Of a DNA stretch of 59,162 nucleotides, positions 1 through 59,162 are shown piece by piece. The DNA lies in contig CABMIB010000105.1 of NCBI GenBank assembly GCA_902386135.1, positions 1-59,162 of the forward strand, read 5' to 3'. A program made the translations under genes and the position numbers. The notes beneath the pieces were generated by a model. That model saw nothing but the letters and a program-made list of their open reading frames with translations, was not told the DNA's origin and ran no database searches. The DNA is from an uncultured archaeon. Its GTDB lineage: Archaea > Halobacteriota > Methanosarcinia > Methanosarcinales > Methanoperedenaceae. Each line of letters begins with the position of its first letter. Position 1 is the stretch's first letter.

Positions 1-526
1 GCTCTCCGCCGTGTCCGCCGCCGCCACCATACCCGCCCCGCCCGCCGCCTCCGCCGTAACCGCCGCCACCGCTGCCGTACATGCTGCCGTAACCGCCGCC
101 ACCGCCGTAGCCGCCACTGCGCCCGCCACCGCCATAACCGCCGCTGCGCCTTGGTCTCTCGGGCTGCTCAACATGCCTGTCCGAGACGTTATTTTCGGTA
201 TTGACTTCATCCAGCGTAGTTTCGGATAACAGTATCTTGCCGTATTTCCCTATGTTCAACCTCATCGAGTTCCTTACGATCGAGATATAACCGTTCTGGA
301 CATCTATTACATCCCCGACTGCGATTTTTCCGATCTGGTCATCCCATAAGGATAGAAGGATACTGCCGGTCTTATCAGCGACTTTCACTTCGCACACGTG
401 TTTCGTTCCGAACTTGGAATTTATCTCTTTGGTCTCTCCAATTTCGATTACTTTAAGAGTGGCATTAACATTTTTTGAATTTTCTGTCAAGTCGTTTACA
501 TTGAAATTTGTAGCCGTTGTTTCCAT
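1..526 (-). CDS. OB-fold single-stranded DNA-binding protein, C-terminus cut by window edge
   Basis: Read directly from the minus strand, the frame opens at an ATG at 524-526 behind an AAAGGT ribosome site and stays open to base 1. Residues about 15-105 look like an archaeal OB fold of the Sulfolobus SSB / SOSS-B type (the segment around VADKTGSILLSLWDD with Trp61, then a second beta block ending near KYGKILL). From about residue 124 the chain becomes a Gly/Tyr/Arg tail (GGYGGGG repeats), which is the flexible tail expected for this family, where it contacts partner proteins. It binds and protects ssDNA in replication and repair. The tail's end lies outside the window. The proline/alanine-rich frame on the plus strand here is only its shadow. 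Confidence 0.85.
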   Translation of the reverse strand, partial: METTATNFNVNDLTENSKNVNATLKVIEIGETKEINSKFGTKHVCEVKVADKTGSILLSLWDDQIGKIAVGDVIDVQNGYISIVRNSMRLNIGKYGKILLSETTLDEVNTENNVSDRHVEQPERPRRSGGYGGGGRSGGYGGGGGYGSMYGSGGGGYGGGGGRGGYGGGGGHGGE

Positions 527-626
527 TGTATTACCTTTCTTTGATTTTTACTTCCCGCACTGCTATCTCAGATGCACCTTCAATCACCTGTTCTATGAGT
601 TAGAAGAAGCGTCTACTTTAATGTTA

Positions 627-642
627 GCGTATTTAATATACT
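627..642 (-). promoter_or_regulatory. Probable promoter (TATA box) of the SSB gene
   Basis: On the minus strand an A+T-rich box reading TATATTAAAT lies about 100 bp upstream of the SSB start codon, which would give a 5' leader of roughly 75-80 nt. The box form and isolated position fit an archaeal TBP site. The call is inferred from sequence only. Confidence 0.4.
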
Positions 643-679
643 TTCCGCAGAGCATGTCTGGGTTGGTCGGCGTTAAAAA

Positions 680-1435
680 TTAAAATTCAAATTCCATGCC
701 GTCATATCCAAGAGGCCATTGTTTAACAGATTCATCGTGCGGCGGAAAATTATGGCTTAGATGGGTAAGTACTACGTTTTTCGCTTCAAGCTCAAAAGCA
801 AGTTCCATCGCGTCCTGTGAATTCATATGCTTTGGGATTTTTCCCCTAGGCGGGATTATGGCATCAGCAATAAGAAGGTCAGGCCGGGACATCAATCCAA
901 GGCTCCTCCCGGGAATTTCTTTTGAGGTATCTCCTGTGATCACAACCTTGCTTTTACCGTCGGTGATGATCACGCCGGCGGATTCCTCAAGCGGGGGATG
1001 GGTTACTTCCACCAGGGTCATATTAAGACCGATTAGCTCAAAAGGCGTATCAAAGCTTACATCATGCCTTACCGGCTTCATGAAGCTGAGATAAGAGAGT
1101 ATGTAATCAAGGGTGTTCTTGAGCCCGTACACGTTCACGCCGCTCTGGATGCGGTGAAAATCCCCAAAACCTGCATAGTGGTCATAATGCGAATGGGTCC
1201 ATATCACTCCGTCGATGTGACTTATCCCTTTTTTCAAAAGCTGCCACCGGAGGTCGGGACTGGTATCGATAAGCGCCCTGCCTTTTGATGATTCGACCAG
1301 TACGGAGAACCGAAGTCTCCTGCTTCTCCCGCCGGCATGGGCATCCATGCACGCAGGGCATGAGCATCCGATCTTGGGCGTCCCTACCGCATCACCCGTT
1401 CCAAGAAGGGTTATTTTCGTAAAGCTACACCTCAC
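680..1435 (-). CDS. PhnP/RNase Z-like metallo-beta-lactamase-fold phosphodiesterase
   Basis: 251 residues of the metallo-beta-lactamase fold. The metal motif HSHYDH (H81, H83, D85, H86) follows the hydrophobic strand GVIWT, and later ligands are seen in VVITGDTS and VLTHLSHN. Near the N-terminus GCSCPAC (C24, C26, C29) matches the extra zinc site of PhnP-type cyclic phosphate phosphodiesterases, so hydrolysis of a phosphodiester or cyclic phosphate is the likely chemistry; the real substrate is unknown. It begins 41 bp after the AAA ATPase gene on the same strand, so the two may be co-transcribed. It lacks the RNase Z exosite arm, which argues against tRNA 3' processing. Confidence 0.8.
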   Translation of the reverse strand: MRCSFTKITLLGTGDAVGTPKIGCSCPACMDAHAGGRSRRLRFSVLVESSKGRALIDTSPDLRWQLLKKGISHIDGVIWTHSHYDHYAGFGDFHRIQSGVNVYGLKNTLDYILSYLSFMKPVRHDVSFDTPFELIGLNMTLVEVTHPPLEESAGVIITDGKSKVVITGDTSKEIPGRSLGLMSRPDLLIADAIIPPRGKIPKHMNSQDAMELAFELEAKNVVLTHLSHNFPPHDESVKQWPLGYDGMEFEF

Positions 1436-1476
1436 TTATGTGGTTCCAGGTTGCGCCATTTAAAATATCCGTCGTT

Positions 1477-2760
1477 TTATTCGGTCTCATCCATCGTCTT
1501 AAGAGGGATTCTCCTGTTGAACTCGTTGACCCCCCGCAATAGATCCTGCTGTACCAGCACGGTCCGTCCTGATACGAGACCGTTAAGGACAGCTTCCCTG
1601 ATTATTAACCGCAGATCAGAGCCGGAGTACCCTTCTGTCTTATTTGCGATCTCCTCGGTATTGAAAGTTCCCTCAATATCGCGAAGTACGATATCAAGTA
1701 TCTTCTTACGCATATCCGCATCCGGGAGCGTGAACTCAACTATCTCGTCAAACCGTCTCCAGGCGGCATGGTCAAGTATTGCAGGATGGTTCGTCGCGCC
1801 TATTAGAAGCACGCCATGCTCTACAAGACTTATCTCATCTATGGCTTTTAGCAGCGTGTTTACCGCCCTCTTCAGAGCTGCGTGCTCATCCGTAGCGCGC
1901 GCTTTCGCCACGAAATCGAACTCATCAATGAACAGTATGCACGGGCTCAACCGCTTTGCAAGTTCAAATACCCTGTCTATGTTCTTTGCGGTCTCACCGA
2001 GGTACTGGTCTGCTATCTGCGAGAGCTTTACTTCCAGTATGGGGATTTTCAGTTCTCCTGAAAGTGCGCGGGCGACTGAAGTTTTCCCTGTGCCCGGGGG
2101 ACCGACGAATAAGAGTTTTCCGATCTCCCGAAGACCAATCCTTTTCAGGTAGTCGCGGTACTGGATGGCTTTTGCTATTTTTTCGATCTCATTTTTCTGC
2201 TCTTTTGTGAGGACAAGGTCTTTCAGGTTCTGCTGGATATCCTCGGGCGCGACTATGTGAACAAGCCTCAGCATCTCTTCAGACCCTTTCTCTACCTCTA
2301 TGGACTTGACAAGGGAATTGATCCATTCCCTGCCGTTCTCTTTCGGTATAATGGACGCTTTTGCTTTTTCATAGCTCACGGGAAGAGAATCATAACTCTC
2401 AAAAAAGGATGCCAGAACAGGGTTCCCGTTTATCCTGTCAACCGCCTCGGCATGCTTTGCAAGCCATTTTGCACCGAGGTCGAAAACAGTCAGTTTTATC
2501 TGGGAGCCAAAATCCTCAAATTCGAGGAAAGGCAGCATTTTCGTGCTGTTTTTTACGTTCTCAAGACCATAGATGGTCCTTACATCGCCCTCGGTTACAT
2601 AGATTGGGCGCTTGACGGTTTTTTCTTTCTCGTTCCAGTAATGTTTTCTTATTTGCTGGGGGAGATCATCTACACTGAGTTTATCCGACTGGTTGTACAG
2701 ATACGCGGTCATTACAAGCTCTGTTATCAAGAGTTTATCGTCAGTCATATTGAACTTCAT
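1477..2760 (-). CDS. AAA-family ATPase (proteasome/CDC48-like module)
   Basis: 427 residues. The N-terminal 150 residues are a family-specific domain without recognisable motifs. The C-terminal half is a single AAA module: Walker A GPPGTGKT at 220-227, Walker B ILFIDEFD near 276, sensor 1 in IGATNHP, arginine-finger type RRFDE, and a C-terminal lid beginning near YSGSDLRLI. The AAA core resembles the small archaeal AAA proteins related to CDC48 and the proteasome-activating ATPases, but there is no N-terminal coiled coil or HbYX tail, so it is not PAN. It likely remodels a protein partner in the cytoplasm. The neighbour downstream is the PhnP-like hydrolase. Start at 2760 is the first ATG; a second Met four codons in is possible. 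Confidence 0.8.
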   Translation of the reverse strand: MKFNMTDDKLLITELVMTAYLYNQSDKLSVDDLPQQIRKHYWNEKEKTVKRPIYVTEGDVRTIYGLENVKNSTKMLPFLEFEDFGSQIKLTVFDLGAKWLAKHAEAVDRINGNPVLASFFESYDSLPVSYEKAKASIIPKENGREWINSLVKSIEVEKGSEEMLRLVHIVAPEDIQQNLKDLVLTKEQKNEIEKIAKAIQYRDYLKRIGLREIGKLLFVGPPGTGKTSVARALSGELKIPILEVKLSQIADQYLGETAKNIDRVFELAKRLSPCILFIDEFDFVAKARATDEHAALKRAVNTLLKAIDEISLVEHGVLLIGATNHPAILDHAAWRRFDEIVEFTLPDADMRKKILDIVLRDIEGTFNTEEIANKTEGYSGSDLRLIIREAVLNGLVSGRTVLVQQDLLRGVNEFNRRIPLKTMDETE

Positions 2761-2849
2761 CTTTATGGTATTAGGTAAGATATAGTTTACTCAGAAATAT
2801 TAATAAGCATTGCAAATCTTGATTATTCCGGTGGACTTGGAGGACTGAA

Positions 2850-2930
2850 ATGATGATACTTGGGCTCATTATGCTCTTAACAAGTGTATTAATCCGCTGG
2901 GTATTGTTTCTGATTCTCCGCAAAGAATAA
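2850..2930 (+). CDS. Possible 26-residue hydrophobic leader peptide
   Basis: A short frame starts with two Met codons and encodes a nearly all-hydrophobic peptide with a single Arg-Trp in the middle and a basic RKE end, like a single membrane helix. A perfect GGAGG ribosome site (2839-2843) sits 6 nt before the ATG, better than most genes in this window. It lies 90 bp upstream of the pyruvate oxidoreductase operon, on the same strand. It could be a small membrane protein, a translated leader, or chance. No family is recognised. Confidence 0.35.
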   Translation: MMILGLIMLLTSVLIRWVLFLILRKE

Positions 2931-2973
2931 ATACCTTAATGCAATTGTCAAAGGCAACTATCACGGTTGATTA

Positions 2974-2983
2974 TTTAAAAATA
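2974..2983 (+). promoter_or_regulatory. Probable TATA box of the por operon
   Basis: TTTAAAAATA in an A+T-rich stretch about 37-46 bp upstream of porC, ahead of the TTGGAGA ribosome site at about 3004-3010. Position and composition fit an archaeal promoter that would give a very short leader. Confidence 0.4.
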
Positions 2984-3019
2984 ATATATGTTATCTATTA
3001 TTCTTGGAGATAAAAAGAA

Positions 3020-3565
3020 ATGAAGGAAATACGAATACACGGCCGCGGTGGACAGGGTTCTGTGACCGCAGCAGAACTTCTTGCAGTAGCTGCTTTTGAA
3101 GACGGGAAATACAGCCAGGCTTTTCCTGCGTTCGGCGTCGAGAGAAGAGGCGCACCTGTTATGGCATTTGTGCGCCTGAGCGACAAGCCGATACGCCTCC
3201 GCAGCCAGATATACGAGCCGGATTATGTGATAGTGCAGGATGCAACGCTTGTTGATGTGGTTGATGTTGCACGGGGAGCCAAGCCGGACGGCATCATTCT
3301 TATAAACACTGAAAAGAAGCCCGAATCGTTCAAGCTTGAAACGAAAGCCGCTATAAAAACGCTTGACGCAACAAGACTTGCAATTGATAACATCGGGAAA
3401 CCGATCGTAAATACGACCCTTATCGGGGCTTTTGCCGGTGTCTCGGGTCTCATAAACCCTGAATCGATAAAGAGCGCGGTTATGGAGCGCTTCCCAGGGA
3501 AAGTCGGGGAAAATAACGCAAAAGCTATCCAGGCTGCCTACGATATCATGGAGGCACAGAGATGA
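3020..3565 (+). CDS. porC: Pyruvate:ferredoxin oxidoreductase, gamma subunit
   Basis: 181 residues, the usual length of the separate gamma subunit of four-subunit archaeal 2-oxoacid:ferredoxin oxidoreductases. The N-terminal signature [17 protein letters not shown] and the [17 protein letters not shown] block are typical of the family. The subunit contributes to CoA binding while pyruvate is converted to acetyl-CoA, CO2 and reduced ferredoxin in the cytoplasm, or the reverse in carbon assimilation. A GGAGA ribosome site precedes the ATG. It overlaps porD by an ATGA junction, as do all the junctions in this four-gene operon. Confidence 0.92.
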
Positions 3566-3822
3566 AACTTATCATTAAAACAGTAGCTAAACCCGGAAGC
3601 ACACGCGCCAACAAGACAGGTGCATGGCGCTCATTCATGCCTGTCTTTGACCACAAGCTGTGCAGCAAATGCGGCATATGCGCGATGTACTGTCCTGAGG
3701 GGATAATCAATAAACTTGAGAACGGCTTCTTTGAACCCGATTATGAATACTGCAAGGGCTGCGGAATCTGTGCGAACGAGTGCCCGAAGAAAGCGATAGT
3801 GATGGTGCTGGAGGGAAAATGA
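3562..3822 (+). CDS. porD: Pyruvate:ferredoxin oxidoreductase, delta (ferredoxin-like) subunit
   Basis: 86 residues carrying two complete CxxCxxCxxxC motifs ([12 protein letters not shown] and [12 protein letters not shown]), so it binds two [4Fe-4S] clusters and carries electrons from the thiamine-diphosphate site to ferredoxin. The length and the N-terminal [13 protein letters not shown] segment before the first cluster match PorD. Translationally coupled by 4-nt overlaps on both sides. Confidence 0.93.
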
Positions 3823-5006
3823 GGCGAAGGATGGTTGTCGTTGAAGGCTCTTACGCAGTGGCCCACGCAGTCAAGGTATGCAAACCCCATGTGATATCTG
3901 CATACCCCATAACCCCGCAAACCCATATTGTTGAGGATCTATCCCAGTTCGTCGCGGACGGCGATATGAACTGCGAGTATATGAACGTGGAATCGGAATT
4001 CTCCGCCATATCAGCACTGATAGGAGCAAGTGCCGCAGGTGCGCGCACGTACTCATCCACAACGTCCCAGGGACTTGCGCTGATGCATGAAGCGCTGTTC
4101 AATGCATCAGGCATGAGACTGCCTATTGTTATGACGGTGGTGAACAGGGCGCTTTCCGCCCCGATTAATATATGGAACGACCAGCAGGATTCCATCTCGC
4201 AAAGAGACACGGGCTGGATACAGCTTTATGCCGAGGATGTCCAGGAGTCTGCGGATATGCTGCCCCAGGTCTACAAGCTTGCTGAAGATGAAGAGATACT
4301 GCTGCCTGCTATGGCATGCATGGATGGCTTCATACTCTCGCATGTTTACGAGCCTGTCATCTTACTTGAGCAGAGCCTGACTGATGAATTCCTGCCTCCC
4401 TATTCTCCTGAGTTCACGCTTGATACAAAAAACCCCGTGTCTTTCGGAGCGCTTGCCGACCCGAGTACATACACCGAGTTCAGGTACAAGCAGGAGAAAG
4501 CCATGGGCGTGGCGTTAGAGAAGATAGAGGAGATCGCCAAAGAATTCAAGGATGTATATGGAAGATACTACGGCGGGCTTATCGATGAATACGCTCTTGA
4601 TGACGCTGAGATCGTTATAATGGCAATGGGGTCTGTCATAGGCACGGTTAAGGATACCATAGACGAGCTTCGAAGCGAGGGCGAACCTGTGGGACTTCTC
4701 AAGGTCAGGTCATTCAGGCCGTTCCCTGTAGATGCTATCCGTTCGGCGCTGAAAAATGCAAAGATTGTCATAACCATCGATAAGAATATTTCGATCGGCA
4801 AGAACGAAGGCGCCCTGTGCACCGAGGTCAAGGCATGCCTTTACAATACCGATCTTCGGATCCCTGTTATCGGTGTCATGCTCGGGTTCGGAGGACGCGA
4901 TATTCCTATGAGTACGATAAAGAAAGTAATCAACAAAGCGAAGTTAGTGGAAAAAGGGATATATGTAGAAAGTGAGATCGCAGACCTGAGGGAGGACATG
5001 GCATGA
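3819..5006 (+). CDS. porA: Pyruvate:ferredoxin oxidoreductase, alpha subunit
   Basis: 395 residues from the ATG that overlaps the porD stop codon (ATGA); the open frame extends further upstream but that part lies inside porD, so 3819 is the better start. The [14 protein letters not shown] segment and [12 protein letters not shown]-like block ([17 protein letters not shown]) are characteristic of the alpha chain, which provides the pyrimidine-side part of the thiamine diphosphate site. The C-terminal half contains the conserved domain ending in a [13 protein letters not shown] segment. The pyruvate specificity is inferred from overall resemblance; a 2-oxoisovalerate or 2-oxoglutarate enzyme is less likely. 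Confidence 0.92.
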
Positions 5007-5875
5007 GCCTCCTGAAACCCGGTCACCGCGGATGCGCAGGATGCTGCGATGCACTTGCAGGGAAGTTCGTGCTCGATGCGCTGGGCGAGAACACGATCGT
5101 TGTAAGCCCGACTGGCTGTCTTGAAGTGTTCACAACACCCTATCCCGAATCCGCCTGGGGCGTGCCGTGGATCCACTCCCTCTTTGAGAATGCAGCCGCA
5201 GTTGCGTCCGGCGTTGAGGTCGCTCTTAAGGCGCTTGGTAAAAAGAATGACATAAAGATAGTCGCCATAGGCGGCGACGGTGCCACTCTGGATATCGGCT
5301 TACAGGCTATCTCAGGCGCGTTTGAGCGCGGACACAATTTTACCTATATTTGTGTGGATAATGAGGCATACATGAACACAGGTGTGCAGCGAAGCGGCGG
5401 GACGCCGCTGTACGCAAGCACGACCACAAGCCCGGCAGGTAAGGTCTCATTCGGCAACCCGCAGCATAAGAAGAACATGCCTGCAATAATAGCAGCACAC
5501 GGCTCACCTTATGTGGCTACAGCCTCGGTGGCATATGCTCCTGATATGATAAGGAAGGTCAAGAAAGCAGCCGATGTGAAAGGACCCACGTATGTGCACG
5601 TACATGCGCCCTGCTGCACGGGCTGGAGGTTTGAGGGTTCAAAGACCATCGAGGTAGGGAAGCTGGCTGTGGAAACCGCGATGTGGCCGCTGTACGAGAT
5701 GGAGAATGGCGTCGTCACGAATGTTCGGAAGCTTAAGAACAGGAAGCCCGTTGAGGAGTATCTCAAGGCTCAGGGCAGGTTCAAGCATCTCTTTACGATG
5801 CAAGGCGGGCTTGAAGAGATCAAGAAGATACAGGCGATCGCGGATTGGAACGTAAAGCATTTCGGGCTTGAGTGA
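5003..5875 (+). CDS. porB: Pyruvate:ferredoxin oxidoreductase, beta subunit (TPP-binding)
   Basis: 290 residues. The thiamine diphosphate motif is visible as [10 protein letters not shown] followed by [10 protein letters not shown]. Cysteines in the N-terminal [11 protein letters not shown] segment and in PTGC, with CCTGW near residue 204, are those expected to hold the proximal [4Fe-4S] cluster. Length and order (gamma-delta-alpha-beta) match methanogen pyruvate oxidoreductases. The gene starts in an ATGA overlap with porA and ends 28 bp from the convergent citrate-synthase-like gene. Confidence 0.92.
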
Positions 5876-5903
5876 GCAAATTATTTTTATAATATATTTT
5901 TAA

Positions 5904-7232
5904 CTATCCTGCGTTCTTATCCCAGTTCGACTCTTCGGCGCTGTTCTCCTCGCTAATCGGCTCAATGATCGGCTGGAGCATGAAATATTTCTCCACATAT
6001 TTCTTTAGCTCTTCATCCGAGATCGCAGAGACGCGCTTCTCCTCGTTATACAACTTCTGGATATCAGCCTGGATAGCCTTGATGCGCGGGTCGTTCTTAT
6101 CAAGCTTTATACCAACATGCATCAACTCGTTCAGCGCTTCCTCGACCTTGAAGCGAATAACCTCAAGCCCCGATGAATCGCCAATCATTAACAGCCTCTT
6201 TCCTCCGACTATTTCGGGCGGATATGGCTCGTAAGTAAAAGGATTTTTTATGACGCCTGCTGTATGTATGCCGCTCTCATGGGCAAAAATGTTCTTACCC
6301 ACGACCGACTTGTTGCGTGGGACCCTTATCCCTATCTCATTTTCCATGAATTCCGCAAATTCCGTGATGGATTTCAGGTCGTACTTCTGGAATCCCTCGA
6401 TCCGCGTTATCAGGAACAGCACAACCTTCTCCAGTTCGGCATTCCCCGACCTCTCTCCGATGCCTAAAAAAGTCAGGCTTGACCAGTTGGCGCCGTACCA
6501 GTATCCTGCAAGGGAACACGCCACCGACATCCCGTAATCATCATGGATATGCGTCTCGATGTTCTTTGTCCCTATCTCCCGGAGCCGTTTGACGATGTGG
6601 GGTATCCCGTACGGCTCATCCACTTCTGGGAACGGCATGCCATAGCCCAGCGTATCGCAAAGGCGTATCGTGCAATCAGGGTCTATCTCAAGAAGCTTCT
6701 CAACAAGCGGGAATACAAAACCCTCGTTATCCGCGCGCGTCATATCCTCGATGTGCGCCCTTGTGCGAAGCCCGTGGTCTACCGCGTACTGCAACGCATC
6801 CGTGTACTTCTTTTCGGCTTCCTCCCTGCTTTTCAAACCCATCTTATCAATAACGTGCGAATCCGAGACAGACATCAATATGCCGGTTTCCTTTATCCCG
6901 TCCATATCAAGCACAAAGTCGATATCCTTCGGATTTGCGCGCGCCCATCCTGTAACTTCGGGGAACTCATAGCCCCTGTCAAGCATTTCCCTCACCGCTT
7001 CCCTATCGCGCTCGTTATATACGAATGTTTCCAGTTTCTCGATACCTATCTTGTTCAGGTACTCGAATATCTGGATCTTGTGCTTTTTTTTCATCACTAT
7101 CACGGGCATCTGAGAGCAGTCCCGGATAGTGCTGTCGCTTATAAATACCTCCTGCCCCAGCGGCAGCTTTATCTTGGGTAAATCCTCGTAAGATCTGTAG
7201 GCTTTCATCGGTTGACTGATTGTTATCACCAT
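5904..7232 (-). CDS. DRE-TIM metallolyase, probable Re-citrate synthase (IPMS/homocitrate synthase family)
   Basis: 442 residues of the isopropylmalate/homocitrate synthase superfamily. The first catalytic strand reads ISDSTIRDCSQMP, instead of the DTTLRDGEQ of LeuA, and the metal motif is THIHDDYG. An ESGIHTAGVIKNPFTYEPY block and a C-terminal helical extension follow, without the LeuA regulatory domain. Length and these variants resemble the Re-face citrate synthases of Clostridium kluyveri type and their archaeal relatives, which join acetyl-CoA to oxaloacetate. The gene converges on the pyruvate oxidoreductase operon, whose product is acetyl-CoA. Citramalate, homocitrate or isopropylmalate synthesis cannot be excluded by eye. 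Confidence 0.7.
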   Translation of the reverse strand: MVITISQPMKAYRSYEDLPKIKLPLGQEVFISDSTIRDCSQMPVIVMKKKHKIQIFEYLNKIGIEKLETFVYNERDREAVREMLDRGYEFPEVTGWARANPKDIDFVLDMDGIKETGILMSVSDSHVIDKMGLKSREEAEKKYTDALQYAVDHGLRTRAHIEDMTRADNEGFVFPLVEKLLEIDPDCTIRLCDTLGYGMPFPEVDEPYGIPHIVKRLREIGTKNIETHIHDDYGMSVACSLAGYWYGANWSSLTFLGIGERSGNAELEKVVLFLITRIEGFQKYDLKSITEFAEFMENEIGIRVPRNKSVVGKNIFAHESGIHTAGVIKNPFTYEPYPPEIVGGKRLLMIGDSSGLEVIRFKVEEALNELMHVGIKLDKNDPRIKAIQADIQKLYNEEKRVSAISDEELKKYVEKYFMLQPIIEPISEENSAEESNWDKNAG

Positions 7233-7311
7233 TTATATTACTTGTGGTTTTGGGCTCCTTCGGGGATAAATTACAGATAAATTAAATATATGTCCGCCCA
7301 TAGTACTGAGC

Positions 7312-8208
7312 ATGATACTACTGACGGGAGCCACGGGTTTTATAGGCGGGCATGTTCTCAAAGTCCTGTCTGAAAAAAACCTGCAAATAAGATGCCTTTC
7401 CAGGAAATCGATAAACTCCGGGAACTCGAATATAAGCTATGTAACCGGGGATGTTCTGGATTATGAGTCCCTTGTTAAAGCAACGGAAGGCGTGGATACT
7501 GTTTATTATTTCCTTCACATGATGGGGAAGCAAAAGGAACAGGAAAAGTTCGAAGTACTTGACAGGATAGCAATAACCAACATGGTCAGAGTCTGCAAGG
7601 CTAACAGTGTGAAAAGGATTATTCATCTCACAGGCATGAGCAATCCGCGGGAAAAGCTGTCGCATCACCTTGCAAGCAGAAAAGAGGTTGAAGAAATTAT
7701 TAAGAACAGCGACATTAATTATACGATTTTCAGGGCTTCGGTGATTATGGGAAGAGGAGGTGCAGCATTTGAGATTCTTGATGCTGCCGTGCGAAAATTC
7801 CCAATAATTCCCGTTTTTAACTGGGAGAAAACAAAAGTGCAGCCCATATACATCGGGGATGTGATACGGTACCTTGTGGAATGCCTCGACAAGAGCGAGA
7901 CCATCAACAGGAGCTTTGACATAGGCTGCTCCGAGATTTTAACGTACAGGGAGCTGATGCAGCAGTATGCAAAGGAGCTTGGATTAAAAAGGGTTTTTAT
8001 ACAAATTCCGGGCTCATGGCGCAGGGTCTCCGCATTTGTGCTTGGGAAACTTGCCCCTGTGAATCCCGATGTGGTTTACTGGCTTATAGAATCCCTGCAA
8101 AATACAATGGTGTGCGAGCCGAACGACCTTAGGGAGATATTCGGGTTTGAGCCTGTTTCGTTCAGGGAGAGTATAAGGAAAATCGTTGAATCTGAGGCTT
8201 CAAAATAG
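7312..8208 (+). CDS. NAD(P)-binding epimerase/NmrA-like SDR protein
   Basis: 298 residues of the atypical short-chain dehydrogenase fold. The N-terminus TGATGFIGGHV is the dinucleotide-binding glycine motif, followed by a YVTGDVLD strand and a YFLHMMG segment. The usual YxxxK pair is not obvious, as in the NDUFA9/NmrA-like group that binds NAD(P)H without clear dehydrogenase activity. Possible roles are sugar or quinone-related chemistry or redox sensing; no substrate is implied. Its 3' end overlaps the convergent DUF1624 gene by 9 bp. Confidence 0.75.
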   Translation: MILLTGATGFIGGHVLKVLSEKNLQIRCLSRKSINSGNSNISYVTGDVLDYESLVKATEGVDTVYYFLHMMGKQKEQEKFEVLDRIAITNMVRVCKANSVKRIIHLTGMSNPREKLSHHLASRKEVEEIIKNSDINYTIFRASVIMGRGGAAFEILDAAVRKFPIIPVFNWEKTKVQPIYIGDVIRYLVECLDKSETINRSFDIGCSEILTYRELMQQYAKELGLKRVFIQIPGSWRRVSAFVLGKLAPVNPDVVYWLIESLQNTMVCEPNDLREIFGFEPVSFRESIRKIVESEASK

Positions 8209-8940
8209 TCTGAATCCCAGGGCGAGTAAAATAATGATAAGTATCGGCTGGTGAACCAGATATACAGTTAAAGAGTTTTTTCCCAAAAATATGAACCTGC
8301 CGGCTAATCTGTTCTTAAATCTTATGTTAGCCGTCCTCCCGGCAATATACTCCCCGGAATACACGCCCAGCAAAAGCACACCCAGCCACGGTATTAAGGG
8401 AAAATAATCGAATGTTGAAAAGCTCCGGGGCATGAAACCCAGCCAGAACAGGTAAGAGAAGTTGAACTCCGTTTGCTGCAAATAAAATCCTGCTGCCACA
8501 ATGGATAAACCTGCAACCTGGTTCAGCCTGTTATATTTAATGAACAGCGGCACAAGGAACGAGCTGGCTGCAAAGAAATGCAGTATTCCGAAATATATTG
8601 TCCCTTCAGGCACGAATATGGAAGTGAACAGGGTTATAAACACTGCAAAAATAAGGAGTTTCAATCCTCTTGTGAAGTACCTTTTGCCAAAGCCTTCCTT
8701 ATGGCTCTCAAAGCTGATACGGGCTGCAGCACCTGAAAGGAAAATAAAAATCGAAGCTATTGAAATGGGAAAAACATGCCAGTAAAGGAAATCCGGCTGT
8801 GCCTGGATTATCCCGAAATAGCTTAATGTGACTGAATAATTGAACAGTACCATAAGTACGATATCCACGCCCCTGACAAGGTCGATAGCCTGGATTCTCT
8901 CATGCTTTGAAAGATGTTCCGGTTCTGATGGTAAAGACAT
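8200..8940 (-). CDS. DUF1624 membrane protein (heparan-glucosaminide acetyltransferase-like)
   Basis: 246 residues with about seven membrane segments. The N-terminal RIQAIDLVRGVDIVLMVLFNYS segment with a following YWHVFPISIASIFIFLSGA helix and a C-terminal NSLTVYLVHQP helix are the marks of the DUF1624 / HGSNAT catalytic family and wider acyltransferase-3-like membrane enzymes. It probably acetylates or otherwise acylates a glycan or lipid at the cell membrane. Convergent with the epimerase-like gene, divergent from the cis-prenyltransferase-like gene, which hints at an envelope or glycolipid setting. Confidence 0.75.
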   Translation of the reverse strand: MSLPSEPEHLSKHERIQAIDLVRGVDIVLMVLFNYSVTLSYFGIIQAQPDFLYWHVFPISIASIFIFLSGAAARISFESHKEGFGKRYFTRGLKLLIFAVFITLFTSIFVPEGTIYFGILHFFAASSFLVPLFIKYNRLNQVAGLSIVAAGFYLQQTEFNFSYLFWLGFMPRSFSTFDYFPLIPWLGVLLLGVYSGEYIAGRTANIRFKNRLAGRFIFLGKNSLTVYLVHQPILIIILLALGFRLF

Positions 8941-9048
8941 GTTATACCCTGGGCGATATCCCGATTGTTTTTAAGAGATATTTATTATACCCTTAGTTCT
9001 TATTATAGCCCCGAAGGTACTAAACAAATCGATGCAGAGAGAATAAAC

Positions 9049-9933
9049 ATGATTACCCTACCACAGGATGACAAAATTCTTGCAACATTTAAAGACTGCT
9101 GTGAAAAACTGGACATAGACGGCTCAAGAAAGAACATGGAAGAGCTGGTTATCTACGATATGACCGACGGCACAAGGACATCGACCGAGCTTGAGGGGTC
9201 TGATGCGTATTTTGACGGCGGGCTGTTCGTCATGAGATTCGTTCATTTTCTCAGGGTGCTGGGCGTAAAGAACAGCTACATCAACGTCATACATGAAGGA
9301 CATAAGGAGAGGGTGAACTACAGGGATATTTACGAAGGCATGCGCAGGCATGTTGATATGTACAGGGAATTCTCTAAAATGGATAACGTAAGGCTGAGGT
9401 TCGTGGGTAAGTACGATGTCCGCATCGACCCCAAGGATACGACTTACGACCTGAGAAAAGACCTGAAAGACCTCGAAGACGCAAGCGCAAAGAATCCCGA
9501 GCATACGGTTCACTTCATGATAAATTACTCAACCAGGTGGGCGGCAGAGGAGGGAAAAGAGTTTTTTAAGACACTGCCTGAGGTGAACGTGATCCTCAGG
9601 CATGCCAAAGGCTACGTGAACGGCGATATGTGGCTTTACGGGAAATTGAACAATAATAGCTTTGTTTATGCCCAGAACGGCTCATCCAACATGAACTGGA
9701 GCGACAGGCAGATAATTATGCTCATCTCGCTGTGCCTGAGGAGCATGCTCCTGAACAAAGGGACGCATTTATCCAAAAAATACGAGGGGGATGAAAAAGA
9801 CCTTGTAAGGCAAAAGAGGGAGGTCGAGCTTTCGTTCATCCATAACTCCTTTTACGATGAGTCAGAAGAAACCAAAATGAAGAAAAGGGTGGTCATTTTC
9901 AGCTCTTACGGACCTGAAATATACGAGTTTTAA
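9049..9933 (+). CDS. Divergent cis-prenyltransferase (UppS)-like protein
   Basis: 294 residues from the ATG at 9049. A longer frame opens at a TTG at 8965, but that part overlaps a TATA-like stretch, so the internal ATG is preferred. The order of blocks mirrors undecaprenyl-diphosphate synthase: an N-terminal strand ending in MTDGTR where UppS has MDGNGR, a helix-rich stretch leading to VRLRFVGKYD (cf. VRvrfiGdr), then HTVHFMINYSTRWAAEE (cf. LtLNiAlnYGGRdEI), and a late VILRHAKG-to-NGSSNMNW block. The catalytic Asp appears kept but the surrounding residues are strongly altered. It may make a polyprenyl carrier lipid or may have a derived function. It lies tail to tail with DGGGP synthase. Confidence 0.55.
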   Translation: MITLPQDDKILATFKDCCEKLDIDGSRKNMEELVIYDMTDGTRTSTELEGSDAYFDGGLFVMRFVHFLRVLGVKNSYINVIHEGHKERVNYRDIYEGMRRHVDMYREFSKMDNVRLRFVGKYDVRIDPKDTTYDLRKDLKDLEDASAKNPEHTVHFMINYSTRWAAEEGKEFFKTLPEVNVILRHAKGYVNGDMWLYGKLNNNSFVYAQNGSSNMNWSDRQIIMLISLCLRSMLLNKGTHLSKKYEGDEKDLVRQKREVELSFIHNSFYDESEETKMKKRVVIFSSYGPEIYEF

Positions 9934-9943
9934 CTGCACTCTT

Positions 9944-10780
9944 CTAAGCCCTGAAAGCGCTTCCTATCATAAAAGCAATTATCGCGATCAGCATCGCGAA
10001 TTTAAGCATCCTTCTTGCCTTTTTTGCATTCTTGAAAATCACCGGTATCGAACCGATGAATATGGCATCGGCTATTGAAACCACTGCCAGGTATTGCCAT
10101 CCGAACTGGTGAAGCGGATAATAGGGTATCGGGCTTATCAATACTGCCAGAATTATAAGAAATGCCGCTACGGTGCCCGCTTTCCTTACACCGAGCTTCT
10201 TCGGCAAAGTAGACCGGCCTTTATCGCCTTTAACATCCTCGATATCTTTCACGATCTCACGTCCTGCGATGGATAAAAACACTGCAACCGCGATAATGCC
10301 CGTGATCGTGGTTTTCCCCACGATAACGCCGCCGAATATGAACGCAAGCGCGGTCTGGGTGCCTATGATCATGTTCCCTATGACTTTTTCATGCTTGAAC
10401 CTTAGCTCATAGGCAAGCTGGGATGCAAGCGCGATTATAACAACCAGCAGCACTCCGTAACCCGCGATCGAACTCAGGAAAAGGGAGAGCAAAAAAGAGA
10501 TGGCAAAAAAAACCATTGAAAATGCAAGCGCCTGCCCGGGTCTTAATTCGCCTGAGGGAAGAGGTCTTTCCGGATGGTTAATCCTGTCGTTCTCGTAATC
10601 GAAGTAATCATTTATCGCATTGCCTGCTATGCCGAATAAAAAAGCGACCGCAAAGCCAAGGAAAACAGGAAGGGCATATTTACCTACATCGCTTCCTGCT
10701 CCTATTAAAGCAGATGTGAACACGGCTAACCCGATCATTAAAGAGGTCAGGGGCCTGCCTATATTCAGGTATGGGTTCAT
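9944..10780 (-). CDS. Digeranylgeranylglyceryl phosphate synthase (UbiA family)
   Basis: 278 residues, about eight to nine membrane helices. The first aspartate-rich motif is in NAINDYFDYENDRINHPERPLPSG, and the second in EIVKDIEDVKGDKG, both as in archaeal UbiA-type DGGGP synthases. The enzyme transfers the second geranylgeranyl chain to geranylgeranylglyceryl phosphate to give the archaeal diether lipid core. It follows the L40e gene by 32 bp on the same strand, so they may share a transcript. Confidence 0.88.
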   Translation of the reverse strand: MNPYLNIGRPLTSLMIGLAVFTSALIGAGSDVGKYALPVFLGFAVAFLFGIAGNAINDYFDYENDRINHPERPLPSGELRPGQALAFSMVFFAISFLLSLFLSSIAGYGVLLVVIIALASQLAYELRFKHEKVIGNMIIGTQTALAFIFGGVIVGKTTITGIIAVAVFLSIAGREIVKDIEDVKGDKGRSTLPKKLGVRKAGTVAAFLIILAVLISPIPYYPLHQFGWQYLAVVSIADAIFIGSIPVIFKNAKKARRMLKFAMLIAIIAFMIGSAFRA

Positions 10781-10812
10781 CTACCCATCAACTACTGTAC
10801 GTCAACTACAGT

Positions 10813-10968
10813 TTATGTTCCCTTGCCCTTTAGTTCCTTTGATTTCGGTCTAAGACGAGTATATCCGCATTTCCTGCATCTGGTTGCGCGTGATGAATTG
10901 CGAGCATTGCATTTCATGCATATCTGCATGTGTAAGAGTACTTTTTCCGCTTCCGGGAATCTTGCCAT
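10813..10968 (-). CDS. rpl40e: 50S ribosomal protein L40e
   Basis: 51 residues read from the minus strand; too short for routine gene calling. The sequence begins [12 protein letters not shown] and carries a four-cysteine zinc motif in CMKCNARN...RCRKCGY (C17, C20, C31, C34), followed by LRPKSKE, the standard archaeal L40e layout and length. A GAGGT ribosome site lies a few bases before the ATG. It is a small zinc-binding protein of the large ribosomal subunit. The DGGGP synthase gene follows closely. Confidence 0.93.
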
Positions 10969-11030
10969 ATTTTACCTCTGGTGGACAGCTTACTATTATG
11001 TCATATGATTTAATCCTTTGCTCAATGAGA

Positions 11031-11105
11031 TTATTTCTTGCTTATAACCTCGCGTATCGTCTTCAATAACATCTCTGAAGTGTAAGGTTTTGTCAAAAAG
11101 GCCTG
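11031..11105 (-). pseudogene. C-terminal fragment of a response-regulator receiver domain
   Basis: The minus strand carries an open stretch reading FLTKPYTSEMLL then KTIREVISKK and a stop (TAA at 11031-11033). The FLTKP(Y/F) lysine-proline and following helix are the end of a CheY-like receiver domain. Everything upstream (toward higher coordinates) is missing and replaced by the IS5-like fragment, so only the last 24 or so codons survive. It is therefore a decayed gene, not functional. Confidence 0.6.
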
Positions 11106-11395
11106 CAGAATCAAGGGTTATGTCTTGATAAAGTTACGATTATGATGAAGTTCGGGAGTTGGTGAAGGAATTCGGTTTTACTGCACATATTCGTTCAAGA
11201 GGAGAAGAAGCAAAAGACATCAAGAAGAAAGCAGGGCAAAAGGCCAGACGCTGGGTTGTTGAGCGGACACGTAGCTGGATGAATCGTTTCCGCCGCATAC
11301 TTATCAGGTGGGAGAAAAGGGCTGATACCTACATTGCCATGTTGCACTTTGCATGCGGGATCATCACATGGCGCGCAACTGGCCTAATGGGATAG
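11103..11395 (+). pseudogene. IS5-family transposase remnant, 5'-truncated and frameshifted
   Basis: The frame from 11159 encodes a typical IS5 C-terminus: HIRSRGEEAKD, then ARRWVVERTRSWMNRFRRIL with the catalytic Glu region, and IAMLHFACG. Upstream, another frame supplies NQGLCLDK and, after one missing G near 11133 (AAAGTTAC where AAAGGTTAC is expected), YDYDEVRELVKEF. So the copy has a one-base deletion and has lost its N-terminal two-thirds. No terminal inverted repeats are seen: the right neighbour begins at the stop codon itself. It is an inactive remnant of an element common in Methanosarcinales. Confidence 0.8.
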
Positions 11396-11523
11396 GCTCT
11401 AAGTACTTCAATGCCTGCAGGGCTTACTCCATAGCAAAATGGCTCCAGTGTACGGAAACCGCCATTGTAATAAAAGCTGATTATCTTCTTTGAGCTTATT
11501 GCAGTGCAAATCAATGGTTTCAT
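11392..11523 (-). pseudogene. Truncated WYL-like gene, N-terminal fragment
   Basis: Starting from ATG 11523 behind a strong GGAGGGGGAC ribosome site, about 43 codons resemble the N-terminus of small WYL-like proteins: an AISSKKIISFYYNGGFRTLEPFCYG stretch in two parts, then SPAGIEVLRAY. Exactly at the IS5 stop codon the family resemblance ends and the frame runs into antisense transposase sequence. The gene has therefore lost its C-terminal part. WYL-type domains sense ligands and regulate transcription or nucleases; this copy is presumably dead. Confidence 0.5.
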
Positions 11524-11694
11524 GTCCCCCCTCCGGCGTCACCCGCATCACGGTGCTCTACGCCCGATTTGATGCTAAATATATATTTGTATACTCTCAT
11601 GCTTAAATCTGGCGATAAAATTTCTGCCAAAGCTATACGCATGCGTAAGATTTATTAGCCTCCAGACTAAACCATTATCTGGGGGTGAACAACA

Positions 11695-11859
11695 ATGGTC
11701 AAAGAAATTGAATGCAGAGATGCGGGTATAGATTGTCCTTTCATGATCCGGGACGAGGACGAGAATGAGTTAGCCTCGCTGGCCCAGCAACATGTCAAGA
11801 ATACGCATCATAAAAACCTGTCAAGGGAAGAAATACTCAAAACTGCAAAGGAGGTGTAG
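11695..11859 (+). CDS. DUF1059 small protein
   Basis: 54 residues, starting MVKEIECRDAGIDC and continuing with FMIRDEDENELASLAQQHVKNTH and LSREEILK. This is the full DUF1059 pattern: two cysteines at the N-terminus and two histidines in QQHVKNTHH, a likely metal-binding or redox set. A GGGGGTGA ribosome site precedes the ATG. Single-gene unit, followed by tRNA-Pro on the opposite strand. Function of the family is not known. Confidence 0.88.
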   Translation: MVKEIECRDAGIDCPFMIRDEDENELASLAQQHVKNTHHKNLSREEILKTAKEV

Positions 11860-11909
11860 GCAAGGATTGCCTACACGAATTTTTATTGTTCGCATGAAAT
11901 AAACTATAG

Positions 11910-11984
11910 TGGGATAGCGCGGATTTGAACCGCGGTCTAAGCGTCCCAAACGCTCAAGGATGGACCAGGCTACCCTACTATCCC
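11910..11984 (-). tRNA. tRNA-Pro (anticodon TGG)
   Basis: On the minus strand the 75-nt sequence folds as a cloverleaf: acceptor stem GGGATAG/CTATCCC with discriminator A, anticodon stem GAGCG/CGCTT (one G-T pair) around loop TTTGGGA with anticodon TGG, and T arm CGCGG-TTCAAAT-CCGCG. The CCA end is not encoded. No intron is seen. A TTTTTATC box at about 12013-12020 upstream is a plausible promoter. Confidence 0.95.
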
Positions 11985-12023
11985 GTCGGGCGTCTAATCT
12001 ACAGCCTGATAAGATAAAAACCT

Positions 12024-12284
12024 TTACTCTTGTCTGGCAGATTCACGACATTCTTTTTCCATGCCCTGTTTTATGCCCCAGGATGCCCACATCAAGCCCA
12101 GTACAGCCACCATTACGAGAATGACAACAAGGACAACGGCGATTTTTTGGAAAAGGCTGAATGACGCAGCGAAGAATGCAACGTAGATTATTGCAAATAT
12201 CAACCCGCCGAATAAAACTGCTATGGACACAGCGACTCTTGGCGCAAGTCCCGGCGGCACTTCCTGGCTTTCATTTTGGCTCAT
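12024..12284 (-). CDS. Small membrane protein, two predicted helices
   Basis: 86 residues with a hydrophilic N-terminus rich in Glu/Gln/Pro, two long hydrophobic segments (about 18-42 and 46-68) and a charged C-terminus with one Cys. It resembles DUF485-type small membrane proteins only in general layout. The gene is isolated between tRNA-Pro and the radical SAM gene. No function is assigned. Confidence 0.6.
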   Translation of the reverse strand: MSQNESQEVPPGLAPRVAVSIAVLFGGLIFAIIYVAFFAASFSLFQKIAVVLVVILVMVAVLGLMWASWGIKQGMEKECRESARQE

Positions 12285-12349
12285 ATATCATACACCTCCC
12301 ATGATATTATTTCGCGCCCGACCTAATAAGATTATATGATGGCTGAGAG

Positions 12350-13984
12350 CTAATAACTGATGTATTCCAGTATATCCTTCTTAATTCCCGCCCTCTTAAT
12401 GATATCCTCCTTATCCCTGTACGGTCTTCCCATTACTATCTTCCCTGCCTGTTTTCTTCCAACGCCCGGTACCTGCTCTATGACTTTAAGTGGCGCCCGG
12501 TTTATATCTACGGGGATAGGGATCCCTGTTATCGACCTGTGCCCGTAGTCTGTCACCATTATGTCGTAAAATCTATTCAACTCAACCTGCGCCGGGATGC
12601 CCGCAAGAAGCGGATAAGTGGCAAGCTGGCGTCCGTATGTTATTTTATCAAAAATCTCTGTGCGCACGTCTCGAAGTATCATCCCGGCTGGCACAAGGCG
12701 GCGCAGCATCGGCAGGTCTATTTCATTCCGTACCTTTTCCTTGTAGCGCAGGAATAAGTCCTTATGCCTTATCACAAGCTCTTCATAGCCGTGCATCGGC
12801 GTTCCTGCGAACGTCATCACCTGCCTGATATTCACTCGGCGCAGCATCAGACCGCTGTCAAGCACTTTTTTCAGGAACTCAAAATTCAGCTCAAACGTCT
12901 TTTTTGTCTCGCCTTTCAAGCCATGCACGAAGTTAATTCCCGGAAGCAGCTCAGGCAGACCGTTCGCACCCCGCGCTGCGCCTGCCTCGTTTAAGAGTTT
13001 TATTGCCTCAAAGACCTCATCAGGCGATGCTTTCAAGTCGTTTTGCCTGATCACTTCGGGATCGGCGCTTTCCATGCCCAGCGCAGCAACATCGCCCGGA
13101 GTATGATACCTCACAATGGTCCTTGCGATGCAGCGGGATTCTTCCGGGAACCTTGCAAGCGTTACCGGGTTTGCGTTGTCCATGTGAAGTACTTTAAGTT
13201 CCGGCGCTGCATCCCTGATGCCACTGTAAAGCTCCTCGATAGCATTAGGGTCAGGAACCCCGTCTTTTGCCCTGTACATGAACAGGTCGGGCTGCCTGCC
13301 TATCCTGAAATAACGCGCTCCCTGATTATATAACGCGCCCGTCTCGCTCACCACATCCTTTACCTCGCGATAATCAGGCTTCCCGTAGAACGGCTCTGTG
13401 CAGAAAGAGCAGTGCGAATGGCGCGGACAGCCGCGGTATGTCTCAAGCTCGCACATCACGTAAGGATAATCGGGATGCTGGCGGAGCACGAACGCACCTT
13501 TCACTCCCCATCTTCCTATTTCGGATGCGGTCCTCATCCTGTGCTGAATGCTGTCGGGGTCTTTCGGATTATCCAGCAGGTCGTAAACAAAAGCCTCTAT
13601 ATCCTTTTTTGCAGGCACGATCCCGGGGATATCCAGTTCCTTTGCCGATGTGCCGCCCTCCTCGCCAAAACCCAGCCTGATGGGTCCACCCAGTATCTTT
13701 ATTCCGTCAAGATGCGAAAGCTCGCTGATCTCCTTCCGGGTTATGGGGGCTGCTCTCAGATACTTCCCGGGCACGGTCATGCCAGCTACTATAACGATGA
13801 TATCGGCTCTGGCCATCTCTTTACCTGAGCGGAGCTGGTCAATGGTGCTATAGAGAATATCCTGCTGTTTTATTCCCCTCTCGACCATTGCCCCGGCTAT
13901 GTACCTGGGGTAGGGCGCAAGATACGGAGGAACGCCAAGGCATGCGGGTTCATCCACGTATCCATCGATGATAAGGGCACGCAT
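12350..13984 (-). CDS. Radical SAM protein with N-terminal B12-binding-like and C-terminal HhH domains
   Basis: 544 residues. The N-terminal 170 residues look like the Rossmann-type domain that precedes many radical SAM enzymes (PPYLAPYPRYIAGAMVERG, then ILGGPIRLGFGE). The cluster motif CPRHSHCSFC (C186, C192, C195) is CX5CX2C, not the standard CX3CX2C. The barrel continues with LKVLHMDNANP and GMESADPEVIRQNDLKA blocks, as in the B12-binding/MiaB-like group. The last 60 residues form a helix-hairpin-helix pair (VDINRAPLKVIEQVPGVGRKQAGKIV split across two hairpins). Nucleic acid contact is suggested by this tail. Gene is divergent from tldE with only 31 bp between. Substrate unknown. Confidence 0.8.
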   Translation of the reverse strand: MRALIIDGYVDEPACLGVPPYLAPYPRYIAGAMVERGIKQQDILYSTIDQLRSGKEMARADIIVIVAGMTVPGKYLRAAPITRKEISELSHLDGIKILGGPIRLGFGEEGGTSAKELDIPGIVPAKKDIEAFVYDLLDNPKDPDSIQHRMRTASEIGRWGVKGAFVLRQHPDYPYVMCELETYRGCPRHSHCSFCTEPFYGKPDYREVKDVVSETGALYNQGARYFRIGRQPDLFMYRAKDGVPDPNAIEELYSGIRDAAPELKVLHMDNANPVTLARFPEESRCIARTIVRYHTPGDVAALGMESADPEVIRQNDLKASPDEVFEAIKLLNEAGAARGANGLPELLPGINFVHGLKGETKKTFELNFEFLKKVLDSGLMLRRVNIRQVMTFAGTPMHGYEELVIRHKDLFLRYKEKVRNEIDLPMLRRLVPAGMILRDVRTEIFDKITYGRQLATYPLLAGIPAQVELNRFYDIMVTDYGHRSITGIPIPVDINRAPLKVIEQVPGVGRKQAGKIVMGRPYRDKEDIIKRAGIKKDILEYISY

Positions 13985-14015
13985 AGGTTATCTTTATCAT
14001 GTTCAACTTTAATTA

Positions 14016-15344
14016 ATGATTCCGATGACCGATATTTTTGAACTTGCATACAAAGCTCTTGGTTATACCGAAGAAGCAGGCGCGGATGAAGTGGAGATCT
14101 TCTGTATTAAGGGCAGGTCTATAATGATAGATGTACAGAGAGATGAAATAGACCTTGCAAAAGAAAGCCTGCTCTCAGGAATCGGAATACGGGCAATAGT
14201 TAACGGAGCTGTGGGGTTTTCAAGCACCAATGACGCATCGCGGGTTAAAGAGGCATGCATTCTTGCAGTGAAATCAGCGCGGGTAAGGAACGGCGACCCG
14301 CAGTGGTCCGGGCTCCCGCAGAAAAAAAAGCCTGCGGACGTTAGCGGGATTTTCGATAAAAAGATAGAGGAGATCAAGATCGAGGCATGTATTGATTATA
14401 CTGCGCAAATGATCGAAGGCGCAAAATCGATACCCTCTGTTATACCCACGTCAGGACATTTCTCCTGCGGCAGTTCAACCCAGTTGATATTGAATTCCCA
14501 TGGTGTCGAGGTAAAAGGGTCTGAGACAAGCATCCAGGGCTCTATAGATACTACGGCAAAAAACTCTGATATATCGACAGCTTCGGAGTTCGATATGTCA
14601 AGGGAACTGGATATTGATTTTTCCGATATAGGGAAAAAAGCATCTCTTCTCGCCTCAAGGTCGCTGAACGGCGTGCGCGCTGAAACGGGAGATACGGCAG
14701 TGCTTCTTGAACCCATGGCTTTTACAGATATCCTTGAGAACACGCTTCTGCCCTCGATAAACGCCGATAACGTACAGAAAGGGCGCTCATCCCTGATCGG
14801 GAAAATGAACAGCAGGATAGCGGCAGGTGAACTTTCTATAACCGATGACGGCACACTTCCCGAAGGCATAGGGACTGCATCCACGGATGATGAAGGGACG
14901 CCGTCAAAAAGGATTGAGATCATAAAGAACGGAACGCTTCGGTCTTTCCTTTACGACTGCTACACTGCGGGAAAGGAGAAAAGAGAAAGCACTGGTAATG
15001 CTATCAGGTCTTCTTTCACATCGACACCTTCTATAGGGACACGTAACCTGATAATCGACCATCCGTCGTTTGATATCATCGCCGAAACCCGAAAGGGCGT
15101 GATCGTAAATACGGTCATCGGGGCGCATACCGCGAATCCCATCTCAGGCGACTTTTCAGTTGAGGCGCGCAATTCTTTTATGATCAGGGATGGCGAGACT
15201 ACTTCACCGATCAAATCGATGATGATCTCAGGGAATATCTTCGATGTGCTCCGGGGTATAGACGGCGTCGGGAAGGATGTAAGAAAAGTGGGGAATATGA
15301 TCACGCCTACTGTCAGGGTGTCGAAAATGAGAGTTGTGGGATAG
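14016..15344 (+). CDS. pmbA: TldE/PmbA homologue
   Basis: 442 residues of the TldD/PmbA family. It has the family core but no HExxxH metal motif, as expected for the TldE partner; the catalytic partner TldD with that motif is at 41809. The pair forms a heterodimeric metalloprotease that unfolds and trims peptides. No ribosome site is seen and the ATG is preceded by TTTAATTA, so a leaderless start is likely. Gene is next to the radical SAM gene, in opposite direction. Confidence 0.88.
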   Translation: MIPMTDIFELAYKALGYTEEAGADEVEIFCIKGRSIMIDVQRDEIDLAKESLLSGIGIRAIVNGAVGFSSTNDASRVKEACILAVKSARVRNGDPQWSGLPQKKKPADVSGIFDKKIEEIKIEACIDYTAQMIEGAKSIPSVIPTSGHFSCGSSTQLILNSHGVEVKGSETSIQGSIDTTAKNSDISTASEFDMSRELDIDFSDIGKKASLLASRSLNGVRAETGDTAVLLEPMAFTDILENTLLPSINADNVQKGRSSLIGKMNSRIAAGELSITDDGTLPEGIGTASTDDEGTPSKRIEIIKNGTLRSFLYDCYTAGKEKRESTGNAIRSSFTSTPSIGTRNLIIDHPSFDIIAETRKGVIVNTVIGAHTANPISGDFSVEARNSFMIRDGETTSPIKSMMISGNIFDVLRGIDGVGKDVRKVGNMITPTVRVSKMRVVG

Positions 15345-15421
15345 TTTTATCCAATTCCGGTTATTTATAAAGAGTAAATGACATCTATTCGATTTTTTAA
15401 ATAGTTCTAACCAGGACCATT

Positions 15422-16804
15422 ATGTGCGGCATAGCAGGCGTAGCAGGAAAAGATTCTGAAAAACTCGTCAAAAAGATGCTCGAAACAATAAGGCACAGGG
15501 GACCGGATGGCTGCGGCACATACTCCCTTGGCGATATAACACTTGGCAACGTCCTGCTTAAAATCACCGGGGACAGAACCCAGCCGCTCCATAATGGCGG
15601 CGCGCTCACATATAACGGGGAGATTTACAATTTCCACGAAATAGCGGAAAAGCTTCATCTGAAAACCGACTCGGACAGCGAGACACTTTTCAAATCAATC
15701 GAATCAACAGGTGCAGAGGCTGCGATCAGAGAACTGGACGGCGACTACGCATTCGCTTACGTTAAGGATGGGGAAACACTGCTTGCGCGTGACACGGTGG
15801 GAGTGAAACCGCTTTATTATGGCGATACTGGCAATATGTTCGCCTTTTCATCTGAGAAGAAATGTCTTTTATCAATTGGAATAAGCGAAATTTTCTCACT
15901 AAAGCCCGGGAATACACTTTCCTACAGAAGCGGTAGGCTCACCGAAAAAAAAGTAACCGGGCTCATTACAGGTGAGCGAGTTAATGATGAGAATACTGCT
16001 TTAAAAGCGTTACTCAATGCAATAGAAAGGGCTGTGGAAAAGCGCAGCTACAGCCCGTGCGCGCTTGCATTCTCAGGCGGTCTTGACAGTTCCCTGCTCG
16101 CTGCGTTGTGCCCCAAAGCAGAACTGTATTCAGTGGGCATGGCAGGCTCGCATGATGTCCGGCAAACGAAAAAGGCTGCTGACCTTCTCGGCTCCAATGA
16201 TAAACTGCACCTCCATGAACTTACTATAGAGGAAGTTGAATCCGCGCTCCCCGATGTGATAAGAGCTGTCGAATCATCAGACCCGTTAAAAGTAAGTATA
16301 GCCATGCCGCTGTTCTTTGCTTCAAAAGATGCCCACAATGACGGGGTTCGCGTAATGCTTTCAGGACAGGGCGCAGATGAACTTTTCGCGGGATATAAAC
16401 GGTACGAATCCATAAAACCCGTTGAGCTTGAAAGCGCGCTTCGGAATGACCTTGATAATATCGCGGCAAATAACCTTGAGCGGGACGATGCCGTGACAAT
16501 GGCGAATGCTGTCGAACTGCGGGTTCCGTACCTGGACAAGGAGGTTGTGGAACTGGCTTTGCGGATCGCGCCGCAGCTTAAGATACGCAGCGGTGTGCGC
16601 AAGTACATACTGCGCCTTGCGGCAGCAAAGCTCCTGCCGGAAGAGCTTACCTGGAAAGAGAAAAAAGCGGCGCAGTACAGCAGCGGGGTTTATTCAGCCC
16701 TGGAGAAGCTTGCAAAGAAAAACGGGTACAGGGGGAGTAGATTTCTGGGAAGGTACCTAGAAGATTTGAGAGAGGGACGGAAAATAGGAAGCATAGATAA
16801 TTAA
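15422..16804 (+). CDS. asnB: Asparagine synthase (glutamine-hydrolysing)
   Basis: 460 residues. The amidotransferase domain starts with the nucleophile Cys2 (MCGIAGVAG) and has RHRGPDG and LTYNGEIYN. The synthetase domain shows the PP-loop LAFSGGLDSS near 215 and SGQGADELFAGY. The protein is shorter than bacterial AsnB (about 550) but typical for the compact archaeal form. It makes Asn from Asp, Gln and ATP. The ATG follows a GGACCATT sequence with weak ribosome-site resemblance. Ends in a repeat-rich intergenic region shared with the convergent hisI gene. Confidence 0.9.
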   Translation: MCGIAGVAGKDSEKLVKKMLETIRHRGPDGCGTYSLGDITLGNVLLKITGDRTQPLHNGGALTYNGEIYNFHEIAEKLHLKTDSDSETLFKSIESTGAEAAIRELDGDYAFAYVKDGETLLARDTVGVKPLYYGDTGNMFAFSSEKKCLLSIGISEIFSLKPGNTLSYRSGRLTEKKVTGLITGERVNDENTALKALLNAIERAVEKRSYSPCALAFSGGLDSSLLAALCPKAELYSVGMAGSHDVRQTKKAADLLGSNDKLHLHELTIEEVESALPDVIRAVESSDPLKVSIAMPLFFASKDAHNDGVRVMLSGQGADELFAGYKRYESIKPVELESALRNDLDNIAANNLERDDAVTMANAVELRVPYLDKEVVELALRIAPQLKIRSGVRKYILRLAAAKLLPEELTWKEKKAAQYSSGVYSALEKLAKKNGYRGSRFLGRYLEDLREGRKIGSIDN

Positions 16805-16828
16805 CGGTTTTTGTATGCTTTAAAATAT

Positions 16829-16920
16829 AAAAAATCTATTTATAAACATTAAAAAACTGAAATAAACATTAAGAAATGATATAAACGTTAAAAACTGAAA
16901 TAGATTTTTATAAACTATCA
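16829..16920. repeat. Intergenic inverted repeat enclosing three 19-20 bp direct repeats
   Basis: Between the convergent asnB and hisI genes, a perfect 12-bp inverted repeat (AAAAATCTATTT at 16830-16841, AAATAGATTTTT at 16898-16909) brackets three tandem copies of ATAAACRTTAA followed by an A-rich tail, starting at about 16841, 16861 and 16880. Spacing of 19-20 bp is close to two helical turns. Could be protein-binding iterons, a paired-end terminator for both genes, or an untranslated RNA. No coding potential is apparent. Confidence 0.65.
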
Positions 16921-16924
16921 ATAT

Positions 16925-17082
16925 ATTTATGCTGATAAAGTTCCTATAGGTTAAGCGCCTGCTTATACTCCAATAGAGATACCACATGTATATTGGCAGG
17001 TTTTCATGCAGCAGGAATGGGGGTTAAATTATTTAAGTAATTTCACCCGCTACCCAATCAAATGAACGACTATTTTTTAAGT
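16925..17082. other. Remainder of asnB-hisI intergenic region
   Basis: About 160 bp without a convincing gene. It contains a weak hairpin, CCAATA...TATTGG, followed by GCAGG, and a TATA-like TTAAATTATTTAA at about 17023-17035. A plus-strand frame over hisI is a shadow. Nothing further is supported. Confidence 0.3.
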
Positions 17083-17448
17083 TTATTTCTTATAAACATC
17101 CTCAGGCTCGAACAGCTTCTCTCCGACTATCTCGTCATCGATCGTCCTGTAGAAGCACGACCTGTAGCCTGTATGACAGGCGCCTCCGATTTGTTCGATC
17201 TTGAGCAATACGGCATCGGCATCGCAATCTATCAGTATATCGTGCACTATCTGCTCATTGCCTGAGGTCTCACCTTTTTTCCAGAGTTTGCGCCTGCTCC
17301 TGCTCCAGTAATATCCCCTTTTTGTCTCGATAGTTTTCTGGAGGGCTTCTTTGTTCATGAATGCCACCATGAGGACTTCTCCTGTTTTGTAATCCTGGGC
17401 TATGGCTGTGATCAGGCCGTCTTCAAATTTTAAGTCGTCTACGTTCAT
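17083..17448 (-). CDS. hisI: Phosphoribosyl-AMP cyclohydrolase
   Basis: 121 residues of the stand-alone HisI type. The zinc/magnesium motifs are visible as DCDADAVLL and [11 protein letters not shown], and the N-terminal half has [18 protein letters not shown], which are the family's most conserved blocks. It opens the purine ring of phosphoribosyl-AMP in histidine synthesis. Not fused to HisE, as usual in archaea. Convergent with asnB. Confidence 0.95.
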
Positions 17449-17524
17449 AATAGGGTCTCAAGATAATTTGTAAGCTTAATAATTTATCCGAGCCTAACGA
17501 CAATCGCTGTCAAATTGCTATTGG

Positions 17525-17740
17525 TTATGCAGCATCTTGTTCGGTATCCTCGATAGCTTTGAGTACCTGCCTGACTACCTTTGGGTGTAAAGTCTTTCCA
17601 GAATGAAATGGGACAATGACTCTTCTATCTCCTTTCACATATATCCTGTGACTGCCTTTACTTCTTATCATCTCAAAGCCAGCCTTCAGTAGCATCCTTT
17701 CTGCTTTTTGAGACGTTAATCTTGGTAATTTAGCAGGCAA
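17525..17740 (-). CDS. hicA: HicA-family mRNA interferase toxin
   Basis: 71 residues of the double-stranded RNA-binding-like HicA fold, with KGSHRIYVKG carrying the catalytic His and the C-terminal TLHPKVVRQVLKAI helix. Degrades mRNA when free. It follows hicB on the same strand with a short overlap (about 11 bp), the common hicBA order. Forms a complete module with hicB. Confidence 0.9.
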   Translation of the reverse strand: MPAKLPRLTSQKAERMLLKAGFEMIRSKGSHRIYVKGDRRVIVPFHSGKTLHPKVVRQVLKAIEDTEQDAA

Positions 17741-17957
17741 CCGTTACCTCTACCGAAGTTGTCAGAATTTCCCTGCTTAAATATGCCATCTTTTCATCAT
17801 CTGATAGCGTCTCAAGATAAAGTTCAATAGCTTCTTTTATGTTAGCCATTACTTCATCAAGAGTATCTCCCTGAGTTTGGCATCCTTCGAGTTCAGGGCA
17901 ATAAGCATAATATCCGTATTCATCCTTTTCTATTACAATGCTGACTTTGCAGTTCAT
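17730..17957 (-). CDS. hicB: HicB-family antitoxin
   Basis: 75 residues with the partial RNase H fold of HicB: IEKDEYGYYAYCPELEGCQTQGDTLDEVMANIKEAIELY in parts. An AAGGA ribosome site precedes the ATG closely. No C-terminal HTH or RHH domain is obvious, so autoregulation may depend on the complex or may be lacking. A TATA-like run at about 17979-17990 lies upstream. Neutralises HicA. Confidence 0.9.
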   Translation of the reverse strand: MNCKVSIVIEKDEYGYYAYCPELEGCQTQGDTLDEVMANIKEAIELYLETLSDDEKMAYLSREILTTSVEVTVAC

Positions 17958-18056
17958 TCCTTATTCCTCAAATTAACAATATATCTATATATTACAATGT
18001 GGTCTGATAAATTACATTCCACAGATATAACATTGCAAGTTATTGAAATTTTGCAT

Positions 18057-19214
18057 CTACCCTTTTACCGCCGCCTCTATGCACTCCTCCGTCGTCGCCA
18101 TAATGCTCTTCACCCCACACAGGTTCGGAACATACTTATGCGCCTTTCCCGAGTTCACCATCATGCAGCTAAACCTCTCGCTTGCAGGCGACACAACCAT
18201 GCAGGTATCGCAAAAAACCTTTGCGCCGCTTCTTTCGATTCGCTTTATAAGTTCGGGATGCTTTTTCTTGATTGCGCGCGAGGTGCATATCCATACTTCC
18301 TTTTTAACTTTTTTGCCATCTAAAAGCCGCGCCAGTCTCTCAAGCTCTTCAACGCTGCTGTGAGGGCAACCGAACGCTATTAAATCCGGCTCGCCTGATG
18401 AGTAAACCTCTTTTATCTGCCTCTGCTCGATCGTGATTTTCTCCTCGGGCGGGTCATATTTCCCGGCTTCAGGAGTGATACCGGAAACATGATATAACGC
18501 CACTGCGCCCGAAGCAGCCATTGCAGCCCCCAGTGATTTAAGTTCGTCCTTCGATGGCACGGATTTAAGTTTAAAAAAAGGAACTTTATCTCCCACCATC
18601 TCACCAACGATATAGCCCAGCGCCCCGTAGTCTGAATTGTGAAGATCCGTATCAACCTGGATTAAAATATCGGGTTTTCGGTTCTCATCCAGATGAAACC
18701 CGTAGTTCGGCGTTTTCCCTATCAGTGCAGCCGAAAGAGCGCTCGGCCCCCCTTCCCTGTTCGTTCGCGCCCCGATGACAGAGTTGGCATATGAGATGGC
18801 TGATGATTCGCTCCACGCTATATGGTCACCTAAACTTGCAAGGCTGTCAAAGATGCTGTACGGTGTGCAGGTGCATTCAGTTCTCACGCCGAGCGCCTCA
18901 TATGCCTTGATGATCTTCTGCTGTTTATCCGCAAAATCCTGGCTTACGCCCATCTCTTTCCAGCACTCCCTGTCCATTCCTGCGGGGTTGAGGATGGATG
19001 GTACTGCCACTTTCCCTTTTAAGTCGGATATCCACTCAAGACCAGCATCGCCTATGGTCTTGTACGAAACTCCGGCAATCTGGGCGCTTTTTATGGGAAT
19101 TAGCCTGTCAGCATCGTAAATGTCGCCAAGAGCCGCGAGTATCTCGATAGCTTTCTGGTATGTAGCGCCGCGTTCTCCGTTGAAGAGCTTTTCTTCTTCA
19201 GGCGTGAGATACAT
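18057..19214 (-). CDS. AcnX family: phosphomevalonate dehydratase large subunit
   Basis: 385 residues of the aconitase X large subunit. Conserved blocks include YKTIGDAGLEW, SILNPAGMDRE, CTCTPY with paired Cys for the [Fe-S] cluster, GARTNREGGPSAL, and a C-terminal CDTCMVVSP block. Archaeal AcnX dehydrates 5-phosphomevalonate to trans-anhydromevalonate 5-phosphate, which the UbiD-type enzyme nearby would decarboxylate to isopentenyl phosphate. The small swivel subunit (DUF126) is not in the window. The gene lies co-directional with ubiD and ubiX but is separated from them by the helicase-PLD cassette. Confidence 0.88.
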   Translation of the reverse strand: MYLTPEEEKLFNGERGATYQKAIEILAALGDIYDADRLIPIKSAQIAGVSYKTIGDAGLEWISDLKGKVAVPSILNPAGMDRECWKEMGVSQDFADKQQKIIKAYEALGVRTECTCTPYSIFDSLASLGDHIAWSESSAISYANSVIGARTNREGGPSALSAALIGKTPNYGFHLDENRKPDILIQVDTDLHNSDYGALGYIVGEMVGDKVPFFKLKSVPSKDELKSLGAAMAASGAVALYHVSGITPEAGKYDPPEEKITIEQRQIKEVYSSGEPDLIAFGCPHSSVEELERLARLLDGKKVKKEVWICTSRAIKKKHPELIKRIERSGAKVFCDTCMVVSPASERFSCMMVNSGKAHKYVPNLCGVKSIMATTEECIEAAVKG

Positions 19215-19261
19215 CTATGCCTCCGTGACTGGTGTGCAGTGACAAGTGTAATGTAAAAATT

Positions 19262-19334
19262 TCACCGCAGAGGGCGCAAAGTTCGCAAAGAGCGTTACTG
19301 CCTCGCTTTGCGTTCTCTGCGTTCTTTGCGGTGA
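19262..19334. repeat. 73-bp hairpin repeat, family member A
   Basis: Starts TCACCGCA and ends TGCGGTGA as a perfect 8-bp inverted end, with further matching CGCAAAG/CTTTGCG internally, so it can fold into a long hairpin. A near copy is at 55906-55976. Such palindromic repeats, not coding, are common in many prokaryotic genomes and behave like miniature mobile sequences. It lies between acnX and the remains of hepT. Confidence 0.8.
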
Positions 19335-19347
19335 GCTAATTATTAAT

Positions 19348-19376
19348 CGCAGATGAACGCAGATAAACGCAGATAC
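19348..19376. repeat. CGCAGAT-type short tandem repeat
   Basis: Three tandem units of CGCAGATRAA, one incomplete. A related segment with AGATAAACGCAGAT is at 36566-36598. It abuts the point where the HepT-like frame loses its resemblance, so it probably marks the insertion or deletion boundary. Confidence 0.65.
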
Positions 19377-19469
19377 CCGATTGACAAAAGCCATGTTTTC
19401 TTTATATTTGTCAACTTTACGGATAGATACAAGAATATTGTTAAGATATGCCTCATGCGCTGGCTGCAT
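19377..19469 (-). pseudogene. HepT-like (HEPN, DUF86) toxin, truncated after about 31 codons
   Basis: The frame starts at ATG 19469, overlapping the MntA stop by 17 nt, and reads AHEAYLNNILVSIRKVDKYKENMAF, which fits the first helix of HepT/DUF86 proteins. It then runs into the CGCAGAT repeat and the hairpin repeat and encodes nonsense. The Rx4-6H catalytic motif of HEPN ribonucleases is absent. Identification rests on one helix plus its place behind an MNT gene, so it is moderate. Confidence 0.5.
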
Positions 19470-19755
19470 ATTTTACACTTCCAAGAATATAAGGCTTTAA
19501 ATCCGGTTTAATTGCATTGTACATTACAAGGTCAACTTTACATTTGAAAAGGTCTTCTAAAAAGAATTTAAGATCCATGTAGTTATCGAATGTTGTTTTA
19601 CCTTTTTCAAATTCTACCAATATATCGATGTCGCTTGTGGGTTTTTGTTCGTTTCTGATGTAAGAGCCAAATAATCCGAGTCTCCTTACGCCGTATTTTT
19701 TAATAATATATTTATTTTCTTCAAGCTTGGTTAATATAGCTTTATAGGTCAGCAT
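19453..19755 (-). CDS. MntA-type minimal nucleotidyltransferase (antitoxin-like)
   Basis: 100 residues of the MNT family. The nucleotidyltransferase core is GLFGSYIRNEQKPTSDIDILVEF in parts: GSx(10)D-I-D, with the third Asp in KVDLVMY. In MntA/HepT modules this enzyme AMPylates and inactivates the HEPN toxin. Here the HepT partner that starts in its 3' end is truncated. It sits 21 bp downstream of the PLD gene on the same strand and may be carried with the helicase-PLD unit. Confidence 0.85.
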   Translation of the reverse strand: MLTYKAILTKLEENKYIIKKYGVRRLGLFGSYIRNEQKPTSDIDILVEFEKGKTTFDNYMDLKFFLEDLFKCKVDLVMYNAIKPDLKPYILGSVKYAASA

Positions 19756-19776
19756 TTCAGGGTTCCTTATATACCA

Positions 19777-20412
19777 TTATTCTTTTTTTATTCTTTTTAC
19801 AAATGCTTTAGGATTTTCTTCAAGTACTTTACGAGCCAAAGGATCAAGAATTTCGTGATTTATTTCTGGCAGCTTATCTTGAGAGATAATTTCAACTTCA
19901 TTCAGATTTATTTGTTCTGCTTCTTCCCAATACCTATCCAAAATGTCTTGAAGGTCTGCCATGGAAGATACAGAACCTCGCAAGGTTACCTCAAGGGACT
20001 GCTCTAAGCTATATCTATACCAATTAGTACTGCCCACATAAGCAATATCGTTGTCAACAATAATAACTTTGGCGTGCAATGTTGGTAATGACCGTATTTC
20101 GAAACTGGCTACATGAGAACGTACAGCATTCAATGATGCTAAAGTCGCTATACGAGCCTTTTCATCCTCTGTATCGCCAAAACGAATAAGAAATCTAATC
20201 GAAATGTCCTTCCGCAATAAAGCAATAATCTCTTTGACAAAATAGCCGTCGATCCACGGGCCAATTACAAATAGGCTCTTGCGCGCTTTTTGTATATCGC
20301 CACGTAAATATGCAAGAACCTTACCTGCCCCAATAGCTTTGAAGTTTCCTGATGATGTCGATAACTTGCCCTGCATCATGTGTAGCATCCTCCTGACAGA
20401 GTTGAAGAACAT
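19777..20412 (-). CDS. Phospholipase-D-fold nuclease, single HKD motif
   Basis: Up to 211 residues. One HxKx4D motif is clear: LHAKVIIVD (H113, K115, D120) followed by GSTNW. With a single motif per chain it should work as a dimer, like Nuc-type nucleases and DrmC. The frame overlaps the helicase gene by 56-92 bp depending on which of the clustered ATG codons (20412, 20388, 20379 or 20376) is used, so the two are translated in a linked way. The pairing with a DUF1998-type helicase recalls DrmA/DrmB plus DrmC of DISARM, but no methyltransferase is present. Nuclease activity is inferred. Confidence 0.8.
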   Translation of the reverse strand: MFFNSVRRMLHMMQGKLSTSSGNFKAIGAGKVLAYLRGDIQKARKSLFVIGPWIDGYFVKEIIALLRKDISIRFLIRFGDTEDEKARIATLASLNAVRSHVASFEIRSLPTLHAKVIIVDNDIAYVGSTNWYRYSLEQSLEVTLRGSVSSMADLQDILDRYWEEAEQINLNEVEIISQDKLPEINHEILDPLARKVLEENPKAFVKRIKKE

Positions 20413-22894
20413 AGGACTTGAACTTGGTTTTCATTTTAGGATTTTCGTATTGATTTAAAGCATCCAAACAAGCAGAAAATGCCGAAGACAAACACCCATC
20501 TCTCAATAACACCTCAGACAATCCATTTCCACCTGGAGATGCATCAAGAACCCGCAAATAGCCTTCAGACAGTGAAAGTTTTATTTCAATATTGGATGGA
20601 TTTGCTTGAACCGCATCAGCAAGGTAAGGCACCAGAATATGGCTCACCAAACCCTCAATCTCTTTGAGATATTGTGGCTGAAATCTTTTCAAAGCACTTT
20701 GGCAATTCCATGACCATCCGTAAGTTCTATATGAAAGAGGAAAGAGAAAGGGGAAATCTTCCTTTGCATCTACCGCATTCTTGAACCGTTGGCTTATTTC
20801 TGCCAAGGAGACTTGTTTAGACTTGCGAGTTGAAATGTTAATTTCGTTGTAGCCTGTAAATTTTTTTGAATATTCCCAGATACCGTAGTCTATTTCTCCG
20901 TTAGCGGGGAACTCGACACCTGCTGGTGGGTCAGCAGACATATAAAACTCGAATGATTCTTCTGGAATTCCACGAGTGGTAGTCAGGTCTTTGACTTTTT
21001 CTACATATACAACATCGATGCTTTTGAGATATTTGGCAAGCACTACCTTGCTGTCGGGATGTTCCCATTCAGCCTGTTTCCACTTACCACCATAGAACTT
21101 AACTCTCCATCGGTGTCCCCTTGCATCAAGATATACTGCTTCAGGGTGGGCATCTCGAAAAATGTTGAAGTCTTCTATCCAAGCAACATCATATTTTTCT
21201 TTGCCAATAACTCTAAGAGGAATTTTGCCTTCACTTGCACTTGCTCTGAATCCTTTATGAACCCAATATTTATCCGATAAATCAAGCAAGCCTGAATAGC
21301 GTTTCTCCAACGTATTCTTGATTTCATCCTTATCAAGGAAATTCTCAAAATATTTTTCGAATGTATGACAGTAGTGATTCCAATCTTTTTCTGCATAGTT
21401 TCTATAACAACCCTCATAATGGGCCGCTTCCATGTGGCGCAGGCGGAGCAGCTCAAGGTTCATAGGTATGGGAACGCTCTTGCTCGCATCAAAGCGGAAA
21501 ACAACATCAAGATTCTTGGCAATGTATCTATCAAACGGTGCAGCAGAAAGGTTTAGGAGTACAAGGCCTGGATGGTCTTGTCGCCGTCCAACCCTTCCAA
21601 TCCTTTGAATAAGGTCTACACGTTTCGATGGGATTGTGTTCAGAAGGCATAAATCAAGGTTCTCAATATCTACTCCCAGTTCAATAGCATTGGTTGCAAT
21701 TAAGGTTCCCCCCAGCATCGTTCCTTTGTTGAACTGGGCTTCTATCTGACGGCGCTCGGGCGGAGTAAGATCCGCATCATATATTACAACAGTTCGATTG
21801 TTATCTTTTGTAGACTCCAGCTCTCGATTCAGCATTCGACTCTGGAACTTGCTGTCTGAGAAATAAAGAATATTTATCCGATTACCAATTGTATCAGTAT
21901 CGTTGAGTAGTTCCGTTAAGTCGTGTATTTCCTCTAACGAATCAACGCATATTGCAACTCGTAAAATACCGCCTAACGGAGGGTTTTTAAGTAGAGTTTC
22001 TGCGTCATCAAGCGAAATAATTTTTATTTCAGGATTTATCGCATCTTTTTCATGGTGAATGACTTTTTCATTCAAGGAAAGAAGTTTAGCTGCAAAAGAT
22101 TTTGCATCCGAAAGCGTTGCCGATGCTAGAAACACGTTCGGTATATTTCGCTTTGCAGTTTCTTTGGCGACATAAAGACGTTTTAAAAAATATAACACAT
22201 TGGCTCCAAAAATACCATCATACTGGTGGGCTTCGTCTATCACTATACATTCAAGATTCTTGGTAAACTCTATGTGTGAACCGATGAGACTCCAATGGGC
22301 TTTATCAAGTGTTGCCAAGCGAATACGTGCATTTGAAAATTCAATGGTTCTTTCATGCCGTTGCATAGCGATGTCGAGGGTTTCTCCATGCCCAACTCCT
22401 TTCCAGATAGTCCAATCTATCTCTTGATTTGCCAATTGGAGAGTGCCACTATATGCATTTCCAGATTCATCATCGTAAATTCTAAGACTTGATTTTTTTG
22501 ATATCCGTGCTAATCTATCGGCTTGTCCCCACATTAGGGCTTGGGTCGGAAAACAGAGAAGAGCAGTCGCATTGGTATTTTTCGACAGCCTATCTATGAC
22601 CCATGCCCAAAAGCACAGACTTTTGCCAGAACCTGTTGCACTAGTTAGAATGAAATTTTTAGCTCCTCTTGCATAAGCATCAAACAACCGAAATTGATGA
22701 AGAAACAAACCATCGCTTTCAGCGTGCGGTTCGTACAATTTAATAAATTCAATCGCTTCTTGAGATAGTTTCAATTTTGTCAAACGCTCTGTTTTAGGGA
22801 ATGGTGTGAATATAGAAACTGCCTTATCCAATAGAGATTGACCATACTTGTTACGTATTGCCGTAAGAACTTCTGGCAATGTTAACACATGCAT
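20321..22894 (-). CDS. DEAH-box superfamily 2 helicase with DUF1998-like C-terminus
   Basis: 857 residues. Helicase motifs are in order: Q-like LFLHQ (64-68), motif I ATGSGKS (86-92), motif II DEAH (220-223), motif III SAT (258-260), motif V ATNAIELGVDI (400-410) and motif VI QRIGRVGRR (430-438). The C-terminal region includes DASPGGNGLSE near 795, the core of the DUF1998/MZB domain, but the four zinc cysteines of that domain are not seen. The architecture matches the Hrq1/MrfA/DrmA-B group of repair and phage-defence helicases. It precedes and overlaps a PLD nuclease. Codon and base use is more A+T rich than the neighbouring acnX and ubiD genes, suggesting transfer. Confidence 0.85.
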   Translation of the reverse strand: MHVLTLPEVLTAIRNKYGQSLLDKAVSIFTPFPKTERLTKLKLSQEAIEFIKLYEPHAESDGLFLHQFRLFDAYARGAKNFILTSATGSGKSLCFWAWVIDRLSKNTNATALLCFPTQALMWGQADRLARISKKSSLRIYDDESGNAYSGTLQLANQEIDWTIWKGVGHGETLDIAMQRHERTIEFSNARIRLATLDKAHWSLIGSHIEFTKNLECIVIDEAHQYDGIFGANVLYFLKRLYVAKETAKRNIPNVFLASATLSDAKSFAAKLLSLNEKVIHHEKDAINPEIKIISLDDAETLLKNPPLGGILRVAICVDSLEEIHDLTELLNDTDTIGNRINILYFSDSKFQSRMLNRELESTKDNNRTVVIYDADLTPPERRQIEAQFNKGTMLGGTLIATNAIELGVDIENLDLCLLNTIPSKRVDLIQRIGRVGRRQDHPGLVLLNLSAAPFDRYIAKNLDVVFRFDASKSVPIPMNLELLRLRHMEAAHYEGCYRNYAEKDWNHYCHTFEKYFENFLDKDEIKNTLEKRYSGLLDLSDKYWVHKGFRASASEGKIPLRVIGKEKYDVAWIEDFNIFRDAHPEAVYLDARGHRWRVKFYGGKWKQAEWEHPDSKVVLAKYLKSIDVVYVEKVKDLTTTRGIPEESFEFYMSADPPAGVEFPANGEIDYGIWEYSKKFTGYNEINISTRKSKQVSLAEISQRFKNAVDAKEDFPFLFPLSYRTYGWSWNCQSALKRFQPQYLKEIEGLVSHILVPYLADAVQANPSNIEIKLSLSEGYLRVLDASPGGNGLSEVLLRDGCLSSAFSACLDALNQYENPKMKTKFKSYVLQLCQEDATHDAGQVIDIIRKLQSYWGR

Positions 22895-23034
22895 CTGCTG
22901 AATTGATTTATGTTTCTTTTTATGCGTACTTTATCCCTTTCCAAAAACTCCAATTGTGGCTACTCTTTTATGTAAGATATTACTTTGTATATTTATTCCT
23001 TCATTACTTTTACATATTCCCCCCTCCATGCCCC

Positions 23035-24300
23035 TCATACTTTCGGCCGCTTCACCCTCTCGAATTTCCATTTCTTGCTCAAATCCATCGTTGCATCAAA
23101 ACCGACCTTCGTTCCGATACCGTTCTCAGAACGCGGATCAAGTGTGCTGCCCCTGACATTCGGATAAATGTATATGTCCTCATCTCCCTTCACCCTGGTC
23201 GCTATCGCGAACTCGATATCGTTCGGGTCAAAGATATTGATATCCTCATCCACGACAACCACATGCTTCAGGCTCTTATGGGCGGCGAACGTCGCTTCAA
23301 TGGCTTTCTTTGCATCATCGTCATTGTTCTTATGTATCTGCACAGCGGCATGGAAATAATAACATCCCCCGGGCGTGAGAGCCACGTTCCTGACATCAGC
23401 GACCTTTTTCACTTCGTTATATATCAGCGGCTCGTACGGGACTCCCATTAATATATGGTGCTCACTCCCCGCAGGCATGAGGGCATGATAGATGGGATCG
23501 CGCCTGTGCATCATGTTCGTCAGGTGAATGACAGGCTGTTTTCTTACCAGGTCATATGTGCCGCTGATATCCACGAACGGTCCTTCATCCACAACTTCCG
23601 TGGGATGTATATACCCTTCAAGCACTATCTCGGCATGCGGGACTTTTATGCCGTTCTTGCACTCGAACAGCTCGATAGTTTCGCCTTTTAGCGCAGATGC
23701 GTATTCGAATTCCTTTCCCTCAGGCACGCGTGTTGAGACGGCAAAAAGAGTTACAGGATCTATGCCGATAACGATCGCGACGGGCAGCGGCTCACCCTTT
23801 TCAGCGGCTTTTTTGTGAAGATTATATGTATGCCGAAACTCAACAAGCCGCGCCGCAAGCCTGTCCTTCCCTATTACCCTGAGCCTGTGGATCGAGGCGT
23901 TCATAACTCCCTCGTATTCCGATACAACGACACCTGCGGTGATATACGGGGCGCCGTCGCCTTCAAAATGCGTGAGGATAGGGAGCTTTGAGAGATCGGG
24001 CTTTTCAATAACTTCTTTAGCGGGCGAATCCTCCACGAGCTTTACCTCCCCTTTTGGAGGGCGCGAAGAGAGGTATTTTATTATGCTGTCAGGTGCAACT
24101 CCGAGAGCCTCGCCAAGAAGTTCCTTCGAGGAAAGGATATTCATGATAACCCTGGAGCCGTTCACATTGGTGAATAGTGTTGGCTCGGTCCCGACCGTGG
24201 CTGAGACCCCGTACATGGGCGAGAGAGGTTTTTTGACTTCCCTGAGATTTCCTTCAGCCTTAAGCCGCTCTATAAATTTCCGCAAGCTCATCCCTGCCAC
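23035..24300 (-). CDS. UbiD-family decarboxylase, probable anhydromevalonate phosphate decarboxylase
   Basis: 421 residues, the short archaeal UbiD length. Conserved parts include VVVSEYEGVMNASIHRLRV, EGYIHPTEVVDEGPFVDISG in two pieces, with the E-R-E type catalytic residues, and SEHHILMGVPYEPLI. It would use prenylated FMN from the adjacent UbiX. In archaea with AcnX the UbiD homologue converts trans-anhydromevalonate phosphate to isopentenyl phosphate; that assignment is from context. Its start overlaps the ubiX end by 13 bp. Confidence 0.85.
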   Translation of the reverse strand: MAGMSLRKFIERLKAEGNLREVKKPLSPMYGVSATVGTEPTLFTNVNGSRVIMNILSSKELLGEALGVAPDSIIKYLSSRPPKGEVKLVEDSPAKEVIEKPDLSKLPILTHFEGDGAPYITAGVVVSEYEGVMNASIHRLRVIGKDRLAARLVEFRHTYNLHKKAAEKGEPLPVAIVIGIDPVTLFAVSTRVPEGKEFEYASALKGETIELFECKNGIKVPHAEIVLEGYIHPTEVVDEGPFVDISGTYDLVRKQPVIHLTNMMHRRDPIYHALMPAGSEHHILMGVPYEPLIYNEVKKVADVRNVALTPGGCYYFHAAVQIHKNNDDDAKKAIEATFAAHKSLKHVVVVDEDINIFDPNDIEFAIATRVKGDEDIYIYPNVRGSTLDPRSENGIGTKVGFDATMDLSKKWKFERVKRPKV

Positions 24301-24851
24301 CGCTTGTACAGTTCATGCTCGATGCCCAGAAGGTCAAGGGCACGGCCTGCCATGAAATTAATAATGTCATCAATAGAATCCGGCTTCGGATAGAATGCAG
24401 GGCATGCAGGGAGTATAGAAGCGCCTGCTTTTGCAGCTCTTGCCATATTTTCTATATGGATCAGGTTCAAAGGCGTTTCACGCACCATTAGCACCAGAGG
24501 GCGCTTTTCTTTCAGGCAAACATCCGCTGCCCTTGAGATGAGAGTATCCGACATCCCTACTGCCACAGATGCAAGCGTCTTCATGCTGCACGGCGCAACT
24601 ATCATACCTTTTGATCTGTGCGAGCCGCTTGCAACAGGGGCTGTGAAATCATCATCACTGTACACATGGTCACCCAGCGACTCAACATCGCGGACGGAGT
24701 AATCGGTTTCTATTTTGATCAGCTTTTTTGCAGATTCCGATATAACTAAATGAGTTTCGAACCCTTTCATGTCTTTTAGAGCCTCAAGCAGGCGTATCCC
24801 GTACTGCACGCCCGATGCGCCGCTTATGCCTATAATGATCTCGTTGCTCAT
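24288..24851 (-). CDS. ubiX: UbiX flavin prenyltransferase
   Basis: 187 residues of the UbiX/PAD1 flavoprotein fold. GISGASGVQYGIRLLEAL at the N-terminus and the later VAPCSMKTLASVAVG and LMVRETPLNLIHIENM blocks are diagnostic. It attaches a dimethylallyl group to FMN to make the cofactor of UbiD. It is translated just before and overlapping ubiD. Confidence 0.95.
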   Translation of the reverse strand: MSNEIIIGISGASGVQYGIRLLEALKDMKGFETHLVISESAKKLIKIETDYSVRDVESLGDHVYSDDDFTAPVASGSHRSKGMIVAPCSMKTLASVAVGMSDTLISRAADVCLKEKRPLVLMVRETPLNLIHIENMARAAKAGASILPACPAFYPKPDSIDDIINFMAGRALDLLGIEHELYKRWQG

Positions 24852-24934
24852 GAGGTATAGTAGGTTTACTTATTTGAATAGTTTTTGTTAAATGCAAGAA
24901 TAAACTTAAATATACACTCTTTCAATCATTGGGC

Positions 24935-25135
24935 ATGTACCAGGTGTTATATGATATCGCCCTGCGCCTCGGTCTTGGCATCATTCTTGCAGCCGGGATG
25001 CTGATCCTCGTTATAATATTACAAACTATATTCTATAACAATACAAAAAAGATACATCTTGTGATTATTGGCATCCTGATAGCGTTGATCATATATGCGC
25101 TCGGGGATATCGCATTAGATGTCCTGAGTATTTGA
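24935..25135 (+). CDS. Small membrane protein with two helices
   Basis: 66 residues from the ATG at 24935 (a TTG two codons earlier also opens the frame). Two hydrophobic segments, about 9-32 and 42-64, are joined by a short polar loop FYNNTKKIH. A TTAAATATA box about 25 bp upstream of the ATG predicts a leaderless mRNA starting at this codon. Family not recognised. The 3' end overlaps the convergent hypothetical gene by 21 bp. Confidence 0.6.
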   Translation: MYQVLYDIALRLGLGIILAAGMLILVIILQTIFYNNTKKIHLVIIGILIALIIYALGDIALDVLSI

Positions 25136-25327
25136 TTTCTTCCTTCTCAGTCTGGCAATTAATTTCTTAATGCGGCTTTTGCTGACGTTTTTTATTTTGA
25201 TTCTCAGGTAGCCCCGTTTAGAACTTATTACCATCTTGAATACAGTATCTTCCGGGCAGGATTCAAGAAAGTTCTTTATCTCTCCTGCGACTGTCTCCTT
25301 ATTAACCGCCGTATATTCGATACTCAT
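25115..25327 (-). CDS. Hypothetical basic protein
   Basis: 70 residues from the ATG at 25327, preceded by AGGGTG and by a TATATATTAATT box further upstream; a GTG two codons earlier is the alternative. The C-terminal third is strongly basic (RGYLRIKIKNVSKSRIKKLIARLRRKK in two pieces), suggesting nucleic acid contact. Not assigned to a known family. Confidence 0.5.
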   Translation of the reverse strand: MSIEYTAVNKETVAGEIKNFLESCPEDTVFKMVISSKRGYLRIKIKNVSKSRIKKLIARLRRKKSNTQDI

Positions 25328-25390
25328 ATACACCCTGCTACTATTGGAATTAATATATATTCTTCTAAACTGTCTGCAAATATTGCAATA

Positions 25391-26740
25391 CTAATCCTTT
25401 ATTCTTTTTATCATCACCAGTCCGGCTATAATCACTGTAAATATTAAAATAACAGCAGCGACCCCGCGGTAATTTAACCCCTGTTCCGGCTTAAAATTAA
25501 AATGTTTATCTGAATTAAGGAACAAACTCTCCTCGTATGTTGCATCATCGCCTGATGCTTTGAGCGTATAATTAGTATTCAAAGGAAGCCCTGCAAAAAT
25601 AAGCTCGGAATCCCTGCTTTCCGATACCTTCTGACCCGCGTTCCATAATGAGACCCGGTATTCGGTATTAGCTTTTATGAAGATACTTGCATAATTTTTT
25701 ATGTTAATAGAACTGCCATCGGCATACTGGAGATTATCGGGAAGGTCAAGTACGCTGAGGAGCGTCGGCGCTATATCCTCCTGTCCGTATTCCCCGTTTG
25801 ATGCAGCCGGCATGGTATTTGGGGACATTATGACTAATGGTATCCTCAGGCTCTCCTGCATTTCGGAGTATTTCTCGGATGCATGCCCGCCTCTTTTTGC
25901 GTTTTTAGTTGCAAATGACATCCCGTGGTCGGCTGTGAAAAATAAAGCGATGTTATTCTCTTTCGCGGTTACATATACAGGATAGAAATCCCTGTCGAGG
26001 TCTTCGATCAGCCTGTAGTAATCATCTTCACCGAGATTATGACCACCGCTGTCTATTGCCCCTATGTTGACTGTAAGCAGGAATCTCTGCGAGGGATGTT
26101 TTTTAATCATGTGTGTTGCAACAGCGTTGGCTGTATCAATAGCCCACTTATTGTAAGCCGAATATTTCTCTTTGCCCGAGAGGTTGTTAAGGTACTCAGG
26201 CAGTTTCATCTTCCAGTCGTACATCAATTCATAAACGTCGGCGGGTGCTTTATTCGCCTGGATCGACATCAGGGGTTCATCGATTGAATTGTTTTCCGCG
26301 AACAGGATTATATCCTGCTCCTCGCGCATGTTCTTGAAATCCCCTTTTTCCATAACTGCAAGGTTGACGAAGCCATGCTGCCGCGTGACATCATAAATAG
26401 TGGCATCGGTGTAACCTACGATCTCTTCGTTTGCCTGCGAGTAGCCTGTGACTATGACCGAGTGGGCAATGCCTGTCACGGGATGAGGAGTCCTGATATC
26501 CAGTATCCGGGTCCCGAATGTAAGGTTGCCGGTTTTTGCCTTCGATATCTCGTTGCCATCAAGCGCATGGGGTGTAAGTTCAGGATAATAATACGAGGAG
26601 CCGAAACCGTCAACGATAAAAAGAATTGCTCCATTGGGTCTTTTTACATTGTTTAATGTAACCTCCGAAACGCCAAGAGCAACGTCCGAAAGTGCAAATA
26701 TTATCAGAATTACTAAAAATTTCTTTGTGAGGTTTTGCAT
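25391..26740 (-). CDS. Membrane-anchored alkaline-phosphatase-superfamily hydrolase
   Basis: About 449 residues from the ATG at 26740. An N-terminal signal-like helix (FLVILIIFALSDVALG) precedes ILFIVDGFGSSYYYPEL, where the metal-binding Asp and nucleophile region of the sulfatase/phosphodiesterase superfamily sits. Further metal ligands are in IDSGGHN, ALFFTADHGMS and RGGHASE. A membrane helix near the C-terminus (AAVILIFTVIIAGLVMI) anchors it with the enzyme outside. The gene follows gatE by 21 bp. Substrate (phosphodiester, sulfate ester or phosphoglycerol) is unknown. Confidence 0.78.
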   Translation of the reverse strand: MQNLTKKFLVILIIFALSDVALGVSEVTLNNVKRPNGAILFIVDGFGSSYYYPELTPHALDGNEISKAKTGNLTFGTRILDIRTPHPVTGIAHSVIVTGYSQANEEIVGYTDATIYDVTRQHGFVNLAVMEKGDFKNMREEQDIILFAENNSIDEPLMSIQANKAPADVYELMYDWKMKLPEYLNNLSGKEKYSAYNKWAIDTANAVATHMIKKHPSQRFLLTVNIGAIDSGGHNLGEDDYYRLIEDLDRDFYPVYVTAKENNIALFFTADHGMSFATKNAKRGGHASEKYSEMQESLRIPLVIMSPNTMPAASNGEYGQEDIAPTLLSVLDLPDNLQYADGSSINIKNYASIFIKANTEYRVSLWNAGQKVSESRDSELIFAGLPLNTNYTLKASGDDATYEESLFLNSDKHFNFKPEQGLNYRGVAAVILIFTVIIAGLVMIKRIKD

Positions 26741-26761
26741 GGCCCCCACTGAGAAAAACTA

Positions 26762-28654
26762 TTATTTAACCGTATCTAATTTTTTTGAGATTTTCTCTTT
26801 TAAAAGCCTGCTGATCTCCTGACCGCTTACCTTGCCCCTTAAGTCTTTCATGACAATACCCATCAGCGGACCCACGGCGTTAAGTCCCTTTTCTTTAACA
26901 AAATCGATCCTGGATTCTATGACCTTATCGATAACGGTCTCTAAATTCCCTGTTTCCACTACGCCTATACCCAGGGAGCTGGCCGCCTTATCAACTGTAA
27001 GCTCAGGCTTTGCAGCAACGGCTTTCAGGACGCCGCCTATGGCTTCGTTAGGGATTTTTCCCCCTGCCTGGAGTTTGAAAAGCTGGAGGAGATGTTCATC
27101 TTTTATGTTAGTTACAGGCACCGATTCTTTTTCAAGTTCGTACAGGGTCGTTTCAAGCGTGCGTACAACTATGGTCGGGCTTGCATCCGGGACCTGCGCC
27201 ATTAGGGTTTCAAAAAGGGGCATGTTCTGGGAACGCGCAATCTGCCCCGCCAGTTCATCATTTAACTTGAATTGCTTCATGTATCTTGCCTTGCGTTCTT
27301 CGATAAGTTCCGGCAGCTTTATATTCCGTATCCGCTCATCCGTTATCTCTACAGGCGGAACATCGGTCTCCGGGTACATGCGCGCCGCGCCCGGAAGTGG
27401 TCTCATATAAGCAGAATTCCCGTCGGGAAGTGCGCGTCTTGTCTCTTCCGGGATGCATTCAAGTGCTTCCCGTGCGCGGATGATTACGCCTTCAATCGCG
27501 CCTTTTGCTTTTTCCCTTGTGTCGGCTACCATTACCACGCAATCGTTCTCCTGCGCGCCCACAGCGTTCCGGAGCGCATCGATTTCGTCTTCCGTGATGC
27601 CGTAATTAGGCAGCTCATCAGTGTGGAAAATGCCTCCTACGCCTGATTTTTTGGCGCGGTCCGAGAACTCTGTCCCCAGGCGCCTCCCGGGCTGGACCTC
27701 CTTGCCCACAAGTCCTGCGAACCCGGGCAGGTTTATGGCAAATACAACGCCTCCTTTTAGTGCTTTTAATATCACTTTTGAAGAGGTGTTAGCGAACACC
27801 GATGTGACATCGACGATCTTGTCAGATACCGAAGCTCCTCTTATATGGAGTTCCTCTTTTATCTCCAGGAGCACGACCTGCCTTTCTGCTTCCCGCTCCA
27901 CGATCGTTTCTATTAAGTCAAGCGCCTGCACTCCTTTTATTTCCACCCTCGCACCCTGCGCTATTGAGACGTTGATATCCTGCCGTATAGTGCCGAGTCC
28001 CCTCTTGACCTTGCCTGTCGAGCGCAGTATCATCCCGAGCTTCTCTGCCACTTCCCTTGCGTGCGCAGGTGAGACTATATCAGGCGCAGTCCCTATTTCG
28101 ACAAGCGGGATACCGAGGCGGTCGAGTGAATATATCACAGAATCGACCTTATCTTCCACTTTCTGCGCAGCCTCTTCCTCAAGGCAGAGCACATCGATCC
28201 CCACGCGGTTGAGGGATGATTCCAGATAGCCTTTTGTGGCTACGAGGGCGGTTCTCTGGAAACCCGATGTGTTGGAGCCATCGATGACTATTTTCCGCAT
28301 GGTGTAGAGCTCATCCACGATGTTCATGTTAAGCATGCGGGCGATAACGAGCGCATATTCCAGGGCTTCATGGTTCAGTTCGCGCGGCGGCTCTTCGTCG
28401 TTCTCGACAAGGCAGGTTGTGTCGTAGGCTTTGTAGATGAATTTTTTCGCAAGCTTTACTTCCTCAAGAGCTGCTTTATCTACAACCCCCATCTCGCTCT
28501 GAGTGGGGCGGAGGTACCTGAAAAACTCAAAGATGGATTCCTTTGTGTCACGAAGAAGGGTGGGGCAGCCGCAGAAGAGTTTCTCTTTTGTATCGAGCTG
28601 CTGGTGAATTTCAAGCCCTGCTTTTAATCCGAGTGCCCTGTAGTCGTGACTCAT
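26762..28654 (-). CDS. gatE: Glutamyl-tRNA(Gln) amidotransferase subunit E
   Basis: 630 residues, the full archaeal GatE length. It starts with [23 protein letters not shown], the GatB-like cradle with its Cys zinc site, and has the archaea-specific insertion and YqeY-like C-terminal tail ([34 protein letters not shown] in parts). With GatD it converts Glu-tRNA(Gln) to Gln-tRNA(Gln). gatD is not in this window. A phosphodiesterase-like gene follows in the same direction. Confidence 0.96.
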
Positions 28655-28756
28655 AGGCTTCCCTGATATGTTGCAAGATATAAAATGATTGTTATCCTCC
28701 TAAAAGGACAGGTGAGCCTGGTCTGGAACAGCCTCCGGCATGTTATGCACAGCTTG

Positions 28757-29128
28757 CTATTTTTTCCAGAACATCCACCATTTCCTGGGTTCAGGCAGGA
28801 GCTTATAGAGCTGGTTTGAGAGCTTCTGGTACTCGAACTGCAAAAACCCGAGCTGGTTTTGCAGGTCTTTTATCCTGTCGTCTTTCAGCACAAGCACCGC
28901 ATCCTTGTGGGATGCGTCTGTCCTGAGCGTCTCGTTCTCTTTCCGGATATTCAAAACGTATTCGGAGCTTTCCAGGTCGTCCTCTGGTTTGTTCGGGGCT
29001 TCTTCAGATTTATCCGAAATATAATCGATCAGGATATTCCTGTAAAAATCAGATTTCGAAGCTTCCCCTCGTCTGGCTTCTATCTGCTGGAAAATCTCCT
29101 CGTCTACCCTTATCGTGATAGTCTTCAT
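28757..29128 (-). CDS. Ribbon-helix-helix protein with coiled coil and Trp-rich tail
   Basis: 123 residues. Residues 1-40 are a CopG/Arc-like ribbon-helix-helix (TITIRVDEEIFQQIE, then SKSDFYRNIL). A long acidic linker leads to a heptad helix (about 78-108) and the chain ends in RKWWMFWKK, an amphipathic or membrane-contacting tail. The layout suggests a DNA-binding protein linked to the membrane or to a partner by the tail. No toxin lies beside it, and it is single in its direction. Confidence 0.65.
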   Translation of the reverse strand: MKTITIRVDEEIFQQIEARRGEASKSDFYRNILIDYISDKSEEAPNKPEDDLESSEYVLNIRKENETLRTDASHKDAVLVLKDDRIKDLQNQLGFLQFEYQKLSNQLYKLLPEPRKWWMFWKK

Positions 29129-29214
29129 CTAAAACTCATTATCCTATGTCAGGCATACATCGAATAACTTGAGATGAACGCAGGTAAAAAAGAACAAAAA
29201 GCAGGAGTTTTCTC

Positions 29215-30327
29215 CTACTTCTCTTTGCTGAATACAGCCGCCCTGGATATCGTCTCGTGGGATTCCTGGGCCTGTACCATGTGCTCCATAGCCTGCCGCA
29301 GCGGTCTCACGACTTCTTTAGGTATCTGGGGAACCGGCTTTTGCTTGACCTCGCCTGTCAGGAACGGGCATGTGACGCCTGTAAGCACAGCCATCACGCG
29401 CACCTTGCCTGTCAATGACTGGTCGACCTTGGCACCCCAAATCACGCGTTTTGTGTTGGGGACCTTTTCCATTATCAGCTCGCCTGCAACAGCCACTTCG
29501 TCAAGGGTCATGTCCTCGCCGCCCACGATATGGATGAGGACTCCATAAGCGGTCGATACATCGGTAATATCAAGCAGCGGTGTGGCAAGCGCCTGGGAGA
29601 CAGCCTTCTCGACGCGGCCTTCACCGTCGCCTTCGCCTATGCCTATCGATGATATACCGCCGCGCTCCATTACTGCGCGAAGGTCGGCATAATCAAGGTT
29701 CACAAGGCTTGGCTGCGTTATGGTATCTGTCAGGTTCTTAACGAAAGAACCGATAAGTGCGTTCGCTACAGCAAGTGCGTCCTTAAGCGGCAGGTTGCCC
29801 GCGACTTCCCTGAGCTTTGAGTTATCGATGACTACGATAGAATCGCTGACCTCGGCAAGCGCCCTTATGGCATCGCGCGCCTTTTCGCGCCTTGTCATTT
29901 CGATGGTGAACGGTATGGTCGCGCATGCAATAGTGAGAGCGCCCATTTCCCTTCCTATACCTGCAACTACAGGTATTGCGCCTGTGCCTGACCCGCCTCC
30001 AAGACCCGCTACCAGGAATAGAAGGTTGGTGCCATTCAATTCCTCCCTCATTTCAGCCAGGTTCTCCTTCGCAGCCTCAGCACCTCTCTCCGGGAATCCA
30101 CCGCAGCCATGCCCTTTGCACAGTTTCTCACCGAGCAGCATGACCTTATCCGCCCGTGTCATTGTGCTCAGATGGCCAGCATCGGTATTGGCCGCGATTA
30201 TTTTTCCGCCCGCCAGTTTCTTATCTGCTATCCATGTTGCGATATTACAGCCTGCACCACCCAGCCCAACAACAGCAACAGATGGTCGTGCAGTCTTTAC
30301 TTTTTCCAATAAATCTTCTCTAGTCAT
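29215..30327 (-). CDS. ftsZ: FtsZ-family tubulin-like GTPase
   Basis: 370 residues. N-terminal nucleotide fold GLGGAGCNIA, the tubulin signature reads GLGGGSGTG (109-116, Ser in the position usually Thr), and the T7 catalytic loop is VNLDYADLRAVM. The C-terminal domain ends with a short linker and no classical FtsA/SepF tail, though VPQIPKEVV resembles one. It polymerises with GTP at the division site. The overall sequence is closer to archaeal FtsZ than to CetZ. Its start codon and ribosome site are embedded in a hairpin (see 30327-30346). Confidence 0.9.
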   Translation of the reverse strand: MTREDLLEKVKTARPSVAVVGLGGAGCNIATWIADKKLAGGKIIAANTDAGHLSTMTRADKVMLLGEKLCKGHGCGGFPERGAEAAKENLAEMREELNGTNLLFLVAGLGGGSGTGAIPVVAGIGREMGALTIACATIPFTIEMTRREKARDAIRALAEVSDSIVVIDNSKLREVAGNLPLKDALAVANALIGSFVKNLTDTITQPSLVNLDYADLRAVMERGGISSIGIGEGDGEGRVEKAVSQALATPLLDITDVSTAYGVLIHIVGGEDMTLDEVAVAGELIMEKVPNTKRVIWGAKVDQSLTGKVRVMAVLTGVTCPFLTGEVKQKPVPQIPKEVVRPLRQAMEHMVQAQESHETISRAAVFSKEK

Positions 30328-30346
30328 AATCAGCCTCCGCTGATTA
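30327..30346 (-). promoter_or_regulatory. Hairpin holding ftsZ ribosome site in its loop
   Basis: On the minus strand the bases directly before the ftsZ start codon read TAATCAGC-GGAG-GCTGATTA, a perfect 8-bp stem with the Shine-Dalgarno core as the four-base loop. The last base of the stem is the A of the ATG. Folding would constrain initiation, so translation of FtsZ may be sensitive to temperature, ions, or a protein. Confidence 0.7.
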
Positions 30347-30354
30347 CTCGCTTT

Positions 30355-30370
30355 GTTAGTATTTAAATCC
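30355..30370 (-). promoter_or_regulatory. Probable TATA box of ftsZ
   Basis: Minus-strand A-rich tract followed by GGATTTAAATACTA about 30-45 bp upstream of the ftsZ ATG, matching an archaeal TATA/BRE. The transcript would start just before the hairpin. Confidence 0.45.
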
Positions 30371-30510
30371 TTTTTTTTAATAACTATTTAATAAAAACCG
30401 GGGGCAATTGATAAAAAGCAATCCCATTTTCTACGGAAAGTATCTTTATTTTTACCTTCTGCAACTATTACGATCCATATGTCCGTACAATTCATTTACA
30501 ACTGGTTTTT

Positions 30511-31194
30511 TTACTGCTCTTTTTCTAGATTCGCAGTTACTAGTTCCATGTCCTGCGCAAGGAATACGGATGTGAGCCGGGAAAGCTCGGTATAGAACGG
30601 AAATCGGGCTGAACTCTGAAGCCGGTCATGGAATTTCGGCGCCCATCGTACCAGATGGCGTCCAAGGAAATCCTTCTGTGCAAGACGATACCCTTTCAGG
30701 AGTTCCGGGTTTTCATCCGTTATCGCCTGCGCCTCCTTGAAGGCCAAAAAATGAAGGAACTCAAGCTCTGCGCATAGATGGTCGGGATGCTCGCGTTTTC
30801 CTTCTTCCCTGCTCATGATCAAACCGAAGTGCCTGTAGAATTCACTTACTGCAAGCAAAACCGCTGTCCTGGGTTCTTCCCGGTAAAATCCCTCGTAAGG
30901 TGGAGAGGGCGGCAGGGGGGCGCCGGTATCAAAGGTCCGGACAAATTCCGCCTCAAAATCATTGAACGTGATTCCTGCCAGGCCATCCTGGACTACCTCT
31001 ATCTGCGGGGCATATTCTACAGGGTTTTTCTTGTAAGGAAGAGCAATTATATTAGCCAGTAGTTCTGCCAGAAATTCCCCGTTCCTGAAGGTCTTGAAGG
31101 TCTCAGGAGTCGGATAGCGGAATCCCTGGGATAGTAATTTGTAAACGTTGCTCCGTATTGCAGGTTCTACACAGGGAACTGATGATTGGGACAT
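30511..31194 (-). CDS. TorD/NarJ-family molybdoenzyme maturation chaperone
   Basis: 227 residues, helical. The region EGKREHPDHLCAELEFLHFLAFKEAQA is the conserved ExPDH...ELEFL segment of TorD-like chaperones, and the N-terminal SNVYKLLSQGFRYPTPE block is also typical. It should guard and mature a complex iron-sulfur molybdoenzyme (nitrate, DMSO or formate type). No such enzyme is in the window. It follows the AhpD-like gene by 32 bp on the same strand. Confidence 0.85.
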   Translation of the reverse strand: MSQSSVPCVEPAIRSNVYKLLSQGFRYPTPETFKTFRNGEFLAELLANIIALPYKKNPVEYAPQIEVVQDGLAGITFNDFEAEFVRTFDTGAPLPPSPPYEGFYREEPRTAVLLAVSEFYRHFGLIMSREEGKREHPDHLCAELEFLHFLAFKEAQAITDENPELLKGYRLAQKDFLGRHLVRWAPKFHDRLQSSARFPFYTELSRLTSVFLAQDMELVTANLEKEQ

Positions 31195-31226
31195 TTTATG
31201 AATTTAAACCTCAATACCTCCTGTCC

Positions 31227-31583
31227 TCATTTCAGCAGCTTTTTCATAGCGTTCTTGCAAACATTGACTCCAGGCGCTCCTGCAGTCACATAGACTACGC
31301 CCAGCGTATCCAGGATCTCTTCCTTTGTAGCACCATGATGAAGTGCGCTCTTCATCTGCATTTCGGCGCATTCGGGACAGAGTCTTCCAGCTACGACCGC
31401 TAGCGCCATGAGTACTTTTATCTTCGCCGGGAGGGCTGTATCTTTCCAGAGAGCCTCGTCGCTATCACGGTACAGTTTAAACCATTCGGGTGCCTGTTCC
31501 CCCACAAGCTGCTGGATTTCGGGTATGAAGCCCATGCTTTTCCTTGCAACATCAAGCTGTTCCTTAACCTCTTTTCTCTCCAT
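31227..31583 (-). CDS. Carboxymuconolactone decarboxylase/AhpD-like protein
   Basis: 118 residues from the ATG at 31583, which has a GGAGGAAA ribosome site; the longer frame starting at a TTG is less likely. The redox motif is CPECAE (CxxC plus Glu), followed by KSALHHGATKEEI, which is the AhpD-like core with its His. Likely a thiol peroxidase or reductase partner in the cytoplasm. Co-directional with the TorD-like gene. Confidence 0.85.
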   Translation of the reverse strand: MERKEVKEQLDVARKSMGFIPEIQQLVGEQAPEWFKLYRDSDEALWKDTALPAKIKVLMALAVVAGRLCPECAEMQMKSALHHGATKEEILDTLGVVYVTAGAPGVNVCKNAMKKLLK

Positions 31584-31746
31584 AAAAATTTCCTCCAATA
31601 TTTATGTTGTAAGCTCTCACGCTTAAATCTATCGAGGATGCAATCGAAAGGCTATAAAGATTCAATTTAGTACGACCGTGTTTTCTCTTCTCCACTGCCC
31701 ACCCTGCCTGTTGCAGGCTCCAGTAGCCGCTTTTATATGAGTCTGT

Positions 31747-32616
31747 TCATCTGTGCCCTCCCTTCCCCGGCTGCCGTGCGGGAGGGAGGTAGGGCGTGGG
31801 AATGAATTCTACCGAGGGTCTGCGCATTCCTGACTGTGGATAAAGCTCCATCAGGTCGTAGACTTCCCTGGGCATTTTCTCGTTCACAGGCAAACCCATT
31901 TCTTTCGCCTGTTCAAAGTCGATAGGATAATCGTGCGTCCACCTACCTTCGCTCAGCATTTTTGCAAGCTCGCTTGCCTTCTCGGACGGATTATGCTTTA
32001 GCAAAAGCATATACACCGTCTGGTACACCTGGTCAATGGCTTTCTTCGCCACATCGCCCAGGATGAGCGTCTGGTCATCGCGGTTGGGATTTGGCTGCTC
32101 AAGTGCCTTGAGTATAGAAACTGCGGGGTAGGCTCCTTGCTGGCCGCCAAGCTGCGGGTCAACCGGACCCAGGACTGCATTGGGATCCATTACGATCTCA
32201 TCTGCAGCCATTGCGACAAGAGTGCCTCCTGACATTGCATAGTGAGGTATGAAGACCGTGACCTTGCCCGGGTGGCGCTTCAGGGCACAGGCGATCTGCT
32301 CCGAAGCAAGCACAAGCCCCCCCGGAGTGTGCAGTACCATATCGATGGGCATCTCAGGCGGTGTCATGCGTATCGCCCTCAGCACAGCTTCAGAATCCTC
32401 GATGTCGATATAGCGGGCAATAGGGATACCCAGAAAGCTCATGGTCTCCTGGCGGTGTATCATCGTGATCACCCGGGATTGGCGGCTCTTCTCCATATTC
32501 TGTATGGTCGAGAGGCGGCGTGCTGTAAGCATGCGCTTCTGCAAAAACGGGAGGAAAAACTGGAGCAGGAGGAGAATCCATACGATGTTAAGGAGGTCGC
32601 TTATACTCAGTGCCAT
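31747..32616 (-). CDS. SDH-type serine proteinase (ClpP-like fold), membrane anchored
   Basis: 289 residues. One N-terminal membrane helix (about 5-28) is followed by a ClpP-class domain: VLHTPGGLVLASEQIACALK, then YAMSGGTLVAMAADEIVM with the nucleophile Ser, and LGPVDPQLGGQQGAYPA. This is the SDH proteinase family (PF01972-like) found in many archaea. The C-terminus is Pro/Arg-rich. It probably cleaves membrane-linked substrates in the cytoplasm. Confidence 0.82.
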   Translation of the reverse strand: MALSISDLLNIVWILLLLQFFLPFLQKRMLTARRLSTIQNMEKSRQSRVITMIHRQETMSFLGIPIARYIDIEDSEAVLRAIRMTPPEMPIDMVLHTPGGLVLASEQIACALKRHPGKVTVFIPHYAMSGGTLVAMAADEIVMDPNAVLGPVDPQLGGQQGAYPAVSILKALEQPNPNRDDQTLILGDVAKKAIDQVYQTVYMLLLKHNPSEKASELAKMLSEGRWTHDYPIDFEQAKEMGLPVNEKMPREVYDLMELYPQSGMRRPSVEFIPTPYLPPARQPGKGGHR

Positions 32617-32669
32617 CTTATTATATCTCTGTCTTTGAACTACAAATAACTATTTCTTCAGTATCGATA

Positions 32670-33506
32670 TCAATGTTTTGTTATATTTTCCGGCAAGATC
32701 TCATCCATGCTGCCGCTCCTGAACCCCATCAGGTCAAGAGTGACATACGAGAACCCAAAACTTTTAAGCCGGGATGCAACCGCCTCCCGCATCCCCAGAA
32801 ACCGCGCCATCTCATCGGGCATGATCTCGATACGCGCTATACCATTATGGTCACGCACCCGCACAACATTAAATCCCAGGCTTTGAAGATACGCCTCTGC
32901 TTTGCCTACGCGTCCGAGCGCCTCATGGGTTATCGCCTGCCCGTATGGAATGCGCGAGGAAAGGCATGCCATCGATGGCTTATCCGCGACCGACAAACCA
33001 AGCTCGCGTGCCATTTCACGAATTTCTTCTTTGGTAACGCCGAATTCAACGAAAGGATTGTACACCCCCCCTTCAGTGACCGCCCTGTGACCTGGTCTGT
33101 GTCCCTTTAAATCCGAAAGATTTGTCCCCTCAATGATAGTATTTATGCCACACTTCTCTGCTATTTTCTTTAATTCCCTGACCAGGCCTTTTTTGCAGTA
33201 GTAGCACCGTTCTACCGGGTTTTTTGCAAACTCGGGCTCATCGAGTTCATCATAAGTTATGATAATATGTTCAATCCCTATCTCCTTTGCAACCTCTTTT
33301 GCGCATTCAAGCTCACCTGGTGCAAGCGTGGGCGAATCTGCGGTAACTGCGATTGCATAGTTCCCCAGCGCCCTGTATGCAAGCGCTGCAAGGACTGAGC
33401 TGTCAACACCGCCGGAGAACGCTACGAGGGCGCTGTCTCTCTCTTTCAACGCTTCGGAAATTGACCGCATCTTATCATTAACAGACATGGGAGGCATACA
33501 ATGCAT
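32670..33506 (-). CDS. larE: LarE-family ATP-dependent sulfur transferase
   Basis: 278 residues of the PP-loop ATPase group. SGGVDSS at 31-37 binds ATP. Three cysteines matter: C101 and C104 in RCYYCK and C181 in MACLSSRIPYG. In the single-cysteine LarE type only the last is the sacrificial sulfur donor; three cysteines in these positions suggest the iron-sulfur-dependent form. LarE sulfurates the pyridinium bis-thiocarboxylate precursor of the nickel-pincer cofactor. LarB and LarC are not in the window. The ATG at 33506 is used; the one at 33488 is possible. Confidence 0.82.
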   Translation of the reverse strand: MHCMPPMSVNDKMRSISEALKERDSALVAFSGGVDSSVLAALAYRALGNYAIAVTADSPTLAPGELECAKEVAKEIGIEHIIITYDELDEPEFAKNPVERCYYCKKGLVRELKKIAEKCGINTIIEGTNLSDLKGHRPGHRAVTEGGVYNPFVEFGVTKEEIREMARELGLSVADKPSMACLSSRIPYGQAITHEALGRVGKAEAYLQSLGFNVVRVRDHNGIARIEIMPDEMARFLGMREAVASRLKSFGFSYVTLDLMGFRSGSMDEILPENITKH

Positions 33507-33616
33507 CGGAATGATGTAAGGGTTTCTATGGACTGGAACAGGCAGTTATTCTTGTTGTTAAACTGCGAACGGATTCGAAGTCATAGCAATCTCTTTTAAT
33601 ATCCCTTACAATTATA

Positions 33617-34564
33617 ATGACGATGCCAGAAAACAACGTAAACCCGGGCGAGGAAAAACTCCTCATACTACCTCTCGGTGAGGAATCCAAGAAAATAACA
33701 CAGGTTATATCCAATGATACCGCGCGGCAGGTGATTGAGCTTCTGGCAGATGCGCCGCTTTCCGCCTCGGACATCGCGGAGCGGTTACATTCCCCTATCT
33801 CGACTATCGTATATAACCTTGAGAACCTTGAAGGCGTGGGGCTTATCCGGGTGGAAAAGATAAAATACAGTGAAAAAGGCAGGGAAGTCAAGATCTACGC
33901 GCCTGTGAGAAAGCTCATCGTTGTCGTGCCTGAAAAGACGGACAGAAAATCCGTGACGGATTTGCTCAGGAAGTACATGGGAGTAATCCTGGCAGCAGTG
34001 CTTGCTTCAAGCCTCATCGAGTTCTTTACAGGAAGGATAGGCAGCAGCCCGAGAACATCGCAGTTCGTTAATTATGATTCAATCAGCACCCCTGTTCCGG
34101 AATCAGCCGTACCTTTGCCCGGTGCCACAGACATGCCATATTCTGCGATAAATGACACCATGAGAGGTGGCGAAAGTTACGGTGTTACGGCAGTTGCTGC
34201 GCCGACGGCTGCCCCGGTGCAAACTGTAATGACGAAATCCATACCTGCCGCAGTACCTTCGCCTGTCGCTCCCGCACCTATAGTTGGAGCACAGTATGCA
34301 GCTCCCACTGCAACACAAACAGTAATTGCTCCTGCGCCCCCTGCGCAGGCGGTTCAGTGGGGTAACAATGCAACGGTGCCTCCTCATCCGCAGCCTGCCC
34401 CGATGACGGACAGCGGCGCTGTGAGCAATGCGGCGCCGGATATCCTTACGAGAATGGCTGATACCATCTCAGCCCATCCGGGCCTGATGTTCCTCTTCGG
34501 ATGTCTTTTTATACTCCTTTTACTTATAATAATGGACTACCGAAGGAGGCGAAAAGATGGCTAA
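33617..34564 (+). CDS. Membrane-anchored winged-helix regulator
   Basis: 315 residues. The N-terminal 105 residues are an ArsR-like winged helix (APLSASDIAERLHSPISTIVYNLENL in parts). A membrane segment at about 117-135 leads to a Pro/Ala/Val-rich linker (about 150-275), probably outside, and a second helix near 285-307 with a basic tail, both ends inside. Typical one-component sensor form of Methanosarcinales. Overlaps the next gene by 8 bp, so the exported protein downstream may be a ligand or partner. Confidence 0.78.
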   Translation: MTMPENNVNPGEEKLLILPLGEESKKITQVISNDTARQVIELLADAPLSASDIAERLHSPISTIVYNLENLEGVGLIRVEKIKYSEKGREVKIYAPVRKLIVVVPEKTDRKSVTDLLRKYMGVILAAVLASSLIEFFTGRIGSSPRTSQFVNYDSISTPVPESAVPLPGATDMPYSAINDTMRGGESYGVTAVAAPTAAPVQTVMTKSIPAAVPSPVAPAPIVGAQYAAPTATQTVIAPAPPAQAVQWGNNATVPPHPQPAPMTDSGAVSNAAPDILTRMADTISAHPGLMFLFGCLFILLLLIIMDYRRRRKDG

Positions 34565-35219
34565 AGACTGCCGGGTATCGATAGACATTACAGCAACAAT
34601 CGTTATTTTAATTACCACTCTGCTTGCTGTTTCGTCCGCAGTGTCGGCTTCTATTGAAAAAATGAGCGTGGAAGACCTGACAAAGGAGGCTGATATAATC
34701 CTTATAGGAAATATCGTGGATGTCCAGAGCAAATGGGGTATTCAAAGGGATAAGATTTACACATATTCGACAGTCTCTGTCGAGAAATACATAAAAGGCG
34801 GAACGGGAGAGGAAAACCTGACTATAATCAGCGAGGGTGGAAGGGTAGGCGAACTTTTCATCTGGGTGGAGGATACCCCGACCTTCTTAAAAGACCAAAC
34901 TGTGCTGGTCTTTCTGAAAAAGTCCGGAAAAGAGTACAGCGTCGTGGGCCTGTCACAGGGCGAGTATACACTCAAGAATGGGGTATTGACAGGGCAGAAT
35001 GGTGGTGAGGAGATAAAATTGAAGGATTTCTTAAGTCAGATAGAATCTGTGGTGCCGCAGCAAGAATCTTCGATGCAGACCAAAACCCGGAAAGCGCCCG
35101 GATTTGAAATGATCGCCGGGCTTTCAGGTCTCATTGCCGCACGGCGCATGACGAAAAGCGTTCTTGAATCGAAAGGTTATAATAAGTTTGCTGCAGATGA
35201 TGAACTATGGCGAAAATAG
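34557..35219 (+). CDS. Exported protein with PGF-CTERM-like motif
   Basis: 220 residues. A signal-like helix lies at 9-32, then a conserved extracytoplasmic domain (ADIILIGNIVDVQSKW, TYSTVSVEKYIKG, VLVFLKKSGKEYSVVGLSQGEY) found in secreted proteins of both bacteria and archaea. Near the C-terminus KAPGFEMIAGLSGLIAARR resembles a PGF-CTERM sorting signal, but 23 more polar residues follow, which is unusual for that motif. Overlaps both neighbours (8 and 13 bp), forming a tight three-gene unit with the regulator and the oxidoreductase. Confidence 0.7.
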   Translation: MAKDCRVSIDITATIVILITTLLAVSSAVSASIEKMSVEDLTKEADIILIGNIVDVQSKWGIQRDKIYTYSTVSVEKYIKGGTGEENLTIISEGGRVGELFIWVEDTPTFLKDQTVLVFLKKSGKEYSVVGLSQGEYTLKNGVLTGQNGGEEIKLKDFLSQIESVVPQQESSMQTKTRKAPGFEMIAGLSGLIAARRMTKSVLESKGYNKFAADDELWRK

Positions 35220-36550
35220 TAATAATCGGTCTTGGAAGCGGAGGTTTCCCTGCCTCCCTCGCGATACGAAGGACAGACCCGGATGCGTCAATCACTATCA
35301 TAGAGAAAAGGTCGTACGATATGTATTCCCCGTGCGGTATGCCTTTTGCAATAGAAGGAATAATCAGCCTTGATGACCTCAGATTCTCCCTGCCTGAGGA
35401 TAAACAGATGACAAAGCTCCTGTTACATGAAGCGCAGGCGATAAACCCGGCCGGGAAAAACGTGCTGGTAAAGAACCTGAAAACCGGGGAGACCGTAACA
35501 ATCCCCTATGATTCGCTTATCATTGCCGCGGGCGCACAGCCGTTCATTCCCCCGGTGAAAGGCGCAAAGGAGAACCTTGATAAAGGCGTTTTTGTACTGC
35601 ACGACCTTGAAAGCGCGCGAAGGATCATAGAATATGCCGGACATGCGAAAAAAGCAGTGGTCGTAGGCGCAGGACCGATAGGGCTTGAGATCGCTGTCGC
35701 TTTAAAAGAGAAAGGGCTTGATGTTGTGGTTGTTGAGATGCTCTCGTACGCATTGCCGCGCGCCCTTGATAAGGATATGGCTAAAATTGTGGAGCAATCG
35801 CTTGAAGGCAGGAATATAAAATTATTGTTCAATAAAACCGTCAATAGCATTAACGGCTCGCCCGTTGGGTCTGTTACTGTCGGTGAAGAGGTAATCGAGA
35901 CCGATATGGCGGTCCTTGCCTCAGGTGTCAGGGCAAACACCGACCTAGCAAAGAACGCAGGAGTCGAGGTCGGGAAATGGGGCATTAAAACGAATTCAAA
36001 GATGGAAACAAACATCAAAGGCATCTACGCGGTCGGGGACTGCATCGAGACAGTGAGCCCCATAAATCACAGGCCCACGGTTATGCAGCTATCCTCAGCA
36101 GCCTACAGGCAGGGGATCGTAGCCGGCACGAATGCAGCAGGAGGGTATGATACGTACGAAGGCGCGCTGGGCACATTTGTTTCGCTCATAGGCAGCCTGG
36201 AGGTCGGAGCGACAGGCTTTAATGAGTTCTTTGCCGAATCAGCGGGATATGAAGTAATATCAGGCAAAGCGCGCGGGAAAAACAAGCCTGAGTATTATCC
36301 CGGCTCAAAAGATATCACGGTCAAGATAATAGCTGATGCGAAAACAGGCAGGGTGCTGGGAGGGCAGGTCGTGGGAGAGGAGGGCGCAGGTTCGCGAATA
36401 AACGTGCTCTCTCTTGCGATAAAGTCAGGCATGGATGTTTATTCCCTGAGCCAGACCGAGATGGCTTACTGCCCGATGCTGGCTGAGAGCTATGACGTGC
36501 TGAACAAGGCTGCGGATTTTGCTGTAAGGAAGCTTGAGAAGGGAAGATGA
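35207..36550 (+). CDS. FAD-dependent CoA-disulfide reductase/NADH oxidase-like protein
   Basis: 447 residues. FAD motif IGLGSGGFPASLAIRR at the N-terminus, the redox cysteine C43 in MYSPCGMPFAIEG, an NAD-binding VVGAGPIGLEIAVALKEKG motif near 150, and a C-terminal dimerisation domain. C43 in this place is that of the CoADR/NADH oxidase/peroxidase family, so it reduces CoA disulfide, polysulfide, oxygen or peroxide. Start overlaps the upstream exported-protein gene. Helps redox balance in an anaerobe meeting oxidants. Confidence 0.88.
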   Translation: MAKIVIIGLGSGGFPASLAIRRTDPDASITIIEKRSYDMYSPCGMPFAIEGIISLDDLRFSLPEDKQMTKLLLHEAQAINPAGKNVLVKNLKTGETVTIPYDSLIIAAGAQPFIPPVKGAKENLDKGVFVLHDLESARRIIEYAGHAKKAVVVGAGPIGLEIAVALKEKGLDVVVVEMLSYALPRALDKDMAKIVEQSLEGRNIKLLFNKTVNSINGSPVGSVTVGEEVIETDMAVLASGVRANTDLAKNAGVEVGKWGIKTNSKMETNIKGIYAVGDCIETVSPINHRPTVMQLSSAAYRQGIVAGTNAAGGYDTYEGALGTFVSLIGSLEVGATGFNEFFAESAGYEVISGKARGKNKPEYYPGSKDITVKIIADAKTGRVLGGQVVGEEGAGSRINVLSLAIKSGMDVYSLSQTEMAYCPMLAESYDVLNKAADFAVRKLEKGR

Positions 36551-36565
36551 ATTTTCCGACGGGAT

Positions 36566-36598
36566 TACCGCAGATGATATTAGATAAACGCAGATGCG
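36566..36598. repeat. Short CGCAGAT-type repeat, second copy
   Basis: Contains CCGCAGATGATATTAGAT and AGATAAACGCAGAT, close to the units at 19348-19376. It is in the 105-bp gap between the oxidoreductase and UMP kinase genes. Non-coding. Confidence 0.5.
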
Positions 36599-36655
36599 AT
36601 GCTGGATAGCTTTCGATAAGAAAGATAATATTATTAGAGAACCTTACTGAAGGTC

Positions 36656-37333
36656 ATGATAATTGTAGTTTCTGTAGGCGGGTCGGTACTTGCACACGAA
36701 TTAAACCAGGAAAAGTTCAGAGAGTACGCATCTGTATTAAAGGAGATATCTAAAAAGAACACCTTGTTTGTCGTAACAGGAGGCGGCAAGGCTGCACGCG
36801 ATTATATAGGCGTGGCAAGAGCACTTGGCGCTGACGAGGCGACGTGCGATTTAACAGGCATAGAAGTTACGCGTCTCAATGCCAGGCTGCTTATCGCTGC
36901 TCTGGGGGAAGATGCTTACTACGAGCCCCCCCTGGATTACAATGAAGCAAAAAGAGCAGGCATGTCCGGCAAAATAGTCGTCATGGGCGGGGTGGCGCCC
37001 GGACAGACCACGGATGCCGTTTCTGCCGTTCTTGCGGAGTATATCGGCGCCGACCTTCTTATTAATGCCACATCCATTGACGGGGTTTATACCAGCGACC
37101 CGAAAAAGGATAAAAACGCCAAAAAGTTTGAAACCATGACGCCGGAGCAGCTTATTGAAATTGTCATGAAGACCCAGATGATGGCCGGGGCGAACTCGCC
37201 TGTGGATTTACTGGCAGCCAAGATAATAGAGCGCAGCAATATAAAAACAATAGTCTTAAACGGGGAAAAGCCCCGGAATATCGTTGACGCCGTAAACGGG
37301 AAACATAACGGGACAGTGATTGAAAAAGAATAG
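36656..37333 (+). CDS. pyrH: UMP kinase, archaeal type
   Basis: 225 residues of the amino-acid kinase fold. SVGGSVLA at the N-terminus, VTGGGKAARDYIGVARALGA, VVMGGVAPGQTTDAVSAVLAEYIGADLLIN in parts and a YTSDPKKDKNAKKF block are those of archaeal PyrH. Phosphorylates UMP to UDP. The archaeal form is shorter and lacks the GTP-control features of bacterial enzymes. Not an isopentenyl phosphate kinase, which has different N-terminal and substrate-loop residues (the active-site His is not seen). Confidence 0.93.
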   Translation: MIIVVSVGGSVLAHELNQEKFREYASVLKEISKKNTLFVVTGGGKAARDYIGVARALGADEATCDLTGIEVTRLNARLLIAALGEDAYYEPPLDYNEAKRAGMSGKIVVMGGVAPGQTTDAVSAVLAEYIGADLLINATSIDGVYTSDPKKDKNAKKFETMTPEQLIEIVMKTQMMAGANSPVDLLAAKIIERSNIKTIVLNGEKPRNIVDAVNGKHNGTVIEKE

Positions 37334-37351
37334 GTTATTACAGTAAGGGTA

Positions 37352-38623
37352 TTACAGCAAGCCCCTTAACATATTGAACCCTGTATCCAGCGCGGTCTTA
37401 AGTATCTCAAGCGGGTTGGGGATATTCAGGTAATGCACCATAATGGGTATCGCCACAAAAGTACCTACCATACTCCCGAGATTGGCAAGACCTACTACAA
37501 GCATGATGCGAAAGAGTCTGTTCTGCATTAATTCTTTCATTGTTTCGGCTTTCATTATCGTCTTGAAATCATCCGTGGTCGGGGGACGGAAATGAGCCTC
37601 CACTACTCCTGCCAGCCATCCTATAGCCAGAAGAGGATGCAGGAACGCGAACCAGGCAAGACTGAAAGCGGTCAGGGCTGACAGGGGGTGCCCCCGGGCA
37701 ATAAGGACACCGACTGCTGAAAGTACCCCCTGAACAATAAACAGGTACATCAGCGCGGTCAGGAGAACTGTTAAGGAAATTTTATCCTGGAACAAAAGAA
37801 GAGCTATTAATCCAATAACCATTGTTATGAATGCAACAGTCGCGATCTTGAACCAGCTAAACCGCTTTTTGGGGACCGTATCAAGCCCTTCGACCGGGGG
37901 AATGGTTTCCGGGGCGTTAAGATACCGCTGTATGCCCTCCCTGTGACCTGCGCCCACGACCGCTACGACTTTTCCTTCCCTGGAAAGATCAATCAGGTTT
38001 TTCGCCATGAAAATATCCCTTTCATCAAGCAGGACAGAGGCTGCGCTTGGAGCCACCTTGCGTAACTCGGAAACGAGCTGGGTAACGACATCTTCCTGCG
38101 TCACAGTGTCCATATCTATGTCTTTTGTGCCAAAACCAAGAGTTGCCGCAACAAGAGAACCGAACAGCTTAAGCTTCTCTAAAAAGGACATCTTATTCCA
38201 GAAGCGTCCAAGCGTGACCTGGATATCCCGGTCGATGAGCGCAACGCGAGCCCCGCTTTTTTCAGCCTTCTCGATGGCTGACAGCATCTCTGCACCGGGT
38301 TTGACGCCCGTATCCGAGCCTATTTTTTTCTGGACATAAGCGAGAAGCCAGTGCAACAGGAAATAATAGAATTTCCCGCCGCTTAATATCTCCTTTATAT
38401 TTATTTCCTTGACCTCATCTTCCCCTTTCAGGGCTTTATACCTTCCTTTGCACAGCTCGACTGCTACGATATCCGGCTTTTCCCTATCAATGACCTCATT
38501 GACCTCTGTCACGCTTTTCTCAGAGACATGAGCAGTTCCGACAAGGATGATCCTGGAGCCTGAAGATAAGCCCGGGTTCCTGTAATTGAAATTATAACTG
38601 GCTGCGTAACTCCCGTTATTCAT
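37352..38623 (-). CDS. TraB-family membrane protein
   Basis: 423 residues. N-terminal TraB/PrgY domain: IILVGTAHVSEKSVTEV and VAVELCKGRYKALKG with the paired His/Glu that recall the TIKI/erythromycin-esterase-like metal fold. Four or more membrane helices fill the C-terminal half (about 255-400). Typical archaeal form. Likely a membrane protein that may cleave or sense peptides. It is immediately downstream of the site-2 protease gene (one base between) on the same strand. Confidence 0.88.
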   Translation of the reverse strand: MNNGSYAASYNFNYRNPGLSSGSRIILVGTAHVSEKSVTEVNEVIDREKPDIVAVELCKGRYKALKGEDEVKEINIKEILSGGKFYYFLLHWLLAYVQKKIGSDTGVKPGAEMLSAIEKAEKSGARVALIDRDIQVTLGRFWNKMSFLEKLKLFGSLVAATLGFGTKDIDMDTVTQEDVVTQLVSELRKVAPSAASVLLDERDIFMAKNLIDLSREGKVVAVVGAGHREGIQRYLNAPETIPPVEGLDTVPKKRFSWFKIATVAFITMVIGLIALLLFQDKISLTVLLTALMYLFIVQGVLSAVGVLIARGHPLSALTAFSLAWFAFLHPLLAIGWLAGVVEAHFRPPTTDDFKTIMKAETMKELMQNRLFRIMLVVGLANLGSMVGTFVAIPIMVHYLNIPNPLEILKTALDTGFNMLRGLL

Positions 38624-38624
38624 G

Positions 38625-39722
38625 TTATTCCAGTAATTGGACGGCCCTCAAAATGTCTGTTCGAGACACGATGCCCGTCATTTTTTTATCGTCTTTAATT
38701 ATTACTCGCCCTATGTTATTTGTTGACATAAGTTTTAATGCGTTTACAGCATCATCATCTTCCTTGCAGGTTATAAGCTCTTTTGTCATTATCTGTGAAA
38801 CTTTAACGTTTTTCCGTTCCTCTTTCGGGACTTTTAATACGTCAGTAAAAGTCACTATGCCGTTCAATTCCCCGTTATCAACAACAGGATACCCCATGTG
38901 CTTTAGTTTGAACATGATCTCTACAAGCTCCTCTACAGACATTCCGGAGTTTACTGTTTTGACGTCTCTTGACATGATATCTTTTATTTTCACGCCTTCA
39001 AGTATAACATTGACGGCTGTAGCTTTTTCTTCTTCTGAAGCGCCTATGTATATAAAGAATGCGATGAGAATGAACCAGAACCCCCCAATCGCAGCAGTTA
39101 AGAATCCGAAAATACCCATCAGGATGGCAAACATCTTGCCTATGCCTGCCGCAGTCTGTGTGGCTTTGATATACGGCATCCTTCCCGCCAGCCAGGACCT
39201 CAGCAACCTGCCGCCATCCATCGGGAATGCCGGGATGATGTTGAAAATGAAGAGCGTTATGTTAATATACCCTACCAGCCAGATGAGGCGCAGATAAGGG
39301 TCAGAAGGCAGGCTGATGGGTTTAAAAAGCTCGTAGATTGTTAAAAGCACCGCACCGATCAGGAGACTGACAGCCGGTCCTGCAAATGCCATCCGGAACT
39401 CTACTTTTGGGTTCCTGGGTATCTCTTCCATGGACGAAACCCCGCCGAACAGGAAAAGTGTAATGCTCTGGATCTTGGATCCATGTTTCAGGGCTATGTA
39501 AGAGTGACCGAGCTCATGCAATAATACGCAGGTAAAAAGCAGGATGGCAGTAGATAAGGCTAATGCATACCTGAGCGATGCTGGCGCCACGTCGGCAAAA
39601 CCGAACATCGGCGTATTGCTTGCAAATATCCATGCAAAGACCGGTAAAATCAGAAGAAAGGTTATATGCAGTCTAATCGGGATTCCCATTACTTTCCCTA
39701 TCTGGATTGATGTTGCGCTCAT
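38625..39722 (-). CDS. Site-2-type (M50) metalloprotease with tandem CBS domains
   Basis: 365 residues. The zinc motif HELGH is in LLHELGHSYIALKHG, and the third ligand is in FPMDGGRLLRSWLAG, with several membrane helices. Two CBS domains at about 245-365 (DIMSRDVKTVNSGMSVEELV and IMTKELITCKEDDDAVNAL) should bind adenosine ligands and control activity. It cuts membrane proteins inside the bilayer. Paired with TraB, and divergent from lonB; this block of membrane quality-control genes suggests a shared role. Confidence 0.92.
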   Translation of the reverse strand: MSATSIQIGKVMGIPIRLHITFLLILPVFAWIFASNTPMFGFADVAPASLRYALALSTAILLFTCVLLHELGHSYIALKHGSKIQSITLFLFGGVSSMEEIPRNPKVEFRMAFAGPAVSLLIGAVLLTIYELFKPISLPSDPYLRLIWLVGYINITLFIFNIIPAFPMDGGRLLRSWLAGRMPYIKATQTAAGIGKMFAILMGIFGFLTAAIGGFWFILIAFFIYIGASEEEKATAVNVILEGVKIKDIMSRDVKTVNSGMSVEELVEIMFKLKHMGYPVVDNGELNGIVTFTDVLKVPKEERKNVKVSQIMTKELITCKEDDDAVNALKLMSTNNIGRVIIKDDKKMTGIVSRTDILRAVQLLE

Positions 39723-39853
39723 GAGGTACCTCCACGGCTACTATAAGTATTTATGTTAATATTACGTATAGATTTTGTGTAATGTTGCGAAAAGGATATA
39801 AGAACGAATTTTTATTAAGCATATTGCGGCTTTGAATTAGCGATAATGTTATG

Positions 39854-39873
39854 ATGAATAACATATAATTCAT
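39854..39873. promoter_or_regulatory. Inverted repeat upstream of lonB
   Basis: ATGAAT, 8 bp, then ATTCAT, 22 bp before the lonB ATG at 39895. TATA-like ATTTTTATTAAG lies further upstream. Could be an operator for a heat-shock-type repressor, or an accidental A+T palindrome. Confidence 0.3.
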
Positions 39874-39894
39874 TAATAATACTAGTTGATTGCA

Positions 39895-41802
39895 ATGGAA
39901 AAAAATGATTTAAAGAACCAGGATCTTCTTGGGGGGTTAGACATAGCATCGACCAAGGATATTGAGGTTCCAAAACAGTTGATAGAACAGGTAATAGGGC
40001 AGGAACACGCAGTCGAGGTTGTCAAGAAAGCGGCAAACCAGCGGAGGCACGTGATGATGCTCGGGACTCCCGGTACAGGTAAATCAATGCTGGCGAAGGC
40101 AATGGCTGAACTGCTGCCCAAGGAAGAGTTACAGGATGTATTGATATACCACAATCCTGAAGACGCGAATAATCCCAAGATACGCATTGTTCCTGCCGGA
40201 AAAGGTAAAGAGATAAGCGACGCCCACAAGCTTGAGGCGCAAAAACGGACACAGGCGAGGAACATGTTCGTCATGCTTCTCGTTCTTGGCATCGTAGCAT
40301 ACTCCTTTTATACGGGAGCGCTTCTCTGGGGCATCATAGCGGCAGTATTGATTGCTATAATGATGCGCCAGTTCATGCCTAAAGAGACAATATTCATTCC
40401 GAAGCTCCTTGTTTCAAATGCAGGCAAGGATATCGCACCTTATATTGATGCCACAGGCTCCCATGCCGGAGCACTGCTGGGCGATGTCCGCCACGACCCC
40501 TTCCAGTCAGGAGGACTTGAGACGCCGGCTCACGACAGAGTGGAGAGCGGAGCCATCCATAAGGCGCATAAGGGAGTACTGTTCATCGATGAAATAAATA
40601 CGCTGCGTATCGAATCCCAGCAAAACCTACTCACAGCGTTGCAGGAGAAGGAGTTCGCAATAACAGGCCAGTCCGAGCGCTCAAGCGGCGCAATGGTCAA
40701 GACCGATGCAGTTCCATGCGATTTCATCATGGTAGCGGCAGGGAACCTTGATGCTCTCAAGGGCATGCACCCGGCGTTAAGATCACGCATCAAAGGGTAC
40801 GGTTATGAAGTTTACATGAGCGACACGATTGAAGACACTCCAGAGAACAGGCAGAAGCTTGTGCGGTTCGTAGCCCAGGAAGTCTTAAGGGACGGCAAAA
40901 TACCGCATTTTGACCGGAGCGCAGTTGAAGAAATCCTCCGCGAAGCCAGGCGCAGGGCAGGAAGGAAAGGGCATCTTACCCTTAAACTCCGCGACCTTGG
41001 AGGGCTTGTGCGGGTTGCTGGCGATATAGCTCACGGCGAGAAAGCGCCGCTGACAACAGCCATGCATGTATTAAAGGCAAAAAGCATTGCCCGCTCTGTT
41101 GAGCAGCAGGTCGCATACCAGAGCCTTGAGCGCAGGAAAGATTACAAGCTGTTCGTCAAGGAAGGCGCACAGATAGGCAGGGTCAATGGTCTTGCTGTAA
41201 TGGGAGAGGATTCAGGCATAGTCCTTCCTATAATAGCTGAGGTTACGCCCACCCAGTCAAGGTCCGAAGGCCACATCATAGCCACCGGAATGCTGAAAAG
41301 CATAGCAAAGGAAGCTGTACAGAACGTCTCCGCGCTGATCAAGAAGACCACCGGCAAGGATATATCGGCGATGGACGTCCATATCCAGTTCGTGGGCACT
41401 TATGAAGGCGTAGAAGGCGATTCTGCCAGCATATCCATAGCTACTGCAGTACTTTCGGCTATCCAGGGAATCCCCATAGACCAGAGCGTTGCGATGACAG
41501 GCTCGCTTTCAGTTCGCGGCGATGTGCTTCCGGTCGGCGGCGTCACTTACAAGATTGAAGCTGCGGCACGGGCAGGGATCAAGACCGTGATAATTCCCAA
41601 ATCGAACCTCGGAGATGTGCTCATCGAGGACGAGTTCAAGGATATGATAAAAATCATCCCTGTGACGGATATCGAAGAAGTGCTGGAATACAGCCTCGTG
41701 GGTGTAGATAAGGAAGGTCTCATAGCTACCCTGAAGAAACTTGCCTCAAGAACTAAATTAAATATAGCTATCCCCGATAGCCGCCCGGTTGCAGCCCTGT
41801 GA
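39895..41802 (+). CDS. lonB: Archaeal LonB, membrane-anchored ATP-dependent protease
   Basis: 635 residues from the ATG at 39895 (a TTG three codons before also opens the frame). Walker A GTPGTGKS at 57-64, two membrane helices at about 125-165 (the anchor insert within the AAA module), Walker B GVLFIDEINTL, and the protease domain with catalytic Ser in EGDSASISIA and Lys in GGVTYKIEAA. It degrades misfolded and membrane proteins. Followed 6 bp later by tldD. Confidence 0.95.
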   Translation: MEKNDLKNQDLLGGLDIASTKDIEVPKQLIEQVIGQEHAVEVVKKAANQRRHVMMLGTPGTGKSMLAKAMAELLPKEELQDVLIYHNPEDANNPKIRIVPAGKGKEISDAHKLEAQKRTQARNMFVMLLVLGIVAYSFYTGALLWGIIAAVLIAIMMRQFMPKETIFIPKLLVSNAGKDIAPYIDATGSHAGALLGDVRHDPFQSGGLETPAHDRVESGAIHKAHKGVLFIDEINTLRIESQQNLLTALQEKEFAITGQSERSSGAMVKTDAVPCDFIMVAAGNLDALKGMHPALRSRIKGYGYEVYMSDTIEDTPENRQKLVRFVAQEVLRDGKIPHFDRSAVEEILREARRRAGRKGHLTLKLRDLGGLVRVAGDIAHGEKAPLTTAMHVLKAKSIARSVEQQVAYQSLERRKDYKLFVKEGAQIGRVNGLAVMGEDSGIVLPIIAEVTPTQSRSEGHIIATGMLKSIAKEAVQNVSALIKKTTGKDISAMDVHIQFVGTYEGVEGDSASISIATAVLSAIQGIPIDQSVAMTGSLSVRGDVLPVGGVTYKIEAAARAGIKTVIIPKSNLGDVLIEDEFKDMIKIIPVTDIEEVLEYSLVGVDKEGLIATLKKLASRTKLNIAIPDSRPVAAL

Positions 41803-41808
41803 GATAAC

Positions 41809-43134
41809 ATGGATTTTTACGATACCCGTGTTATAAAGAGCATCAGCACGGCTATTATCCTTGATAATGGCGAGGTCAGGGAAATCTCTAACAATTTCTC
41901 AAGCGGGGCGGCTGTGCGCGTCCTCAGCGGAGGAACATGGGGTTTTGTCTCGCAGGATAATCCCGAGAACCTGAACGAGGCGCTTGCCTCTGCCAGGAAG
42001 CTTGCTGAGGCTGCAAGAGACAGGAGCCACCGGGCGCCGATAAAGCTTGCACCTGTAGAAAAGCCGACGCTGCGTAATCTTCCGCAGGTCATTGAAAACC
42101 CCAGGGACATTTCTATCGAGGACAAGGTAAAATTACTTGTGGAGCTTGAAAAAGAAGCGCTCAGTGATGGGATTAAAAGCACGAGCGTTATTTACTCTGA
42201 ATCCCTTACTACGGTCAGTTACTCAAGTTCTGAAGGGCTGGATTGCGAATATACCCTGAACAGGACGGGTTTTTCGGTCAGCGCAATTGCGATGTCCGAA
42301 GGCATGTACCAGATTGGCAGGGAGAGCCGCTTCGGGGTATCGGGTTTTGAGATCTTTAAAAAGCACGATGCGTTCGGGCTTGCGCGCAAAGCCGCCAGCA
42401 CCGCAATAGAATTGCTTTCTGCAAAAACGCCAAAGGGCGGCACTTACCCAGTAATACTTGACCAGGAGCTTGCAGGCGTGTTCATACACGAGGCTGTCGG
42501 TCATGCGGTTGAAGCCGACCACGTGATGGAAGGTAATTCCATACTTGCAGGTAAAATAGGCGAGCAGATAGCATCGCCTCTTATTACAGCATATGACGAT
42601 CCGTCCCTTCATGAATTCGGCTATTATCCTTTCGATGATGAGGGGGCGGAGTCAAAGAGGACGACGTTGATACAGGACGGCGTGCTGAAGTCCTATCTCC
42701 ACTCACGCGAGACCGCAGGTATTCTCGGCGGCAAAAGCAGGAACTGCCGCGCCCAGGGATATGCCCGCCCGGTCATCCGGATGAGCAACACGTTCATAGG
42801 CGACGGCGAGATGAAATTCGATGAAATGCTTAGCGAATTGAAGGATGGGATATATCTGAAAGGCTCACGCGGCGGCCAGGTCAATCCCGGCGAAGGTGTG
42901 TTCCAGTTCAATGCCGAGCGCGGGTACATGGTCAGGAACGGCGAACTTACCACGCCGCTTCGGGATGTTTCTCTGTCCGGGCATACGCTTGAGATATTGA
43001 ATAACGTGGTCGCTGTCGGGAATGATCGCGAGATGAACTCGGGAAGGTGCGGGAAGGCGGGGCAGCTTGTGCCTGTGAGCGACGGGTCGCCGCATCTGCT
43101 GGTCAAAAGGGCGATGGTGGGAGGGGCGGGGTGA
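41809..43134 (+). CDS. tldD: TldD, catalytic metalloprotease subunit
   Basis: 441 residues. The zinc motif HEAVGH (227-232, HExxxH) is complete, followed by AVEADHVMEG, and the C-terminal block with RMSNTFIGDGEMKFDEML. Works with the TldE/PmbA homologue at 14016 to cut unfolded peptides in the cavity of the heterodimer. Tightly linked to lonB, suggesting shared control with protein turnover. The two TldDE genes are 27 kb apart here, where bacteria often also separate them. Confidence 0.93.
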   Translation: MDFYDTRVIKSISTAIILDNGEVREISNNFSSGAAVRVLSGGTWGFVSQDNPENLNEALASARKLAEAARDRSHRAPIKLAPVEKPTLRNLPQVIENPRDISIEDKVKLLVELEKEALSDGIKSTSVIYSESLTTVSYSSSEGLDCEYTLNRTGFSVSAIAMSEGMYQIGRESRFGVSGFEIFKKHDAFGLARKAASTAIELLSAKTPKGGTYPVILDQELAGVFIHEAVGHAVEADHVMEGNSILAGKIGEQIASPLITAYDDPSLHEFGYYPFDDEGAESKRTTLIQDGVLKSYLHSRETAGILGGKSRNCRAQGYARPVIRMSNTFIGDGEMKFDEMLSELKDGIYLKGSRGGQVNPGEGVFQFNAERGYMVRNGELTTPLRDVSLSGHTLEILNNVVAVGNDREMNSGRCGKAGQLVPVSDGSPHLLVKRAMVGGAG

Positions 43135-43163
43135 AGTCGGGCAGTGAATCTGTTTAATAAACA

Positions 43164-44342
43164 TTAATGACGCCAGCTCTTTAGAATTGACCTGAGGCAA
43201 AAACTGAAAAAGAATCCCGCCAGAAAAACCGTTAACTCAAATCCGGGAGTTGCTGGAGCCGCTTTAGACTTCTCTCTTACTACATTCCAGATGGTCGCAT
43301 TATTACCTTCATACCCCAGAGCCCAGAAGCCCGTACCTCTGAGATTTTCAGAGTTGACATAATCGAGTTTTAAACCAAGAGATTCATCATCATCGTACCA
43401 GACCTGATGCCAGGTGCCACTGGATTGGTATCTATACCAGGGAGTGTGAGAAACGGAATCCCATATCCTTCCGTATGTTTTTGCATTCACAGTAGCGTTT
43501 TTCATATAAACAGCCGTACCTGCTCCTGTGGTACTTGCGCCTGGTTCATCTGACGAAGAAGGCCAATCATAACCATGGAATGGCAGGCCCAGTATTATTT
43601 TATTAGATGGGTAATATTTTTCGAGCATTTTTACAGAGTCTTCAACATCCTGTTGAGTTGCATCATTGAAAGGGGAGACAGCACCTGTCGAAGGGCCATT
43701 TAACCAGTGATAATCGTATCCCATAAGGAACATAGCATCTGTGTATTGCGATAAAGTGGCGTTGTGATATACGCTGTTAACGCCGTGCTGGACAGCAAAA
43801 GAGATATGATAGCCAGGGCCTGCGTTCTTAAGAGTATCGTATAAAGTCCTCATAAAGTTCCCCATCAGGATGCTGTTTGATTCATGGGTAATTGAATTTG
43901 TGTCCCTGATACCTTCAAAATCTATAGAAACGCCGTCTGCGCCATAATACTGTATTTTTTGCAGTATATTCACTGCCAGCTCTTTCTGGTTGCCGGCAAG
44001 GATAGAATCCTGCACATCCGGATTAAAGGATTCGATGGTTAAGGTCACACTCACATTATGTGCATGGGCGGCATCCCTGACATTATAATAATTTGTTCCG
44101 ATGTTACTTGTATTCAATGTTCCATCAGGATTGGCCTCAATGGAAAAATAAGATACATAACTCAAAATATCCCAGTCAGGCTGATACGATTGAAAATCCG
44201 TCCAGTAAGGCCAGAAAGCGTATATCACTTTAGAGGAAGAACTATTATCAGCAGCTCCTGCATTGATTGTTATCAGCGCGGTAAGTATGACTAATGACAA
44301 TATCGCTCTTGAAATGTTTTTATTTATCCTTTCTCCAGTCAT
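43164..44342 (-). CDS. Exported GH18-type glycosidase-like protein with PGF-CTERM-like tail
   Basis: About 392 residues from the ATG at 44342, chosen because it opens straight into a signal peptide (ISRAILSLVILTALITINAGA). The GH18 catalytic strand is GADGVSIDFEG (D-x-x-x-D-x-E with the acid Glu), followed by an AVQHGVNSVY segment and a late WALGYEGN strand. The end TPGFELTVFLAGFFFSFCLRS resembles a PGF-CTERM anchor. It may cut surface polysaccharide or only bind it. Co-directional with the MacB-type operon upstream. Confidence 0.78.
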   Translation of the reverse strand: MTGERINKNISRAILSLVILTALITINAGAADNSSSSKVIYAFWPYWTDFQSYQPDWDILSYVSYFSIEANPDGTLNTSNIGTNYYNVRDAAHAHNVSVTLTIESFNPDVQDSILAGNQKELAVNILQKIQYYGADGVSIDFEGIRDTNSITHESNSILMGNFMRTLYDTLKNAGPGYHISFAVQHGVNSVYHNATLSQYTDAMFLMGYDYHWLNGPSTGAVSPFNDATQQDVEDSVKMLEKYYPSNKIILGLPFHGYDWPSSSDEPGASTTGAGTAVYMKNATVNAKTYGRIWDSVSHTPWYRYQSSGTWHQVWYDDDESLGLKLDYVNSENLRGTGFWALGYEGNNATIWNVVREKSKAAPATPGFELTVFLAGFFFSFCLRSILKSWRH

Positions 44343-44603
44343 TTTCTTTCCATTGACCAATATCATGATAGGCTTTTAACACGGCATACTTCAGGATGTC
44401 ATCAGTATCAATATTATCGATATTATCGGAGATATATTTGACATTTATACCTGTATTTATCTCTATACACTGCCTGGCATCAATTGCTTCTGGTACCTGC
44501 TCTATTATAATCATACCGGCTATAGCGGCGTAAGGATAGAGTTGCCCTGTGGCTGTCAGCAGGCTCCCTTTTTGATATCGTTTCGTTTTTCTGTATTATT
44601 CAT
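44320..44603 (-). pseudogene. Small gene translationally coupled to MacB permease, broken by one-base frameshift
   Basis: The ATG at 44603 overlaps the permease stop (TAATG). The first frame encodes MNNTEKRNDIKK and stops at TGA. The other frame, one base back, continues GSLLTATGQLYPYAAIAGM and on to a well-formed C-terminus ending at 44320, about 94 residues in all. The shift is at a run of five A (minus strand), followed by GGG, so one A lost from six would explain it. Options: true frameshift mutation, sequencing error, or -1 slippage on AAAAAG. The second frame alone has an ATG at 44514, which could give a shortened product. No family is recognised. Confidence 0.5.
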
Positions 44604-45850
44604 TATTCGTATCTCAAGGCATCAACAGGCTTCAATTTTGATGCCTGGTACGCAGGAATTAATCCCGCAAGTATTCCCACTATAACTGATACAGACAATG
44701 CCATAATTATTGAGTTCAATGTCACTATTGTGCCCCCTCTTGTCATGGGAAGACCACCTCCCATAAGCGCAGGCATGAAGCCAGAAAGCATTGTTCCGAG
44801 GATAATGCCAATTATTCCACCAACGAGCCCGATAAATCCTGCATTGAACAGGAATATGAGCAAAATGTCAGGATTGCGTGCACCGATAGCTTTCATTATC
44901 CCGATTTCTTTAGTCTTTTCAAGGACAGAAGTGAACATGGTATTTGCAATCCCGATAGAACCGACGATTAATGAAACCGCTGCAATTGCAAGAAGAAAAT
45001 TACTCATTGAACTCATCGTAGCTGCTCTTGCCTGCTGCATTTCCTTCCTTGAAGTGACTGAAAAATCCATTTTATTTTGAGTGACGTGTCTTGCAGTCAT
45101 AAGTTTGTTTTGGATTTTCGTGATTACTTCATCTAACTGGTTTTGGTCCTTGATCTTTACAACAAGTGTGTCATAGATATCAACCGTCTTGTCTGGAATC
45201 ACCTGGTATGCCATCTGGATCGGCATGTAGACAGCGGTGCCCGAGTCATCAAGAATTCCCACAACCCTGAAAGAACCGCCGTTTATCGTAACCATCTTAT
45301 TGATTCCGATAGGCTGGGAAAAATAAGAGGATGCAAGCCCTCCTTCGATAACTATGACATTTTGATCAGCAGAATCAAGCATCCGGCCATCTTTTATTGC
45401 AATTGTTGTAATTTGAGACCATACTTTCTGGTCAACGCCTGTTACAGATACTTTGCCTGTTTTGCCAAGATAGGATATATTCACACTACCTCTGATATTT
45501 GTGTCTATCAGCGCAATATCAGGTAAACCCTTCAATGCCTGGAGATCACTCCTGCCCAGTACTATTGCTTTGGTCGTTGCCTGGGGTGCGGAAGAACCTC
45601 CGCCTCCTCCCCCGCCGCCTCTCATAAAGAACATGCCCCCGCCCCGTTCAAAGCCGGGTGAGATGGTCACGATATCTCCGCCAAGAGCATTCAATTGTGC
45701 ATTCAGTGTTTGCTGCATCCCGTCTCCTATCGACACGATCGCAATAACCGCAGCAACACCTATAACTATGCCCGTTATAGTCAGCCAGCTTCGCAGCTTG
45801 CTGTGCAGCACCATATTAAACGCATGCTTGAAACACTTATTTAGTTTCAT
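44603..45850 (-). CDS. MacB-type ABC transporter permease
   Basis: 415 residues. Starts with the MacB/FtsX amphipathic segment and first helix (SKLRSWLTITGIVIGVAAVIAIVSIGDG in parts), an external domain with a Gly/Pro/Met-rich loop (MFFMRGGGGGGGGSS), and three C-terminal helices from about 285. The family couples ATP hydrolysis to mechanical work on exported substrates or lipoproteins. Co-transcribed with the CARDB-like and ATPase genes upstream. Stop codon forms TAATG with the following gene. Confidence 0.92.
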   Translation of the reverse strand: MKLNKCFKHAFNMVLHSKLRSWLTITGIVIGVAAVIAIVSIGDGMQQTLNAQLNALGGDIVTISPGFERGGGMFFMRGGGGGGGGSSAPQATTKAIVLGRSDLQALKGLPDIALIDTNIRGSVNISYLGKTGKVSVTGVDQKVWSQITTIAIKDGRMLDSADQNVIVIEGGLASSYFSQPIGINKMVTINGGSFRVVGILDDSGTAVYMPIQMAYQVIPDKTVDIYDTLVVKIKDQNQLDEVITKIQNKLMTARHVTQNKMDFSVTSRKEMQQARAATMSSMSNFLLAIAAVSLIVGSIGIANTMFTSVLEKTKEIGIMKAIGARNPDILLIFLFNAGFIGLVGGIIGIILGTMLSGFMPALMGGGLPMTRGGTIVTLNSIIMALSVSVIVGILAGLIPAYQASKLKPVDALRYE

Positions 45851-45866
45851 TTTGACCCGCAGGAAA

Positions 45867-47234
45867 TTATCCTTTCTTCTCGTGTTTGAATAAATCCTTC
45901 ATTTTGAAATCAGGATCAAGCAGTTTGCGGCTCTTGTACTTCCTATGGACTACAACTGCGCCAACAAGCACAATTATTCCGAAGAAATACAGCATGTTAT
46001 CGGAAAGTACACTTGCCTGTTGTGCGGCTCCTCTTCGTCCCTGAAAACCAGCTTGTCCGTCCGCAGATGCGATGTTTTGGAGTCCGATTTTGACATATTT
46101 GTCAACGACGTTTCTTTCTCCCATGGTGTCAGTATAGGCTATTTGCACGTGTACCGTATCAGATGAGCCATTCATTGATCTCTGCATAGACCTTCCCTGG
46201 AAGCTGGTATTGCTTCTTCCAGTTCCATTCTGGGAATTCATATTACTCAATGGCGACTGCAACTTGAAGCTTGCAACCGTATAGTCTCCTTTGTTCAGAT
46301 TCCCTATGATGACTGAATTTGAGCCGCTTACGCTCCAGCCTGGCTGATCGGGAATAACCACTGATACCGAGTTTGCAGGATTGCTTCCGATATTGGCAAC
46401 GCTGAAAGACATCTGGCTGTTTGCATTATCCGAGAATGCCACATCGAAATCTGTCCCTCCGCCAACATACACCCCGGCAAACGTGTTTATTGTTTTCGTT
46501 TGATTTGACATTGAATCCTCATAAGTCAGGTGTAGGTTCAGTTTGTATAATCCCGGTACTGCATTAGTATCTGCCATCACCTGGTAATCCAGGTCAGTGC
46601 CATTGCCAATATCAATGTATTTGATGTATTTGGTATTATCACTCCCGACCGGAAGAACGATCTTATCATCATTATCCCAGCTGAAAGTCAAATCCCTCAG
46701 GGGAGCATTCCCGACGTTATTGATTGTGAATTTTAAGCTGCTTTGCTTTCCCGGAACGAGCAGCGTCTGGTCAATGTGGATCACTTCAGCACTTTCTTTG
46801 CTCTTCACATCAAGGGACAGGCTTTTCTCGGTCACCTGAGTTGAACCCGCCTCATAATACTTAACTTTGAGTTCATAACTTCCTGCCGGAGCGTTCTTGT
46901 TTATTTGCATATGGTACGTTACGATTTTTATATTTGCATTAGAATCCGCCTGATACTCTTGAACTATTCCTACATCCTGAACTGCGCTTTGACCGGGTAC
47001 AAGCTCAAAAGGATACTCTGGTACAACTTCCATCATAAGATCGTTAGTAGTCGTACCGCCAATATTCTCTATACCTATACGTACATCCACGGCATTTCCT
47101 GCGATAGCAGGATTAGGGTCGTAATTTGCAAGGCTTACTGATAGTACTGTTGACCCTGCTAAATCCGCATGAACTGCAGGGGTGTAAGCTGTCAATACCA
47201 GTATTATTAAAACCGGAAACATTATTTTTTTCAT
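45867..47234 (-). CDS. Exported protein of COG1361/CARDB type, C-terminally anchored
   Basis: 455 residues with an N-terminal signal peptide (IMFPVLIILVLTAYTPAVHA) and three or so immunoglobulin-like repeats (SLANYDPNPAIAGNAVDVRIGIENIG in parts; KFTINNVGNAPLRDLTF; SVANIGSNPANSVSVVIPD). A membrane helix near 415-435 and a cytoplasmic basic tail (HKYKS... ending FKHEKKG) follow. In archaea such proteins are the usual partner of MacB-like permease and ATPase genes, acting as an extracytoplasmic adaptor. Start overlaps the end of the ATPase gene (ATGA). Confidence 0.85.
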   Translation of the reverse strand: MKKIMFPVLIILVLTAYTPAVHADLAGSTVLSVSLANYDPNPAIAGNAVDVRIGIENIGGTTTNDLMMEVVPEYPFELVPGQSAVQDVGIVQEYQADSNANIKIVTYHMQINKNAPAGSYELKVKYYEAGSTQVTEKSLSLDVKSKESAEVIHIDQTLLVPGKQSSLKFTINNVGNAPLRDLTFSWDNDDKIVLPVGSDNTKYIKYIDIGNGTDLDYQVMADTNAVPGLYKLNLHLTYEDSMSNQTKTINTFAGVYVGGGTDFDVAFSDNANSQMSFSVANIGSNPANSVSVVIPDQPGWSVSGSNSVIIGNLNKGDYTVASFKLQSPLSNMNSQNGTGRSNTSFQGRSMQRSMNGSSDTVHVQIAYTDTMGERNVVDKYVKIGLQNIASADGQAGFQGRRGAAQQASVLSDNMLYFFGIIVLVGAVVVHRKYKSRKLLDPDFKMKDLFKHEKKG

Positions 47235-47938
47235 TTTTTATTTACCTCGTTATTTTCAGATATTCTCATTATTTGTCCGTCTTTCAGTTCAATTGTTGTG
47301 TGAGCATATTTTGCCAGATTAAGGTCGTGAGTGACCATGATGATCGTTTTTCCCTGCTCTTCCCACAATCTGTGAAGCATATCCAGGACTTCTCTGCCTG
47401 TAACACTGTCCAGGGCTCCGGTCGGTTCATCCGCAAGGATTATTTCGGGGTTACTAGCAAGGCTTCTTGCTATAGACACCCTTTGCTGCTGCCCCCCGGA
47501 AAGCTGCGTCGGACGATAGTGCATCTTGTCACTCAATCCTACTAATGTCAGTATTTCCCTTGCCCTGTTTGCAGCGTCCTTATCATTATATTCCAGGAAT
47601 TCCAGTGGAAGCATCACGTTCTCAAAAGCAGACATCGACTGGATAAGGTTGTATTGCTGGAAAATAAAACCGATAGTCTTACCTCTGAACGATGCCAGGT
47701 CTGATTCGCTTAATGTGCTGATGTCCTGCGATTTAAGATAGATTCTTCCTCTGGAGGGAATATCCAGGCAGCCTATCAGGTTCATCATTGTTGACTTGCC
47801 GCTTCCCGAAGCGCCTATAATAGCCACAAAGTCCCCTTTCTTTATTTCAACGCTTATTCCCTTAAGTGCCGGTACTTCCACTTCGCCCATCCTGTAAATT
47901 TTCCAGACATCCTGCAGTTCCATTATAGTTTCCATCAT
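47231..47938 (-). CDS. MacB/LolD-type ABC transporter ATPase
   Basis: 235 residues. Walker [12 protein letters not shown]-loop FIFQQYNLI, signature [16 protein letters not shown], Walker [12 protein letters not shown] and His-loop [12 protein letters not shown] are all present. Highly similar in layout to LolD/MacB. Powers the permease at 44603. Coupled by 4-nt overlap to the upstream CxxCH-protein gene and to the downstream CARDB-like gene. Confidence 0.95.
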
Positions 47939-48438
47939 TTGTTATGCCGCCTTGCCAGCAGAGCACATGCAAATAATCCGACCAGCGCGGCCACAAATCC
48001 AAACCCTGGAGCTGCCTGAGCCCCTGCGGGCGCTGTATCTTCCGGGGCTGCTGCGGGTGGCTGACCTATAGCTATCAGGGCTGCACCGGGATCGGTAGCA
48101 TGGTCAGGCTGGTTCTTAAATAATGTTCCGTAAGAGTTGAGCGGTAAAGTCCTGTTGGAGTTGCGCTGCCTGGACGTTCCGTTAGAACTGCGCGCTGCGA
48201 ATGTTCTGTTAGGGTCGCGCCGTTCGAACGTTCCATTGGAAGAATTGTGCTGTCCGAACGTCCCGTTAAAGTCGCGCTGCCCATCGCCTGAAGCTATAAC
48301 ATGGCAGGTGCCGCATGAACCATCGCCATACACTGCAGTGAGATTTGTAAGATACTGGGGGCGTGCAAAAGACTCCGGTGCTCCTGCAAGAATTATTAAT
48401 GCTAACAAAAGTAATACTACTACTGGTTTCCTATTCAT
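47935..48438 (-). CDS. Exported CxxCH protein with sequon repeats and PGF-CTERM anchor
   Basis: 167 residues. Signal peptide (VVVLLLLALIILAGAPESFA), heme-c motif CGTCH (42-46) within GDGSCGTCHVIASGDGQR, repeats at 57-105, the block YGTLFKNQPDHATDPGAALIAIG, a Pro/Ala linker, then a PGF-CTERM end ([25 protein letters not shown] in parts). In relatives YGTLF follows almost directly after the CxxCH segment; here five divergent units of 9-11 residues, each with an N-x-T sequon (NGT, NGT, NRT, NGT, NRT), are inserted. The AAGGAGG ribosome site is 11 nt from the ATG. One heme and probable surface anchoring suggest electron transfer or redox sensing for the following MacB system. Confidence 0.8.
   Translation of the reverse strand: MNRKPVVVLLLLALIILAGAPESFARPQYLTNLTAVYGDGSCGTCHVIASGDGQRDFNGTFGQHNSSNGTFERRDPNRTFAARSSNGTSRQRNSNRTLPLNSYGTLFKNQPDHATDPGAALIAIGQPPAAAPEDTAPAGAQAAPGFGFVAALVGLFACALLARRHNK
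48124..48270 (-). repeat. Intragenic degenerate tandem repeat encoding N-glycosylation sequons
   Basis: About five units of 27-33 bp inside the CxxCH gene, each with a GTTCCGTTAG/A-like core on the plus strand. At protein level each unit gives N-G/R-T. Divergence between units shows it is not a very recent expansion. Confidence 0.7.
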
Positions 48439-48539
48439 AATATATTTATACCTCCTTCTTCTCTCTTTTTGATATTGTCACATTTCATGCTGCGAGAGAA
48501 ATAAATGGATTCCTCACCGGGAATCCAATACTATCTTTT

Positions 48540-49115
48540 TTACCATTCCCTGAGTCTCATTGGAGAGGTCAGAAGCACTTTGTAATCCGTGCCGTTCATG
48601 GTCAGAGTGCCTGTTGAGAGCGATTCGCCTTCATATTTTGATATCGAGAGCGAGATGTGTCCCACTGTGGCCGGAGTGAAGCCCGTCTGGTTCGCCCCCC
48701 GCGCAGGCAGCGTCAGTACATCCCCTGTAAGGGACTGGTTATCATAGCCTGTTACGTTGAGGGCATACGCCTGACCTGCAAATCTGAGATGCGCCGTTGT
48801 CCTGGTTGCTATTTGCGTATTATTTTGTATCTCTTTTGCTATCTCGTCAGGGCTCTTATTCTGCGAGAGCAGGGAACGGATAAAACTCGGTGATATATTA
48901 CTTAGTTTTGTAGCACTCACATCTAGGACATGATACTGATCTCCTTGCAGTGCAAATCCGTGTCCTATAAGCAAAGGCTCAGCAAACAGCCTTGCATGTC
49001 CTCTTTCTTTACCAATACCCATACCTGATGGCTGTGCAAACACAGTTACTGCCGTTGGTGCCAGAACCAGAATAACGGCAGCAAATAATATAGCTGACTT
49101 TATAGCTAGTCTCAT
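48540..49115 (-). CDS. Exported protein of unknown function
   Basis: 191 residues from the ATG at 49115, which follows a GAGGTGA ribosome site; the longer frame upstream runs into the regulator gene and has no signal peptide, so this start is preferred. A clear signal peptide (IKSAILFAAVILVLAPTAVTVFA) leads to a soluble domain with short beta segments and four or more N-x-T/S sequons. Family not recognised. It lies between the membrane HTH regulator and the CxxCH protein, in the same direction, so it likely belongs to the same surface module. Confidence 0.65.
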   Translation of the reverse strand: MRLAIKSAILFAAVILVLAPTAVTVFAQPSGMGIGKERGHARLFAEPLLIGHGFALQGDQYHVLDVSATKLSNISPSFIRSLLSQNKSPDEIAKEIQNNTQIATRTTAHLRFAGQAYALNVTGYDNQSLTGDVLTLPARGANQTGFTPATVGHISLSISKYEGESLSTGTLTMNGTDYKVLLTSPMRLREW

Positions 49116-49189
49116 TTTATTCACCTCAAATGCCCACTTGGACTGAACGATATTTAATTCCGATGCTGAACGTTTGCATGAAATAAGCT

Positions 49190-50131
49190 TTATTTGAGTT
49201 CTTTTTCTGATAAAAACCATTCTGAAAGTTCGATAATGTTTGTTCTTCCATATTCACGCTTTTTTAGTATTTTTCTCCTATTTAGAGCATTTATTATGCC
49301 TGTAAGCGAAGATTTGGGAATCCCTGTCTCATATCGAATGTCAGCCTGTGTTACAGAACCGCCGTTCCTTAACAGCAAGCCAACTATCGCTTTCTCTTTA
49401 TCGGAGAGAGTGTCTATGACCTTCTGCATCTCGCCCGTGCTGTGAATTTCTTTAGTTTGAGGTTTTGTATCAGGGATTACCTTTATTTCCTGGTCCTGGT
49501 GCCCCTTCTCTTCAGGATTCTCCTGGTTTTGGGATTCCCTCTTTTCAGGATTCACAGTTATTCTCTTCACTCTGCGTCTATAAAATGCGAAAATAACTCC
49601 GGCAACCAGGATAATAATTAGCGATACTGAAAGCAAGGAGGTAACTGGACTTTTTGACTGACCCGGTACATCCGCCGGTAGTTTGTAATCCATTTTAATC
49701 CATGGCGAGATTACCCTGTATCCCTCTATGGATAAAGTAAGCGAGTCTTCCCTGACCTGGAACTGATAATTAAGTTCGGGTTGTATCTCAAACTTTGTTA
49801 TCTCAGAACCGGGCGGAAGATAAAATGTTACAGAATAATCAGAGTAATAACCATCTAAAGAGAAGTTAAGCGACCATGTGTCTGCGCTCTTTGATGTCAG
49901 CATATCTGTCATAGCATAAAGCTGGTTGGTACTGTTATCAAAGGTATGTTGAGTGCCATTCAAAAAAGGCATATAAGACAGAGATTCAGGTGTGGCATAG
50001 CCCGTCAGGAGGACTTTCCCGGAACTGTCCACATACCCGTTAAGTAATAGCTGCTCCTCGTTTATAGTCTCCTGTGCATGCGCTGGTATTATCAGCATTA
50101 TCAGCAGGAGTAATAATATTCGGACGTTCAT
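49190..50131 (-). CDS. Membrane-anchored HTH regulator with extracytoplasmic sensor
   Basis: 313 residues. Signal peptide (ILLLLLIMLIIPAHA), a 150-residue external beta domain with sequons, a membrane helix (SLLSVSLIIILVAGVIFAFYRR), an acidic/Gln-rich linker, and a C-terminal winged helix (EKAIVGLLLRNGGSVTQADIRYETGIPKSSLTGIIN in parts). This sensor-TM-wHTH order is a common archaeal one-component receptor. As the first gene of the co-directional cluster it probably controls the MacB operon in response to an external signal. Confidence 0.82.
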   Translation of the reverse strand: MNVRILLLLLIMLIIPAHAQETINEEQLLLNGYVDSSGKVLLTGYATPESLSYMPFLNGTQHTFDNSTNQLYAMTDMLTSKSADTWSLNFSLDGYYSDYSVTFYLPPGSEITKFEIQPELNYQFQVREDSLTLSIEGYRVISPWIKMDYKLPADVPGQSKSPVTSLLSVSLIIILVAGVIFAFYRRRVKRITVNPEKRESQNQENPEEKGHQDQEIKVIPDTKPQTKEIHSTGEMQKVIDTLSDKEKAIVGLLLRNGGSVTQADIRYETGIPKSSLTGIINALNRRKILKKREYGRTNIIELSEWFLSEKELK

Positions 50132-50399
50132 ACTGATTGATTAATTGTATATGTAAACCTGATTCCAGCTACGGGTAACCAGCAGACCAATTATAACCAG
50201 TACTGATGCTTACCACATGTATAACTCGTCACTGGATGAAAGACCATATAAGAATTCTCTGAAATTCTCCTGAAAGCAGTTCCAAAAAAATGAAATTATG
50301 CCTTAGCTACCCTGTTTTTCAATATCCTGTTTCCCTTTCTGTCAATGATACGTAATTATTATATCTTTTCCCATATAATATAACGCATCAGGTGAAGAT
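50132..50399. other. Divergent promoter region between membrane HTH and MFS genes
   Basis: 268 bp without a gene. On the plus strand, CCATATAATATAA at about 50372-50384 looks like a TATA box, with AGGTGAAG just before the MFS ATG. On the minus strand, a TATATGTAAACC-like stretch near 50148 may serve the regulator. An AGAATTC/GAAATTCT-like imperfect palindrome at about 50253-50273 could be an operator. Confidence 0.35.
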
Positions 50400-51770
50400 A
50401 TGAATAATTCCGTAAACAAGAAAGTCGTGCTGCTTATAACAACGTTGAGCTCATTCCTTGCACCTTTTATGGGCTCCTCTGTGTTCATAGGGCTTCCCTC
50501 CATCGGGGAGGAATTTAACATGGATGTGGTCCTTTTAAGCTGGGTCCCTCTTGCATATCTTTTAGCGGCAGCGATTTTCCTTGTCCCGTTCGGAAGGATA
50601 GCTGATATATATGGCAGGAAAAAGATTTTCAAATACGGTATAACGATAGATATTGTTGCATCTATTCTTCTGGCGTTTTCATTCAGCGAGACTGAGCTTA
50701 TCCTTCTCAGGATTGTGCAGGGTATCGGGGCAGCGATGATATTTGGCACAAGCGTGGCGATCCTGACCTCGGTATATCCTCCGCAAGAGAGAGGTAAAGC
50801 GCTTGGGATAACCGTTGCCGGAGTTTATTCGGGGCTCTCACTCGGACCGGTAGTAAGCGGCTTCTTAACACAATATTTTGGCTGGAGAAGTATTTTTCTT
50901 TCATACGTCCCGCTGGAGTTAATAATCATTGTCCTGACCCTGTGGAAACTGGAAGGAGAGTGGGCCGATGCAAAGGGAGAGAAATTAGACGTGACAGGCT
51001 CTGCGATTTACGGTTTTTCTCTTGCGGCGCTGATGTATGGTTTTTCCTCGCTGACAGAGACTTATGGTGCATTGTTGATCCTTGCCAGCATTATAGGGCT
51101 CGCTGCTTTTGTCAGGTGGGAATTAAATGTGAAAAACCCTGTTCTGGATATGAACCTCTTCAGGAACAATACGGTTTTCAGTCTATCTACCCTGGCCGCC
51201 CTGATCAATTACAGCGCAACGTTCGCAGTAGCGTTTTTCCTGACGATTTACCTGCAGGATGTGAAAGGGCTAAGCCCCCAGAATGCGAGCCTTATTTTTG
51301 TATCACAGCCCATTATAATGACTATTTTCTCACCTGTTGCAGGTTGGCTCTCAGACAGGGTCGAGCCGCGGGTTGTCGCTTCAATAGGGATGGCTTTTAC
51401 GACACTGGGGCTTTTGCTTTTCAGTTTTTTAAATGAAGGAACTGCGTTAGGATATGTAGTAGCAAGTTTAGTAATCATCGGTTTCGGATTTGCCCTTTTC
51501 TCATCTCCAAACACGAACGCAGTCATGAGTTCTGTTGAGAAAAGATTTTATGGGGTGGCCTCCGCGACCCTTGGAACTATGAGGTTGACAGGGCAGATGC
51601 TCAGTACGGGAATTGCCACGCTGATACTGGCAATATATGTAGGCAAAGTCCGGATAGCACCTGAGAACTATTTCCTCTATATAAGAAGTGAAAAAGCAGC
51701 ATTCACGGTTTTCGCAATCCTCTGCTTTATCGGTATATTCGCTTCGTTCGCAAGAGGCAGGATAAGATAA
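50400..51770 (+). CDS. MFS drug efflux transporter, DHA2 (14-helix) type
   Basis: 456 residues, with about 14 membrane helices. Early motif A-type loop GRIADIYGRKK, helix 5 motif C region GPVVSGFLTQYFGWRSIF, both of which mark multidrug exporters of the EmrB/QacA branch. Drives proton-coupled efflux. AGGTGAAG ribosome site before the ATG. First gene of the stress/efflux block. Confidence 0.9.
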   Translation: MNNSVNKKVVLLITTLSSFLAPFMGSSVFIGLPSIGEEFNMDVVLLSWVPLAYLLAAAIFLVPFGRIADIYGRKKIFKYGITIDIVASILLAFSFSETELILLRIVQGIGAAMIFGTSVAILTSVYPPQERGKALGITVAGVYSGLSLGPVVSGFLTQYFGWRSIFLSYVPLELIIIVLTLWKLEGEWADAKGEKLDVTGSAIYGFSLAALMYGFSSLTETYGALLILASIIGLAAFVRWELNVKNPVLDMNLFRNNTVFSLSTLAALINYSATFAVAFFLTIYLQDVKGLSPQNASLIFVSQPIIMTIFSPVAGWLSDRVEPRVVASIGMAFTTLGLLLFSFLNEGTALGYVVASLVIIGFGFALFSSPNTNAVMSSVEKRFYGVASATLGTMRLTGQMLSTGIATLILAIYVGKVRIAPENYFLYIRSEKAAFTVFAILCFIGIFASFARGRIR

Positions 51771-51862
51771 AACCCGGCGGTCATAAATCTTAATGAGCTG
51801 TTTGATCTCAATTGCAAATGCCATATAAATACTCCTTTGATGACCATACTTATATCGTTTTT

Positions 51863-51877
51863 TGCGAAATTTTCGCA
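51863..51877. promoter_or_regulatory. Operator copy 1: TGCGAA-N3-TTCGCA next to TATA box
   Basis: A perfect inverted repeat TGCGAAATTTTCGCA lies just upstream of an AATATTAAATAT TATA box and about 150 bp before the ABC ATPase gene. The same 15-bp pattern and surrounding sequence recur at 54346. The location next to BRE/TATA suits a repressor that blocks the basal factors, or an activator that recruits them. Confidence 0.75.
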
Positions 51878-52026
51878 CATAATATTAAATATATGAGTTT
51901 ATATCGTATCATTCTGATTAATATAAGGATTTATTCCGGGAACAGAGTTAATTTATTAAAATGACAGCAGTTATAAGCATCGGAACAGGCATATGTATTG
52001 TAAAGGGAATCGTGGAAGTGTAATTT

Positions 52027-52884
52027 ATGTTTATGTCAGTCATCTTGGAAGAGGCAGGCTCTCATCGAAACAATAGGTTAGATTCGGAAAACAACATCTC
52101 AATTAAGGTTGAAAAGCTCACAAAAAAGTTCGGGGACTTTACCGCCGTTGATTCAATTTCATTTTCAGTGAAAAAGGGAGAAACATTTGCTTTTTTAGGA
52201 CCTAACGGGGCGGGAAAAACAACAACTATCAAGATGCTTACAACGCTTCTTAAGCCAACGAGCGGGGTTATGCTTGTGAACGGCTATGACCCCGTTCAAA
52301 ACCAGGATGCTGTGAGGCGCTCTTTCGGGATAGTGTTCCAGGACGAAAGCCTTGATGAGGAACTCACCGCTTACGAGAATATGGAGTTCCACGGCGTCCT
52401 ATATAAAGTGCCAAAGGAGTTACTTCCAAAAAAGATCGAAGAGCTTCTTAAGTTCGTCGAACTGTGGGACAGGAAAAATGATTTTGTGAAGCATTTTTCA
52501 GGAGGCATGAAACGGCGGCTTGAGATAGCGCGCGGGCTTTTGCATCATCCTGAAGTTTTATTCCTGGATGAGCCCACGCTTGGTCTTGACCCGCAGACCC
52601 GCAACCATATCTGGGGCTATCTCAGGGAATTGAACCGCACCGAAGGCATCACTGTATTTTTTACAACTCATTATATGGAGGAGGCAGAAAGGGTAGCTGA
52701 CTGCATTGCGATCATTGACAGGGGCACGATCGTCGCAGAGGGAAGCCCGGGTGAGTTAATGAAACAGACCAATACAAATTCTCTTGAGGACGCTTTTCTC
52801 TCCCTTACGGGGCGCAGGATACGGGAGGAAGAAATTGGCAGCATTGAACAGATGCGGAATATCCGCAAATTGTGGAGAAGATGA
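52027..52884 (+). CDS. ABC exporter ATPase, DrrA type
   Basis: 285 residues. Walker A LGPNGAGKTT, signature FSGGMKRRLEIARGL, Walker B VLFLDEPTLGLD and His-loop TTHYMEEAE are complete. The C-terminal extension after about 235 is that of daunorubicin-resistance DrrA proteins. Pairs with the following permease (3-bp gap). An alternative start is Met3. Upstream leader of about 130 bp follows the shared operator and TATA box; a 20-codon frame at 51961 without ribosome site is of doubtful value. Confidence 0.93.
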   Translation: MFMSVILEEAGSHRNNRLDSENNISIKVEKLTKKFGDFTAVDSISFSVKKGETFAFLGPNGAGKTTTIKMLTTLLKPTSGVMLVNGYDPVQNQDAVRRSFGIVFQDESLDEELTAYENMEFHGVLYKVPKELLPKKIEELLKFVELWDRKNDFVKHFSGGMKRRLEIARGLLHHPEVLFLDEPTLGLDPQTRNHIWGYLRELNRTEGITVFFTTHYMEEAERVADCIAIIDRGTIVAEGSPGELMKQTNTNSLEDAFLSLTGRRIREEEIGSIEQMRNIRKLWRR

Positions 52885-52887
52885 TAT

Positions 52888-53634
52888 ATGGGTACTATTT
52901 ACATCCTCTGGTTAAGGCAGCTCAAGCGCTATATGCGCTCGCATTCAAGGATAATCGGCTCCCTGGGTCAGCCGCTGCTTTTCCTGCTTGCCCTGGGATA
53001 TGGTTTCGGGCCGATATTCCAGAAAGCAGGGCAGGGCAACTATCTTGAGTTCCTGGCTCCCGGTGTCATTGCCATGACCATTCTTTTTACATCTATCTTT
53101 TCTGGCATAGAGATCATATGGGACAGGCAGTTCGGATTCTTAAAAGAAACACTGGTAGCCCCGGCATCGCGGCTTGATATAATGATCGGCAGAACTCTGG
53201 GTGGAGCCACGGTAGCCACTATACAGGGAATTATCGTATTGCTGATATCCATCGTTGCCGGGTTCAGGCCGACAAATTATGTGCTACTGCCTGTTGCGAT
53301 TTTAATAATGGCACTTATCGCTCTGCTGTTCACTGCCCTGGGAACGGCTATAGCTTCGCTTCTGGAAGATATGCAGGGATTCCAGATGATAATGAATTTC
53401 CTGGTCATGCCGCTGTTTTTCTTATCGGGCGCACTATTTCCGCTTCAAGGTCTCCCGGAAGCGATTATCCTGTTCTCAAGCCTGAATCCACTATCTTACG
53501 GCGTGGATGGTTTAAGAGGCGCGCTCATAGGCCAGATATATTTTGGCTTCGGCATCGATTTCCTGGTGCTTGCAGGCGTTTCCGCGCTGTTCCTTGCAGT
53601 CGGAAGCTATCTCTTTTCAAAGATCCAGGTATGA
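52888..53634 (+). CDS. ABC-2 family exporter permease, DrrB type
   Basis: 248 residues with six membrane helices. Begins with a cytoplasmic LRQLKRYMRSHSRIIGSLGQPLLFLLALGYGF in parts, and has the family's IWDRQFGFLKETLVAPASR loop and the late LNPLSYGVDGLRGALIG segment. Works with the ATPase to export drugs or lipids. ATG three bases after the ATPase stop. Confidence 0.92.
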   Translation: MGTIYILWLRQLKRYMRSHSRIIGSLGQPLLFLLALGYGFGPIFQKAGQGNYLEFLAPGVIAMTILFTSIFSGIEIIWDRQFGFLKETLVAPASRLDIMIGRTLGGATVATIQGIIVLLISIVAGFRPTNYVLLPVAILIMALIALLFTALGTAIASLLEDMQGFQMIMNFLVMPLFFLSGALFPLQGLPEAIILFSSLNPLSYGVDGLRGALIGQIYFGFGIDFLVLAGVSALFLAVGSYLFSKIQV

Positions 53635-53718
53635 GCGACATCAGCAGATTTTCGTATATACCTCGTAAAAAGCTCCACAATGCTTATAAAAGAAAAACCA
53701 CATACAGCATTATGGGTT

Positions 53719-53733
53719 CAAGCATTTCGCTTG
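53719..53733. promoter_or_regulatory. Inverted repeat operator candidate of the truncated haemoglobin gene
   Basis: CAAGC-ATTTC-GCTTG, a perfect 5-bp inverted repeat, is directly followed by CTATATAAAC, the likely TATA box (53733-53742). Placement next to TATA suggests a regulator site. It differs in sequence from the TGCGAA type. Confidence 0.5.
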
Positions 53734-53764
53734 CTATATAAACGAACATTCAATGGGGGAAACA

Positions 53765-54154
53765 ATGCAAAAATTCCAGAAGGAATCAGAAAAGTCGCTC
53801 TATAAGAGGCTAGGTGGATATGATGTGATTGCAGCAGTCGTTAATGATTACGTGAGTGCAATCCGTGCAGACCCGCAATTCAGCCGTTTTTCCGGCGGTC
53901 GCGGTACGGACAAGAAAAACCGTGACCTTCAATTAAATATCGATATATTGTGCGCGCTTACAGGCGGTCCCTGTTACTACATGGGTCGTGATATGAAGAC
54001 TTCGCATGTTGGACTCGGTATCACCGAAAGTGAGTGGGAAGCAAATATGAAATATATGGCTACTGCGCTGGATAAATCAAAGGTACCTCAAAAAGAAAAA
54101 GAAGAGGTGCTTGCTCTCGTCGAGAATTTCAAACGAGATATTGTTGAAAAGTAA
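53765..54154 (+). CDS. Truncated haemoglobin, group I type
   Basis: 129 residues from the ATG at 53765, which has GGGGGA six bases before; the ATG at 53753 is also possible. Family features: YKRLGGYDVIAAVVNDYVSAI with B10 Tyr, a PQFSRFSG CD region with Phe, and the proximal His in MKTSHVGLGIT. A Gln-Leu in the E helix (DLQLNI) may be distal. Binds O2 and NO, and in nitrate/NO-exposed microbes it detoxifies NO. Own promoter with an operator-like repeat upstream. Confidence 0.9.
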   Translation: MQKFQKESEKSLYKRLGGYDVIAAVVNDYVSAIRADPQFSRFSGGRGTDKKNRDLQLNIDILCALTGGPCYYMGRDMKTSHVGLGITESEWEANMKYMATALDKSKVPQKEKEEVLALVENFKRDIVEK

Positions 54155-54345
54155 CCTGATTATGGAAACCATCAGAAAAAAGATGGTTACAAGAACTAAA
54201 GAGCATCCACCGGAACGCTGCAGTATCCCGATTTCAGGACTTCGCAAACGATATTGGTTTTACATCTACGCCATGCGTTGGATTTATCCCTGAGTAAAAT
54301 ACGTACGCATTCCGTTTAACTGTATCGAGCCATCTTGCCATTTTT
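54155..54345. other. Intergenic region between haemoglobin and flavoprotein genes
   Basis: About 190 bp. An open frame from an ATG at 54162 encodes 43 residues without a ribosome site, signal or recognisable motif, so it is not called. No other structure is apparent until the operator at 54346. Confidence 0.3.
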
Positions 54346-54360
54346 TGCGAATTTTTCGCA
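54346..54360. promoter_or_regulatory. Operator copy 2: TGCGAA-N3-TTCGCA next to TATA box
   Basis: TGCGAATTTTTCGCA followed at once by AAATTATTAAATA. Aligned with the copy at 51863, the match continues through ATTAAATAT, TATCGTA.CAT and TTAAT.TAAG.ATTTAT, so about 75 bp of promoter are conserved between the ABC exporter and the flavoprotein. This suggests a common regulator. Confidence 0.75.
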
Positions 54361-54437
54361 GAAATTATTAAATATTTAATTTAACTATCGTACCATCCCA
54401 TTTAATTTAAGAATTTATCTTAAAAAGGAGTTGAATC

Positions 54438-55067
54438 ATGAAAATCGTAGGAATATCCGGCAGCCCGAGAGCAAAAGGCAACACCGATATACTTGTACGG
54501 GAAGCCTTGAAGGCAGCTTCTGAGATGGGTGCGAAAACAGAGTTCATCGCCCTGTCCGGCAAGAAGATCAAACCATGCAACGGCTGCGGGACATGCCGCA
54601 CTGAAAACTCAAAGGGAACATGTGCCATAAAAGATGATGACCTGCCCCGTATTTATGAAGCTATAAAGGAAGCGGACGGGATAATCGTAGGCTCCCCGGT
54701 ATATTTTCTTTCAGTGACCGCCCAGCTCAAGGCTCTTTTTGACAGGAGCGTGATATTGCGATATTCAAAAGGCGTACCTGTGGACAGACCGGGCGTTCCC
54801 GGCGGACCTGAGTTCCTGCTGAAAAACAAAGTAGGAGGTGCCATAGCAGTAGGCGGGGGCAGGGATGGAGGACAGCTTTTCACTGTAAATTCCATACTCC
54901 AGTGGATGCTTATGCAGAGCATGATCGTTGTGGGCAACAACTACGGTATGGGCGGAAGCGCAAAAGCAGGAACAAAGGGCGATGCCATAAATGACGAGAT
55001 AGGACTGGCAATGGCAAAGCATGTCGGCTTGCGTGTAGCAGAGGTCGCAGGTAAGATTATTGAATAA
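54438..55067 (+). CDS. Iron-sulfur flavoprotein (Isf-like, NADPH-dependent FMN reductase fold)
   Basis: 209 residues. Flavodoxin-like FMN site GISGSPRAKGNTDILV and SPVYFLSVTAQLKALFDR, with a compact cysteine group CNGCGTC...GTC (about 47-64) that binds a [4Fe-4S] cluster in Isf. In Methanosarcina this family reduces O2 and peroxide. AAAAAGGAG ribosome site. Its promoter shares the TGCGAA operator with the ABC exporter upstream, so both may answer one stress signal. Confidence 0.9.
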   Translation: MKIVGISGSPRAKGNTDILVREALKAASEMGAKTEFIALSGKKIKPCNGCGTCRTENSKGTCAIKDDDLPRIYEAIKEADGIIVGSPVYFLSVTAQLKALFDRSVILRYSKGVPVDRPGVPGGPEFLLKNKVGGAIAVGGGRDGGQLFTVNSILQWMLMQSMIVVGNNYGMGGSAKAGTKGDAINDEIGLAMAKHVGLRVAEVAGKIIE

Positions 55068-55138
55068 TGAGAGATTATTAAACTGATATAATCCCCTGAA
55101 AAACTCGGGCCAATAGTATTCCGGACGAGGTAGCTCCT

Positions 55139-55777
55139 ATGATGAAATTTCGCTCTCTTCTTTCGCCTTCGGACCGCCATTCTGAGATACTTTTCGGGCT
55201 AATAATGGTGCTCGCTATTACGGGTACTGTCTGGCTTGAGACAGGCTCAGCTAAAGCCATTATAAGCGCCGGGATAGGCGCGTGCGTTGCATGGGGAATA
55301 GTTGATGGCATAATATATGTTTACAGCAACCTCCTTGAGAGGGGGAGGATTGCGCTTGCTGCGCAGGAGGCTTCCACATGCATGGGGGAAGGGTGCGATA
55401 TCAGGACGATAAAAGAAGAGCTTGAAGGTACGATCGTGGATACCCTGGGCGAGCGCGAGAGACATGAGGTAGCACAACACATTCTGATTCGCCTCAGGCC
55501 TATCGAAAATCATACCCGTGCGACCAGAGATGATATCCTGGGCGGGATTGCTGCCGGCACGCTTGTTTTCATATCCGGGATGCCTTTGCTTTTACCGTTC
55601 CTGTTATTTGATGGCATCTTGGCTATGAGATTTTCCAGTGTTATCGTGCTTATCATGCTCTTTGCTATCGGGTACAGATGGGGAGGCTATGTGGGAAGAA
55701 ATAAGTTCCATACGGGTGCTGTTATGATGGGTGTGGGTGCAGTGATTACGGGTGTTGTTATTGCGCTTGGGGGATAG
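55139..55777 (+). CDS. VIT/CCC1-like membrane protein
   Basis: 212 residues with about five helices. N-terminal HSEILFGLIMVLAITGT helix and a loop to VAWGIVDGIIYVYSNLLERGR match the VIT1/CCC1 group, as does the ending GYRWGGYVGRNKF to the last helix. These move Fe2+ or Mn2+ out of the cytoplasm or keep them in store. Adjacent to oxidative-stress genes, a metal-handling role is sensible. A 35-residue segment (TRATRDDILGGIAAGTLVFISGMPLLLP in parts) recurs as a fragment at 56771. Confidence 0.75.
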   Translation: MMKFRSLLSPSDRHSEILFGLIMVLAITGTVWLETGSAKAIISAGIGACVAWGIVDGIIYVYSNLLERGRIALAAQEASTCMGEGCDIRTIKEELEGTIVDTLGERERHEVAQHILIRLRPIENHTRATRDDILGGIAAGTLVFISGMPLLLPFLLFDGILAMRFSSVIVLIMLFAIGYRWGGYVGRNKFHTGAVMMGVGAVITGVVIALGG

Positions 55778-55824
55778 GAATGGGGGTAAAATACGTATGC
55801 ATGGACGACGCCGACTCCCACGGA

Positions 55825-55870
55825 CAATGGGAAATCCGTGCGTATCCGTCAAATCTGTGTCATCTGTGTT
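55825..55870. repeat. AATCCGTG/ATCTGTG-type repeat
   Basis: Contains AAATCCGTGCGTATCCGTC and AAATCTGTGTCATCTGTG, a familiar intergenic repeat type. Lies between the VIT-like gene and the hairpin repeat at 55906. Non-coding. Confidence 0.55.
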
Positions 55871-55905
55871 CTTTATTGATTAAAAGCAGGAAATTTAAAA
55901 ACCTA

Positions 55906-55976
55906 CACCGCAGAGTGCGCAAAGTTCGCAAAGATTATTGTTACTACGCTTTGCGCTCTTTGCGAACTTTGCGGTG
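55906..55976. repeat. 71-bp hairpin repeat, family member B
   Basis: Starts CACCGCAGAGTGCGCAAAG and ends with GAACTTTGCGGTG. It can fold as a long hairpin and matches the repeat at 19262-19334 over most of both arms. It sits upstream of a VapBC module. Confidence 0.8.
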
Positions 55977-56048
55977 ATTGAAGTTAATATATCTCCTTAA
56001 TAAAACTTGAAATGTTGCTAGAAATTAAAGTTATTTAGATAAATATAT

Positions 56049-56071
56049 GTACTACACAGTACTACGTAGTA
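56049..56071. promoter_or_regulatory. Overlapping inverted repeats upstream of vapB
   Basis: GTACT-ACAC-AGTAC overlaps the 12-bp perfect palindrome TACTACGTAGTA. The ATG of vapB is 13 bp further on and a TATA-like AAATATATGT just before. Likely autoregulatory operator of the toxin-antitoxin pair. Confidence 0.65.
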
Positions 56072-56084
56072 AGCGGTGTAATAC

Positions 56085-56354
56085 ATGGCAACAATAACAA
56101 TGACCACAAAGGGACAGGTAATCATACCTGCGGAAATCAGGAAAAAATATGGTCTGAAAAAGGGAGAGAAGCTGATCATCGAAGATGAAGGCGGCTGTAT
56201 TAAAATGATACCCAAAACTACAGACCTTACAACACTATGCGGTATATTGAAAGGACAGCTTGATCCCAAAGCTGTGAGAAAACAAATAGAAGAGATGCGA
56301 AAGGATGATGAAGAGAGGGAGAAGCTAATATCAAAAAAATTCAGAAGGAGTTAG
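56085..56354 (+). CDS. vapB: AbrB/VapB-type antitoxin
   Basis: 89 residues. The swapped-hairpin AbrB domain TITMTTKGQVIIPAEIRKKYGLKKGEKL (in parts) at the N-terminus binds DNA. The C-terminal acidic/basic helix (VRKQIEEMRKDDEEREKLI) should cover the PIN toxin. Directly followed by the toxin gene with no gap. Confidence 0.9.
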   Translation: MATITMTTKGQVIIPAEIRKKYGLKKGEKLIIEDEGGCIKMIPKTTDLTTLCGILKGQLDPKAVRKQIEEMRKDDEEREKLISKKFRRS

Positions 56355-56765
56355 ATGAATAGGATATTAATAGATACGATGCATATAGCTGACCTCCTTA
56401 TAGAAGATTCTCATTTTGAGCTTGCCCGGAAATTGCAGAATAAAAAGATTACCGGATTGGTTTCTGTCATTACACTCACAGAATTAGTTAAGACATCTGG
56501 AATGAAAAATGAAGATTTGATGTACAGTATCCTTGACCGGTTAATCTCTTCCAACCTGGTTTTTGTAGATGTCAGCCAGAAAATAGCAATACGTGCCGGT
56601 GAATTACGCCTGAAATATGATATTCCCACAGCAGATTCGCTTATTGCTGCAACCGGAATTGTTGAGAATGTAAAGCACATTCTGACAGATGACGACCATT
56701 TTGATCCTCTTGTTAATTTAATAAAGCCGATTAACCTTAAGACGGCTGTAAATATGTTCAGGTGA
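56355..56765 (+). CDS. vapC: PIN-domain toxin, VapC type
   Basis: 136 residues. Acidic metal-binding residues of the PIN domain are visible: ILIDTMHIADL with the first Asp, TLTELVK with Glu, TADSLIAAT with Asp, and LTDDDHFD. Cleaves RNA. It completes the module with the AbrB-type antitoxin. Its 3' end abuts the VIT-like fragment. Confidence 0.9.
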   Translation: MNRILIDTMHIADLLIEDSHFELARKLQNKKITGLVSVITLTELVKTSGMKNEDLMYSILDRLISSNLVFVDVSQKIAIRAGELRLKYDIPTADSLIAATGIVENVKHILTDDDHFDPLVNLIKPINLKTAVNMFR

Positions 56766-56770
56766 TAAAA

Positions 56771-56876
56771 ATAGATAAAACCCGCGCGACCAGGAATAAT
56801 CTTCTGGACGGCATTGCTGCCAGCATACTTGTTTTCGTATCCGGGATGCCTCTACTTTTACCGTCTCTCCTATCTC
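56771..56876 (+). pseudogene. Fragment of a second VIT-like gene
   Basis: Encodes TRATRNNLLDGIAASIL then [14 protein letters not shown], matching 35 residues of the VIT-like protein at 55139 (residues about 125-160) with scattered changes, and no upstream or downstream rest. It ends where the convergent flavoredoxin gene ends. Its presence on the far side of VapBC shows a duplication followed by loss. Confidence 0.7.
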
Positions 56877-57433
56877 TTTCCTATGGAAAACGCCTTTCCA
56901 ATATTTTTGCCGACCCCGTAATAGCTCGCAATATCTGGAGCGAATATGACAGGTTTTAATTTTTCAATGTCAATGACACCATTTTTCATCAGCACAGTTT
57001 CATCTGCCTTGACATCCATTATCTCGCCTATGAACTCCGTGTGCAATCCTATTTCGATGGTGTGGATCAGTTTACACTCAAGAACAAGAGGAAATTCCTT
57101 CACATACGGAGCATCGACCAGGTCGCTCTCCACGCTGGTAAGCCCGGACTTGGTGAACTTGTCCACATCCCTGCCAGAGACAGTCCCGAAATAATCCGCT
57201 TCCCTGACGTACTTTTCGGAAGGAACATTTATCGTGAAAGCTTTTCGCCCCATGATATTTCCGTACGAGTATGTCGCTTTTCGAAGAGAGATGGTCACAC
57301 ATGGTGGGCTGGAACAGCAGATCCCGCCCCAGGCGATGGTCATTACGTTCGGCTTTCTCTCTTTGTCGTAAGTTCCCACAACCCAGACCGGGATAGGATA
57401 AACAAGAGTTTTCGCACCTAAAGACTTCTTCAT
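56870..57433 (-). CDS. Flavoredoxin/flavin reductase-like FMN protein
   Basis: 187 residues of the FMN-binding split barrel. Blocks [38 protein letters not shown], and [18 protein letters not shown] are those of flavoredoxin. A C-terminal [19 protein letters not shown] end follows. Carries electrons in the cytoplasm, probably for sulfur or stress metabolism. The 3' end overlaps the VIT fragment. Confidence 0.9.
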
Positions 57434-57861
57434 AAATCCTCCTTATGTAAGTTTTGGGCTGTACATATATTAACACATCGATTCGCTGTGAGTTATTATA
57501 TTTCAGGGGAAGCATTTTGCAAACGAAAAATAATTTATCATAACTTATAAATTTCAAAAGAATAAGCATTGGATACGTAAAAGAAAATTCAGGATTGTAA
57601 ATGTCTCTCAAAAGATAGTATGATAATGTTTGAGAGAAATGATAGGAAAGGTGACCGAAATGTCGGCTGAGATGAGAAAGGAGATTGAAAGATTATCCAT
57701 TGAACTTGAATATTTCTTCACTTAAGCAGAATGTTACATGAATATTATTCTTGACGAGAATACACTGGTGTACGCTTGTACGTTCAGGCGCGTCTCACCA
57801 GAAAATTCCAGAAATGTAAATACAACTAATTAAAATCATAAAAACGCTAAAATAAACCCTT
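57434..57861. other. 428-bp region without a firm gene
   Basis: It contains the start region of the flavoredoxin gene, an A+T-rich tract, and a short open frame at 57639-57725 (up to 28 residues; an internal Met at 57660 has an AAAGGTGA ribosome site). This is a plausible short helical peptide or the remains of a longer gene. A TACAC-TG-GTGTA inverted repeat lies at about 57761-57772. No RNA gene is recognised. Confidence 0.35.
57639..57725 (+). CDS. Possible short helical peptide
   Basis: 28 codons from ATG 57639, or 21 from ATG 57660, which has an AAAGGTGA ribosome site. The peptide has regular charge pattern EMRKEIERLSIELEYFF, as of an amphipathic helix. Could be a real small protein or the start of a lost gene. 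Very low certainty. Confidence 0.2.
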   Translation: MIGKVTEMSAEMRKEIERLSIELEYFFT

Positions 57862-58512
57862 ATGCCCTACGCAGCACAAGACAGACAGGAATTCATAAAA
57901 CGCTCGAATCTGAATCCTAACTCCCGCATCCTTGACTTCGGGGGAACACTTACAGGTGAACTCCCCTCCGCGGTTTTCGGGATAACAAAGCCAAGGCAGT
58001 TGACAAATGGTGTTCTAATAAAACCTGTGAACTTGCCTTTCAAAGATGCGGTCTTTGACGCAGTGATATCCTACCATTACCTTGATCTCATCCCCCCGGA
58101 CATGCTCGGTCATGTGTTCAGGGAGATTGCAAGGGTACTGAAAAAGGAGGCGGTATTCTCATTCATGGTACTCCTCTGGGTGCCGCAGAACGAGGCGCAA
58201 AGATCAAGCTTGCTTTTCAACGAACTGCTAAAGACCATTGGGGCTCTATACACCCATGAATTCGAGGATATAAGCAGTAAGCTCTCGGCATATGGTTTCA
58301 GCGAGATCACTGTCGAGACCGTAAAACGAGACATTATGATACCCAGGGATTATACGAGGTCGCATCTCCTGATGCTCGGGGACCTTATTAAAAGAGAAAA
58401 AGAAGAGGGCGGAACCGGCATCAAGACGCTTGCAAGACAGTATTTCGCCCAGGTGAACGTAAGCGGGGAAGCCATGATGCCTGCAGTTCATTTTATGGCA
58501 AAAAAACCATGA
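57862..58512 (+). CDS. Class I SAM-dependent methyltransferase-like protein
   Basis: 216 residues. The first motif is altered: ILDFGGTLTGELPS instead of a full GxGxG. Motifs IV and V are typical (FKDAVFDAVISYHYLDLIPPDMLGHVFREIARVLKK in parts). It may bind SAM weakly or be a divergent enzyme. It overlaps the METTL5-like gene by 4 bp (ATGA), so they are a pair. Substrate unknown. Confidence 0.7.
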   Translation: MPYAAQDRQEFIKRSNLNPNSRILDFGGTLTGELPSAVFGITKPRQLTNGVLIKPVNLPFKDAVFDAVISYHYLDLIPPDMLGHVFREIARVLKKEAVFSFMVLLWVPQNEAQRSSLLFNELLKTIGALYTHEFEDISSKLSAYGFSEITVETVKRDIMIPRDYTRSHLLMLGDLIKREKEEGGTGIKTLARQYFAQVNVSGEAMMPAVHFMAKKP

Positions 58513-59099
58513 AGAAAAAGCACCTAGAAATACTGCTGGAACAGGTAGAGGGTTTCAGGTCTCCGAAGCCTTCAAAAGAACAGTACGCCACGCCCGCAAC
58601 TGTCGCAGCGGAACTTTTGCATTTTGCGCTCATGAGAGGGGATATCGCAGATATGGTCTATGACCTGGGGTGCGGCAGCGGGGTCCTCGCGATCGGGGCA
58701 AAACTCCTGGGAGCAGAAAAGGTTATAGGTTTTGATGATGATAGAGACGCTCTTGAGATAGCACGGGCAAATGCAAAAAAGCTCGGCGTTGATGTCGAGT
58801 TCGTATGCAGCAACATAAATGATGTGTGCGGAAAAGCGCATACGGTAGTGATGAATCCTCCGTTCGGTGCCCAGGTACGGGGAAGCGACCGCCCTTTTCT
58901 GAGGAAAGCCCTCGAATTAAGCAGCGTGGTTTACTCCATACATAACGCCGGAAGCAGCGAATTCATAAAAAAATTCATTAGTCCGTCAGTCGTAACAGAT
59001 TATCGAATAATCGATTTTCCTATCAAAAGAACATTCATGTTTCATACGAAGGAAGTACAGGTCATAAAAGCAGAGATATACAGGATAGAGAAAAGATAG
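58509..59099 (+). CDS. METTL5-type N6-adenine RNA methyltransferase
   Basis: 196 residues. N-terminal LEQVEGFRSPKPSKEQYATPATVAAELL matches METTL5 and archaeal relatives, SAM motif YDLGCGSGVLAIGA, and catalytic NPPFG in VVMNPPFGAQVRGSDRPFL. In eukaryotes METTL5 makes m6A in 18S rRNA; the archaeal form is expected to act on small-subunit rRNA. Coupled to the preceding methyltransferase-like gene. Confidence 0.88.
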   Translation: MKKKHLEILLEQVEGFRSPKPSKEQYATPATVAAELLHFALMRGDIADMVYDLGCGSGVLAIGAKLLGAEKVIGFDDDRDALEIARANAKKLGVDVEFVCSNINDVCGKAHTVVMNPPFGAQVRGSDRPFLRKALELSSVVYSIHNAGSSEFIKKFISPSVVTDYRIIDFPIKRTFMFHTKEVQVIKAEIYRIEKR

Positions 59100-59109
59100 A
59101 GGGATTATT

Positions 59110-59162
59110 ATTAGGATCAAGAGAAAGAAGGTCACAAGCAGGAGAAAGCTTGGAAAAGGCGA
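59110..59162 (+). other. Possible start of next gene, window edge
   Basis: The final 53 bases are open in a frame that gives a very basic peptide (RIKRKKVTSRRKLGKG). No ATG, GTG or TTG start is seen in that frame within the window, so it is not called as a gene. Confidence 0.2.

Follow-up and report, generated by a model that had tools for sequence, protein, structure and literature searches.

Within a 59,162-nucleotide stretch of DNA from an uncultured archaeon of the Methanoperedenaceae (contig CABMIB010000105.1; hereafter the window), two overlapping genes encoding a helicase and a phospholipase D (PLD)-family nuclease interrupt a row of metabolic genes. The arrangement raises the question of whether the pair is a small defence system related to DISARM, a DNA-repair unit, a module of something larger, or two genes that are neighbours by chance.

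The helicase, the nuclease and their overlap

The helicase contains Walker A, DEAH, and motif VI sequences, and Pfam returns good scores for DEAD and Helicase_C and no match to the MZB/DUF1998 domain (PF09369) (Table 1). TIGR03817 scores best among NCBIfam models, with 151 bits (cut-off 874); this model describes the MrfA/SftH-type family, and the relatives of that family that have been characterised function in DNA repair. PADLOC and NCBIfam models of DrmA, BrxH, DruE, DpdJ, and Cas3 also match, all over the motor only, and the scores of these defence-helicase profiles lie far under curated cut-offs where cut-offs exist. An AlphaFold model of the helicase (pLDDT 82.6, from a 26-row alignment) matches MrfA (PDB 6znp) over its whole length (E 6e-37, 858 aligned columns, TM 0.61/0.69), the next-best chain other than MrfA reaching 5e-15. 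This full-length match predicts an OB-CON-DUF1998 canopy despite the loss of the zinc cysteines, so that the YprA-superfamily architecture (NTR-RecA1-RecA2-OB-CON-DUF1998) is complete with a DUF1998 fold that lacks zinc. In an alignment of the helicase with its closest relatives, a PGGNGLSE loop is conserved in the DUF1998-like end and the zinc cysteines are absent from every member with an intact C-terminus. The original prediction, made from the DNA alone, of a DEAH helicase fused in one 857-residue chain to a DUF1998-like C-terminus without visible zinc cysteines thus agrees with the model, in which the canopy is joined to the motor.

Table 1. Features at the UbiD-AcnX junction, in window coordinates.
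Feature	Position	Strand	Description and basis
UbiD-family decarboxylase, left flank	23035..24300	-	Pfam UbiD
YprA/MrfA-family SF2 helicase	20321..22894	-	857 aa; ORF list, Pfam DEAD/Helicase_C, TIGR03817, MrfA 6znp by sequence and fold
Helicase layout			N-terminal region, RecA1, RecA2, helical linker, OB-CON canopy, DUF1998-like end
Gene overlap	20321..20379	-	59 bp, includes helicase stop; sequence
Single-HKD PLD-family nuclease	19777..20379	-	200 aa from ATG 20379; Pfam PLDc_2, AlphaFold
MNT-type nucleotidyltransferase antitoxin, directly downstream of the pair	19453..19755	-	PADLOC PDC-S09 7.8e-37; NTP_transf_2
5' remnant of HEPN partner	19215..19469	-	No Pfam match; compared with intact HepT in L227, same truncation in L213
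AcnX (aconitase X), right flank	18057..19214	-	Pfam AcnX

The second gene was rightly read as a single-HKD PLD nuclease: besides its PLDc_2 match it carries the catalytic motif HAKVIIVD (H102, K104, D109) together with GSTN, and it ends in a tail that alignment shows to be conserved (EILDPLAxKVLxENPKAFV). The best PDB matches of its AlphaFold model (pLDDT 83.1) include the single-HKD nucleases NucT and Nuc, and the model has no N-terminal helical bundle. Translation most likely starts at ATG 20379, the best candidate start, which has a Shine-Dalgarno-like AGGAGG 9 nt upstream within the helicase gene; the predicted overlap of at least 56 bp corresponds to the next ATG. The cassette is also A+T-richer than its surroundings, as had been noted, with a GC content of 0.403 against 0.506 and 0.504 in the flanking genes and a GC3 of 0.35 and 0.32 against 0.58 and 0.56, and this low GC3 fits a recent arrival.

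Relatives, linkage and descent of the pair

Relatives were sought across GTDB contigs with the motif II pattern H.Y.G[IVM]FGAN, which returned at least 119 loci, and by whole-genome searches. Together these yielded seven helicases 36-56% identical to the window copy, from Bacillota CTSoil_073 (G438, 56%), Methanosaeta PtaU1.Bin112 (Methanothrix; G439, 44%), the archaeon LFW-151_2 (G440, 42%), three Planctomycetota MAGs (G441, G442, and G443, 42-44% over full length), and, added by whole-genome search, a further planctomycete (G463, 36%). The next locus among the at least 119 matches listed is at most 29% identical. The clade therefore numbers only eight members, mostly from MAGs, and it is rare in the Planctomycetota and Bacillota genomes searched, the 398 Bacillota genomes holding no relative beyond the known one. 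Sixty related genomes, including 30 congeners (Ca. Methanoperedens), hold no orthologue and only distant matches of 24-38% identity, and all other matches listed from 393 Halobacteriota genomes are 26-33% identical and mostly MrfA-like with the zinc motif. Exact-peptide scans of genome and viral contigs returned nothing, alignment-based viral scans returned at most one MrfB-MrfA locus, and the phage and plasmid collections contained no close relative.

A PLD gene of the same family lies directly downstream of the helicase, overlapping it, in six of the eight members, archaeal and bacterial alike (the window, G438, G439, G440, G442, and G443). Thus the possibility that homologues elsewhere would stand apart from PLD genes, which had been named as grounds for rejecting a two-gene unit, did not materialise. 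In all six pairs the overlap is 38 or 59 bp long and the two reading frames stand in the same relation to each other, and the other five helicases are 42-56% identical to that of the window. Recurrence of pair and overlap in five other genomes at this distance argues that the pairing is more than chance. Helicase and PLD identities are also correlated (Pearson r 0.72, a value reached by 2 of 720 relabelings), and among the at least 119 YprA-type loci listed, which were fetched regardless of PLD, the PLD motif occurs beside clade members and at one other locus only (L160, described below).

The remaining members are less regular. In G441 an in-frame TGA interrupts the helicase within its PGGNGLSE loop and no PLD gene follows, and no PLD gene was found beside the helicase of G463. 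In G442, whose helicase is short of about 50 N-terminal residues, in frame, the PLD protein (L178:12027-12647) keeps its length and conserved tail and has lost the HKD (HxK) catalytic residues, for which reason it is a decaying or non-catalytic version. The absent PLD of G463 and the catalytically dead one of G442 would suit two genes that are neighbours by chance, or are coupled by translation only, and have separate functions. We consider this highly improbable given an overlap and gene order conserved across domains, the correlated divergence, and the restriction of this PLD family to the clade among the loci listed.

The exception, L160, belongs to a separate pair in a genome of the same genus as the window (G025; also L003, 86-3477), formed by an MrfA-like helicase and a PLD gene that overlap by 4 bp. 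It resembles the window pair in its gene order, small overlap, and low-GC3 genes, but its helicase shares only about 28% identity, retains the MZB zinc domain, and falls on another branch of the helicase tree, and its PLD protein is not matched by the clade's own PLD profile. With this pair on a different branch, helicase and PLD genes appear to have become paired on more than one occasion.

The tree was built by a quick method, has long branches, and includes no DISARM reference, since searches for DrmA in Planctomycetota, Bacillota, and Halobacteriota, intended to root it and run without a positive control, gave nothing. In it a single clade (SH-aLRT 100), set off by a branch of 2.7 changes per column, unites all eight helicases; it falls outside a group (support 97) of MrfA-like proteins and L003 and is separate from the branch of the DpdJ-like L043 and L044. 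The window copy has its partner in the copy from the Bacillota genome (support 100), not in that of Methanothrix, a placement that indicates transfer between domains. A vertically inherited archaeal repair gene with constant neighbours, the other outcome that had been named as fatal to the proposal, does not describe a gene that is absent from 30 congeners and so patchily distributed.

An insertion hotspot in a mevalonate operon

The cassette had been placed within a metabolic gene row, and its flanks are indeed UbiX-UbiD and AcnX, known members of the archaeal modified mevalonate pathway. The UbiD and AcnX genes lie side by side in two congeners (G015 and G001) as well as in several outgroup genera, and in G015 the UbiD stop codon TAG abuts the AcnX ATG exactly at the cassette's place. 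The same gap holds the cassette, the MNT gene, and the HEPN remnant in the window, and varied cargo lies in it, or just after UbiD, in other congeners: PIN-like and HNH genes with MNT (G006), a DUF1016 nuclease with MNT/HEPN-type genes (G016), a HicB-type antitoxin (G014 and G009), and MNT-HepT (G004), while G017 has UbiA and FIST genes instead. Taken together, the empty gap and the varied cargo identify the UbiD-AcnX junction (window 18057-24851; L212-L227) as a hotspot for insertions in Ca. Methanoperedens, whose cargo is mostly of defence or toxin-antitoxin type. No target-site duplication or integrase was seen at the insertion.

The MNT gene next to the pair has copies 82-88% identical at the same or a nearby place in congeners, and it is probably a hotspot resident and not part of the cassette. 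Its HEPN partner is cut after about 30 codons by a repeat-like sequence (CGCAAAGAACGCAGAGAACGC...) in both the window and G006 (L213 and L212 examined), with the MNT antitoxin gene kept beside the cut gene in both; G008 has a similar repeat without MNT.

Defence, repair or a module of a larger system

The YprA family has been divided into two branches, one of repair and one of defence systems, the latter comprising DISARM, Dpd, Druantia, ARMADA, BRIGADE, and TALON, as set out in the main text of Bell et al. (2025; PMC12458937). According to the same text, and to PMC9142583, the core of both DISARM and Dpd is a YprA helicase with a PLD nuclease. The plan of DISARM (DrmA helicase, DrmB DUF1998 protein, DrmC PLD) recurs here in a YprA-type motor, a canopy of DUF1998 type, and a PLD gene at the end of the row, but the window pair combines motor and canopy in one 857-aa chain, has lost the zinc cluster, and has no methyltransferase. 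The DrmA models score 27.4 bits (NF038325, cut-off 950) and 65.9 bits (PADLOC, residues 216-464 only), no separate DUF1998 ORF corresponding to DrmB lies beside the pair, and the DrmC model (NF038319) scores 26.2 bits against a cut-off of 133, over the HKD/PLD core only, with the N-terminal helical bundle missing. DrmC itself is dispensable in DISARM and does not co-purify with DrmAB (PMC9142583). The predicted lack of a methyltransferase holds among the characterised neighbours (14.0 to 28.7 kb), none of which is DrmMI or DrmMII, and none of the class 1 SNF2 helicase DrmD lies beside the window pair.

DrmD does occur beside two of the seven relatives, a further point shared with DISARM. In G438 the C-terminal two thirds of the gene, in two frames, lie just upstream of the pair (1e-123 and 2.5e-73), with a Tiamat/Mokosh-like large protein and an ADP-ribosylglycohydrolase farther upstream, and in G463 the DrmD N-terminus lies just downstream of the helicase (7.8e-46). 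These neighbours would be expected if the pair had belonged as a module to a larger DISARM-like system, working together with DrmD and perhaps a methyltransferase, the two-gene form being a remnant or using partners elsewhere in the genome. But both are gene fragments, no DrmD appears in the stretches read around the other six loci, no methyltransferase was seen beside any pair, and the window pair has kept its catalytic motifs; we judge this reading improbable and rank it after repair. Plasmid matches to the DrmD piece belonged mostly to other systems, built on DUF1156/DUF499 genes. Elsewhere an MNT-HepT pair lies upstream in G440, a weak match to a phage-type replication protein lies near the pair in G443, and no recognised defence neighbour was found in the stretches read of G439, G441, G442, and G443. 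Directly downstream of the pair in G438 is a 1957-aa protein (L174:1325-7195) with a weak AAA match and no PADLOC match.

Dpd (DpdJ helicase, DpdK PLD) and BRIGADE share with the pair an unsplit YprA-family helicase and a separate PLD protein without a 4-helix bundle, and canonical Dpd has likewise lost the DUF1998 cysteines, as the main text of PMC12458937 describes. Their helicases, however, are roughly 1480 aa long against about 860 here. Identification of the helicase as DpdJ was rejected on the basis of its score (37-41 bits with the DpdJ model, 36.8 bits in the NF041067 comparison, cut-off 800) and its separate tree branch, and the genes neighbouring the window pair include none for 7-deazaguanine DNA modification. 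As for Druantia, ARMADA, and TALON, with their BrxA-like insert, zinc modules, and large helicases, DruE models match the motor only, and an 857-aa helicase set against the 748 aa of MrfA over one alignment leaves little room for insert domains. By the features tested, the pair resembles DISARM and Dpd in plan and is a member of neither.

The main rival is a DNA-repair pair analogous to MrfAB (YprA/YprB), in which the helicase would open damaged DNA and the PLD protein would trim it in MrfB's place. The two systems share a helicase fold from end to end and a two-gene helicase-nuclease design, and the leading rank of TIGR03817 and the lack of inserts typical of Druantia/ARMADA helicases also speak for repair. 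We nevertheless regard it as unlikely. The pair lacks the PF09369 match and the zinc cysteines, has a PLD-family protein where MrfAB has the MrfB/YprB exonuclease, and forms a long-branch clade outside the repair crown; it is absent from congeners, very patchy, crosses domains, and sits in a hotspot with defence and toxin-antitoxin cargo.

We favour, with a probability of roughly 0.6, a mobile two-gene defence cassette of YprA helicase and PLD nuclease with presumed antiviral activity, on the grounds of the conserved linkage and overlap, the patchy cross-domain spread, the defence/toxin-antitoxin hotspot, and the DrmD fragments beside two relatives. The cassette is best read as amounting to a two-gene relative of the DISARM/Dpd scheme. 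Of the original alternatives, a minimal DISARM-like or DNA-repair system, the linked and probably defensive two-gene unit stands; DISARM membership fails on the profiles, the absent DrmB, the absent methyltransferase, and the missing helical bundle of the PLD protein, and repair is less likely. In the mechanism we envisage, the helicase, as a compact translocase, would sense free 3' ends or single-stranded regions in invading DNA, load there, and move along the molecule. Translated together with it, the PLD protein, probably a dimer like Nuc/NucT, would serve as its nuclease, likely held through the conserved PLD tail, the rebuilt zinc-free helicase C-terminus, or both, and when activated would cut the DNA opened by the helicase. 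Hachiman (HamA nuclease, HamB helicase) provides a precedent for a two-gene defence pair whose helicase controls its nuclease (PMC12278908). This likeness is one of working and implies no common descent: the nuclease matches PLD families only, with no HamA model among its matches.

Several observations count against the defence reading. First, the clade has only eight members, and four of their loci lack a recognised defence neighbour. Second, the DrmD neighbours are fragmentary. Finally, one linked PLD protein has no HKD motif, and the motor is nearest to TIGR03817 by profile.

If the pair is defensive, two genes of about 3.1 kb would hold the helicase and nuclease of a DISARM/Dpd-like machine without base modification. 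We tentatively suggest, at a little under even odds, that the clade represents a class of YprA-family immune systems that has yet to be named and stands beside DISARM, Dpd, Druantia, ARMADA, BRIGADE, and TALON as a sibling. It would be the smallest form among them, consisting of two overlapping genes that move between archaea and bacteria and include neither a methyltransferase nor zinc modules. The main text of PMC12458937 names no two-gene YprA and PLD class, although the clade may sit unnamed in its data.

The UbiD-AcnX gap is in turn a place to seek new defence genes in Ca. Methanoperedens. The cargo of G011 (L222:1430-5522), a row of a DUF6884 gene, a GajB-like UvrD helicase, and a PD-(D/E)xK nuclease, with MNT, is possibly another helicase-nuclease defence unit. 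Just beyond AcnX, the window also carries HicA-HicB toxin-antitoxin genes (17525-17957), and a HicB of about 91% identity sits within the gap itself in G014 and G009.
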